DNA from: Chrysoperla carnea
Taxonomy: Eukaryota; Arthropoda; Insecta; Neuroptera; Chrysopidae
NCBI RefSeq assembly: GCF_905475395.1
Contig: NC_058338.1
Coordinates: 36,710,935 to 36,774,934, forward strand
Length of the DNA stretch: 64,000 nt
Reading direction: 5' to 3'
This document shows positions 1 through 64,000 of the stretch, piece by piece. How positions within the stretch are numbered: position 1 is the first letter of the stretch; every line of letters begins with the position of its first letter. The notes below the pieces were generated by a model. It was not told the origin of the DNA, searched no databases, and worked only from the letters and a program-made list of their open reading frames with translations. The translations under genes and the position numbers were made by a program.

Positions 1-132
1 GTAATTGTTGTTTTGAGTGAAAACACGTCGATTTAAATATCGAGGGGGAAGTTCAAAGATGGTTCCTAGAAAATTTTAGATTTCATCCCTTCGTCTCTAG
101 CCACCTCAACTTTGAAATTTTAAATGGCGCCC

Positions 133-475
133 GCTACTTTGTGATATCTCAATTAAAAAGGCATACAATTATCTCTTCAACCATGATAAAAAAATGAAAT
201 CATTCGATTGATTCTTAAGTTAGACTACACAGAAGATAGAATTCATACCTTCCATCTTCTTCTCTTCGCGGTACCTCATTTGAAAGGGCATGCAATTCTT
301 TCTTCAACCATGATAAAAAAAATGAAATCGATGGATTGGTTTTTAAGATAAATTACCCAGAAGATGAAATTCATTCCTTTCATTAAGAACCAATTGATTG
401 ATTACATTTTTTTACCATGGTTGAAGAGAGAATTGTATGAATATCTTTTCAAATCAGGTATCGCAAAGTAAGGGG
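133..475. repeat. Three-copy repeat cluster (two direct, one inverted)
   Basis: A unit of about 120 bp occurs at 133-254 and again at 262-383 in the same orientation. A third, shorter copy lies inverted at 384-475. All share a core reading CTCTTCAACCATG followed by an A-run and ATGAAATC. The inverted copy abuts copy 2 directly, so 262-475 can fold into a hairpin. I see no coding potential. It is probably a foldback-type element. Confidence 0.7.
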
Positions 476-2511
476 TACCATATAAATATTATCGAAGGTA
501 ATAATTGAGAACTCTAGGATATTTCGAAATAAATTTCTATTTTTGCCCCAATTTCCTAGATCAGTTTTTTGTATTTTATAAATACGTATTTCGACTACCA
601 AGTAGTCATCATCAGTAAGAATTAGCTAGTCGTGATTACTCTTATTATGAATGTTACTCTTTGCTAATTTGGTGGCGGACTGCACCACGTAACTGCAAAT
701 TTATTAAGGGGTACTATTTGAAATTTCAAAGTCGGGGTGGGTGTGAAAATTTTCTATTTCCCATAAATAAATACATTAAAAATAGGTAATATTTAATAAT
801 TGTGTAAGTGATCGCAATACAATTTTATAACTTCATCAGTTTAAAATGATTATACTTAATTGGATATTCTACTCAAAAATTTATATTGTCGGAGGACTGG
901 GAACCACCCTGGGTTCGCTTGTTTTTTATACAGAGTGAACACAGCTGGTGGTATCTCAGTTGACCGATGAACTATCAACGGTTTTGTGGATTTAATCATA
1001 CTTTTTTACTGACTTAACGTTCTCTAAATTATTCAACCATTCTAGATTTAATAGCCCAATTTTTCTACAAATTTATCAAAAACACTAGTATTCTTCTAGA
1101 CAAATGCTCAACAATTTTCAATTGAATATGATGACTAACGATAAATTCAAATTGATAATATCCTTTAAAAATATACTTTCATTTATGGCTTTTTAAAGCC
1201 GATAGTTTATTTTTTTTTTTTTTTGGTAAGTAATATACGATATCAGTTTGCTCGTCAAGAAATAAGAGAGAGTTATTAAGGCGGATTTTAATTCTTTCGA
1301 ATATAAATTTGGTGAATCTTCTTTTTAACCTATCTTCAGCCAACTTTTTCTGTGGTTCTATCATATTTTATTCTGACATTTTCCATGCCAGCATAATGCT
1401 GTTATCTACTAATCGCTTGGAGCTATTTACAATAATAAATATACATTTTTAATCGCCCGACAAAATACAAGGTAATTTTAAGTTTTATGTGTCTGATTTT
1501 GTAAGTGTAGTGTTGTACCTACTGTCTCGTCCTTCAAAGGTTCACTAATAGCCATTTCAAAGACATACATTTCGCCATCCATAATGTACAGGTATAGAAA
1601 TAAATCGGTATTTTTGGATTTAGGATGCTTAAAAAATCAGATATCTGGCCACAGAGTTTATTCAAAGGTATGGGAGACCTCTACGGCCGAGTTAGAAAGT
1701 CTACTACGGGTACAAGAAACGGTCTGTATCTATGATGAAAAAATCAATCCTTGGCAAACAATCTAGCCATATTACGAAACACGAAACGGGAGGTCGAGAC
1801 TCTTCGGGAAAAAAACACCTATTACAAAGAATTTTGAATTTTATTATTTTATTACAATTTATTTATTTATTTATAGCATTGATAATATTTAACACATTGT
1901 TACATGTAATATGAATCGAATTATTTCCACCCACTAATTAATCAATCAATCAGTTACACTACATTCTAAACAAAGAATAACTAACTTGTTTGACATAAAT
2001 ATTGTTGTCAGAATGTTTTATCAATAAAAAACATTAATATTGGTATATTTATTACAATATTAGTTCTTATTAAAGAATTTGTTATTTATTTAATAATTTA
2101 TTTATTAATAATTATTCTGAATCATTTACCTTCGATAATAAATTGTTTACATTGACGAAAAAGTCAAAAAAGTAGTTACTGAAAATAACTGGCTATAGAA
2201 GTCCAAAAATTTATTCATTGAACAATATGCCGCTCTATGCCCACAGTAATTGTCCCGCTTAAACATACAACAATATAGCCAAATAACTTTTTTTGAAATT
2301 TTTATTGTTCTCGGTGTAATATAATGTGCATGTATTATATTATTTCACTGTAATTTCACTGTCTTTTTTAACACTGAGTTACTACATCGAGCTAAAACAA
2401 AAAACGAAACAAAAAATTATAATTCAAAGTCAATTCATTTCTGAGATGTCGTGCAAAATCTTATATGAGTGGCTATATCAAAAAATATATATCGAAACAC
2501 TTTTTAATAAG
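476..2511. other. Intergenic, no supported gene
   Basis: AT-rich sequence with stop codons in all frames. Two short open stretches (1179-1364 on - and 1584-1766 on +) match nothing I recognise. The block around 1640-1800 is less AT-rich than its surroundings and could be a decayed exon or transposon piece. 1855-2110 is almost pure A/T. Confidence 0.5.
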
Positions 2512-2946
2512 GGAAAACAAACAATTGACTGAGTTACTTGTTGAAATAACATTTATAGAAAGTGTTGAATTACAGTTTTGCATCCTTTTTTATAAATTAG
2601 AAGAGTTTAAAAACCAGCACAATTTGTTTTATTTGGTTTTCGGTAATTTCGAAATAAATTTCTATAATTTTTTTACGAAAATAATTCACAAGACAGGACT
2701 CAAGATCCAATTGATCTATGCTGCTCATTTACAGAATCAATTTACTTTTTTTTGATATCTCTTTTCGTTTTCAAGGTATCTTGTTGACAGACAGACGGGC
2801 AGACAAACGGAATTGAAATTATTAGCTGATTGTGTGAACACCTTTACCAAAAATTTGTTCGTAGAATCAATATTTTTAAGCGTTACAAACTTGGGTCTAA
2901 ACTTAGTATACTTTAAAATATATTTCATATATACAGGGTATAAAAA
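2512..2946 (+). repeat. Dispersed repeat family A, copy 1
   Basis: First of seven long copies in this window. It starts with the shared end ACAATTGACTGAGTTA and finishes with a CATATATACAGGGTATAAAA-type end. In between is the family hallmark block: a CAGACGGGCAGACAAACGG tract followed by TTTACCAAAAATTTGTTCGTAG and GTTACAAACTTGGGTCTAAACTTAGTATACTTT. This copy is internally shortened (about 435 bp against 480-590 bp for most others). Short open stretches on both strands here are by-products of the repeat. Confidence 0.85.
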
Positions 2947-3256
2947 TAGAATGATTAAATCGATGTTGATAAAGTTGCTGTACACTCCATCTATGAATAG
3001 TTAAAGTAGATTAAAAAATACATATAGAATGAGCAGAAAAGATATATCATTATTATAATATGCGTTTGCTGTTGTTAATATGTAAAGTTGAAATGCAAAA
3101 CTTCTGTTTTTAATAAATCTAGTAGGAATGTAAACTGTCGATAGATTGTCAACAAACTTTAAGATTTGTAATCTAACGCGTTTACATTCGTAAATTTATA
3201 AACTAACAATTTTTATCAGTCAAATAATAATTTAATAGCGGCCGGTGATTTAAGTC

Positions 3257-3850
3257 AGATGGCGCTATATTAAAAATACAAACGTTTCATATAAGATAAC
3301 CACCACATGTTGCTAAGGTTAAGGTATCACCTAAATTTATTTTGTAATAAAGGAAATACAGTGAAATTCAATTGTTCTTACTTTTTCAATTTTTGGTGTT
3401 AGCTTCTCATTTTATAGTCGAAATATTATTTTATTGCAAATTATTTGTCTATTATTTGACAGTCACAATTATCTGTTATTTCCAAACGATTCTAACAGAT
3501 AGCGATATCTGTTGACTGGATTGAGTAAGTATTCAATAGATGGCGCTATGTTAAAAATACAAACGTTTCATATAAGCTACAATTTAATCGCATAACCCCC
3601 ACGTGTTGCTGAGGCTTAGGTATAACCTAAATTTATTTTGTAATAAACGAAATACAGTGATATTCAATTGTTCTTATTTTTTCAATTTTTGGTGTTGGCA
3701 TAGCCGGCCACGTGTTACTTAGACGGAAGTATAAATTAAATGCATATTATAGTGAAGAGAATACAGTGAAATTATTCCTGCTTCAATAGTTTACTACAAT
3801 GTAATATAACAAGAACCTTAGCCACAGCAACGCGTGGCCGGGTCTGCTAG
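3257..3850 (+). mobile_element. Helitron-like 3' end with internal direct repeat
   Basis: A block beginning AGATGGCGCTAT occurs twice in direct orientation (3257-3400 and 3538-3696, about 85% alike by eye). The stretch ends in CTGCTAG at 3844-3850, followed by T. Twelve bases before that end is a hairpin, GCCAC-N8-GTGGC (3821-3838). A short GC-rich hairpin 10-12 nt before a terminal CTAG followed by T is the known 3' signature of Helitron rolling-circle transposons. No RepHel protein is encoded, so this would be a non-autonomous copy. The 5' end is not identified. Confidence 0.5.
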
Positions 3851-4643
3851 TATATTTAAAATTACGACTGAAAATCGCCAGATAAAGTGACAATTAGCCA
3901 TTGTTAGTTTATAAACCTACGAAAATAAAAGCGTTAAATTGTAAATCTTATTGTTCGTCCACAAACCATCATCAGTTTAGAATCTGACTAGATTTATGAT
4001 AAACTAACGATTCTTACCATAATACCTTTTACATAAACATTATAAACTTTGTATGTAAAATGTAGATATATTTAGTATCCTAATACTCATGATACGCATC
4101 GCGTACACAACGTTTTATTATTATGTCATTGCGTAGCGGCATCAAATTGAGCATGCACGCACGTATATGTATCATACGTGTTTATATAGAATGTCTCAAA
4201 AGTCACTAGACAACAGATGTTGATTAATTTTTTCTTTCGGATTGGATCATGGAAATCTGGTTTCATATCTGCTATCATCATGAGATAATGATTGGAAAAA
4301 AATCGATAATTTTAGACTTGTTCACGTAATCTGAAATATTCAAAATTTGTCTTATTCTAAAAGATAAAATGGTTTCCATATGTATATTTGTTCTCGTCAA
4401 CATGTATCCATGAATACATATATTTCTTTTGCCGCCGTATATGATTGTTAATGTTTGTGGTTCCATGTCCTTGTCTTACACTTGTTTATAATTATTGTCT
4501 TGCAATAAGACAATTTGTCCAAAATTTATTTAAAAATTTCAATTTTTTAAAATGTTTTTTTAGACAGCTCTATGTGTAGGGTGTTTGAAATGTCCCAGAA
4601 AAATACCTCGGATTTCAAATTCTCTTAAAAATGATATTTTAAC
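3851..4643. other. Intergenic, nothing recognised
   Basis: AT-rich sequence between the Helitron-like end and the hAT element. No coding, RNA or repeat signal stands out. Confidence 0.4.
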
Positions 4644-5398
4644 TAGGGGCGGATCAACTTAAGGGTTTTTAGGTTGCAGCTTAGGGCCCCGTGGATACAA
4701 AAGATCTCCAGCCTTCGTTGAAAACATAATATAAATTGTTAATGGATTCGCAAGACAAAAGTATGGAACACGTAGATCTGGAAAGTGTACTAAATATTAT
4801 TGATTATTATCTAGATGACGTGATCGATCATTTAGTGAATGAGTGGATTCAATTAAAATCTTACTACAGTCTAAGCCAGAATCTTACACCTCTTGCAGTG
4901 AAATTTTTATGCTAATTTATGAAAAAAAACTTGTTGACGTTTTTCAAAAGATTATTTTACTTTAAAGATTATTTTTAACTTTGCCAATCACTAGCTCTGA
5001 AGCTCTTTCTCCATGAAATATATAGAAAACATACATAGGACAATAACGTCGAACTATCGACTAAGTCATTTATCAGTCCTTTCTAAACACTGCGATCTAA
5101 CAAAGAAGTTACAATGTGATGAACAAATAAAGGAATTTGTAGCACAAAATTCAGAAAAGCTGCTTTATAATTTATATATATCAAAACTGCACATAACTTG
5201 CCATTTTTTCTGCAATAATGTCGTACAGTCAGTTGCTGTTTGTATATACAAACACTAAGTCATTTTTTTCTATACCGTATACCTACATCAATACAGAAAC
5301 AATTTTTTAGTTAACTGGCAATTAGTTAATTAAGAGTAATTAAGCAGGTCGCTAAGTAGTATTAGCTCAGGGTCCCACAAATTCATAATCCGCCCCTA
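4644..5398 (+). mobile_element. Non-autonomous hAT-superfamily element
   Basis: The element is bounded by perfect 11-bp inverted ends, TAGGGGCGGAT at 4644-4654 and ATCCGCCCCTA at 5388-5398. These GGGGCGGAT ends are typical of hAT transposons related to zinc-finger MYM/TTF-type transposases. Inside lies the C-terminal end of such a transposase (5013-5258), so this is an internally deleted relic of an autonomous copy. A second open frame, 4742-4915 (57 codons, acidic), may come from an upstream part of the same gene. I find no clear 8-bp target duplication, which suggests age or imprecise ends. Confidence 0.75.
5013..5258 (+). pseudogene. hAT transposase C-terminal remnant
   Basis: An 81-codon open frame. 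Residues 8-50 follow the C-terminal dimerisation region of hAT transposases: an I-x-R-T-I-T-S-N-Y-R-L-S-x-L-S-V-L-S core, then D-L-T-K-K-L, then a D-E-x-I-K-E-F-V-A end. In intact transposases this segment follows the catalytic core and mediates multimerisation. No catalytic part, zinc finger or usual upstream region is present here. The ATG at 5013 is probably not a real start. The frame lies inside an element with hAT-type inverted ends, which supports the call. Confidence 0.7.
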
Positions 5399-6829
5399 TG
5401 TATAGAGAAAAACTTTAATTTAGTAAATTGTTCCTCACATGAACAAATTTTTTTAAATAGGTACTGATCATTTTTCGAGAGATTAATAGATTTGGCATTT
5501 ATTTTGTTGGAAACATTTTTCGAAAGCTAACTAAACATTACAAAAATTATTTTATCGTTTCGGTACTTTTCGAACACCTCGTATTTGATCTAATAATATG
5601 CTACGAGTGCCTACCGTAGTTACTTGATTTATGATTTGTTTATTGTATGCAAACGAGTTTTATAATTTGTTCATGTCATTGTTAAATTATATTATTTGAT
5701 AGGTATTAGTTGTTAAGTTTTTTTTATTTCTTAATTTACATATGAAATGACATCTAATTATATTTCTGTATTCATCTATAGTCGTGCGTCGTTGCTATAA
5801 ATAATAAATTTGAACTAGTTGATGACTTATTATTATATAATTGCCTATTAAAGAAAATTATTACGTAATGTCTAGAATATTTAATTAGTTATGCAGTAGA
5901 ATTTCGATAATCGGAAACGTTCAGTAATCGAAACACTTTCCACATCGCTCTCTACAATCACTCAAAAATTACTTACACTCTATGTCACAATAATCACTTT
6001 TTGTGTCACTCAAGCGTATGTATATATCATACGCAATGAATGAGAAAAAGTTAGTTTCACAACACCATTTGTATTATTTTTATGCCTTCATATTGTATTT
6101 TCATCCAATTGATACATGTCCTGCGATTTTTAGTTTTACCGGGAAGTTACATACCTTAATTTTTAAATAAAAAATTAGTAAATTAATTACACGGAGGCCA
6201 ACAGATAAACAAGAAAGCGAATTGATAAAAACTAAATTATGATATTAAATAGAAAACAGCTTCGTAAAAATAAGTGGAAAAACAGCAAAATCTTTTTTCA
6301 CAATTTTTTCGGCTAATCCGCTTGGCATGAATCAAAGAAGTCCGGGTTCGAGTCCTGGTGCAAGTATATTTTTAAAATTCTCTTTAATTATGATTTCTCG
6401 GCAAGTTTACGCCGTTGTATCATAAAAAAATCAATTATATAACCGAAAGGCTTTGACATTTAAAAATTGTATGCAAGCTAGTGAAAAAAGCATAAATTAA
6501 AAAAAAGTAATGATATACATTTATTTTTGTAAAAATAGTTGCGGAATAAATATGCAATATATTTGAAATTCAATCCCGTTCATGTTGGAAAATTAATTAT
6601 CGGAAAATATGCAAAGTGTTTGGCATTAATGCAAGGTTGTTATAACACATTTTTTCAATGTTCCATAATTTAAAAAATCTTTTTTTCATTAAAAATGAAT
6701 GAATGCACAATTTTTTCATGTACGAATTCATTGTAACATTATTTTAAACCACTGTCAAGAAACGCAAATCTGATAATTAGAGGAAGGGAGGGCAAGATGG
6801 AGTTTCCATGTATTATAAAAAAAAAAAAA
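5399..6829. other. Intergenic with one tRNA-like B-box fragment
   Basis: AT-rich. Around 6311-6366 there is a piece with a pol III B-box (GGGTTCGAGTCCTGG at 6344-6358), the T-arm of a decayed tRNA or the head of a tRNA-derived SINE. No matching acceptor stem or A-box is intact. Nothing else is recognised. Confidence 0.45.
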
Positions 6830-6947
6830 GCAACAACTCACAGTGTTTTCAAGCGATCACCCACCCTAGAACTAAGTGTGCTTAATGTTGCTTAACTTCA
6901 GTGATCGGGTGAGAATTATTGTTTCAATGTGACGTATGGCAATGACG
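6830..6947 (-). pseudogene. 5S rRNA-like pseudogene
   Basis: Read on the minus strand, 118 bp line up end to end with arthropod 5S rRNA (about 120 nt). The internal promoter core is the best-preserved part: CCGATCACTGAAGTTAAGCA (box A region) and, further on, TTAGTTCTAGGGTGGGTGATCGCTTG cut into its box C pieces. Many substitutions are spread along it, including in normally invariant stems, so I judge it a pseudogene rather than a working gene. Directly after its 3' end the minus strand carries a run of T residues, which resembles a pol III terminator. No second copy is present here, so it is not part of a 5S array. Confidence 0.75.
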
Positions 6948-8081
6948 TGAGCTCCATAATTGGTTTACCGAAAAAAGTGCTCAAGAAAAGAAATTTTCAC
7001 TTCAAAAATTCTATTTAACTTGAGTATTTTGCACCCATCCAACAAATGATTAAGCTTGAAAATATCTTATACTGTTTACAATGTCACATTTGATATTAGA
7101 GCATCTTCATAATTTATTATTCTAATAGTTTAATCATATTACTACTTACTGATTATGTAACATCTTGTTGAAACAACAACGTTAATTAGTGACGAACATA
7201 CGTCCTTGACTTTATGGCATACATATATATATATATATCTTAGTACATATGTGCTTATATATCAATACACTGCAAATATACAGTGTGGCCATTTATTCCT
7301 TAGCCAATCTTGAGAAATATCTGGTAGGCTAAGTTGAATTCCAAAAAAACAAAAAAATTGGACTCAAAGATCATACCTTATAGTTTGAATTTGACCTTGT
7401 GAGTCGTTTGAAAGTCAAATCTGGATTGTTTCTAATAAAAGATTAAATATTTATTGGAATTTAGTAATGGAGTTATAAAAAAGCGAATGTTCGTTGGTCT
7501 AAACATGCCTTCCTTAAATTCAGAACAATTTTTATTTTCTCGTCTCCACCTTATCTTTATTCGTTGTGTGCGTAGTCATGGTAGGGACAATAAAATCGAT
7601 GCCAACACTTCCAGTGAAAAATTTTGGCGTTAAACGGGGCTGTTATTACTAATTTGCAGTTCTTTACATGTTAATGTTATAGAAATGTCAAATTAAAATT
7701 ATTGTAAAACACGAATTAATTAAACTTAATGCATTAAAAATTGTGAAAATAAGAAATCAAATTGCACAAATATTATTTTTCAAATGTATATTATCATAAT
7801 TATTTATTTAAATTTGTGAGACAATAATATTAAATTTTCAATGTAATTATTAAATGCAATCCATACAATTATGTTTTATGCATCCATACAATTCTATAAT
7901 TAAAGTAGTGTATCGTTACCATGGAAACGAAACTCACGCACGGAACGAATAGCGTATTTTTTATTATCTTCAAAATTATGCATTAGAATATAATAAAATA
8001 AGGGTTAAAATAATATATAAAATATAAAAAGCAAATCATGAAAGTTCATTGTTCAAGTAATTATCATATTAGTTATTCATT
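6948..8081. other. Intergenic, nothing recognised
   Basis: AT-rich with a short (TA)n tract at about 7221-7238. No open frame of note and no clear repeat termini. Confidence 0.4.
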
Positions 8082-8670
8082 AAAACAAACAATTGACTGA
8101 GTTAATTAATGAACATATGTATAGACCGTGTTGATTACGCAATCGTTTCTTTTGTTTTGTACGTCATGTAAGTAAAGAAAGATAACCACTATTACACACA
8201 AAGTAATAAGAGTATCTTTTCTCTTACTTACTCAGTGGCTATAGTATATCCTATTAACAAACAAACACATACATAATACATGTAACATACAAATTTAAAA
8301 TATATAAAGATCAACCGTTATGTTTATTAAAAAATGGACATAACAAAAAATGTTTCAAACCAAAGTTATTTATTTTTTATAAGGAACATTTTTTATATTT
8401 AAACCTTTTTGTAGAACCCAAGTCTCAATTGCCCTATGTTGAGGATTTACGAACTCTTATTGCATTTTACTTCCTGAGCGCGCTATACAAATTTTAATTG
8501 ATATCTCTTTTCGTTTTTGAGTTATAGTGTTGACGGACGGGCAACCGGAAATGGACTAAATAGGTGATTTTATGAACACTTAAAATTATGTTCTTAGCAC
8601 AATATTCTTAACCTATTTGTAAGACTAAACTTAGTATACTTTGATATATTTCATATATACATGATATGAA
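8082..8670 (+). repeat. Dispersed repeat family A, copy 2
   Basis: Begins AAACAAACAATTGACTGAG and ends at a CATATATACATGATATGAAA tail. It carries the family block GGACGGGCAACCGGAAATGG, then TAGGTGATTTTATGAACAC and CTTAGTATACTTTGATAT. The 5' half (TAGACCGTGTTGATTACGC) matches the reverse complement of the same region in copies 4, 5 and 7. It is near full length for the family. Confidence 0.85.
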
Positions 8671-11102
8671 AACGTATAGGTTGGCTTATTTCTGTTTCCT
8701 GGTTGCATACAATCCTTTCTTGCACAGAATTAGTTGAAAAAAAAGTGTATAAAGGCCCCAAATGGTGTTAAACCAATAATTCACTAATTATTAGAGCTTT
8801 TATTCGTGACCTTTAAACTACATTCTTTCTACAGTGCATTCAGCGATCGATGCCTGATCGATCGACTTTGTCCAAACTAAGACAATGAAATAAATACAAA
8901 TATGCCACACAAAATTAAAATTTTAAAAGGCAATCAATCATAATGATGACCTTAACTTTGAACATAACCTTGAAGAGTTTCCGAGATCAATTTTAAATTT
9001 TAATATCTTACCCTTCTTCTAAGCAACTTTATTTAATAATTTTTTTTCGATATCTCAAACCATCTCTGATGCTAGACGAAATATTAAGAATCGGCCTTAT
9101 TTGTCTATTTGTAGTAGGCTGAGTTTAAAGTTCAGATTTCGGTTAAGTATTATAATAAATAACGAAAATATAAGCATGTCTTCATCATAAACGTGACACA
9201 CTGTATCAAAAAAATCAAGTCTTTTACTGAAAGTTTATACCGTGCTCTAATTTCCTTAAGTTTATAGTCAAGCTAGCTTTTAATAATATTCTTATCTAAA
9301 TACCGCCCAATGAGTAGGTACTATAAGGTACTTCATCATATTTATGGTTTTATACAATTGGTCAACCAATCTACAACACATTTCATATTTCAATTTTAGA
9401 CATTTAGTCCGTGGGACAGCACCGTTTTTATTAAATGATTAATACATACTTCTTCAGTGGTTGGTTTCTTTTTGGGAAGTCTACCGAACTTTCTCTACAA
9501 CTTTTTCGAAATTACAGCGTTTTAAAATGAGCATGATAGTTTAATATTTAAGCTATCGGTCTGAAATGACACAATGACCACTTGATAACATTAATAATTA
9601 TTAAACAATTCATCAAATGTGAACTATGTATGTATTGAAAAACAAAAATACATTAGAAGGGCGTTCCCAAAAAGCATGTTTTCTAAGAATCATCTTTAAA
9701 TCGTGGATATGCATTCTCAGCAGATAATTTCTTAATCCCCCTTATGGAATTAACTTTAGAAATTTGAGCTGTTAAAGTTTGCTTTATTATATAACAAAGC
9801 TAATTTGCTCAAGATTAATTTGGAAAACTAATATTCATAACTTAACAGCATGACAAATATTTTCCTATAAAGAAAATTATAATAAGCGACACTTGTTTTT
9901 TTTCTATAACAAGTAAAAATTTCAAAATTTAAACAATCCCCGAGAAAATTTTCGGGTACGGAGCCCTTAACTTGCACTTGAAACGTATCTAAGAACACTC
10001 TCAAATAAATTACCTTTTTGCTTAAAGCCTTCTACTAATTGAACCGATTTTGAGAATCATGGCTTATTTTTAGTTGTTCCGGGTACGGAACCCTAAAATA
10101 GCACTTGAAACATAGACACAGACAGACACATAGCGATTAAACTCATAACAAATCTTTTTTTTGGCTCGAGGGTTTCTATAAGAGATTTTCTCTAAATATT
10201 TAGCCATCAATATTTCAAAAACTATGGTTTATATCGAAAAATTTTATTCTTAATTTTCTTCTAATTTTCTCAAGTTCTAACAAAGTCCACCATCAAAATT
10301 GACACGTCTCGAATATTTTCTTACCCAGTTACCCAAGTTTATCGAATAAAATATTTTGTTGTTTAATAATTATTAATATCAAGTTTTATATCCGACAAAT
10401 TCCCTGCTGCGTTTTTTCAGACCTATAGCTTAAATGTGGTATGGATAGAAAGTTTGGTAGACTCGGCCAAAGGAAGCCAATCAGGAAGTTTCAAGTATGT
10501 ATTAATCGGTTAATAAAAAGAGTGCTGCCTAGTGGACTATAAATTGCTTGCCAATTAAATTATGCATGTAAAAATACATAAGATATTATTTGCACATTAT
10601 AATTATTATTCAATAGTTGTTTTCAGTCACAGTATGTAGGTACAATTTTTGTGTGATAAGTTTTGTTGACACGTGTGGGAAAATTTTGTTTTACGTAGGA
10701 AAACTCCATATGTTTTACTTATAATAATACATTGTAATTGTGGCAATAATGTCACAATTCAATTTTTTTTTACTGATAGGTACATGTGTTTCATGTGATA
10801 ATTTTAGCAGCAATTATAATAGAGTGGCAGGTACTAATAGAAAATTTGTGCCAATCGGACAGCGTACGCCCTTAAGAATTTTGATTGTTTGAAAGATATT
10901 GATAAACGTTGGCGTATATTTAATTGAAATAATTTTCTAACATGAAACATTTAATTATTTCTCGATTTTCATATTTCGACTTTATTTTATGCCATTGACG
11001 GCATAATACACTAAAACTAATTCCAGGAAGTTTATCACTACTGAAAAGACTGAAAAAGAGAGGAAAAATTACGACAGGAAAAAAATTAAATAAAAACAAC
11101 TG
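8671..11102. other. Intergenic with degraded repeats
   Basis: No gene supported. 9658-9770 (GGGCGTTCCCAAAAAGCATG) is a partial direct repeat of 12716-12860 (GGACGTTCCCAAAAAATCACG), so both belong to one dispersed element. 9950-10140 contains two CGGGTACGGA(A/G)CCCTTAA-type blocks followed by ACAGACAGACACA, a pattern common in insect interspersed repeats. Confidence 0.45.
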
Positions 11103-11644
11103 AAAGTAAACAATTAACTGAGTTAATTATTGAAATACCTGTGAAGAATATGAATATTACGGTTGTATAAACATTATTCACAGTTCAATTTATGGCAACA
11201 AATTGACAAAACTCAATCGTTCCATCATCCTTGATGGAGCATAGCATTTAGTTTTGCTCAATTATTATCGCTGCAATTGTACCGTTTTCGCGCCCGGATT
11301 CAAAACTGCGCAGTTTTCCAATCTACATGTAACGATGTGCGTAACGTAGTGTGTAGACCAGCCTTTACGGTTTACAAAATGGGTCTTACGGACCCAAGAA
11401 TCAATTACCTTCTGTTGCTTATTTACGAACTCAAACTTTTTTTTTTCGTTTGTCTTGAACACGCTATAAAAATTTTGATATCTCTTTCTGACAGGCAGAC
11501 GGACAGACAAACGGAAGTGGACTAATTAGGGGATTTATAAACCCAATTTTGTTCGTATCATTGATATTTCTAAGCTTTACAAATGGGACTAAAATTAGTA
11601 TACCTTGATATACGAGTATATTTGATATATACAGGGCATAAAAT
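11103..11644 (+). repeat. Dispersed repeat family A, copy 3
   Basis: Begins with AAACAATTAACTGAGTTAAT and ends at TACAGGGCATAAAA. It contains the family's purine tract (GGCAGACGGACAGACAAACG), GGACTAATTAGGGGATTTAT and the terminal TTAGTATACCTTGATATA. Open frames of about 80 codons on both strands at 11265-11525 fall entirely inside this repeat and are not genes. Confidence 0.85.
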
Positions 11645-13834
11645 TTCTATGTTAGACGCAACTGATCACCGGATCTAAATAGGGATTAAGTCTCTTGAAG
11701 TTTTTTGAATATTCAAACAATTTTTTCTATTTACTAGAATGTTTTCGTAATACATTCCGTTTTTAAAATATAAAAATAGAAATTTTACAGTTCAAAAAGA
11801 TAGAGCCACAAATGTTACAAGAGTCCTTAATCCAAAATTTTAACAGCTACGACTAAAGATTTTTGAGCTATGCAATATTCTTACGTACGTAAGATCAGCA
11901 TTTACCTTGTACAAGGAAATAAAAAGGATTAATTTTATCCACCTTTGTTGTATTAAAGTTATTTTTATAAGTATGTTCCTTTGTGTTCTTCCGATACAAA
12001 TATTCCTTTTATACTTAGCACTATCTACAATCACAATCTTTTTATGCATTGCATATGTTATAATAAAACAAGTATTAACCTTCAAAAGTGACCGTTAACT
12101 GCATTAAATATTTTTGGAAATTGCAACCATACAATGCTCGGATATAGTCAAGTGTGTAATTTTTATGGTTTTATGAATTAAAAAAAAGGTAGTTTTTAAA
12201 AACTCGTTTATTATAAGCTTGATTAACGGATTATTTCATAATATGCATATTTATTAATTTTTAGTAAAAAAAATATTTAGCAAAACATGGCTTCAGAGTT
12301 TTGACATTCGATTTATGACTTTAATTCGATACCATGTTTTTTTAATCCTAAATATATAACGTCACACATTCGAACATTTACATGATTATGTTCAAATTAA
12401 AAATTTCTTTTGGCACATTTTTCTAAATTACGGAGGAAGTATGTGATAGAAAAATGTAGTCACTTTAAAAAGTTGCTCTTATAAAACAATTGACATAGTT
12501 TTCGAAACTATTTAAAAATCAAATTCATTCAGCAAAAATTAATTCCAAAATCTATCTGTATGTATGTATAATAACATATTCTTAAAATACACCCATAAAT
12601 TTGTGTTCATTTTTGATAAAATATGACCACTGATTATGGGAAAAACATAAAATGCAATTTTCTTAAATCTTTGATTTGAGAATATAAGATAATGTTGAAA
12701 TATATTCTGCCATTATTAAGGACGTTCCCAAAAAATCACGTTTTCTTAGGTTCATTTTTACATGGTGTATATGCATGCATTCTTATGAATTTTCTTTATA
12801 AGTAGGTAAATTTTTTATTACCCCGTACGATATTAAATTTATAGATTTAAGGTAGTACTATCGATAATAGTCTTTGCATTCAGAATTTAATGAAACTTGG
12901 CATAGTTGTCCTTTATTATATCATAATTAACTAGTTAAATTTTTAGGGGCCTTCAGAGAGCCCTTATGGGAAATCACAGATTTTATTTTATTTCACAAAA
13001 CTGGACGTTCAGATTTAGTTCTCTGAAGGCCCCTAAAAATTTAACTTTTAAAAGAACCAATATTTCGTATAGCCGGTTTGCAACCCTAAAATTAAAGCCA
13101 TTTTCTTATAATAAATAAAAATTTGTTTTCTGTTGTTTACTAAGCATACCTAATACAAATCACCGCCCGAGATATCAGTGATTTTCTTGATGTTGCATAG
13201 TGTTATCTAGGTTTCAACTCAGGCCTCATATGTCTCAAGCCTCAAAAATTTTTACGGTATAATTTTTTTAAATCATACTGTAAAATTTATAAAAAATCAT
13301 ACAGTCTAGAAAAATATGTTGTATGCATAACACAGTTTCGATATAAAGATGTGAGTTCATATTGTGCCCTATATAGTTTTATTTTCGGCAAAGTATGTGT
13401 GTTCAAATGACCAACTGCCTGATTTTATTTTCATATCCCAGCCAAAAAACACGTATACTCTTTTAAAATATATATATATAAATTTAAAATATTATAGATG
13501 AGATGTAAATGTTGCTTCTTGTTTGTTGTTCGTGTATAAGATACATGGATGAGACTATGTGTTTAGTTGACTGGCTAGCTAACCAACTACCTACTGATGA
13601 TTCGCCGCCAAACTTCTCATAACTAAACCATTAATTTGTATATTATAGTAAAAGTGATGAAACAGAAAATGGTGGATATTAGTTTCGCACATACCTTAAC
13701 AATAATCAATTCCCAAATCAATCCCGACGAGCGAATAAAGAGCCCATTTTCAATGAAAGTCAATTTTTATGATTTCAAATTAGTTCCGCAATACTTTTCG
13801 CCAATGAATGAAATTTATTATCAATACATAGTAT
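11645..13834. other. Intergenic with repeats and one perfect hairpin
   Basis: No supported gene. It includes the second copy of the GGACGTTCCCAAAA repeat (12716-12860) and the perfect hairpin at 12934-13045, listed separately. The short frame at 13636-13836 resembles nothing I know. Confidence 0.4.
12934..13045. repeat. Foldback with perfect 26-bp arms
   Basis: The arm at 12934-12959 is exactly reverse-complementary to 13020-13045. The central part of the arm reads AGGGGCCTTCAGAGA and the spacer is 60 bp. Perfect arms in otherwise decayed sequence point to a young MITE-like foldback or the two ends of a small DNA transposon. No clear target duplication was seen at the flanks. Confidence 0.7.
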
Positions 13835-14120
13835 AAAACAAAGTCGCTACCCGCTGCCTGCCCCTATGTCCCTATGTATGCTTAGACCTTTAAAACTACG
13901 CAACGAATTTTAATGTGGTTTTTTTCTAATATATAGTAAGGTTTTATGTATAATACAGGCATAATAACGTAGAAAAGAACACTGATAATTTTAGAGGTTA
14001 AACGAAATTGTGAACAAATGGAGGGTAAGTGGCAGTATAAGAAGTGAAGGTTATCATACAATAATCTTTGTATTTAAAATTGAAGTTATCCAGCGAAGCG
14101 GGAAGTTCACAGCTAAACTG
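13835..14120 (+). repeat. Helitron-like interspersed repeat, copy 1
   Basis: Contains AAGTCGCTACCCGCTGCCTG, then TTTAAAACTACGCAACGAAT, and ends with TATCCAGCGAAGCGGGAAG. The tail resembles the end of the copy at 47536-47810 (TTGCCCAGCAAAGCAATCGA). Such AGCGAAGCGGG tails are common in insect non-autonomous Helitron-like or RTE-like repeats. Class assignment is from general familiarity, not from termini. Confidence 0.4.
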
Positions 14121-16024
14121 AACAAAAACCACAACCAAAAAACAATCTAAAATCTTACTTTTTATGGTTTTGTTCTGTTAAACAGAGAAAAAAAAGTTTT
14201 AAAAGCACTATTTAATCAAAGGTAACATCTACCTTATAGCTAGTTGATTAAAAAGCTACGTTTATACACATTTCATGACTCCCAACTTTCTGCCGCGCGG
14301 TAAATAAACTCCTGAGTTTTTCAAAGTTATTTCTGCTAACCGATCTCCTTTGCCTTCTTTTGAAGCAGTAGAAACTCGCAGTACAGAGCGATTAATTCGA
14401 ACTTTGTTATTCGAAAATTCGCTATATCTTAGAAAATAATTATAATTTTGAAAAATCCTATTAAGGACATATTCTTAAGTGTTTAATCTTTAAAAATATG
14501 CACACAAAAATTGATTTCTTCGAATTTTTAAACCGGAATACTACCTTAAAATCGGTGCATGTGAAGACTATTGCAGAACCAGAAATATTGCAGGTGATTC
14601 GTCACACCACTAACGTAATATTATAATATTATAAAATTAAATACCTACACAATACAACAAACATGCTTGCTAATACTATATTTTACACAAATACACATAA
14701 AACTTGGCTCCTATCCAAAATGTACCGCAAGTACCTATTTGAAAACAGAAAAAAAATATTTTTTTTCATACAGAAAAGAAAATATAGTTAAAAGACTTTT
14801 CTAATTATAAATGGTCTCCTTTTCCTAGTTATGTGACAAACATGCAAGAACACTTTTCAATCGATGGTTATTGAAAAAGAATAGTATCTATTTATATTAT
14901 ACTTGATCTATCTTTGTTTTGTAATTGCCTTCCGTGTCCAAATCAAAGGGCAATTATTACTATTTGTTGTGTGTTGGAACAACAATTCTTTTAAATAGTG
15001 CCAAGTTTTGTTAAGAATTTTACATAGTTTGGTGCAATCAACTGTGTATGTCAGACAATGATAGGACTATTGATGTCATCATATTTATATAATGCTATTC
15101 TGTTTTAATAAATGTACTTAATAAATATGTTCACTTCATTTTTAACTATTATCATTGTGTCATTTACGAAGTGGTGGCTTCATTTTCAATTCGCTTCTGA
15201 ATCACTCAACATATCATATACTTCTTGATAGTGTAGCGAAATTTGTTGTTTTTTTTTTTTGAAAATTAATACTTCCACAAAAGTGTGTTTTGAAAAATTT
15301 AATTTACCACTTTTATTAAATTTTTTTTGATTGTGCTAACTATTTTTGTGTTTTTTATTTTTATTTTTTGGTGTGAATATTATTTATTTTACATATTTGT
15401 CTTGGATGATTCAAATCGGTATTTTTAGTACAGTGATTTTACCTCTATGTTGCCAAATTGTTTTGTCTCCATTACGTAATTTTTTTTTTCAAATAAGTGT
15501 ATTGGTTTTTTTTTAAATTTTAATTTTTTTTCACGTTATTAATGTGTTTTTCCAAGAAAGCATTTTTGCATTTGTAAATGTATTTTTTCCTGTGGTTATT
15601 CGTGATTGGGGAAATGTTTACTCAAAATTTTGGTTTTTTTTTTCTCTTCAAATTACAGTTCTATTGTGAATAAATCAATAGAATAGAAATTGTAAATTTT
15701 GTCTTAAATTAAATTAAATTTTATATCAATCCTACGTACAAAATCAATAAGAATTTACTTATTAAAATATTTAAATGAAATTGGGTCCATTTGTCTGTCT
15801 GTCCGTTTACTCTAAACTCAGGTGTCTTGGGCCTATTTTAGTCGATTTTACTTACGATATTTTGGCAGAGATTTAAATCGAAACATATGTAATATACTGG
15901 CCAACTATGTACTATATCATATAGTTACTTTATCATTTAGTAATCTAAATAAGGAACTCGGGAATACCTACAGTCCCGGTTGACAGCTAGTAATCCATAA
16001 AGTTGCATTCGCATGCATACCTAC
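14121..16024. other. Intergenic, T-rich, nothing recognised
   Basis: Long T-runs (for example 15240-15260 and 15470-15560) and no supported open frame. A TCTGTCTGTCCGTTTACTCT tract near 15790 resembles tails of other insect repeats. Confidence 0.4.
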
Positions 16025-16140
16025 ACTCACTGTCAGAAAAAGTGCCACAGTTAAAACATTCTAAGCGTACGCATCATATGTTATGTTATAATAGTAACAC
16101 TTAGAATGTTTTAAAACGAGCATTTTTTGTGACATTGAGT
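16025..16140. repeat. Foldback with 41-bp arms
   Basis: The left arm 16025-16065 and right arm 16100-16140 are inverted copies of equal length. Both share CTTAGAATGTTTTAA at the inner end and ACTCA/TGAGT at the outer end, with a few mismatches. The loop is 34 bp. This is a small MITE-like element. Confidence 0.7.
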
Positions 16141-16555
16141 ATACATAAACTTCTTTATTTTTACAATAATCAACGCTTTAAGAAAAACAATAAAAAATCA
16201 ATTCAATTTTTCAAAATAAATACTTGTAAACCACATTTTAGTCAAAATTTTGTCAGGAACGTTTAAAATTTTTGTACACACTTTAACTAAAGCTTTATTA
16301 ACTAAAGCTTGATGGAAACAATCTATATATGCATGTATTTCTTTTCTTTATCATATAATTCTTAATTATTATCTAACATAACCTTTAATTATTATCTTTT
16401 CAAGTATAAAATATTGAAATCAGACTTGATTGATAGATTTAAGAAGTCAATTAGTGATAAAAATTATTTGTGGTATAAACAAACTCTACTGGTGTGGCTT
16501 TACGCATGATTAAACTAATTGCTTAAGAATTTTTAATGATTTTATTATGTAATAC

Positions 16556-16584
16556 AAACACTTTAATTATAAATTAAAGTGTTT
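16556..16584. repeat. Perfect 29-bp palindrome
   Basis: Thirteen bases (AAACACTTTAATT) are exactly mirrored around a 3-base centre. The sequence is AT-rich, so this may be chance or a cruciform-forming site. Confidence 0.6.
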
Positions 16585-17099
16585 ATGTAAATTACCCTGA
16601 AAAACATTTGAATTAAACATCAATAATGACTTGCAATCATTAGACTAAACGTTTTCTTAAACAATCTTTTATTTGTGTTTAATCAGTGTGTGCTAAAATG
16701 TTTTTCACTGTGTTATAACATTTGGTTCTAACAACGTTTTGCTGTATCAGTATGCCTATTATATTGGGCCTATTAAGGGAAATTAAAATTACAAATTTTT
16801 GCTATATTTATTTGACATTAGATTTCAAAATATATGTAGAGAAAGTACCATGATAATTAATTATTTAAAAAAATACGATTATATAAATTTCAATTCGTAT
16901 TGTTTTTCATTTCCATCACAATTAAAGTTCATAAATTCATTGGTGAGAATGTCAAACACATTAACATTTATATTCACTTTTGCATTACATTTGAAATTTA
17001 TTTTTAAATAATTAATTTTTATTGTATATAGGATGTTTCATAAATATACCAACAAACTTTTAGAGATGGTAGAGAACATTAAAAAAAAAACATTCTTGC

Positions 17100-17445
17100 T
17101 CTATAAGAATATTAAAAAAATTTATTATTTGGTAAATAATTAACGAAATCAATCAAATTTTATATTCGGGAGTTTGAGTTTTTGGGGTCGCTAATCACAA
17201 ATATGATGTTCAAAAGTTTCTCCAATGCACCTGATGACCAGGACGACCGGATTGTACACCTCACCCCCGAGATTATATCTCTATTTTCTCTGAATTGTTG
17301 TAAAATGCATCTAACATAATTAATCGAGAGTTTTCGACGTCGCTGATCACGAATATGATGTCTTAAATACTCTCCCCAGTAATTAATTTCACTGAGCTCG
17401 TTAATTATTTACCAAAAGTAATAATTTTTTTTTCGTAACATACGC
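17100..17445. repeat. Foldback with internal direct repeats
   Basis: The outer arms TTATTATTTGGTAAATAATT (17119 onward) and AATTATTTACCAAAAGTAAT (17402 onward) are inverted copies. Between them a block occurs twice in direct orientation: GGTCGCTAATCACAAATATG near 17186 and CGTCGCTGATCACGAATATG near 17338. It is likely a non-autonomous DNA transposon. Confidence 0.55.
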
Positions 17446-20410
17446 TTACGGAAATGCAGCCTGGTGATGTCAAAAAATGTTTATGGATTGTATTGAATCA
17501 ATTTTATACTTAACTTTCTGAATCGAATGCAAAAAAACTGCATCTCGATCTGATCCCGAAAAACAATCGATCTCAAAGCGTTTTTGATATTCTGTCGTCT
17601 AGCCTATTTAAAGTGTATGCACTTTTTAGTCTTCGTAGAGATTATGAGCAAGATCCGCCCAGTGTTTAAATTCTATCAATGTTGTGTATTTTTATTATTT
17701 TCATTATAATTTTCTTAACACGCTATTTTTTATTTTGGCTTGTACGTGAGTAATGGAATTTTTCAATTAAGTTTTTACTCACTTCCGAACGCCTGAATGA
17801 TCGGAAATTTTTCAAGTAATAAGAACTTATGGCCATGCAATATGACACCATCTGCCTAATTACATTACGGAAATCAAAAATATGATATGAAATAGTTTTA
17901 AATCAAATAAGTTCTAAGAATATCTTTTATATTAGGATGTGTAATTAAAACAGCCAAATAATATTTTTGATAATTAAAAATTCAATGTTAAAAAATGTGG
18001 GATGTTCAATATTTATTTAACAAACCAATTATAGGAATGCATTTGAAGTAGAACTCCCCACGTTGTCTTACGCTGAATTTTACACCCAAAAAAATTGTTT
18101 TAAATTGTAATTCTATTTTTAAAATTCTAAATACTATCTATACGTGTTGACTTTTTTTAACATTTGAACATAAGCATTAAAAAGTTTTTACTAAATTTTA
18201 AATTAAATTGTACTTTTTGTTGAATGATTATAAATTTTGATTATTATAAAAAATCATTTTAATTACTTTAAAAATAATTTAATTGGATTGTAAAATTTTA
18301 CGGATAATTTAAAATGATCAAAAATTTTCACATACACAAAATTTTCATAAAGGTTTCAATTTAATTGCCGTATATAATTTATGGAAATATTTTTTGACAA
18401 AAGCAGCAGCTTGCATTTAATTGTAATTTTTTCATAAATTTAGTTTTTAGGATAAAATTTTTAATTATTAATACCTGTTTCACTCCGACAATTAGTATGT
18501 TCATAACTCTTTATTTATATGAGATTTAAATATATTAATTCTTATCTCTTTTCTCGAAAATCATAACGATATAAAATGAGTAATTCCATATTATCCAATC
18601 ACAATATTCTTCTTTCGTTTTTAAACTTTAAATTACCATCCTAAATTGACAAAAGCTCAAATTATGCAAAAAAATATTTCATACCAATTTATATTAACAA
18701 AGATTTTGGAATTAATTTATTACAAATTTTAATTTTAAGTGAGAGCTATAATTTAATTATAGTACTCTCTAAAAACGAAATAGTGAAAACCATACACTAT
18801 TTTGTAGTGAGTGTAGTATTCATTATTTGGTAGTGAGAAGGAAGTATACTACTATTTGAAATAATGCTATACTTCTCACTAACAAATAGTGAATAGTCAC
18901 TATTTCAAACTTAAGAAAGTAGGGACCAGCAACTCTTAAAATAGTTACGATTTTATAGAGATTGTCTTTCGATAAAGATAGTATGAAAACCACTTCTAAT
19001 ATTAATTTCGATTTTACTATTATAGTCCCATACAGAGTCCAAATGATTTTGCATAGTCCAATTATTAAAGTCACTATAAAATGTAAACTGTCTTATCCGA
19101 AAGTTCCGTATTCTGTAAAATCGATATCATTTTTTATGGTCACTGTTTTTCTTTTTAAATTTTTCATTAATCATTGAATCGCACAAAATAATTTAAGAAT
19201 AAATACAGCAACAACCCAACTGCAAGTTTCAACAACAACCTTTCAACAAAAAATCGGTCAACAAGTCTAGATAAAGTCCAGAACAAAATACAACATAATC
19301 ATATTCAGAAAATGTATACAGATATCTTTTACAAATCTATTTTCCTGCGATGAAAAAAATAATAACTATTTTTTGTTATTAGTAGTCATTGGTCGGAACA
19401 GGTTCTGGAGTGCGTGCCAGAAGCGCGTTTACATAGCCCTAACATAAATGAATCTGTAAATGCACTATCTGGTACGACATTCCAGGACATACAGTCATCC
19501 GTACCCGTTCATCAATTATATAACCATTACGAATCAAAATGTGGTGCTGTTGGCTGAATCTTCTTTTTGGGTATTTATGTAATATTTAAGCATCGCTTCT
19601 CCATTTCTGCTATTTACATCCATCCATCTCCGTGCGTGCGGTGACCATCGTAATCAATATGAAAACACTTCCTTCCAAAGAAATTAAATTACTATCATTT
19701 AACAATGAGGCTATTCTTTATTATTAATTATTAATAAATTTTTGTATTTTTTGAAAGAACCCCAAAAATTATTGACGAGAAAGTGATCTCGGTCAAATCT
19801 TCTGAAAATCTGGTAAATTTTAATAAATATTTCGAAGACTCAACCCAAAGTTGTCTCAATTACAAAATCTAAGTTCGCAGGCTTGTTTGTATAATTTATA
19901 ATTTATAAATAAATTTGAAAGAAAATAATTAAAAAACTAAGAACGAAATCTTTGGAATTTTGTGGCCTTTGAGACTTGATATGTTCCAAATTTTCAGAAA
20001 ATTTGCTAAAAATTGATTAGTATTTTTTTTTTTGCGGCTGTATTTTACTTGTTTGTTTTAATAAAATTTGTGTTCAAATCTCGTTTGTTGTATTTTTCTT
20101 TCTTAAATTCTTCATATTCTATGAGAAAATAATTAATTTAAACTTTGAAAAATATTTTAATAACCATATGGAAGACGGCATTTAAAAGATTGGAATTTAA
20201 ATGTATATAAGTTATGTTGTCTATTAGTATAGTGAATAATCGTCGAGTAACATGTCCGGCAACAGCGAGCTGCGAAATTTTACTGCTATTGTTCCAAAAA
20301 TAATAATGAAGCAGTTTTGCGTTCCAACTCCTGAACTAGAAGCTTTCCGAGTCCAAATTTTTGTTTAATTGTTAAAAATAAACACTTATCCCCGAATTGT
20401 TAAATCTCTA
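17446..20410. other. Intergenic; one foldback and one GC-richer island
   Basis: Mostly AT-rich. It contains the foldback at 18777-18906 (listed) and, at 19385-19660, a block clearly less AT-rich than its flanks. On the minus strand this block has a 38-codon open stretch and a second, longer frame broken by a single stop. I do not recognise either product. Confidence 0.4.
18777..18906. repeat. Small foldback built on TAGTGA repeats
   Basis: The outer ends GAAATAGTGA and TCACTATTTC are perfect inverts. Inner inverted pieces are TAGTGAGAAG near 18831 and CTTCTCACTA near 18872, then GAAGTATA and TATACTTC. The TAGTGA hexamer recurs on both strands across the element. It is a compact MITE-like hairpin. 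Confidence 0.65.
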
Positions 20411-20630
20411 AAAATTAAGTTAGGACCAGGAGGACAAAATGCATAGAATATTGTTGGCCATTTTCACTAAAGGTTTTTCCAGTATGAAAGCACTTAAGAG
20501 ATCCCGAAGTTACAGAATTTTTGGCCGTTTAGATCGCGAGATAATCAGCGGTAAAGTTTGCGATTTGTGCAATAATGCAAACACTGACATTGAACATTTT
20601 TTATGCATGGTGTTTCAACTCAATCAATAG
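20411..20630 (+). pseudogene. Possible LINE reverse transcriptase C-terminal remnant
   Basis: The frame 20439-20630 (63 codons) ends in a C-D-L-C-N-N-x6-E-H-F-L-C pattern. This resembles the C-x2-C...H zinc-knuckle end found after the reverse transcriptase domain in many insect non-LTR retrotransposons. No YADD catalytic motif or longer domain is present, and the usual final cysteine spacing is not kept. A short open stretch just upstream (from ATG 20251) may belong to the same relic. This call is weak. Confidence 0.3.
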
Positions 20631-23610
20631 TTTATTTTCACTTGTTTTTAATTTCTCCAATAGTGTCTTATTTTGAACAAATAATATAATTTGCAGTGAA
20701 TAATTTTGGTAACTTTCGAATGATGCAAAAACAATGAGCCTACAGGTTTTATTAGTATTTATATGAAGAAGAATATAATATTAATAGAAATAATATTTAC
20801 GTGTACAAAGAAAAATAGTAGTTTTTCGTGCGTGTTATAAATTTTCGTAAAAATAATTTCAATTGTTTGATTTACAATAGTGAATGAATCATCATTTATG
20901 TTAATATTATAATAAATATGCTGCTCATTATATATAATATTACGTAGTATTGTTTAAGTAAGTCATCATCTGTCACACATCAATGAATGCATTCAACAGC
21001 CTATAATTATTCAATAGATGTGCAAAAAAATCTTATTATTAACAACCTTTGTTGGAAACATAATAACTAAAAAGTTAAAATATGATTTTTGTTGACATTT
21101 TTTGAAAAGGTAAATGAAGAAAAAAAAAATAAAGTCGACAACGAAGTGGTAAGAACTGATAGAAATTTCTTTGCTTCTAAAGTACAATCTTTCAAACGAG
21201 CTGTATACAGGGTGGGTCATTTTAATCTATAATGGCTAATAACTCGTTTTGTAGTTAACCAATCAAAAAATTATTTAAACAAAAGTTGCAGAGTTTGATG
21301 ATGGGGCACATTATGTTCTGTCATCAGATTGGACCTAGTTCTTTGGGTCTCTTTAATAGCCAGTTTATATTCTAATCGGTAAGAGTTAGAATAACACTTT
21401 AAATTAGAAAGTTGATCCTCATAAAAAAACTAACATTTTTCAAACCATTTTTTCGAATATCGTCAGGTTTTACACGCTAACTGCGGAAAATTGCTTTGAC
21501 CTACAATATCGATTAACTTAAAGATCACCACAAACTTAAACTCTTACCCTTAGATCCAATATCAGGCGAAGTTGCACAATCAATTTAATTTTTTCTATTT
21601 TGAAATTTAGTGATGATATTTATTTCAGCTCTGTGACATATATTTGTATGTTATGTACGGTTATCGAAAAAAATAGCCTCGGAAAAGTGAACCGAAAATT
21701 TTATAGACTCAGGATATTGTTGTAATTATCAGTTGGGTGGGTTGAGTTTGTCGAATATAGAGAAGTTGGTTGGGTTTTGAAATTTTTATCCCTTACGTTC
21801 AAAAATGGGATAGTCTTACAGAATTTTTTTCGGTCTTTTTTTTCCTAAAACCGTTGTGCATAATCGAAATTACACCGTAATCAAACTGGATTTATACATT
21901 TTTAACTTAAGACATTGGAACATGTCAGTTTCATTAAAAAATGTTTTAATATAATTGAACTTCACGGTAAAAAAACCCACATGCTTCTATAACAAGCCCA
22001 ATCACGTTAACATCCACAGAAATTAACAATTTCGTGCGTGTTTATAGTATGGAATTCTAATTGGGTGGTAAAGAAAATGCAAATAGCCTCGTTGATGACT
22101 AAGGTTCAGTTATTTACATGAAATTATTTTTAAATAAAAATATTAGAACCGATTCTTTAATTTAAAAAAAAAAAGCATACTGATATCTTATACCGTTTTG
22201 TTTTATTCCAATTTAAAAATGCATAACTCTTATTTAATCATTCTTTATAATATAATGAGTATTATATGAACTATCTATATATCGGAATCTGTATGACCTT
22301 TAGATTTAGAAATAGAATTATGTAGTGCATGCAACAACATTAATAATAAAATACTCATAGGATAGTACAAACATCACATTAGAAATGTAGGAAAATACGA
22401 ACTATACTGTCTATTATATTAATTAGATGTATAAACTTACCTAATATGGCTTCCCAATTATATATTTATTCATAGATATATTTATTTTTCTTTTGCATAA
22501 TCATTTGGAAATAGTATTAAGGAAAATTATTTTTCTTGTATTCTATATGCATCTAATGAAATTTGTATACAACAGATGCCAGTTAACAGAGAAAAACTTA
22601 GCTTGCATAAATTAAAGAAGATTTTATATTTTAAGGATTCTTTGTTTAAATATATTTTTATAATTTCTGAATTTTTTGCTGTTGAAGAATTACGGCTCTA
22701 TCCATCTTATTAAGGAATCCGTTTTGAAATTACATTTCTGCGTTTATTTTGTTACCAATCGAGGTTGGGCCACTTTTATCTAAGAGCTAAAATTTATAAA
22801 CCGAAAGATCCGTACGGTTGAGTCAACATCGGAAGGTGGTGAAAAATATCATTACAATATAGGTCTCATCTATATTTTTTAAGGTTTCACTATATCCACT
22901 TTCGATTAGCAGATACTTATAAAACGAAGGAATTGTATTGTTTTCCAAAAGTAAAAGATCTGCCACTTATTTCAACTCTTGCCACTTGTAACCCAGAGCC
23001 TACAGCTTTTCAAAACTGGGCTCTATGAATGGAAAACGAATTATTCAATATGACACCTCGTTAAATTTATTTCATTGGCTGGAAAATTGACATGCTATTT
23101 AGCCACTCTTCTAGGCCAAAGCCAGAAAATGAGCTGAATTATTTATCATGGAATTCCACAAATTAACGCTCGAAAAAATTAATAAAAAATAGATTAATAT
23201 AATTGAAAGCTATAACTTCTTTGTTGCGTGCAATATCGAATTTAGCGGCACTTGTAGAAATATTTATAAGCATCGAATGAAACGGCGCTCGTAGAAATAT
23301 TTATAAGTTTTATATCTTTTCATGATAATTATTTATTTTAAATTGCTTTTTAACAACTATGTGATTGAAGAATGCTGTTTTCATGATATTAATTTGAGTT
23401 AACAATAGGAGTACACAATGAGTTCATCAAAGAACATTTTTAAAAAATATAGACTATACACTGAGAAAAATGGATATCAAAATCTACGAATTTTTATTAT
23501 GCGATCGGCCAAACTTAAAACAGGAAGTTGAGCCTCTAAAAAATTATTATGTTGTACTATATACTTTATTATTGCGAGCCTCTAATACTTTATTATTCTA
23601 TACTATAATT
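20631..23610. other. Intergenic with degraded repeats
   Basis: No supported gene. 21208-21480 (beginning ATACAGGGTGGGTCATTTTA) has the look of a transposon end. It shares a TTTAAATTAGAAAGTTGAT-type block with 40780-40800 near the VRK1 3' end. Confidence 0.4.
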
Positions 23611-24093
23611 TTTATACCATGTAAACTAAGTTTAGTCCCAAGTTTGTAACGCTTGAAAATATTGATGCTATGAACAAAATTTTGGTGTAGGTGTTCATAA
23701 AATCACCTAATTAGTCCATTCCCGGTTGTCTGTCTGTCGTCTATCCGTCTGTCATCACGATTACTCAAAATTCGAAAAGAGATATCAAGTTGAAACTTTT
23801 ATAGCGTGCTGAGGACGTAAAAAGTGTTGTAAACCGTTAGAGATAGAACAAAAGTTTAAATGTAAAAAATTTTCCTTATAAAAAATTAAACAACTTTTAT
23901 TTGAAACATTTTTTCGTAAACATCACTATTTACCCGTGAGAGCACATATTATGCGCAAATTGTATAGTATGTATTATATGAGTACATCAGTTATATGTGT
24001 GATATTTATGTATGTGCAATGTGATAGAGTAATCAACACTGTCTATACATGGTATTTCAACAATTAACTCAGTCAACTATTTGTTTTCACTTG
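23611..24093 (-). repeat. Dispersed repeat family A, copy 4
   Basis: Minus-strand copy: the plus strand reads TTTATACCATGTAAACTAAG at the left end and AACTCAGTCAACTATTTG at the right. It contains TTTAGTCCCAAGTTTGTAAC, GGTGTTCATAAAATCACCTA and CTGTCTATACATGGTATTTC, all shared with copies 5 and 7. The CYP4G intron copy shares only the first half. Confidence 0.85.
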
Positions 24094-27000
24094 TTTATTT
24101 TATAGAATAATTTTCATTACAGCCTATGAATAATTTTTCATTCTTTAAAAATTGTTGTAGTGTAACATAATACTCTCTCTTGCAACATAACAATTTTTTG
24201 GAGACTTAACTTCCTGTTTCAAGTTTGCTCCTCAGCTTAATAATAATTCGTAGACTATTAAGAAACTATTGCCGGAACACTCATATCAATAATATAATGA
24301 AAAAATATAGAATATAATAATAACTTAAAAAAACCCGCGCACGGCGTTAAATTCAATTTTGCACGCAACGAATATAGTATTTGAGAGCTCACTGTTATGA
24401 TTAAGAATATTGCATAGGTATTTTACTCTCGTCTATACAGTTTGAGTTTCGGTGCCAAACTATGTTTCAAAAGAGGACACATTTTTATTGAAAAAATGTA
24501 TATGAATAAAATAGAATCAGATTAGACAAAATAATAGGAAGTTCAACTACAAAGTTTTAAAAACGATCAAAACTTTAAAAAACATGTATTAAGGGAACCT
24601 ACCACCTTGGTGAGTAGAAAAAAAAGAAAACTTTTTAAGATGAATATCGTCACTCCTACTGTAATTTCAGAAAATACAGAATGTTTTGAAAATCACGAAG
24701 TTAGGTAAACCTAATGAAAAACACCTTTATTTTGATCGTAGAACCTGAAAATAATAATCATTTAAAAAAAATACATCTTTGATACATTCCGCGTTTTCGG
24801 CCACCACATGTATCTTTAAAATGTACAGCCAATAACCTGCCATCTATTCCTGAAAGACAATTTTGTTAAAATCAAGTCGTTTAACCATAATCTTTCGTGT
24901 GTCCTATAGAGTGAATAACCATGTACATTCACTATTTTCTACCACAAAAACCTCAATTTTCTTCTTACAATCTAGTTTTATTAAACCATTTTTATGTTAG
25001 TTAGAACACGAGTCACTTCATTAAACATATCATTCATTAAACAAATTATTACACAAGGCTTATGTTCCCGTCGCTTCCACCATAACAATGGTAATAACTT
25101 TAATAATTATAATGGTTCTTCGTTTGTTGGAAAATCTGTGTAGGAGGTTAAGAATAATCTGATCTGACTAATTTGTTTTAACAAATCATTTGTTGTGAGA
25201 ATTTTTAGATTTTGTAAATGACCCTGCAAAACACAAATATGATAAACATGCCAATAGGTTTACAAAGTAAACCAATAAAATGTTTTCAACTTAAAAAACA
25301 ACATCTTTTACAAACTTTTTTTGTACGATGATTTAGTTAAAAAACTAGTATGAATAAATTATAAGGTTAACGATAAAATGTTTCCAAAAAAAAATTTTCA
25401 TGAAGATTATCTTTCTAATTTCAATTTTTCTATTATCCCTTATCGGCTAAGAACTTGAGTTGATTTTCCAAAGACCTTGTGCCTCAAATTAAGACCTCAA
25501 TAAGATGACTCTTTACGTATAGAACAAATTTTACTTGGATTATTTAAAAGCCCTCAAAAGATTTTCAGCTGGATTGTTTAAAATGGGCACCCGGTATATC
25601 AATTAAACAGCCATCTTGTAACAACACATACATAGAGAATAGAATGTATATACATAAACCTATAAATGTTAAATTAAATCTATTATTAATTAATTTATAA
25701 ATTAATTATGCAAATATCGATTTTATTATTTATTTTACATTTTATGTTTATTTTATTGCTTATAAAATAATTCATATAATTAATGATATTTGGGGGTGGC
25801 AGACCTTCAACTGTCAGGCAATTATGGAATTCTGGAATGTTAAAACCAATATTTATAGATGTAGAACCAGTGTACATTTTGGCAAGTCAATTTTTTATAG
25901 TCCCGGTGCTCATCAGCATACATTAACACTCATAAACAGATCTATAGGAATTGATGAAAGAGAACGTACTACTTACAATAATTTTCCAAGGAGACTTTTC
26001 TAATTACAAGAAGAAGATAACGAAGTTGTTAGACTAAACATAGCTTATCAATGACAGCACAACGTATTAATTAAGAAGGAGCATAGTAGGTGGAGGGGAC
26101 ATCTAAATCGACTGCAGCGCTGTTATTTTATAAAGTTTGCAATAAATCATGCGATTTATTTAAAATACGACTAAGTTTTTGATAAAATAATTTGTTCTTT
26201 TTATACTTTAACATTATGGTAAATCTAGTTATCTTATTTCTGCACTTGTACCTCGTAAGGGACTGAAAAATGTAATAATTTTGAGTAGCATGAGGGAAAT
26301 AGTTCGTAAATTCCGCGTAGCTAATATATCAATAAATTCATTTTCAATTTTTCGAAACAGTTACAATTGTTGTCTTTATCATGTTTACTCAATTACTATG
26401 ATAAAATCATCAAAAACCGGTAGCATGAGGGTTACCGTTTAGTAAAAGAATTGAAAGAAGTTTCAATTTCTAAGAAGAAAACTCGGCTATATGCTTTGAA
26501 GAATATTTTGAAAGTACTTTGCTAAACAAAAATAAGTAGATATCATTTTAACTCGCAAATATCTCTTGTCTTCAGTCAACACGGAAATACTTTTCACGTC
26601 TTCTAAGGTAACAATATTAAATTTTCCGAGCACCATAGAAGAGAGCTCACCGGCTATGGGAATTTTCGTAGAACAACAGCCTCTCAACTGTGTATTCTTG
26701 AAATAATGAATTGGCAAAATGTATACACATTTACAAAGTAAAAGAAAATTACTAGACTGAAGTAAACACGTTGATGCTGAGGCTGTTGATGTTCTTATAA
26801 CAAGTAAATATTTCTTGACTCAAATACGTAGTACTAACTTCAGAAATTAGACTCTTTAGTGTCGCAATTACAACTGTTGTGATCCAAAAATAGATTTTTA
26901 GTGTAGGCCAGCTCAATCATAGCCGAAGTTAGCTTTTTCTCACACCTACACTAAGGTTGACACTGCTCCCGTGAAAATAAAGAAAACTACTTTTTTAATA

Positions 27001-29847
27001 GAGGCTGCTGCCTAAATGGTAAATGCTGCACTGGGACTCTTAGGTATGTCCAGATATGTGTGGATGTAGGTACCTATAGGTGAAGCATTCTGAAAGTATT
27101 CCCTTCCCATCATTAAAAATTTCCCTTCTTGTTTCATCGATATTAATGACATAAACTTAGCAGTGTACTTTTGTTTTTTAAACAAATAGCTCACAAAGGC
27201 AGGCTTTCTCTGACGACAGTTTAAAATATATCCAACACTCAACGGCGTTGGCTAAAACTCTAGCCTCGTGTATTCGGGGTATTAATGATAATTTTAGTAC
27301 GAGATGAGAAGGTCATTTGCGTTAGTTTTACAATATTAAAAAGTTAATTATCGTTAAAATTAAAAATATTTAGCAATTTCAGCATTTTATTGAACATGTG
27401 ATGTGTATATAAATACATAAACGTCTGAAAAAAATATAAAAATTCATTATCAGTATTCACAATTACACATATAAATAAAATACATATTTCAGATTATACT
27501 TTTAATACGTACTTTTTAGTTTTAAAAAAAATTTTAATAATAGGAATTATAATATATGTTTGATTAGATAGTCTTTGTATACTCGAGTGCATTAAACATG
27601 AATCACTAGATCACTGTTTACTTGTTAACATTATTATACAATGTGTTTATACCAAACATAGCCAAAGAATTATTACACGCGTATACTGTTTAAGCCTAGT
27701 TTAGTGATAAGAATAATTAAAATGTTTTATACCTTTCTACTCGGTTGTTGTATATTTTTTTTGTTGTGTAAGCACGAAGCGCGTGCTATTTGAATTCATT
27801 TATATTTAACTACAACATCTTATGTGTGTGCGTGTGTAGTACAATATGACGAAAAAGAGAAAGGGAAATATAGAGAAAGAGAATGCAATGTTTAAACACA
27901 TTGTAAGTGTATTGTCTGGTTATAGACTAAGAGATGATGACAGAAGACGTTCTCCCATTTTCTACTAAATGCCTTCTTAAGAATTAATAATTAACCCTAA
28001 AATATGAAAGACATAGAGGGGTTATTGACAGCTGTACGCTTGCACGTCATAAGGTCTTTTTATAAAGAATTTTAACCTTTTTCCTTGATATTATATTGCC
28101 TGCCTTTGTAACATAAGGTAGTGCAAACAAATTCAACCTATAATAATTGATGGCATGCAATTCACAACGGCGAATGGGCTCAAAGGGTTATGTAAAAATG
28201 AGAAAAAAAATAGCGCATTTCCATGCGAAAATGCATTTCGATGTAAATCATTAAAGTTTTCATCACAAAAAGACTCTGCGAAAATTGGCACGCGCCCCTC
28301 GTATAACCAAGAGTGAAAAATTTTGTGATAATTCAACATTCAAACAACAATTTTCGAGATACTAAACTTTCAATGATTTTGACACAAGTGATAAGACGTA
28401 TGAAATGTTTCTAAACGTTTATAAAATTTCAAAATTTACAGCTTTTTGAGAAATTCACAATTCACGGAAACTCATTTGTTTATTGTTAATAAGAATTGTG
28501 AATAGAAATTTAGTATTTAGTATTTAGTATAGGTACGTAATAAAATAATAAAAAAACGATTATTAATTTAAAATACAAATATTCTTTTGAGAACACTTGT
28601 ATTTTTATAATTTTTTATCTTACGTAAGATTTATAAGATTCGTCCCTACCACTTTTGTCAGCAAAAGTAAGAAAAAATTGAACTCCGGCTCTCCTTAAGC
28701 CTGCTTATACGTAATGATCCCCAATATGTTTTTGGTTTTGTGCCCTTTTAAACTTTTATTCTATTTATCAAGAACTAACATTTCAGAATTTTTCAGAAAA
28801 TTTTATTTGGGCCACTTTTCCATAAGGAACGTGTGGAAAACTTTCTAAACATTTTAAAGTTTTACAAAGCCACTTTATAAATTGCAAAATAATTGTAATG
28901 TTATACATTTCGTAGAATACATTTTACAAAAATGTCTGAATATACATATAATTAATAATTTTTATTATTTGGAAATTCATTATAAAATATTCTAACATGT
29001 AATTATTAATTAAAATATTAATTAAAATATGATAATAATTCGCATTGTTCATTTTATGACAGCACTTTAAACTAACATACAAAGCTTATATAATGCAATT
29101 GTTTAACCTTGTTTGAATCATTTTTATCTAATAAGATCGTATGGCAAAATTTTGTATTGACTGTACTTAACTCGCATTATGAGCATTTTACTCACGCTCA
29201 ATTTTAAACATACATAACTTTTATTTTTCCAATGCGATATGTGGTTGAAACTTTTTCTATTGTTATATAATTTTCTTTTTTTTCGAATAAATGCATTTTT
29301 CATATTTTTTCAACCTATCAACAGTGTTTTTTTAAATTTATTTGTTGCAAGCTCTTCAGAAATTGTGAGAATTTATCTCATCACGAGTGTAAAGGTGCAA
29401 GCAAAAAAATATTAAAAATAAAAAATTCTTAAAAACGTGAATTGCGAAAAACTGACTGACTGGCTAAAGGGGGGAGTCTTACACTTACAAAAATCGATTG
29501 ATCAAAAACTTACATCTCAAGAAACAGGCCATTTCCTACGTTTTTTGATCCGTAGAATCGATCTTTCATTATAATTCGCATTTTATGATTTTTTTTAATC
29601 GGCTTCAGCTGATCAATCAGATGAATCAAAAACTTTTTCACAACACCCTGTACATTATTCAATCGAATTAATAGTATTTTATTGAATTAATTAGAGTCAA
29701 TTGTTATCTCAAATTATATAAGATTTTATCTCTAATAATAAAAAAAATGCATAGATACTATTTTCTTTAACATAAAATAAGTGTTTCTTTAATTTTAGTC
29801 ATTAAAGTGGTTCGGCTGTCACGTGACTAGTCAACTAGGAAATTCTT
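24094..29847. other. Intergenic, no supported gene
   Basis: AT-rich. The minus-strand frames 26487-26717 and 27012-27242 (76 codons each) are unrecognised and have no splice-linked partners that I can see. A small TTAGTGTAGG...CCTACACTAA hairpin lies at about 26898-26954. A short TAGTATT tandem occurs near 28507-28531. Confidence 0.4.
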
Positions 29848-29940
29848 ATGACGTAAATGTAAGAAAATGCTCTAAAAATATCGTAAACTAGGTAATTTGT
29901 ATGACGTAAATGTAAAAAAATGTTCTAAAAATATTGAAAA
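29848..29940 (+). repeat. Two-unit tandem repeat
   Basis: A unit reading TATGACGTAAATGTAA(G/A)AAAATG(C/T)TCTAAAAATAT(C/T)G occurs twice in a row with a period of about 53 bp. An ACGTCATAC sequence in the loop of the 32578-33099 foldback is the reverse complement of part of this unit, suggesting a family link. Confidence 0.6.
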
Positions 29941-32577
<2,637 letters not shown>

Positions 32578-33099
32578 AGTACAGTAAAAGATGTTACAAA
32601 TAAAGGAAAATGAAAGAAATCGTTCGCTTTTTGCTAAAACCTCATGGAGTGTATTTTTTAGGTTTCAAATATCATTAGTAAGGAATGAGTTGGTTGTGAA
32701 ATGTTTTTCTATTTGTTAATAAACAATAAATTGTTAATCAATCAAACAATCAATGTTAAAGTTGACTTACAAAATTAGTAAATAGGCAACTTGAATTAAG
32801 TATCGCTATACATGTATAATAGTTTCCGATTATTTGACAAACACTTACGTCATTTACGTCATACAAGTTGCCTATTTACTAGTTTTTTATCTGACCTTTA
32901 ACATTGATCGTTTCATTGAATTAAAATTTTATTTTTATTATTTTTAGTTTATTAATAAATAGTAGCATTTGCACCACTAAATAAATCATGCCTTACTAAT
33001 GATATTTAACACCTAAGAAACACATTCCATGGGCAAAATGCGAGAGGTTTCTTTCATTTACCTTTATTAGCCGATTTTTGTAACATCTTTTACTGTACT
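32578..33099. mobile_element. Long foldback element with ~216- to 236-bp arms
   Basis: The left arm 32578-32793 and right arm 32864-33099 are inverted, imperfect copies. The outer ends are AGTACAGTAAAAGATGTTAC and GTAACATCTTTTACTGTACT. The inner ends are TAAATAGGCAACTTG and CAAGTTGCCTATTTA. The loop is 70 bp. The right arm carries a few small insertions. There is no coding capacity, so it would be a MITE or foldback transposon moved by another element's transposase. It lies 1.6 kb upstream of the VRK1 gene. Confidence 0.75.
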
Positions 33100-34723
33100 G
33101 ACGTATTCAAAAATTATTTAAGACATCATGTTTAAAATGTTATTAATCATTTGTAAAATATGCTTGTATGATTTTTAGAACAGAAAAGTCAAAAATACCA
33201 TCAATAATTGTTACTGACTACAATAACATCAAATAATGTTGTAATAAGGCGTTTCCATCGTACTGCCCATCGCGGTTTTGTCTTTGTCATTCTTAATTCA
33301 ACATATGGGATAGCAATGATAAAATTTTCAGAATTAGGCTTTCGCGCTCTCACCTCTCTAATTGGTTGAAAATTTGTATGTGAGTTAAGTTAACGTCAAG
33401 GAATTGCCTTTAGGGAGTGTCAAATATTCAGCAATTCCCTTTTTTTATGACTCTACAGCCTCACTAAATTGAATTAGAAGATTGAAAATTTTTATGGTAC
33501 CTAACCGAGTTAATGGTAAACAAGTGCCTTTTGGTAGTGGTAACTTCTAGATTGTCTTACTAAAATTCTTCGAATTTGTAATGCCATGAAAATAGTTTAT
33601 TGCCAAAGGAAAATAAATAGACGAATTTTGCGATAACTAAAACAACTGAAAAATTTCAGTGGACAACGAGACTACATTAACATGTTTACAAATCAAAATG
33701 TGAAATGTTAATCTTTTCACAAATAAATTTTAGTAATAATATAATCATCAACGGTGAATGTCTAGTATTTCAAGTTCAGTCCAATGAGTGTAAGTATAAT
33801 AAGTAAGGCATAGGTACTAAGGTAAATATTTTAGCATTTAATTTTCGTTAGTTTATGAACTAACTGGAAATAGATTACGAGCTTGAATCGAAATAGTCCA
33901 GTTCTTGATCTTCGGGAAAGTATTTCAACAGAGAGTTTAAAAATGATTGAGTGGTGATTAAAAAGCGCTCGCCTCAAAAAGAAGCGAGTGCATGGCAAAG
34001 TTGATGCTGGAAGCTTTTATCCAAGAACATATATATTAAGAACATGAAATCTCCTATGTCGAATTAGACGAGTTCAAGTCATCGAAATTGTTCAATTGAT
34101 TGATACAAAGTACGCAGCAACCGACTCGCCCAGATAGGCGCCTTTTTTCTTGTTACCCTTTCCACTCTAGTTTGCATCCTTATTTATATGTTCTTGCCTT
34201 TATCGAACTTATCTTACAAATGGGCTCATTGATAATTGTTAAGAAATACTCAATTTTTACAATATTTTTCCAAAAATGACGAAAATTTTCTGCTTGAAAT
34301 GTTAGTTCAACAATAAACTTTATTTAAATTTTGTTTCGCAGCTTTTAAAAAAAATTATGAAAAATAGAAAAAGCCTGAAACGGCCTATTCGACTATGGTT
34401 CGTTCTATAATTATGTATAGGTCTGTGATCTGTATACTGTCATTATTATTCTATGGTAGTAGATAGTAGTTCATATTCCCTGTCGGTATAGAGATAAAAG
34501 CAAAGAGCAACAAGTTTGTTGTTGAAATTATAAAGCTGATATTTATTATTCAATTCGTTATGTTTAATTTGAAGTGAGTTTAAATTTAAAGTTATTTGAC
34601 AATTATAATTAAAAGTTTTCATTTTGTTAACGATTTTCTGTATTATTCACTTAGTTTTTACACATAAAATGGTATAAGATACAAAATATTAATAAAAGGT
34701 TAATTAAAAATATACAAATAAAA
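33100..34723. other. Upstream region of the VRK1 gene
   Basis: Contains the presumed promoter and 5' UTR of VRK1. No clear TATA box at a usual distance. A 16-base word, TATAGGTCTGTGATCT (34416-34431, about 290 bp before the ATG), recurs in the same orientation relative to the gene upstream of mago nashi. A 5' UTR intron cannot be excluded. Confidence 0.4.
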
Positions 34724-37700
34724 ATGCCTCCAAAGTCAACTGATAAAAAAGCGCCAAACAAAAAAGGGGCAAATGGCTATAAACTACCAGATCCAATACC
34801 TGCTGGCGAGGTACTTACCGATATTGCTAAGAAACAATGGATAATTGGGCCGTCAATCGGAGTTGGAGGCTTTGGCGAAATTTATTCAGCATCAGTACAT
34901 AAACCAGGCACAAAAACATCTTATAATTATGTTGTTAAAATTGTAAGTTTATATATTAACAAAACAACAATTTTCAAATAATTAATCCCCATTAATTGTA
35001 ATTGCTTTTAGGAGCCTCATGGAAATGGGCCTTTATTTGTTGAAATGCACTTTTATATGCGAAATGCTAAATCTAGTGATAGTAAGAACTGCATATCTAA
35101 CATACATGAATGTTTATTTACTACGTAATTTTTTTTTAGTTGATGCCTGGATAAAGAAAAAGAATCTTCCATATTTGGGAATGCCGCGATATATAGGATC
35201 AGGATCACATGAATGCAAAGGTCAGAAATATAGATTCGTTGTTATGGAAAGATTTGGTAAAGATTTATGGTCTTTATTTTTGGAATCCGAACGCGTTTTC
35301 CCAGTCGCAACAGTATTTCGTATTGCACATCAAGTAGTAAGTAATATACCTGAATAATATATAAATGCTTTCTCGCACTACTTTATTAAAAATAATTATG
35401 AAATGTCCGGCTTTTGTGTAAAATCGGTCTAATTTATATTCGTTTAAGTATTAAATCACCAAAAACTCTTAGAAGTTTAAAAATAACTTATTTAAGTTTG
35501 GAAAAAAATTGGCAATTTTTTTGTCTATGACGTTATTTTTGGATTGATTGTATTTGCTATGCATAACATTTTTAGTTGATCCAGGCTAGTCGAGTGTTTT
35601 GATCTTCATTTTCGTTTGAGTTACTGTTAACCTCTAGGAGAAGTTCACATATAACCTATGTTTTTGACATTTAATTTTTACTAAAAATTTCACAGGTCTA
35701 CAAAAAACAAATTTTTTGTCAGCTGCATGAGATATTTTTGCTTAATTATATGTTTTAGAATGCGCTGATTTCAGAAGTGATGGCCATTATTCTCTATCAC
35801 GTAAGGTTTTTTGCAAATTCAAAAACAAAAAATTGGTTAAAGCACTCGTTTATTAAAAATTATACAGTAGCCTGTAAGCATAGTGACATTCCATCTTTCT
35901 TGGTATTGTCTCTCGATATTAGTATTTCTCAAAAACTTTTGCACTACATCCTTGAACGATACCCAAGTTTTTGTTTCTTTCTCATTCATACTTTCCATAA
36001 AGAGGTTGTGGGTTAAAAGCCTTCTTATGTCGGGGCCAGTGAAAACTCCCTCTTTCAACTTTGTTTCTGACAGCTTCGGGAATTTTGTACATAGATATTT
36101 AAAACAGTCTGCATCCTCTTGTAGTGATTTTACAAATTGTTGCATCAACTCCAATTTGATATGGAGAGGTGGCAAAAAAACTTTTTCTGGCGACACCAAA
36201 GAAGTATTGATAACATTTTTATCTCCAGGTTTTAAAGTTTCTCGGGGTGGCCAATCACATTTAGTTCTATGCTGTTCTCTGGCCCTACTATCCCATAAGC
36301 ACAAGAAGCAAGGGTATTTAGTATAGCCTGCCTGCTGACCCAAAAGCATCGTGAGTATTTTGAAGTCCCCACAAACCATCCATTAATGGTCCTGATATTT
36401 GATTCTTTCCAAGATAATGGTCAAATTATTATAGTTAGTTTTCTTCCATTTGCACAGAATACCCCATTGGAAGCGAAATTAATATATTTTCATTGTGCAA
36501 TATTAATACTTTAAGACTAGTTTAATATAATATTACTATAAAATATTATATAATACTACTTAGAGACTAGTTTATGTTGTTACTAATATCTATAAAAACC
36601 TATGTGATAGAATGTTTTGAATATTTTTCCTGTTTTTGGGAGGTCAAAATCTATAAGAAAATGTAAAAAAAATTCTATGCAGTTTTTTAGTCGCAGACCT
36701 GTGTTATCAACTAAATTGAGTTTATCGGTTTTCTATCCCCTTAATGTAATTTAGATTGCCATTAAATATTCTAAAAAACGGTATAGAATATATCAAATTT
36801 TGAGAATTAATCAGTAAAATGGGCGGATATAGTCAAGTTTTTAATAAAAGCTATGACTGTAAACATTAACCCAAATTTTTTATGTATTACTGTATTTAAG
36901 TAATTTTTATTAAAATTATTTTAGCTAAATGTTTTGGAATATATTCATAGTCGAGGATACGTACACGCAGATATCAAAGGAGCAAATATACTTATGGATA
37001 TAGATGCTAAATTACAATATCAAACGTACTTAGTTGATTTCGGGCTTGCATCTCATTTTACTACGAAAGATTTCAAACCCGATCCTAAAAAAGCACACAA
37101 TGGTACAATTGAATATACAAGTCGAGATGCTCACCATGGAGGTTTGTACAAATATTTAAGGAAATACTTGATCTGAGAAAGTATCTCCGGTACGCAATTG
37201 GACGGAATTGTAGAACCATTTTAGGGTAATTGATTGGCAAAAAGTTAAAACTCTCTGAAACAAAAAGTTGGTTAGCGAATAAAATCGGTTAATATAATAA
37301 AGGAAGTTTAGTGGAGGATATCTTAGGATAACTTGTCTCTAATTTACGATTTTAATGTTATATAAAAAATTATCTCTAAAACAGTAAAAATAATAGGGAA
37401 CATTCATGAAATTTAAATTTCGTTCAAAAATTTTTTTTTCCGTAACTTTATGGCTGGACATTTCAACTAAACCATTATTTTAGTAATTAATATATTTTTA
37501 ATTACTTAAAATTAATTAATAAAAGTACAAATTCAGTGAGAAAAATTCAAAATTTCTAAAACGGGAAATTCAAATTTTTAAACGAACGTGACATCATAGT
37601 ACTGGCTTGTCTTTGTTGACATACTGTATGGTATTAATTACTTACATTTTGTATGGTATTACATTGATTTCTATTATTCTACGAGTTTTTATTAGAAAAC

Positions 37701-40409
37701 TTAATGATAACGAGTGTAAATTCTTTTTTTTAAGGGTAAATTATACATTGAACTGTCACCAATTGACAGATCACGTACTTATACGCTATCAACAGAGAGC
37801 GCCAAAAAACTGCGTTTATATATCTCAAAATTATAATGTATTTTAAATATTTTTTTACACCTAATCACACCATTTTTTAGCAGTATTTATATTTTTTACT
37901 TTGTTATAACTGACTGGGAGGTTGCGGGTTCGAATCCAGGCAGCGACAGTGTGAACAAATTATAATTAATAGGGATGCAGAATTGATCACATTGTCGTCG
38001 CTTGGATAAGATTAACAAATAATGATGTGGGTGGCCTCTGTTAAGGCATATGTCAGAGATACGGAGGTTAAACCCCATTATTATTGTTAATTTAAAAAAA
38101 TTTATGTCGTATAATATGCTTTCTTAGAAAAGTCGCTAAGGATACGGAACTCTAAAGAATTTTTAATTTCGTCTAAAAATATACTTGTCAAATGGTCTCA
38201 GGTGATTATATACTATGGTATCAAAAATCTAAATACTATATAAAAAAATGAAAAGTTCTGTTTCATTGAGTACTGAAGTTCCCTTTTTGTTTGGAATTTA
38301 ATATGTCAAAAAGTTGGCAATTGGTATCTTGATAAAAAAATTTTTTCGCGATTTCTTAAATAAAAATTAGCACGAATAATTTACACCTATTTGCACTGCA
38401 TGAATTAATAATTTTAATCTCATTTTATTTTTCAGTGTTAACACGACGAGGAGACATTGAAATTTTGGCATATAATTTATTACAATGGTTAGGGAATAAA
38501 TTACCCTGGGAGGAAAACTTAAAGGATCCTGTAAATGTTCAAAAACGTAAGGAAGAATTTATGAGCAGTATAAATAATCTAAAATCAACATTTAAAAATT
38601 TACCAGGTAATTAAATATTTACAAAAAATAACAAACTAAGAGTATCCCAGATTTGTAGGGCTTTACACGAGATTGAAACTGCGGTATCGTTTCCGAGATG
38701 AAGTCGGTACCTTATCGTTCAAGACAAAAAAAAAGAGTCAAAAATTATAAAAACCAAAATTCATAGTTCTTTAAAACAACTTAGCTTTTTTTCCCAATTT
38801 TGAAACGTAGATATCACCATTGCAAAAGTCTAAGCTAGGTTTAACTGATTACATATAAATTAATATGTTGAAGAAAGAAGAAATGATAACTTGAATAGAA
38901 TGAAGAGAGACATAAGTAATTTTAATCGAATCGGGCTTCGGCGGAGTCGAATAGGTTCGTTTTGACGTTGACACCATCTCTAATATTTGATCACAAAATC
39001 ATCTTGATTATTAGTCCATATAATGTTTATTGATTAAATGGAACAATGATAGTTTGTAAACCTTAGAGGACTAGATTAAGTCATTCCAAATTTGTAATCA
39101 TTTGCAGCTTTTTTAAAATACCGTTTATTTATTCTTTCCAGTTGAACTCATAAAACTATTTGAGTATGTCATAGCAATGAAATATGATACTGAACCGGAT
39201 TACGAAAAATTATCAGATATTTTTCAGAAAGGTTACAGTAAAAATGCGGAATCTATGGACGGTGATCTCCTATTCATGACACCGCCAGTACCAAAAACTA
39301 AAAGAGCAAAAAAGCCAACGCCATCTCAAAAAGCAGAAAAATATGAAACTAGTACTCCTAAAGAAGATACAACACCACCTAAACGCAAAATTCGTACTCC
39401 TAAAAGTGCCACTAAAAAACCAACAAGTGCTACCAAAAAAGATCCCTCAAAAGAATTAACACCACAATTAAATAAAATTACATTTGACTTAGCTGACTTG
39501 TCCGGTTCCGATGATAATTACGAACCACCGGAATCATTGAAACGTCAAGCCAATGCTAAACAATCTCGAAATCATTTGAAACGTGTACAAACTGATGAGA
39601 AAACTCCAACCAAAAAAATTGAAAAAAGTCGTCGAATAAAAAGTGATGACGATATTGATGAACCAAATGAAGATCTCAAGAAAGTAACCAGAACTAGGTT
39701 AAAACGAGCACAAAGTGTTGACCAACCAGAAAAACTTGACTTGTCCGATTTCGATGATAATTGCGAACCACTGGAATCAGTGAAACGTCAAACCAATGCT
39801 AAACAGTCTCGAAATCATTTGAAACATGTACAAAGTGATGACAAAACTCCAACCAAAATAATTGAAAAAAGTCGTCGAGTAAAAAGTGATGACGATATTG
39901 AGGAACCGGATGAAGATCTCCAGAAAGTAACCAGAACTAGGTTAAAACGAGCACAAAGTGTCGACCAACCAGAAAAACTTGAACCCTCGCCTAGATTACG
40001 TAAACGTATTGAACCAAAAAAAGAAACTAACAAAGTAAAACAATTATTAAAGTCTAAAATGAATTCATCAGATGCGGAAAATAAGGATAGTACAATAGAA
40101 GTTGAAAAAAGTGATTCGGATATCTTCCTTTCATTTACAGAAGAAACTAATGCGTCGTTAGAAGATTCACCCTTGATTGTCAATCGTCGTCGAAGTTCAA
40201 GTCGATTTCATCCGAAAAATATATCATCATCACCAGTGAAAACATCCTTGTCAGATGATTCACCAAAAAAGACGTCTAAACGAAAAGTATTAACTACTAC
40301 AGTAGATAAAAATGAAATTTTGAAAAAAACCAGAAGTGGTCAAAAGAAAGCTGCGGTCGATTGGAAGAGCTTTCCAACAATACAAAATGGAAGAACAGTT
40401 TCGAAATGA
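34724..40409 (+). CDS. VRK1: Vaccinia-related kinase 1 / nucleosomal histone kinase-1 homologue
   Basis: Serine/threonine kinase of the VRK family (ballchen/NHK-1 in Drosophila), a nuclear kinase acting on histone H2A and on BAF in mitosis and meiosis. The six coding exons I join are 34724-34942, 35012-35081, 35140-35336, 36925-37141, 38436-38606 and 39142-40409. All introns are GT...AG, phases agree, and the total is 713 aa. Visible motifs: glycine loop G-V-G-G-F-G-E-I-Y (residues 46-54), ATP lysine K72 in V-V-K, catalytic H-A-D-I-K-G-A-N with D178, and D-F-G at 200-202. All match VRK1 spacing. The conserved [13 protein letters not shown] activation region and P-W-E-E-N-L follow. The last exon holds a long basic/acidic Ser-rich tail with two tandem 81-residue repeats (39495-39737 and 39738-39980). 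Human VRK1 has D-Y-G where this has D-F-G. Likely poly(A) signal AATAAA at 40649. Confidence 0.93.
35837..36379 (-). pseudogene. Transposon-associated protein remnant, antisense in VRK1 intron 3
   Basis: A 180-codon open frame lying wholly inside VRK1 intron 3 (35337-36924) on the opposite strand. It resembles a repetitive arthropod protein family of unknown function. Its markers are [15 protein letters not shown]-x-W-D-S-R-A-R near the N terminus, L-P-P-L-H-I-K-L in the middle, then G-P-D-I-R-R-L and E-R-x-Y-Q-x-R-W-N near the end. From memory of the family, a stretch of several dozen residues is missing between [12 protein letters not shown] and the R-Q-Y-Q-E-R-W-N block, so this looks internally deleted. 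The usual N-terminal part is absent too. Multi-copy occurrence in arthropod genomes implies a mobile origin. I would not call it a working host gene. Confidence 0.6.
37911..38090 (+). repeat. tRNA-derived SINE-like element in VRK1 intron 4
   Basis: Starts with a clean pol III B-box, GCGGGTTCGAATCCAGGCAG (37924-37943), the T-arm of a tRNA. It continues into a body ending TACGGAGGTTAAACCCCATT followed by a (TTATTG)-like tail. The 5' tRNA half (A-box) is missing or too decayed to see. It lies in the same direction as the host gene. Confidence 0.45.
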
Positions 40410-43400
40410 ACAAGTGTAATTATAAGTTCTCTAGAAAATCAAGCGCGAGCAAAATTTCGTACGAATTAAATTTCCAAAAATTGTATATTATCAAAACTTT
40501 TAAAATGATTGTGTTAAGAATTATAGATAGTAATCATAATTTAGTTTAACGCTTAGGCATGATGCGTTAAGTACTTAAAAAACAAAGAATGTGTGTTAAT
40601 ATATATGGTGTGTGTTACTCCGAACATACAGTATGTTTTTTTAAGAGAAATAAATTTGCTTCAAGCAGAAAATTTTGGGTGTATATGAGCACATCTTACG
40701 CAGGCATTAAACTTAACCTATGTTTTCAAGTACAATGAAGAGCTCACTCTACGCCATAATTGGTAATAGGTAGATGAACTCTTTAAATTAGAAAGTTATA
40801 ATTGATTATAAAGGTAACAATTTTCCGCAAACCGTACAGTTTAAGCAAAAACGGACTGAAAAGTTTTAACCAAAATTGCTTTTTCGTATCAAAATTATTA
40901 TTTCGTATAATTGTTTTTGCGGAATCTTGACACTTATCGAAAAAAAAGTTCTAATATAAGTGGTTTGTTTTTCTATAAAGAACGAGAGAACGAGAATGAG
41001 AAAACGCGCAAAAAGATCAATTATTGTCTAAATTATACGGTTTACAAAAAATTTTTCGTGTGAAACATGGTCTTCGATCAAACTTATTTTTCGAGTTTCG
41101 CGTATATGTCAAGTTAAAAAAAATATCCTATATATTACTAACTTGGGTGGTCATTAATTATTAAGAAAAAGCAGAGATTGAGACAAAACTAAAAAATATT
41201 TTTTCATTATTTTTAGAATCAAAATAGCTTGTATATGTCACAAATGTCATGCATTTTTTTTAATTTTCAAATTTTTAGTAATTAAAACCATCCAATCTTG
41301 TTTTAAAGACGATGAGAAGTTTTATCATGACGTCCTCCAATATACAATGACTCACTCATTTGAAATTAAGCTGCGCCAAAAAGAGACTGAATATAACATA
41401 TAATTAAAATGTTAAAAATTGAAACAACCAAATACTCATAAAATTGGAAAATTTGCGACGACATACTAACACTCATTGTGGTTGCGTGTCTCGCATTACC
41501 CTAGACCCGCCCCGGTAAACAATATCCAATAGGCTATTAATAGGTTGTTAAGCTTCATTTTAAGATCAAAATTTTTTTTAAACTGCGTTTAATTAATTTT
41601 TATACAATCGTTTAGTTTTAACATTTGAAAGGTTCTATTTTTTTCCGTAGATCTAGTTGCAAACCTTCTAGCGTAAATTTTCTCTAGTTAGGACTAGAAC
41701 AACAAAAAGGGTTTCAAAGATTTTTTTGCAAATTATTGTTTTTCTATATAACATCTATTAAATAGAAAGCCATGTACATTTTCAATAAAATCATATACTA
41801 TTTACTAAAATATGAATTTTATTCCTATGAATGAAAGAAAACAAATTTAATTTTTTTCTACAAATTTATTGTAATGTTTTCTGGCCAATTAACAATTTCG
41901 AACAATATGGCTAATATTAATACACCAAAACTAACAATGAGTTACATTTAAACACTTGTTAAAATTATCTGATTGTTTGAATATGACATTGGCTTTGATT
42001 ATTCAATATCAGTCGTTTTCTTTGAAATGTCGTTCACTGTAGACAATTAGCAATTCCATGCATCGTTAATATATTCCTTGTTAAGAAATAATTATACTGG
42101 AGCTGCTAATCGCCTTGAGACAGCGTCGAAAGGTTACTATTATTCAATTTATTATAAAAGATGGATTATAATAGGTCATCGGTATTGCACTAAATATAAT
42201 TATTCATTAAGTACGCCTTGTATAGACAAGTACCTAAATACATTATCGTCGATTTGCGAATTGAAAGAGCAGAACTCTAATGATCTGATACTCAAGTTTA
42301 CTCAAAATGGAAAAAGTCATGTCATTCAAGCTTTTTCATTTTTCTAAATTCGCACTCTCACATTTTTGTAAAAAAGTTTCATGTAAAATCGTTCTGGCGC
42401 ATGGTAGCCTCCGACCACTTACCTCTGCGAAAAGTCGTTTTATTACTATAAAGATAGACGAAACAAATATAAAATTATTTATAGAACACTACATAATTAA
42501 TAGACAGGGATCATACGTGTAACATTTAAATTTTGTTATAACATGTAAGTTTCTCGATAATAGGTATAAAAAAGGTAGCAAGTCTCCTTTAGTTTGGAAA
42601 ACTTATCCATTTATATTTGTGTTGAAAACGGCATCGTTGTCCTAATTCTCACTAGATGAAATTTTCTCGAAAATGTATTTTAGAGAACTATAAAGTTAAT
42701 TTCTACTCAATTTTAAATTATATTTTTGTTTAAGACGTACGTTATCGTTAAGGATTTTATATTATTTCTGTTCAGTTATAAAATTCAAGATAAATCGTTT
42801 GTTTTTATTGTCGTTGTACGCTTATAAATTTCTACTTTTTCAAAAAATAAAAAAAAAGTTTTGATTTATGAAGTATTTTAAAATATGATTCCCATATCTC
42901 CTTTTAAATATATCCCTGAATTAATTGATTGTTTAAAATTTGTAAGTAAATTTATTCCGCACCTCCTATAAAACGATATTCAAAATTTACAAAAACTTAT
43001 TTTGCATTGAGGTTACTTTTTGAAATAATATTCTTTTGTTTGGGTTTCGTAGCAAATTGTATGAAAACTAAACAATTTTAAATGCACAGCTTTTTATAAC
43101 TTTCATCCAATTCTGATCAAATTTTACAAGCACATTCCTGTGAACCACTATATATATAATTTTGTAAATAAATATTAAAAGACTCAATATTATTGACATT
43201 CCATTTTCTAAAATCCATACAGGCGTTTAAGATCGGTTGAAAATTGGTTATTACAAAAGTATCAATAAAATTTCCATTTTGTACAAAAGAAACTTTACAT
43301 TTTCGATTGTTTAATATGTAAATTATCACAAGGGGAATATCAAGGCTATTTTTTTTATTCAGCATATTAATTTTTTTAAACTTTTGAACTTGACTAACAT

Positions 43401-43764
43401 TTAAAAAGTTTATTAATAAAATCACTAATTTTATGTGGACTGTTTGTATTTGTATTATGAACTATGGAAAGAGTAATTTCGTCAGTAGGTATACTATGAC
43501 TTATGTTGCTCATTTACGATCTCGACCTCACTTTTTCCGCCCTGAGCACGCAGTCATGCCCATGCATTAATCCAGCCCTGGCTGTGTATATAATAAATTG
43601 AAAATAAAAGTTTAAAGTTCGATTTACATAATTCCGTAATGGAAGAGAAGAAAATAAAAATGAATAAATTACATAATTTTAACAATACGAAACATTTTTT
43701 AGAAAAATAGAAAAGAATATGAATTACCTACATCAAATTTTATAACAAATTTCGTAGCAAGAAT
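40410..43764. other. Downstream of VRK1; intergenic
   Basis: The first 240 bp are the VRK1 3' UTR, ending near the AATAAA at 40649. Beyond that is AT-rich sequence. An inverted TTTCCGCAAAC / GTTTTTGCGGAAT pair at about 40814-40925 suggests a decayed foldback. The frames 42078-42347 and 42307-42522 match nothing I know. Confidence 0.4.
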
Positions 43765-44168
43765 CAGTGACGGATCCAAGGGACTTTGAAGGCTAAATTC
43801 ATTTTTTTCCAAACGTTGCAATATTGTTACAATTGAAAAGATTGAAATCGTACCTGCATGTTAATATGTTCAAGCCCAGTCAAGGGGTTAGCACTGGGCA
43901 ATGTTCACAAAGTGATAGAAATCACATCCGAAGAAATAGTTAACATTAATAAAAGCCATTATTATACGTACATCCATGTGAGATTAAACATCTTGCGATA
44001 CCAGCACCAATTATTCTTTCATTATATTATAGAGAGGTCTAGTAAAATTTTACATTGAGACTGATATTATACCAATAAATAAACTTTTTGCGGTTTGAAA
44101 AAATTTTATTTACGAATTATAGCCCCTCCCCTCCCGCCAAGAGTTGAATCCTAGATCCGTCTGAGCTG
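43765..44168. mobile_element. Possible hAT-type MITE
   Basis: The left end CAGTGACGGATCCAAGG and right end CCTAGATCCGTCTGAGCTG are imperfect inverts sharing GACGGATC. A CCCCTCCCCTCCCGCC tract precedes the right end. CAGTGACGGATC ends are known from insect hAT MITEs. It is about 400 bp with no transposase. Termini and target duplication are uncertain. Confidence 0.45.
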
Positions 44169-44316
44169 GGAGCTACGAAAAATAAAAGCCTGAGCTGGGT
44201 TCTTTTGAGTTTAAAACATATATGTGATACCTACTCCTATATGGTCGGTTGGCATGGGACAGAATGTTCCAACATAATGGTGCCGACAATATACTTTTCT
44301 ATCTATCCTCCACGAT

Positions 44317-44347
44317 GCGTATGCTTGTCAAGTTGACAAGCATACGC
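44317..44347. repeat. Perfect 31-bp palindrome
   Basis: Fifteen bases, GCGTATGCTTGTCAA, are exactly mirrored around a single central G. This is unusually long and GC-balanced for the surrounding AT-rich sequence. Confidence 0.85.
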
Positions 44348-45071
44348 GCAGAACAGGCTTAATCACTTGAAGAATAGAGAGCACGAGAACTGTCTCAGTG
44401 TGTCGGGATATATTCCACTTAGAGGTACTACCCACATAGGACATATACGGGTTTAAAATGACCCAATGGTGTTGAAGTGAGCCGCTTATGCCTGCGCAAA
44501 TACTATTACTATGACAATAATTAAAGTTTACGAATGCAACGCTGGCAAATGTACAGAAATTTTGCAAATTAAATTTTATTGAATCGATTGAGTAACATTG
44601 ACTCTAGTTTATTTTAAGGTTATTTGGTATCATTAACATACATTAACATACAATAAATAATATTATACCATCGCAAATTGTTTGGAAATTATTTTTACTC
44701 GCAATATTTTTTAAATGTCTGTTTAGCGCTTCTTTAAACTTGCCGCTTTTGTAAATATTTTAAAAAGCAAAGAAAAAGAAAATTAACACTAATTTCTATC
44801 AAGAGTGTGGCATGGATCGACATATGAGAACGGAAAATTTTGAACCATAATTTATTCTATGGGTTACATTTTAACCTAGTAGAGGCTCGCTTCGCTCGCC
44901 TGAAAATTTGTATTATATATTTTTCTTATATGGCTGTAGCAAATAAATTAGCACTCTTTCTTTCATCATTTTCATTTCAATAATCAAGTAATTCCATAAC
45001 GGGTCGCAATACTGTAAAATAGTCTGAAAATATTGTGTCAATATCCATAGATAATAAATATTTATATTATT
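44348..45071. other. Intergenic; possible Helitron-like end
   Basis: 44328-44567 on the minus strand is open for 79 codons but unrecognised. At 44877-44900 the minus strand reads AGGCGAGCGAAGCGAGCCTC followed by TACTAG, a pattern seen at 3' ends of some Helitron-like repeats. Otherwise nothing is recognised. Confidence 0.35.
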
Positions 45072-45635
45072 TATTATACCATGTATATGAAATATTCCAA
45101 GGTATATACTAAGTTTAGTCCCAAGTTTGTAACGCTTAAAAATATTGATACTATGAACAATTTTGGTATAGGTGTTCATAAAATCATCTAATTAGTTCAT
45201 TTCCGGTTGTATGACTGTCTGTCTGTTCGTTTGTCATCACGATTACTCAAAAACGAAAAGAGATATCTGAAATTTTTATAGCGTGCTTAGGACGTTAAAA
45301 GTGAGGTCGACTTCGTAAATAAGCAACATAGATCAATTGGGTCTTGGGTCCGTAGGACCCATCTTGTAAACTAGAGATAGATCAAAAGTTTAAATGTAAA
45401 AAATGTTCCTTATAAAAAAATAAACAACTTTTGTTTGAAACATTATTTTGAAAACATCACTGTTTACCCGCGAGAGCGCAAATTATGCGTAAATTGTATA
45501 TAGCGTAAATTGTATATGTATTATATGGGAATATCAGTTATGTATGTGTGACGTGTATGTATGTGTAATGTGATGGAGTAATCAGCACTGTCTATACATG
45601 GTATTACAACAATTAACTCAGTCAATTGTTTGTTT
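45072..45635 (-). repeat. Dispersed repeat family A, copy 5
   Basis: Near full-length minus-strand copy (564 bp). Left end TATTATACCATGTATATGAA, right end AACTCAGTCAATTGTTTG. It keeps every internal landmark: TTTAGTCCCAAGTTTGTAAC, GGTATAGGTGTTCATAAAAT, TCTTGGGTCCGTAGGACCCA, AACATCACTGTTTACCCGCG and CACTGTCTATACATGG. It makes a good reference copy for building the family consensus. Confidence 0.9.
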
Positions 45636-47535
45636 TATTTTATATTATAATATTTATATTATTTGTATTTTATAATTAGTTGCCTATGGTCAATATCAAT
45701 ATCTCCAAGTCTACAAGTTTTATTTGTTTATGTTTAAATAATAAATAGTAAATAAAATCGGTATTGAATTAATTAATTTATAAATTGTAAAACAAAATAA
45801 TTTTTTTTCCTCAAGTAGGAAAAGTACTATCCGCGCAATAAATAGTAAATTTCCCATTACACGAATTAAACTTACTACATACACTTAAATTACTGCAGTT
45901 TGTGTGCGACAAGTTTTGAGATATTTAATGGGTAGGGGAAATGAAAGTAAATCGGTCCCAGCAGGTAAAACGGACCAGGCTTATAACTTCTAAACTAATT
46001 GTCCCATCTGTTAGTTTCTTAGACTGACATATTAGACGGCCTGCGTCCGGTCAGCGTACTCAAAGTTGCAATTCATTGCCATAGGCTATTATCGAAATAA
46101 TAATAATAGTTTTCGTGTTTTGATGTAAAAAAGCAAATTTAGATTAGCCTTCACTTCCATTATGTTTCTTATAATGATTTTTATGTGTGATCAAATGACT
46201 TCTCATGGTTCCAACAAGTGTTAAGTAAAGGAAATAAGAAAACATTATCGTCGGCATTGCCGTAAATTTTCACTTTATGTTGCTAGCCTCCCAAAATGCA
46301 AAATGGGTCGAGGAAGCGGTCAATGTGGATCTCCTTTAAGAAAAAAGAAAATTTCATCAAAAAAAAAAAATCGATGAATGTGTCCTATATTGCACAAGTA
46401 AAGGGTGGGTGCGATGCATAATTCGCTTTTTATGAGCTTATTCAAAATTCACCCGCTTGCTAGCATCGATACTAGTGATGATTATAGTTACAATTTTCCC
46501 AACTTGGAGTCTACTAATCGATTAAGTTTCTGTCGAAACTATGAAAAATTGGATTGTGTATACAGGTTGTCCCAAAATTATGATTAAAGAATTACAAGTT
46601 TTAAACGATAATAACTTGTTTAACTTAAATACAACACACGGTTTATGTCAACAATAAATGTAAATTGCAAACCGTTAAATACCAAATACCATCAACTTTC
46701 CTATAGCTAACTGTGCATGTTTTCATGAAAAACGCACATTTTTAGAATCGAACTGTAAATTTAATATTCATGAATGATATCAAGTCGACTATGGATCTTT
46801 ACTTGAAAAGTCAAAATATTTTTCGCAGTTCAGTTATTCGTTTGGGCTGTATACTATAGTAGCTCTTTATGATTTTTGTTTACTTTATAATCCAAAATGA
46901 AAGTTTATTCAAGAGAAAAACAGATCAACATTATTTTAATTTTAGGAGAATACCAGTTTACAGTTTTTTTCATTTCCTGTCTTTTAATGGAAGAATTCTT
47001 TTAATGGCCTTTTCATGCTGAACACTTCTAGTTTATCCAAACTGAGCCAACAATGCACAGCCAATGAGGCTCTATCATCGTTTAAAATTTGAAATACTGT
47101 AGCCATAACTTTTTACTTACGTAGCCATAAGTATTTTATATTAAACAATTAAAAAATTAATTTTAAAACATTTAAGATAAATTAAAATAAAAGAAATATT
47201 AAAAAACCAAGAGACGGAAGAATTTGGTATTCTAATTTATGGGATTCCAGCATTTTCTTTATATGTCTATGATATACTGGTTTTCTTGCTATGAGTTGAA
47301 TGTAACTTCGATACGCGTTGAGCTATACACAGCACACACAGCAACAGCATAACCATCGTAAAGCAAGCTACCACATTTGCAAGAACCATATAACACCTAT
47401 AACAACTCATTCTTACACGCATGGCTTAACGCGTGTACTCTGTCATACTCGTGGGAGATGCCTATGCTGAGATGTAAACTAAACATAGTGTATATGAAAA
47501 ACGCTATAGATCTACACTAATTATAATATAAAGAG
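45636..47535. other. Intergenic; one unexplained exon-like frame
   Basis: AT-rich. 46405-46587 (60 codons, +) contains a stretch with balanced composition and no low-complexity runs that could be an exon, but I recognise no family and see no partner exon. 47280-47470 is less AT-rich without clear features. Confidence 0.35.
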
Positions 47536-47810
47536 GAAACATTTTTTAATTGTTTGTTTGTAATGGATAAACTCAAAACTACTGGACCGATTTAAAAAAT
47601 CTTTCAACAGTATAAAGCTACATTAATTATCAGCGAGTAACATGATCTGTACTTTATTTAAAAAAATAGAGTTCCGAACTAAAAAATTAACACCTATGAA
47701 ATTGAGAACAAAAGGTGGCATAAGTGAGCTGGTAAGAGAAATAAATGCTATAACCCAGTATTCTTTGTTTTTAAAGTTAAAATTGCCCAGCAAAGCAATC
47801 GAGTAACTGC
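47536..47810 (+). repeat. Helitron-like interspersed repeat, copy 2
   Basis: Begins TTAATTGTTTGTTTGTAATGGATAAACTCA in two shared pieces, then AAACTACTGGACCGATTTAA, and ends with AAATTGCCCAGCAAAGCAAT. The opening is a widespread insect repeat motif. The tail matches the 13835-14120 copy. Class is uncertain. Confidence 0.4.
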
Positions 47811-49616
47811 TATAGTAATAAATATTCTTTAGATGTGTCTGGTAAGTACACGTCCAAGGCAAGAACAAAGGAACCATCTAGACAGCATTCTCTTTTTATC
47901 GAGGTATCGCATATCACGACGTCAAGCAAATATAGTCTCGCTTGGTTTCCGCGTTTACCGCTTGTTGTCAAAGTCACATCCAGCAATCCAACATGGATGG
48001 AACCTAGCTCGTAGGTTTTTCTATCAATGTTTTATATACTTCAATGAATAGTTTTGCTAATTACCGCCCGCACTGTTGCCCAGTTATGTTTTTTCTCGAA
48101 AGACGAGTAAATTTTATCTGTATATGCTTTTCGAAATGTCTAGAATTACATTTTCTACTATTTCAAAAATGTTGAATCGGGGGCCCGAACAATGGATGGC
48201 AAGCGATCAGAGTGGTATATTTTCCAATTAGAATATGAAATTGATTGAAGTATAGATTTTTCAATCATCAATCATGATTCATTACATGTCGTCTCAAAAG
48301 TCCAAACCAAAAATTATAAAAGTTAACGTAAGTTTATTGCCCCAACCAATAACATTTTGCCCTTGGAAACATGCTTTCAAAATTAGAATCATAGTCAGTT
48401 ATTATTTTAAGTTTAGTCACTCCAAATTTTATCATATGTCTCTAATAATATTTACATATGTTAAATAAAATTTTGAACCTATTTTAAGTGAAAAAGTCTT
48501 TTCCAAATATTAAAACTTCCAAAATATTCCATTTAATTGTAATATTTAATTTTAATTATGTGAATTTATTCACTAAAAATACCTTGTTCATTGTCAAATT
48601 TACATATAAAAATATATTGATTGAATGTTAATTTTATTGGAAATGTTTAATTAAAAAGTTTTAAAAAAAGTTATATAAAACTCTATATCTTGTTTTTAAT
48701 TCATATCAGAGCTTACAGTCAAATATTAGTGTCTGATACATGGTTTCGACATATCATTTCAAATTGATCAAAAGGTGATTCTCAATTTTGTGTTCATTAT
48801 TAAGGAAAAAACAAAATCCGTTATTTGATTAAACTCAAAGCTTTGTTTTTTGTATTAAGTTTTAATTTGTGGTCTTTTCGAGTCTTTGCCTCAAATTTTC
48901 GTGTAGTTTATTGCTTAGCGGGTTTCTTAGCAGGCCTATTTTCGGAGGTGTAGTGTATCAAACAGAGTGAAGTGAATCATTATTAACCCTTTTCTAAATT
49001 TAGTGCTTTCATTAATGGCTGAAACAAATATTCTGAATTATTTATTGTTTAATTAAAATTAAATGTAAGATCAGAATATTTATCGCAGCCGTTAAGAAGG
49101 GAAATAGTTGAAAGAAAATTAATTCACCTCACTTCCGGCTGTGGTCATGAATGTTTGAATTAAAGCAATTTGAATATCTTCTGTGATCTAATTCATATAT
49201 TGCAAACGTTCCAAAAATTACTGAAAAATCAAATGATAGATTTTGCCATTTACCTTCGATTTAATTAATATTTTTAGTTGTTATATTATTCAAATTTTGG
49301 GAGGAAAAAGGCTTTTTAGTAATAATAAGGCTAATGCTTTATTGTTGACACTGGTGACAAAACGAAAAAAATGATTCGATTTTTGATCCAAATTTTTTTT
49401 TGCCATTAATTGGAGATATTGTGTGTAATTTTAAATTCTAGATCAAAATCAAATACGTATGTGTTGTCTTACTGTTAAAGTACCTCGTTTTACATTTTCT
49501 CCTATTATTAAGGTTTTCATACTTCTGACACGTAAATCGCGAATTTATTATAATCCAATCGCTAGAGGAGTTATAATCAATTGTATTAAATATCATCTTA
49601 TCATCAGTGTTTTAGA
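47811..49616. other. Intergenic upstream of CYP4G
   Basis: Unremarkable AT-rich sequence. The frame 47833-48051 (72 codons) is relatively GC-rich but unrecognised. The last kilobase probably includes CYP4G regulatory DNA, but I can point to no specific site before the TATA box. Confidence 0.35.
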
Positions 49617-49650
49617 TATATATAAGCTATAAGCAGATGGAGTCACAGTT
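49617..49650 (+). promoter_or_regulatory. CYP4G core promoter: TATA box and initiator
   Basis: TATATATAAG at 49617-49626 is followed 26-28 bp later by AGTCACAGTT, an initiator-like sequence with its A at 49645. This spacing fits an insect TATA promoter. The bases just before the CYP4G ATG (ATTTTTAG, ending 49899) look like a splice acceptor, so a 5' UTR intron may separate promoter and start codon. Confidence 0.55.
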
Positions 49651-49899
49651 CCACAGCGACTTACATACTAAAGATAATTATAATGAGAGCCTTTATTTTA
49701 AAAAGTTTGTGTCTAATATTGATGATTAAGGATGGTAATTTTCAGTAATTTGTTATAAGGCAAATATACAAAAATTTTGCCTCAATATAAAGTTCTCTTC
49801 CATCTCAATCATTTAAGAAGATTATACTCCAGTAATCAAAATAACTTAATATAAAATTCTAAAATTTAATTAAGGTTAGTTTATATTCAAAATTTTTAG

Positions 49900-52800
49900 A
49901 TGTCGACTACATTTACCAGCCTAGATGAAAATACCTCATCGTGGAGTGTAGCAGGAGCTACACTATATGGATTAATTACATCTGCAACCCTATTAGTAAT
50001 ATACTATTACTGGGAACAAAATAAACGATTCGCCCGTTTAGGTAACGCCATTCCTGGACCACCGGGCGTACCATTCCTTGGAAATGCCTTAGAAATTTTC
50101 CTATCGACACCTGAAGGTAGTTTAATTAACTTGTATAATTTGTTAAATATAATTATTAAAAGTTATAATTTTTTGTAGAGCTTCTGGTTAAAGCTCTGGA
50201 ATATTCTAAACATTATGGTAAAGTGGTAAAAGGTTGGTTAGGACCATATCTTGTCGTGTTTTTAATCGATCCAAGAGATGTTGAAGTAAGTGTGATACAA
50301 TATCAATATATTTTTTTTAATTTACATAATACAAGCACATAACTAGAATACCTATTTAATTCTAGTGCGATATTTATGTATACGGTTTGGTAACAATCTC
50401 GTTAGCCATTTAAAATTTATGAAATAAGAAGAATTTTTATGGACGTTCTTATGTATAAAACAAAGAGGGAACGTACTGCGTGTAATTAGTAAATTTTTTA
50501 CTAATATCTCCTGATTATCATTGACTACTGTTTATCGAATGATAGTCAATGAATGAACAAATGAATCAATTTTTGTCATACCCGTATCTCCCAAATTAGG
50601 CCTCAGATCAAAATTTGGAAAAGAGTGTTTTTGTTGCTCTTGATGAGCTTAATTTCGGAAGCTATGTTTCTGCAGTCAATAACAGAACACGTTGTATATT
50701 AGACACTTTACTAATTTCAAAATGTCTACCAAACAATATATTTAGCCATTTAAATTTCGGAGACTTCCTCTTTTGATAAAATGCAAAAATGTTGATCGCT
50801 GACTAACAAAAAAATAAAAATACCAAATCTTGATAATTCGCACATCGAGAAAAAGAGATTCTTTTTATTATGTAGAAGATTTGCTAATACTATTATCTCT
50901 ATTTTTATACCTACTTTGTATATATGAAATATATATCAAGATATACTAATTTTAGTACCAAGTTTGTAAATTGACGATATTATTAAAATATTGACGATAC
51001 GAACAAAATTTTGGTATAGGCAATCATAAAATCACCTGATTAGCCCATTTCCGGTTGTCCATTCATCAGGACTGTCTGTTTGGAGATTAAATAATTTTAA
51101 GGTGATCAGGGACGTAGAAAGTGAGTTTGAGTTTGTTAATGAGCAACGTAGGTCAATTGGATCTTGGGTCATTAGAACCCATCTTGTAAACTGTAAGCGA
51201 TAGAATAAAAGATTGAATGTAAAAAATTTTCCTGATAAAGAAATAACAATTTTTTTGAAATATGTTTTTATAAAAATATTTTTTTATTCCCGTGAGGATG
51301 CAAATTAGACCATAAGTTTCCATTTTCTCCAAAATAATAATAATAATAAGTACTACTACTTTAAATTTTAGGTAATCCTTAATAGCCATGTTCATATTGA
51401 TAAATCTGATGAATATAAATTTTTCAAACCTTGGCTTGGTGAAGGACTTTTAATTAGCAGTGGTAAGTTTTTATCTTGTTTAAAATTTACATTAGCTGAG
51501 TAAGAATAATTTATTGGGGTATGGGACGAAGTTATTTTTCATATAATTACTCTCAAAAGCTGTTAATTCATTTCATTGTGCCTGTTATTTAATACATAAT
51601 ATGTATTTCGTTCCTAAGAGATCACCTTCCACATTTCATATACTTTTTTTTATTTGTATAGGAGAAAAATGGCGCACACATCGGAAGATGATTGCACCAA
51701 CATTCCATATGAATATATTAAAATCATTTATGGATGTATTTAATAGAAATAGTCTTGCAGTTGTAAAAAAAATGAGAAAAGAAATTGATCGAGAATTTGA
51801 TGTGCATGATTATATGAGTGGTATTACAGTTGATATCCTCTTGGAAACTGCTATGGGTGTAAAGCGTACTCATTCTGATAATGCTGGTTTTGATTATGCT
51901 GTTGCAGTAATGAAGTAAGTATCTTTTACGTTACTGTACGCAGTCTAGTTTAGTACATTATGGCTTAATAATTCCCGACGAGCAAATTCCAAGTAAGTTA
52001 CTTATGTCTAGACTGTATGTATAGTAACCTTTCTTGAAGCTTTATTTGGTAAACAAAAATTATGTGGATTTATTTAATCCTAAGAAGACAGTTCTTTTTA
52101 CCCTTTGAAATTTTTACCCTATTCAAGCTTAGTTCCTCGAAAATCCTATAGTGGCCTTTTTTGTTTAATTTGATTTTTGTTAAAAATCTTCTTGAAGATC
52201 CTGAGAAGATTTTTGATAGAGGAATAGGAGATATTACTATTTACAGGTCCTATTTCCAATGCCATCCTCAAGAAACTTATATCTCTTTTAAATTTTTAGA
52301 ATGTGCGATATTCTACATCAGCGTCATTATAAATTTTGGATGAGATTTGAACCTTTATTCAAGTTAACAAATTTTGCTAAGAAACAATTGGAATATCTTG
52401 GAATTATCCATGGCTTAACAAATAAGGTAAAAAAATACAATTTAAAATATATAAAATACTATTTTCTTAACTCCGAATAACCACCCAAGTAAATCTCGAA
52501 CAGTTTTAGTTTGACATATAAACATAAGATACTCAGTAAAAACATAATAATTTACAAAATTTTTTAATTTATTTATAAGGTAATTAAAACAAAAAAAGAA
52601 GAGTTTTTGCAAAACAGGGTGTTGGGGAATGAACCTAATTACTTCGAACAATTAGACTCTGATGCCGCAAAAATTGATCAAAAGGAAGCGAAACTTTCAT
52701 CTCAAAATAACGAAAATAGCGATCCAAACAAAGGAACTCCTTTGCGAGATGATTTAGATGAAATTGATGAACAAGACGTGGGTAAGTAATAAACAGAATA

Positions 52801-53637
52801 TATATCAGTCACTTTTTTCCCTAAATTCACTTAAATTTTTTTATGTTACATGTATTTGGTTTTAATTTTAGGTGAAAAGAAACGTTTAGCATTTTTAGAT
52901 CTTATGATTGAAACTGCTCATTCAACTCAAAACTTAACAGACGAGGAAATAAAAGAAGAAGTCGACACTATTATGTTTGAGGTAAAAATTTATAACTTTA
53001 AAATTATTTGACAAATTTTATCATTTCAAATATTTTTTAGGGCCATGACACTACTGCTGCTGGATCTAGTTTTGTCCTATGCCTGCTTGGAATTTATAAA
53101 GATGTACAAGATAAAGTATATCAAGAACTTTATGACATTTTTGGAAACTCAGATCGTCCAGTAACATATTTAGATACTTTAGAAATGAAATATTTAGAAC
53201 GTGTAATTATGGAAACGTTACGATTGTACCCACCAGTACCAATAATTGCCAGAAAAATGAATCAAGAAGTTAAACTAGCGTCCGGAGATTATACATTACC
53301 AGTGGGATGTACAGTTGTTATTGGAACCTATAAAATTCATCATGACCCAGATTATTATAAGAATCCTGATACATTTGATCCAGATAATTTCCTACCAGAA
53401 CGTACGCAGAACAGACATTATTACAGTTACATTCCATTTAGTGCAGGACCAAGAAGTTGTGTTGGTCGTAAATATGCGATGTTAAAGCTTAAAGTTTTAC
53501 TATCAACAATATTAAGAAATTATACTATCGTATCTGATTTAACTGAAAAGGACTTTAGATTAACGGGTGATATTATTTTAAAGCGCGCAGATGGTTTTAG
53601 AATCCGAATTCAACCGAGAGAAAGAGTACCCGTGTAA
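49900..53637 (+). CDS. CYP4G: Cytochrome P450, CYP4G subfamily
   Basis: Haem-thiolate mono-oxygenase of the insect-specific CYP4G group. These are ER-anchored oxidative decarbonylases that turn long-chain aldehydes into cuticular hydrocarbons in oenocytes, with P450 reductase as electron donor. The eight exons I join are 49900-50116, 50179-50285, 51372-51462, 51662-51914, 52300-52426, 52580-52781, 52872-52981 and 53041-53637. Total is 567 aa, all GT...AG and phase-consistent. Visible: N-terminal hydrophobic anchor (about residues 18-36), proline hinge I-P-G-P-P-G-V-P (51-58), W-R-T-H-R-K (C helix), I-helix G-H-D-T-T (370-374), E-T-L-R (427-430), and haem loop [10 protein letters not shown] with ligand C509. 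A CYP4G hallmark is the acidic, polar insertion at about 281-330, ending [12 protein letters not shown]. Intron 2 holds a family A repeat. Poly(A) signals at 54199 and 54269. Confidence 0.95.
50904..51310 (-). repeat. Dispersed repeat family A, copy 6, in CYP4G intron 2
   Basis: Lies antisense within CYP4G intron 2 (50286-51371). Left end TTTTTATACCTACTTTGTAT, internal GGTATAGGCAATCATAAAAT and TCTTGGGTCATTAGAACCCA. It breaks off after CCCGTGAGGATGCAAATTAG, so it lacks the CAATTAACTCAGTCAATT end found in other minus-strand copies. It accounts for over a third of this intron. Confidence 0.8.
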
Positions 53638-53654
53638 AGGTGTATTTTCATGGT

Positions 53655-54030
53655 GGCGCTTGACGCTGAGTTTGAGCGTCAAATTAGGACATGTGATCAG
53701 TATAGACCGTGCTGCCACCTGGGGAAAAACTTGGCAGCGTCACATCGTCATAGAGTAAAAGATAAAAATAGTTTAGCTATTTATTCTCAGGATTGATTTT
53801 GGGATTACAAAATTTTAATTAAAAAAGCACAATCGGACTCTCCGAAATTTATCATTATCATACCTGTTTATTTTTCATTACCATATTTTTTTATTAAAAA
53901 TGAGGTTAGGAAATTACTTTCGATATTAAGAAACTCTTTAGTAGCTTATTTTTACAATTTGACGCTGGAAATAACTCTATTTTTTCAATTAGGTGGCACT
54001 GTAATTTGACGCTTAAAGTCAGCGTCATCA
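53655..54030. repeat. Foldback element in the CYP4G 3' UTR
   Basis: A 26-bp block at 53661-53686 (TGACGCTGAGTTTGAGCGTC plus AAATTA) has an inverted copy at 54002-54027 with two mismatches. Each arm is itself a small hairpin, TTGACGCT...AGCGTCAA. Matching GTGGC/GCCAC pieces extend the arms. It starts about 20 bp after the CYP4G stop codon and lies before the likely poly(A) signal, so it should be transcribed as part of the mRNA. Confidence 0.7.
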
Positions 54031-55547
54031 TGAGATCACATCTTTTATGTATAGTTACCTAATTTAAAAACTAATAATTTATGGATTAATCATTAATGTT
54101 ATATTATGTATGTTTTAAATTGCTCTCTTGGTGGTGTTGCAATGAATTTTTTATTATTATTTCATAATTATTTATAACATATTATAATTATTTTTCGAAA
54201 TAAATAAATATTATTAATTGTTTCGAGTCTAAATTTGTAGAAATTTATTATTATGTTTGAATGCTTGTAATAAATATTCTTTGTAAAATATTTCAGAATA
54301 ATGAATATTTTAAAAATTTATAAAATGAACGGGTATCTAGAGGACCCGGGTTTGAATCCCGGCTTCTGTGTAATTTTTTCTTTATATTTGTTTAAATGAA
54401 TATACGTAATATTCGTTAATTCATTGAAATGTACAGTCTCGCTCTCATATGTTATGTGGTATTATGTATTAAGATAGCAAAAGTTATTTTAAATATCGTG
54501 TATGACGACGTTTTACTTATATAAATTACAAAAAAATTTGAAACAAATGTAAAAATTTGATTTCACGGTGAGATGAAACATCTAATCTATGCGTTCGCCT
54601 ACTTTGACGAGGCATGAGGCAAAGGCTACTTGGAATAAACGAGGTATGATGGGTGGAGGTACCTCTACACTCCATAAAACGAGTTAACCAATCGCAGCCA
54701 TATTTGCTTAGCGTCCGATTCATAGACGGAAATTAAGACGACTTAATATAATTTAAGATTAGCTTAAAAGTTTTGGCACTACTGTAGTAATCCTAATCCA
54801 AGGATAAGTAAGCCCTCAATAATCACCGATTTGTTTTATTAAATACTGAAAATGGATTCTATTCCTAGAACGGTTATTATAATGAGATTACTCGGTAGAT
54901 GCCAATAAAAGCAACATATTTAATAGAATTTAGTAAAAACAAGTCTGCGATATCAAGTACTTAAGATTCTATTCCATTGACGCGGTAAATCATCCAAGTT
55001 AGGTTGATTTACCAAAAACCTAAGGGATGTGTTTGCCACGAAAATATAGAATATGTCCATATTTCCAAAAAGTTTGAAAACAACTCTGCTTGTAACAAAC
55101 AAAACTGTTGGTTTATTTCTAATACAAGTCTGTGGAAGTTGGATTTGACAATAGTATTTTGACATTTAAGCGGTCTATTTGAATGAAAATGAATACAAAT
55201 CATAGAATATATTGATACAAATATTTTGAATCATAATAGTAACATAATGGCTGTATTTTAGGTTAGGATTTACTGTTGTGAATACGATTATAAAAAATTA
55301 ACAATAAAATATTATATAAATATATATGTCACTTTGAAAGTGACACTTTCCTTCTTTCATTTAATCATGAACAATTATGGTGATGAACTTCTTTCATAGA
55401 ATAATATGACCTTTAGATCAACCATGTCAACATTTTTTTTTCGTACGTAGAAATATGCGTCATGAATGAGAAAATCCCACAAGAAAAATAAATAGATTAT
55501 TTAATACTCACAATAATAATAGTAGATTATTTACTAATCGCAATAAA
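54031..55547. other. Intergenic between CYP4G and F-box gene
   Basis: Starts with the end of the CYP4G 3' UTR. At 54331-54370 is a tRNA-like fragment with B-box CCCGGGTTTGAATCCCGG (54345-54362), whose T-stem pairs perfectly. 54560-54725 is relatively GC-rich (GAGGTATGATGGGTGGAGG) and probably a repeat. Nothing else is recognised. Confidence 0.45.
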
Positions 55548-57615
55548 ATGAAAGATGATATAAATAATGGTTTATTATTTATAAATGAATATTTTATACC
55601 ACCCGAAATATTATCGTTAATATTAAGCAATGTGGATGTTAAAAACTTATACAAACATTGTACATTGGTATGTAAACTATGGAATGACATCATTAAAAGT
55701 TGTGTTTGGAAGTTAAAATGTGATCGGCAATTATTAAAGACTGATCATTCACAATTATTCCGACAAAAACAACATCCACATTATGTATATCAGGCGTTAT
55801 GTGTTTTTAAACAATCATTTTATACAAATTTAATACAAAATGCGTGTGGTTTAGATGGTTTTAACCATTGGATAATTGACAAAAATGGTGGCCATCGTTT
55901 TATAATTGAAGATTGTATATTAGTTGATACAAATTTTCGTGAAATCAATGATGAAACTGTTAGTAAATGTTTTGTAACATCCTACAGACAATGTAGTAAA
56001 TTACAAATGATAGATTTATGTGGTAGAGGTGGTGTGACACAACAATTTATTGATGAATACCAGCCACCGATTTACGTGAGTGAATGGTATGGAAGTCGAC
56101 GTGATTGTGGATGCATGTATCAATTACGTGTGATTTTATTTGATAAAGATTATCAACCATTTCGTCGATGCAATTGCAATTACTCATTTTCTTATAGAGT
56201 TCCTGGATGGGAGGGTGGTTTTTATCAAAAAGTATGCATAACTTATTTATATTACATTAGGTGGAATAGGGTAATTGTGTCTCTTTCTCCCTTAATTCCT
56301 CTTTTAGTTAATTTGGCGAGATAATAATTTCAATGTACAGAAAAGAACGTTCTTACAAGAAAGAATATATCGCGCAAATGAGTACGAAGCAACACGAAAG
56401 ATTTGCGAGTTAGTGGCCAAATTTAATATTTATTTTTTAGCTTACAGAATATCCGTGTATGACCACCTAATATCTCGAAGGGTAAAAATCGAGGAACATC
56501 TCTTTTGATACTTAATCCTTAATATCATAATGAATGCATACGTATATGAATGTAGAATATATAATGCATGTCGTTCGAACCAATTTTTCCTCCTCAACAC
56601 TTTTTTTTAATAGAATTGTAATAATAATAATCTTGTGTTTTTTCATTTCTGAGTGGCTAATATCTGTTACTAAAATTAACTTTGGAAGATATTGTTTCCG
56701 TAATAGACCTTTTTCATGAAAAACAAATGCTTTTTGATAATTTTTTATGAAAATATAGGTCGAGTATAGCCTGTAACTCAAAAATTACGCATTTTTAACA
56801 ATAAAAACACTATGAAAAAAATTGTTAAAAAGTTACAATATTTGAAATTTTAAAACGATTTTTTTTTTTTGCTCCACCGCACACGTGATGTGTGATGTCA
56901 ATCCGACAAGCAATGACAATAAAACAGTGTCAACAGTTGTATTAATATATCACTATTATCAACTTTAAATGACGTCAAACCAACCTTCGTGTAACATCGT
57001 GTGTTTCCGGATAGTTTTCGCCAATTTGAATTTTAATGATTTTCATTGTCTGTTTTCTCGGACATATGGCTTCAAAAAAATCGGGGGAAAAAATTAGCCC
57101 ATTTATCAAGACATTTACTTTCATTTAAAAAAAAGAAAAAAAAATGTGAAAAAGGTCTTTTGTAATAATAATAATCTTGTGTTTCTTCCTTTCTGAATGG
57201 CTAATAACTGTTACTAAAATTAACTTTGGAAGATATTGTTTCCGTAATTCAGGTTATCATTTGTTATCAATAACTAAATATTTGTAATTTATAGGTTGAA
57301 TATGTCTTTAAAAATTATGGCCCAAATGTACGATACATATTTTTTCATTATATTGGTAAAGATACACAATTTTGGGCTGGACATTATGGTAGTAAATTTA
57401 CAAATGCTAATGTACAATTACTGCTTCCTGGTGATACATCTAAAGATCATCTGATTGATTTACATTCACAGCAATCATATCATGAACAATGTGGGTGTGG
57501 TTGTAATGATAGCGATTGTAGGCAACAAAAAAATGATTGTCAATCACTAATGTATATGTTTGATAAGACATTAATTGCAGCTGTACAGAAATATAAAGAT
57601 GAATATTTCAAATAA
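55548..57615 (+). CDS. F-box protein with FBA domain (FBXO2/6/44-like)
   Basis: Probable substrate-recognition subunit of an SCF (Skp1-Cullin1-F-box) ubiquitin ligase. Two exons, 55548-56231 and 57295-57615, join in phase to 334 aa. The F-box spans about residues 17-54 (I-P-P-E-I-L-S-L-I-L at its start, L-V-C-K-L-W-N later). The FBA domain (about 100-275) shows F-V-T-S-Y-x-x-C, L-x-D-L, W-Y-G-S-R-R-D-C-G-C-x-Y-Q-L-R-V, then in exon 2 V-R-Y-I-F-F-H-Y-I-G-K-D-T-Q-F-W-A-G-H-Y-G. In mammalian FBXO2 a Y-W pair at this site contacts N-glycan chitobiose. Here it is F-W, so glycan binding is possible but unproven. A C-terminal extension with C-G-C-G-C-N-D-S-D-C follows the FBA domain and is not typical. 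Poly(A) signal AATAAA at 57736. The exact human paralogue cannot be assigned. Confidence 0.88.
56705..57158. mobile_element. TIR-bounded insertion in the F-box intron, flanked by 88-bp repeats
   Basis: Perfect 12-bp inverted ends, AGACCTTTTTCA at 56705-56716 and TGAAAAAGGTCT at 57147-57158. The element is 454 bp, has no coding capacity, and its interior is less AT-rich (CACCGCACACGTGATGTGTG). Immediately outside, the same ~88-bp sequence occurs on both sides in direct orientation: 56616-56704 and 57160-57247, about 94% alike. It sits within the single F-box intron (56232-57294). Confidence 0.7.
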
Positions 57616-58461
57616 TTATTTGATAATGAAAAAAATGTATATTTTTATAGAGAATGTAGAAGTCTTTATTTTATCCATATTAATGCGACAACGTAACACG
57701 TTTACACGCTCTCCATTTGTGTCAAACCGAAACAAAATAAAAAATTGTTTTAAAAATAAAAAAAGTAATTGAACATTTTTTCATCAGAAACTCTTTACTT
57801 CAGACTACAGAGAATTTTTTTCTGCATTAAATTACAGGAGTTATTTTTTTCTTTGCCTAGGTTCGTATCACGTACTGAATGTAAATGCACAAATCCTTAC
57901 AAAAATAGGCGGGGGAAGTGCCTCCATTTTAAGGAAAGCCGTTTTGTGCTATATCTCCACAACCGCGCACTTTAAACCAAAAAAGGCAATAGTCCATATT
58001 GTAGATAATTAAATTTCCTCTTTTTTGTACAATTTTTTTTTTTTTTTTTTTGTACCGCTAACCGTTTATGACTTATACGACTATGACGATTTACTTATTG
58101 ATTATTTGATCGATATCCCTTCTAATATTTGTTTAAACAATAAAATGCTAATTACTTAACTTTTAAAGCTACAAATTTTCTTTCTAAAATCAATATTTAT
58201 GAAGTTATAACGCGTTTGATGTTGCAAAGAGTACCTCCCAAAAAAGTATTACGTTAAAGTCGGAAGATTGAATATATCTAGGGCTAAGTATCTTAGTTGC
58301 TGTATCGTGTGGCAATAAAAACAATATTTACGGGAAAAATATTTATTATTCTGTTACATAGAAATTACAAGACAGAAAATTCGTGAAATAAAAACGATAG
58401 TAAATGAATAAGCATAATTAAATTATTTTAAGAGTAATAATGATAATGACAAATACACCGT
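57616..58461. other. Convergent intergenic spacer, F-box gene and mago
   Basis: Holds both 3' UTRs. AATAAA at 57736 serves the F-box gene. TTTATT at 58342-58347 is an AATAAA on the minus strand, about 115 bp past the mago stop. A run of about 21 T lies at 58031-58051, which is poly(A) on the mago strand, 410 bp beyond its stop codon. Confidence 0.55.
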
Positions 58462-58905
58462 TTATATGGGTTTAATTTTGAAATGAAGTCCGATTAAGGA
58501 AAACACAAGGCACTTCAAATCTTGTACTAAATAGTAAAAGCATCGTAGTCCTTCTGGATCTTTCGACTGATTAACATCAACAAGTGATCCAGTTTTAGAT
58601 GTTGTAAACGAAATATGTTCATCACCAATAACAATTTCCAGTTCTTGTCGACCAACTCGATCAGGTTGCGGCCAATGCGCATCATCTTCTTGCATTATTT
58701 CTGAATCGTGGATAATTCTTTTTAATTCTTCCATAACAGAATTGTGTACATATGCTTCTTTTCGAATCATCGTATCATTTTTGTAGTTTGAATTATTGGC
58801 ATACCTTAGTTTACCATCAGGTCGAAATTCGAATTCTAAAAATTCATGGCCAAATTTACCTTTATGACCAACGTAATAACGTATGTAAAATTCTGAATCA
58901 CTCAT
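58462..58905 (-). CDS. mago: Mago nashi, exon junction complex core protein
   Basis: Full 147-codon single-exon frame, the same length as Drosophila Mago (human MAGOH 146). Mago binds Y14/Tsunagi; the pair locks eIF4AIII on spliced mRNA in the nuclear exon junction complex and is needed for oskar mRNA localisation in fly oocytes. The sequence is nearly colinear with the family: start [20 protein letters not shown], then [20 protein letters not shown], middle S-E-I-M-Q-E-D-D[16 protein letters not shown], and end [13 protein letters not shown]. No frameshift or stop, so it looks functional. No intron interrupts it. A retrocopy is possible but unproven. It converges on the F-box gene. AATAAA (minus) at 58347-58342. 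Confidence 0.96.
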
Positions 58906-59376
58906 TTAAAACCGATTCAAGTATAATAAAATGAATAAAACGCTTCACAAGCAGACGCAAATATCAGTTTTAGGTTAACGATAGTTTTCGTTTATAGACT
59001 TTTGCAAATTGCAATACTCACTGACAACTAACAAAGCTGCAAGAATAATCACGAATATTTTTTGGACAGAGCTACTGCACAAGTAGATAGTGTGGAGTAG
59101 ATCACAGACCTATATTAAAATTAGATAGACATTAAAAGCACAGATCCTTCGACGTTTGTTCTTCATTGTTTGATTATTAAATTAAAATTATTTGTTCGAT
59201 TGTTGTTTATTTATTATTTATTAAACAATTATTTGTCATTAAGTTAGCCCCCATACTATTGATTTCCACTTTTTACTTCCTTAATCAAGGTATTTTAAGG
59301 AATTATTGATTGTTATTATTATTATTATTATTATATTATATAAAATTGATAGAATTTTACTTATTTTGTATAAAAA
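58906..59376. other. Upstream of mago; spacer with a dispersed block
   Basis: The mago promoter should lie here. The word TATAGGTCTGTGATCT occurs at 59099-59114 on the minus strand, about 195 bp before the ATG, and also upstream of VRK1. 59221-59300 (AAACAATTATTTGTCATTAA then GTTAGCCCCCAT) is a direct repeat of 63501-63580. A short ATT microsatellite lies at about 59311-59335. Confidence 0.5.
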
Positions 59377-59656
59377 CTACCAAATCGTATGTAAAAAATA
59401 ATTGTTCACTTTGAGCTTCGAAATTCAGTGTACATATAAATAAATACGTAATTCATAAAATCCTTAAATTTGAAAACGATTCACCGTTTACCGATTCACA
59501 GGCTCTTATGGCAGAAAGAAAATTTATATCTAAGTAAGTAAACGGTGAATCGTTTTCCAATTTTAGGATTATATGAATTATATATTTATTTTTATATACA
59601 CTGAATTTCGAATCTCAAAGTTGAAAATTATTTTTTTTACACAAGATTCGGTCAAA
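59377..59656. repeat. Foldback element, ~115-bp arms
   Basis: The inner arms are a perfect 18-bp inverted pair, AAAACGATTCACCGTTTA at 59473-59490 and its complement at 59539-59556. The arms continue outward with scattered mismatches (CACTGAATTTCGAA / TTCGAAATTCAGTG) to about 59377 and 59656. The loop is 48 bp. It is a MITE-like hairpin abutting the large palindrome. Confidence 0.75.
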
Positions 59657-59892
59657 CCTCCTTAATAAGAAAAGAAAAATCTCTGTTAATTTGTTTTATG
59701 AAAATGTACAATATGATTTTTCATGAAAACATTTTGTTTTGTAATAAACAAATAAAATTCGTGATATAAATTTTAAGTTTTGTTTTATTTTTTAAATATT
59801 CTATCCTATTTGTCTTTCAGAATAAAATTATGAATGAATTAATTTTTTAGTGAAGGTAAGTATTAACTTAATTATGTCCTGAAATATAAGTT

Positions 59893-59960
59893 GGGTGGCT
59901 GTGTGGGTATAGCATTTGCCTCTCATGCCAAGGTATGCTGGTTCGTACCCTGGTGTGGTT
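59893..59960 (+). pseudogene. tRNA-like module, left palindrome arm
   Basis: About 68 nt with a tRNA layout: GGTGGCTGTGTGGGTATAGC as a D-arm/A-box region, CCTCTCATGCCAAGG as a possible anticodon arm, and a T-arm with B-box GCTGGTTCGTACCCTGG. The acceptor stem is poor. It reads as a tRNA-derived SINE head rather than a working tRNA. A mirrored copy lies at 63783-63849. Confidence 0.5.
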
Positions 59961-60249
59961 AATATTTTTACTTTTAAATTAAATGAATTTTTCCTAATGT
60001 TAAAAAATTTCCGCTCTTTTTATAATTTAAATTATCTATATAACCCGCCCACTTGCTATAAATAACGTCAGTTATACATATGTCATAAATCACTATTCTG
60101 TCAGGGGGTGGGAATTTAAATAATCATAAATATTAAACTTCTTATTTATATATATAAACATTATTTCACTCTTTTAAATCATGTTGTCCTGTTACAAAGT
60201 ATTAAAAATATGAACAAAAATGCCTTATTTATGCTAAAATATGAAACTT

Positions 60250-60428
60250 TTTAATAGGAGAACATGTCTATAGTTTATCTCACTCATATTCTCCTATTAT
60301 AAGATTTTAAAATTTGTATTTATAAAATAAAAAATCGCTGTTAAGACTAAAATTTGAAATTTTGTAACAGGAGAACATGCTATATATTTTATTCCACTTT
60401 TTTATAACATATAACATATTCGCCTATT
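60250..60428. repeat. Two mini-foldbacks with AGGAGAACATG ends
   Basis: 60253-60299 runs from AATAGGAGAACATG to CATATTCTCCTATTA, about 47 bp. 60365-60428 runs from AACAGGAGAACATG to CATATTCGCCTATTA, about 64 bp. Both have the same inverted ends and different short interiors. Related units occur at 62351-62587 and 62931-62994. Confidence 0.6.
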
Positions 60429-60919
60429 AAAAAATATTAAAAAAATACTAATTTTACTTGAGCTCCGCGATCTTAGCACCTCATGTGCGGAATTTCGATT
60501 GACCAATTATACCATCTGAAAGGTCAGAAATTGGTCATAAAAGGTCAGTTGGTCTCATTAATTGGTCAGCATCAGAAAATTTTTTATTAAAGATTAAAGT
60601 TTTTCAAGGTCAATTAATAAGTTTAGCACCTCATTCGCAGAAAAAATAAAAAACTCCACCTATGCGCGATCGGGAAGCATTCGCTGATAATTGTTCAGCT
60701 AATATAAATAATTGGTCAGTTTAATTTAATATTTAAAAAAATTAAAAAAGTTGTCTCTGTCGTAACGCGCATGCTTTGAGCCGGATGGTTTTATCAGGGC
60801 AGTGAGTACTTACGCACAGCTCTTCACTATAAACCAGACAGAGTAGGGGAAATATTTTTTTTATAATTTTTTACTTGTAAAAAAATGAATTTTTCCTTTT
60901 ATTTAAATTTTTCACTCTT

Positions 60920-61445
60920 TTTATACCATGTATATATGAAATATACATAGTATATTAAGTTTAGTCCCAAGTTTGTAACGCTTAAAAATAATGATGTTAG
61001 TATAAAAATTTTGTCATAGGTGTTCGTAAAATCACCTAATTAGTCCATTTCCGGTTTTCCGTCCGACCATCCGTCCGTCTGTGGACACGATAACTCAAAA
61101 ACGAAAAAAGATATCGAGCTGAAATTTTTACAGCGTACTCAGGACGTAAAAAATGAGGTCAAGTTCGTAAATGAGCATCATAGGTGAATTGGGTCTTGGG
61201 TCCGTAGGACCCATCTTGTAAACCGTTAGAGATAGAACAAAAGTTTAAATGTAAAATTTTTTTTCATAAACATCACTGTTTACTCGTGAGGGCGCCAATT
61301 AGGCGGAAATTTTATAATAGGTACTATACTTGATTATCAGTTATGTATGTGTCACATGTTTGTATGAGTAATGTGATAAATAAATCAACACTGACTATGC
61401 ATGGTATTTCAACAATTAACTCAGTCAATTGTTTGTTTTCACTTG
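60920..61445 (-). repeat. Dispersed repeat family A, copy 7, inside the palindrome
   Basis: Near full-length minus-strand copy. Left end TTATACCATGTATATATGAA, right end AACTCAGTCAATTGTTTG plus TTTTCACTTG. It has TTTAGTCCCAAGTTTGTAAC, GTCTTGGGTCCGTAGGACCC and AACATCACTGTTTACTCGTG. It has no inverted partner, so it inserted into the palindrome's centre after the palindrome formed, or was part of the original spacer. Confidence 0.88.
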
Positions 61446-62128
61446 TATTATATATATTTGTACATATGTCACCTATAAAAAATTTGAATGAATAATAATA
61501 ATGGTTATTTTATATAGTAAAAAATCAATTTTCGGGATAACGTTTTCAAATTAATATAAATAAATAAATATCGTTATATATTTTAAATTTTGTTTTATTT
61601 TATTCTATCCCATTTTTCCTTTCAGAACAAAATTATTAATTAACTAATTAATTTTTTTTTAGTAAAGGTACAAACAAATTCTTATAAAATATAGGTGAGA
61701 TAAAGAAGTTGGATTGTAAATACGTAATATTCTTTTTGGATTTTCATTTTATTTTTGTGTGGTATGTGGTTTGTAAAAAAAAAGTTGATGCAAAAAAATT
61801 TTTTTAAGATGAAATTAATTATATGGAATTATGTGCAAGTAATTCGTAAATAGTTTTTATGTATTTTGATTTCATTTAAATAAAGTTGAAAACTCAAACC
61901 CTGTTTTTATTTTATTTTTCCCCATCTCTCTGTAGCTATACAATATTATTTCAGTTAAAAATAGGTAAGTATTTCGAACTTCACGATAGGTAAGTATTTC
62001 AAACTTCGTTTGCCATTTTTTTTTGTAATAATACTACTCAAAATTTTCCGAAAATGAGTTTTACTTTTTGTTATAATTTAAGAAAGTCGAAAATATGAAT
62101 ATAATTATTTATTAATACGAATAACAGA

Positions 62129-62200
62129 GCCCTAATGGTATAATGGTTAGCGTATCTGACTTCGAATAAATAGTCCCTTGGTTCGAAACTAGGTGAGGAC
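62129..62200 (+). pseudogene. tRNA-like sequence resembling tRNA-Arg
   Basis: 72 nt with a clear A-box (TGGTATAATGGTTAGCG), CTGACTTCGAA at the anticodon loop position (TCG, as in tRNA-Arg) and a T-arm CTTGGTTCGAAACTAGG whose five pairs all form with two G-T wobbles. The acceptor stem makes only 5 of 7 pairs and the anticodon stem 4 of 5. It is probably a tRNA-derived SINE head or a decayed gene; a functional tRNA is less likely. Confidence 0.5.
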
Positions 62201-62320
62201 ATATATTAAAAAAATGTTCATTAAATCTTTTAAGCAAAATCTGATTTTTATTTTCATTTTTTTTCAAATTTCCACCACAGCATGTTTGCCTAGTAAATGA
62301 TGAAAAAATTAGTTTTTTTT

Positions 62321-62619
62321 CGTTCAAAAACTTCAATTTTTTTCACATTTCTACTAGGAGAACATCACGGGCGGACGGAATAAGTAGTACCTGATAGCAA
62401 GGTAATTGTTGTCACCTCGTAAGTCAGAAAGTTAGTGGTCTGCACACCCGTGTTTGGTGAGTGTGACCTCTAGTGGGCAGACCAATAACTTTCTGCCAAA
62501 ATAAAATTTTAGACTTTCGGGGTGAAAACACTTACTCACCTTTCTCCTTATCAGGAACTACTAATTCCCACTTATGTTCTCCTAGTACAAATGTTGAAAA
62601 AATTGAAAATTTTTTCGAA
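62321..62619. repeat. ~300-bp foldback near the palindrome centre
   Basis: Nested inverted pairs: CTAGGAGAACAT (62354-62365) with ATGTTCTCCTAG (62574-62585), GGAATAAGTAGTACCTGAT (62377-62395) with 62550-62568, and CAGAAAGTTAGTGGTCTGC (62425-62443) with 62477-62495 (one mismatch). The arms extend outward through a T-rich/A-rich stretch. Its ends carry the same AGGAGAACAT motif as the mini-foldbacks nearby, making it the longest member of that group. Confidence 0.75.
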
Positions 62620-62930
62620 ATTATATTATTTTTTGAATATAAAATTAAACTGACCAATTATTTATATTAGCTGACCAATTATCAGCGAATGCTTCCCGAT
62701 CGCGCATAGGTGGAGTTTTTTCAATCTTTAATAAAAAATTTTCTGATGCTGACCAATTAATGAGACCAACTGACCTTTTATGACCAATTTCTGACCTTTC
62801 AGATGGTATAATTGGTCAATCGAAATTCCGCACATGAGGTGCTAAGATCGCGGAGCTTTTTACTTGCTTTTTTGTTGCAAATGTTGTAAAATTTATTTAT
62901 TCTTGTCAAATGAAATTTTATAAGATTTTG

Positions 62931-62994
62931 TAATAGGAGAACATGCCATTTCACAAAAAAAAAAATTAATTATGTTAGTCTCACTTTCCTATTT
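62931..62994. repeat. Mini-foldback with AGGAGAACATG end
   Basis: Starts TAATAGGAGAACATGCC and ends near CTTTCCTATTTATG, a decayed version of the inverted end. It is preceded by AAGATTTTGTAA, similar to the flank of the 60365 unit (AAATTTTGTAA). Confidence 0.45.
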
Positions 62995-63660
62995 ATGTCA
63001 TAAATCACTCTTCTGCCAGGGGTGGGAATTAAAATAACATAAAATATACCTCGCTCTCTTACCTATTCGTCGCTTTTGGTTCTCATAACAATTATCTAAA
63101 AAAATGACATTTTCTCGGCATTATAATTAATTTAATTAAAAATTAATCGGGACATTGCTAGATACGAACCGAAGTACTCTGTAAGCGGAGGCGACTAGGC
63201 TACCCATTACACCACCATATATTATAATTATCAATAATGTAATATATATACATTTTACTCACCTTTTTTTCAATCAACTTGTTTTCTTAAACTTATAAAC
63301 TTATCAATAAATGAATAATTATATCAATATTTTGTTAAAATTTTTTTCTGTTTGATATTCCTGAATTCGATGTAAAGGATAAAAGCTAAAGGTAGGTATA
63401 ATATTAATTAATTAAATAATAATAATTACACCAGAAAAATTGATAAAAATGATATTTTATTATATGTAATTGTACATATTTTGTATGTTTATTAGTTATT
63501 AAACAATTATTTGTTATTAAGTTAGCCCCCCATAATATTGATTTCCACTTTTTCCTCTTTATTCAATGTATTTTATGGAGAAGCGACAAATAAGTAAGAG
63601 AGCGTGGTATATTTTATGTTATTTAACTTCCCACCCCCTGACAGAATAGTGATTTATGAC
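62995..63660. repeat. Inverted pair flanking a tRNA-like module and a dispersed block
   Basis: 62995-63070 (GTCATAAATCACTCTTCTGC then CAGGGGTGGGAATT and CGCTCTCTTACC) is inverted at 63585-63660. A third copy of its first half is at 60081-60120. Inside are the tRNA-like sequence at 63149-63219 and 63501-63580, a direct repeat of 59221-59300 (GTTAGCCCCCCATAATATTG). Confidence 0.6.
63149..63219 (-). pseudogene. tRNA-like module, minus strand
   Basis: On the minus strand: A-box region TGGTGTAATGGGTAGCC, a CTCCGCTTACAGAG stretch at the anticodon arm position (resembling tRNA-Val TAC) and B-box CGGTTCGTATC. Stems are incomplete. It is probably a SINE-type relic. Confidence 0.4.
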
Positions 63661-63782
63661 ATATGTATAACTGACGTTATTTATAGCAAGTGGGCGGGTT
63701 ATATAGATAATTTAAACTATAAAAAGAGCGGAAATTTTTTTACATTAGGAAAAATTCATTTAATTTAAAAGTAAAAATATTA

Positions 63783-63849
63783 ACCACACCAGGATACGAA
63801 CCAGCATACCTTGGTATAAGAGGCAAGTGCTATACCCACACAGCCACCC
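63783..63849 (-). pseudogene. tRNA-like module, right palindrome arm
   Basis: Inverted copy of 59893-59960 with a handful of changes. The minus strand again gives GGGTGGCTGTGTGGGTATAG and GCTGGTTCGTATCCTGG. Preservation of this module in both arms is what makes the palindrome notable. Confidence 0.5.
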
Positions 63850-64000
63850 AGCTTATATTTCAGGATATAATTAACTTAATACTAACCTTCACTAAAAAAT
63901 TAATTAATTCATAATCTTATTCTGAAAGAAAAAATAGGATAGAATATTTATAAAATAAAACAAAATTTAAAATTTATATCACGAATTTTATTTGTTTATT

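Follow-up and report, generated by a model that had tools for sequence, protein, structure and literature searches.

The right-hand end of the window (the whole 64,000-nucleotide stretch analyzed here) holds a large palindrome with tRNA-like sequences in its arms, which raises the question of whether the structure is one mobile element or several. The palindrome is a set of nested repeats, and its two nested pairs of inverted arms differ in origin and age: the outer pair is an old repeat, X, and the inner pair belongs to a young element, Y. From sequence comparison, we consider it quite probable that the layers comprise an inverted X pair (X-A-X) subject to gene conversion, tRNA-like units transcribed by RNA polymerase III (pol III), an insertion of Y, and targeting of Y by its offset from a motif. 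This fixed-offset targeting is the surprising part.

Both nested pairs, first described in an earlier note, are real, with arm lengths and identities far above chance expectation. Self-comparison within the window gave outer arms at 59809-60133/63609-63933 (94%) and 59743-59811/63932-64000 (97%) and inner arms at 60461-60598/62720-62857 (99%) and 60648-60740/62629-62721 (97%). The structure does continue past the window edge, as had been proposed: sequence to the right (locus L031) extended the outer arms to 59607-60130/64136-63613 (94.9% over 527 columns) and added an outer stretch at 59316-59429/64251-64124 (83.6% over 128 columns), so that overall the left arm covers 59316-60130 and the right arm, which stops outside the window, covers 63613-64251; the palindrome is longer than first described. 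Position 59743, taken earlier as the outer start, is no true boundary, since X runs on upstream in many copies. The supposed common center holds only approximately; the two centers are near each other but not identical (outer ∼61783, inner ∼61659). The components of the outer layer are as follows.

59316-60130, + strand: outer left arm, belonging to the left X copy (inverted match to 64251-63613; dispersed copies)
62858-63478, + strand: right half of the left X copy, resuming after Y (alignment to L009+L051 and L050+L013)
63453-63579, + strand: segment A, a repeat of 59175-59301 (82% direct match)
63581-64000, − strand: outer right arm, which is the right X copy, shortened beyond its arm (inverted match to 64251, outside the window)
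59379-59652, no strand: palindromic MITE-like insertion in X at TTAA, found in both outer arms (self-palindrome)

A genome search for copies of the arm established X as an old dispersed repeat, with 615 candidates, 40 of which were scored, and the outer arms as two inverted copies of X. Mean identity was 0.887 among 44 X arms. Within the flanks examined, 2 of 38 other X loci had an inverted full-length arm partner (L013 and L040), 2 had a direct one (L020 and L047), and L044 and L041 had partial direct partners; a second full-length arm was absent from the examined flanks of 34. The margins of X faded gradually on both sides without a sharp end. The repeat extended 150 bases upstream of the tRNA-like module in aligned copies and further in many others, and no clear termini, 3′ tail, or target duplication appeared in the few copies whose ends were inspected. 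These observations bear on the first option in the earlier note, a single foldback-type DNA transposon with inverted ends of ∼800 bp that captured a tRNA-like SINE. The long outer arms with inward tRNA-like units, and the inverted architecture common to the window and L013, would suit such an element. Against it stand the scarcity of paired inverted ends at other X loci, the gradual margins, and the inner arms, which terminate a different and younger element flanked by its own 9-bp target duplication. We therefore set aside any single DNA transposon whose inverted ends carry pol III modules and regard the foldback version as highly unlikely.

The inverted X pair itself is a poor fit to the chance pairing of ordinary repeats that the earlier note had named as the result that would undo its reading. 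Among 946 arm pairs, none was more alike than the two window arms, and the window and L013 supplied the top two. Of 40 scored places, four had the end of the MITE-like insertion abutting X: both window arms and the L009 and L013 loci. The inverted pairs of the window and L013, 17.5 Mb apart, also have in common an unusual arm-to-A junction that was absent from the other loci among L001-L051. Because of this arm similarity, common MITE insertion, and common junction, we set chance pairing aside; the outer arms would belong to an inverted X-A-X unit of single origin present in at least two loci. Arm identity was 0.948 within the window and 0.937 within L013, compared with 0.856-0.870 between them, as might be expected if gene conversion keeps the arms alike within each locus. 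A separate local duplication at each locus could instead account for the likeness; the low identity between loci agrees with it, as does the finding that all three inverted pairs examined, and one of the two direct pairs, consist of sister arms. The junction that both loci have in common argues against it, and we consider separate duplication a plausible but less favored alternative to gene conversion.

Each outer arm does contain an inward-facing tRNA-like unit with a B-box-like sequence. X as a whole contains two convergent tRNA-like units, and a third, different candidate lies within Y.

59893-59969, + strand: tRNA-like module 1, left copy (sequence; divergence footprint in 39 copies)
59896-59907, 59940-59950, and 59965-59969, + strand: A-box-like, B-box-like, and T-run parts of that copy
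63773-63849, − strand: tRNA-like module 1, right copy (sequence)
63150-63222, − strand: tRNA-like module 2 of X, aimed at module 1 (sequence; divergence footprint in 28 copies)
62130-62200, + strand: third tRNA-like stretch, within Y (by eye, from the sequence only)

The outer-arm units have an A-box-like TGGCTGTGTGGG and a B-box-like GGTTCGTACCC on the left or GGTTCGTATCC on the right, labels that follow the A- and B-box consensus. A functional tRNA gene was set aside, as ARAGORN found no tRNA genes in the window and Rfam gave no tRNA match at E ≤ 10 in 58000-64000. The idea that different tRNAs occupy one slot across X copies was also dropped, since the same unit was present in all 44 X arms.

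Between copies of X, the sequence within each unit diverged two to three times faster than the sequence beyond it. For module 1, divergence was 0.127 inside and 0.038 outside (higher inside in 38 of 39 copies), and for module 2, it was 0.137 and 0.059 (25 of 28 copies). In both modules, the excess stopped at the T-run, and all four consensus bases varied ∼2-4 times faster inside. Such fast divergence fits what is expected under pol III transcription; these mutation patterns suggest that the units are transcribed, presumably by pol III in the germ line, and together with the arms and B-box-like units they bear out the earlier picture of inverted repeats carrying pol III-type modules. Fast-changing units might instead result from their base composition, from local structure, or from differences between old subfamilies. 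G+C content is higher in the units than around them, and inside variants common to at least six copies were somewhat in excess (17 observed versus 11.6 simulated). These explanations seem unlikely to us, given that every consensus base is affected, that in module 1 and module 2 alike the excess goes no further than the T-run, and that the excess of sharing relative to simulation was stronger outside the units than inside. Counting against transcription, the A- and B-box windows were no better conserved than the whole arm (rank fractions 0.79 and 0.53), and one extra variable stretch lay outside module 2 (columns 233-248, depth 9-12).

tRNA-derived SINEs have an internal A-/B-box pol III promoter and many dispersed noncoding copies. 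X resembles them in its dispersed noncoding copies and, by sequence and divergence pattern, in its A-/B-box-like promoter; it differs in that the module is internal, with no tRNA-like head at the start, and that two modules converge, and no tail or target duplication was found in the few copies inspected. Raised mutation around tRNA genes was reportedly described by Thornlow in 2018, a study cited in PMC8113476. Change in that case peaks in the immediate flanks of the pol III unit, a feature that X shares; the body of tRNA genes is kept by selection, whereas most of the body of X units is fast too, except near the boxes. A mutation footprint of this kind may allow the pol III activity of repeats to be read from genome sequence.

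The inner palindrome is Y, a young nonautonomous element that inserted into the left copy of X, within its hairpin zone.

60461-62857, no strand: Y, 2397 bp (ends and duplications; empty site in L009+L051; no ORF of at least 100 codons)
60461-60740, + strand: left terminal inverted repeat of Y, the inner left arm
62629-62857, − strand: right terminal inverted repeat of Y, the inner right arm
60452-60460, + strand: left 9-bp target duplication TTTTACTTG
62858-62866, + strand: right 9-bp target duplication TTTTACTTG
60170-60460, + strand: X hairpin zone, with motif copies in both directions at 60181, 60251, 60286, 60364, and 60416 (motif scan)
60415-60430, + strand: target motif copy, its first base 46 nt before Y (L031 + end, two substitutions)

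With a target duplication of ∼9 bp and long terminal inverted repeats (138 + 93 bp at 99% and 97%), Y shows two features of a Mutator/Foldback DNA transposon. Among the scored places, its left terminal inverted repeat was matched over its full length 40 times, at 99-100%, and once in part. Y ends were 97-100% alike, far more so than the X arms. Perfect 9-bp target duplications flanked all four Y copies with both ends covered, and L009+L051 preserves a Y-free site. The genome has 14 MULE-domain matches elsewhere, none linked to Y ends.

In our sample, Y clustered markedly in the hairpin zone of X, often sitting exactly 46 nt from CATRTTCTCCTRTTAC. Thirteen of the 38 other X loci contained Y, and when 20 Y ends were drawn irrespective of X, 12 fell in X. 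Read directly, the distance from the motif start (its outer end) was exactly 46 nt in 9 of 14 X-linked insertions, and it was 45-47 in 8 of the 20 sampled ends; match lengths of facing ends added one case to the X-linked insertions and three to the sampled ends. The remaining X-linked insertions lay at 50 (L004), 69 (L006), 79 (L010), and 59 (L026), with one flank each. Among sampled ends, the motif lay at 54 in L054, 80 in L068, and 37 in L071; L055, L056, and L066 had weak motif likeness at 46, and L057, L059, and L070 had none there. Motif and Y occurred together in 40 of 40 scored junction matches, 31 of them with zero net length change, although this query favors the expected spacing because its matches were ranked by likeness to the window.

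That X and Y spread as one composite and simply inherited a common position is barely credible. Several insertions do sit at an identical site in X, but Y uses at least three separate sites, its ends are far more uniform than the X arms, and the four both-end duplications all differ, which refutes joint spread for these four copies; we set it aside. A structural choice, in which Y would favor cruciforms or hairpin loops and the offset of 46 would merely mirror the size of the X hairpins, is more credible and stays under consideration, yet is still improbable. The zone is palindromic, single-stranded DNA from 60135-60460 folds better than shuffled sequence (z = −3.2), and insertions sit between inverted motif copies. 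However, the same distance recurs in hairpins of other sequence and, by hand count, other length, and L060 and L067 hold an offset of 46-47 beside diverged motif copies. We give an even chance to Y being a ruler-like eukaryotic cut-and-paste transposon, for which a protein bound to CATRTTCTCCTRTTAC sets insertion 46 nt away. Such a protein would hold the transposition complex of Y at a constant spacing, and with the motif supplied mainly by X (putatively pol III-transcribed) and also by Y, new Y copies would be steered into other repeats.

Tn7 and Tn7-like transposons are bacterial elements that insert at a set distance from a recognized sequence with dedicated targeting proteins. Y works like Tn7 in its fixed motif offset without being a member. 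If true, a family that lands at a base-exact distance from a separate, longer motif would give eukaryotes a natural parallel to the site choice of Tn7, and in the landing of Y in X one mobile element would be serving as the target of another. For comparison, the natural target motifs of Drosophila terminal-inverted-repeat elements are short palindromes, 7 to 14 bp long, that surround the duplication (PMC3276498). A narrow search of partial texts in the open-licence literature yielded no family with fixed-offset targeting like that of Y.

Mutator-like elements of maize and rice also make 9-bp duplications. According to PMC3903597, they have long terminal inverted repeats and nesting in common with Y and prefer low-copy or genic sequence, rarely entering other elements, whereas Y prefers a repeat. 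Tm1, a Mutator/Foldback family of root-knot nematodes, is alike in its 9-bp target duplications, nonautonomous members, nested insertions, and terminal inverted repeats that are composite and contain internal repeats (PMC3169594). Its authors saw no target sequence preference; Y, in contrast, gathers in X at a set spacing from a motif.

The palindrome at the right end of the window is accounted for by nested repeats of different age: an old dispersed repeat, X, whose inverted copies form the outer arms, and a young 2,397-bp non-autonomous element, Y, lying inside the left X copy and supplying the inner arms with its terminal inverted repeats. Both inverted pairs claimed by an earlier note were found in the window sequence, and the palindrome does pass the window edge, the right outer arm reaching 64251 in the rightward-extended sequence (L031). 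The nested arrangement also stands, but the single centre claimed for it does not, the two centres being ~125 bases apart. In the extended sequence, the outer arms (59316-60130 vs 64251-63613) are 94.9% identical over 527 columns and 83.6% over 128.

We compared the window (C2:36710935-36774934) with the 559-Mb genome (337 contigs). The left-arm DNA drew 615 candidates; among the best 40 scored, 39 were near-full-length matches at 84-89% on contigs C1-C5, besides the two window arms. Further copies of the arm, which the earlier note had proposed looking for, are thus dispersed, and an inverted full-length partner was present in 2/38 other loci and a direct one in 2/38 (flanks examined: ~1.5 kb in both directions at most of the loci L003-L022, ~8 kb on the downstream side at the others). 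Position 59743, previously taken as the outer start, is not a boundary. Since conservation in the oriented copies runs on upstream of it and fades gradually on both sides, the arm is a piece of a longer, variably truncated repeat; clean ends of X were looked for in these copies and none was found. Two stretches of the arm at 59809-59870, TTTCTTTCAG and AAAGGTAAGTA, separated by 31 bases, resemble splice sites flanking a very short exon; conservation is high in both (0.96 and 0.97), and GGTAAGT-like motifs recur throughout X. A repeat array with spacings in multiples of 84 bases adjoins the X copy in two joined loci (L051+L009, joined coordinates 2769-3498).

Across the 946 pairs formed by 44 arms (39 loci, the window included), mean pairwise identity was 0.887. 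The two highest values belonged to the window's own arms (0.948) and to those of L013, an X locus at C2:19.26 Mb (0.937). Other within-locus pairs were of ordinary similarity (L040 inverted, 0.895; L020 direct, 0.912; L047 direct, 0.867). In a maximum-likelihood tree, with bootstrap values that had yet to converge, all three inverted pairs and the L020 direct pair were sisters, and the L047 pair was not. In both the window and L013, a shortened X arm meets segment A (63453-63579, a direct repeat of 59175-59301) at the same junction, which is 91% identical over 159 bases and absent from every other locus in L001-L051; their main blocks align at 82-86%. Arm identity between these loci is 0.856-0.870, lower than within either. 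Because a single-origin unit diverging without exchange should give the reverse order, we infer from these identities that arm-to-arm gene conversion probably keeps the arms alike within each locus; the alternative is that their likeness came from repeated local duplication.

X carries two convergent tRNA-like units:

Module 1, each arm: A-box-like to B-box-like start-to-start distance of 44 bases, then a T-run
Module 2, right half of X, strand opposite to module 1: the divergence pattern repeats

No tRNA gene was called in these units by ARAGORN over the window or by Rfam over 58000-64000. For module 1 (a single copy from each of 39 loci, with 5 second copies left out), the substitution fraction was 0.127 inside (102 columns, leader to T-run) vs 0.038 outside (257 columns), with the excess seen in 38/39 copies. 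In 8-column bins, divergence peaked at 0.30 directly upstream of the unit, and was low in the A box (0.06) and B box (0.04), and the excess stopped at the T-run (0.05, next bin 0.01); the boxes are as conserved as the remainder of the arm, with no lower divergence. Change is faster inside for each of the four consensus bases, and base composition therefore does not account for the excess. Module 2 gave 0.137 vs 0.059, with the excess in 25/28 copies and falling at its T-runs; its alignment has one further variable stretch outside the unit (columns 233-248, depth 9-12). Mutation is known to be raised beside tRNA genes, according to the passage of PMC8113476 that cites Thornlow 2018. The pattern suggests that the X units are transcribed by pol III in the germ line, and this pol III-like mutation footprint is worth following.

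Element Y (60461-62857) has TTTTACTTG on either flank. Its empty site is kept in joined L009+L051, where two alignments overlap by exactly 9 bases, and 9-bp target duplications are perfect in 4/4 copies with both ends read, all four differing. In the loci examined, the outer 138 bases are 97.1-100% identical to the window's ends, and five interiors are 97.4-99.0% identical, which makes Y much younger than X. A genome search with the Y end, in which the best 40 of 249 candidates were scored, yielded 40 matches of full length, identical at 99-100%, plus a single partial match at 97%. The ORF list holds no ORF of at least 100 codons in Y. Its middle (60915-61462) contains another dispersed repeat, with ~8 related stretches at other places in the window (e.g., 45071-45658 and 23613-24104), and a 240-bp unit at 62350-62590 has TACTAGGAGAACAT at one edge and the reverse complement at the other, each of them a copy of the Y target motif.

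Y was present in 13/38 other X loci. Because counting within X loci is biased, we sampled Y ends irrespective of X, taking the 140 bases outside 20 ends (the first 26 matches of the Y-end search minus 6 in the window or known X loci). Twelve of the 20 flanks matched the X hairpin zone (60170-60460), L054 and L062 over just 51-60 bases; L067 matched a motif copy, L059 a different part of an X locus, and 6/20 nothing in the X set. By eye, the L060 flank resembles Y near 62282. Motif copies in the zone run both ways (means of 2.4 forward and 2.4 reverse in 25 Y-free X copies).

Measured from the motif's first base to the Y boundary, the offset was exactly 46 in 9/14 X-linked insertions (window counted); even placement in the zone would put ~1.6% of positions there. 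The remaining five, each with one flank read, lay at 50 (L004), 82 (L005), 69 (L006), 79 (L010), and 59 (L026, in L035). At L005, the presumed facing Y end (C4:49785724) matched the junction query, which spans motif and Y boundary, with zero net length change; for the other four, the only flank read is not at 46. Eight of the 20 sampled ends had offsets of 45-47 on the flank read (46 in L058, L060, L062, L063, and L065; 45 in L069; 47 in L064 and L067). L052, L053, and L061 were read at 74, 63, and 84, and their facing ends, assigned to the same Y by inference from lengths of ~1.5-2.4 kb, aligned to the junction query with no net change in length. L054, L068, and L071 lay at 54, 80, and 37; L055, L056, and L066 showed weak motif likeness at 46 (rank 4, 2, and 2 of 107), and L057, L059, and L070 showed none. 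Among the best 40 of 372 junction-query candidates scored, all 40 matches span motif and Y, with a net length change of 0 in 31, -1 in 5, and +3 to +6 in 4, and 13 start exactly at the motif's first base; being ranked by likeness to the window's junction, they demonstrate that such junctions are numerous, not at what rate they occur. One Y of ~1.85 kb (C1:119942301 / C1:119944051) has the motif near the offset on both flanks, at 47 (L067) and with no net length change.

The insertion point is most likely set by a motif-bound protein, either the transposase of Y or some host protein. Because the four fully read duplications have no obvious sequence in common, the recognised feature is probably the motif, or else the surrounding hairpin structure. 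Tm1, a Mutator/Foldback family, resembles Y in its ends and makes duplications of equal length; its authors report no target preference (PMC3169594), whereas Y ends are enriched in the X hairpin zone. The genome does contain MULE-domain genes, a search giving 14 matches among the best 35 candidates scored, none seen to be linked to Y; 12/14 cluster at C1:138.3-139.8 Mb, in the last 2 Mb of that contig. The fixed-offset targeting of Y is worth following.

The palindrome adjoins a complete, intronless ORF of 147 codons (58462-58905, minus strand), which we take to be mago nashi-like, and ORFs at 51.6-53.6 kb presumably resemble a CYP4G cytochrome; gene content of this kind points to an insect. 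Between them lies an 89-base direct repeat (56616-56704 / 57160-57248) with 95.5% identity.
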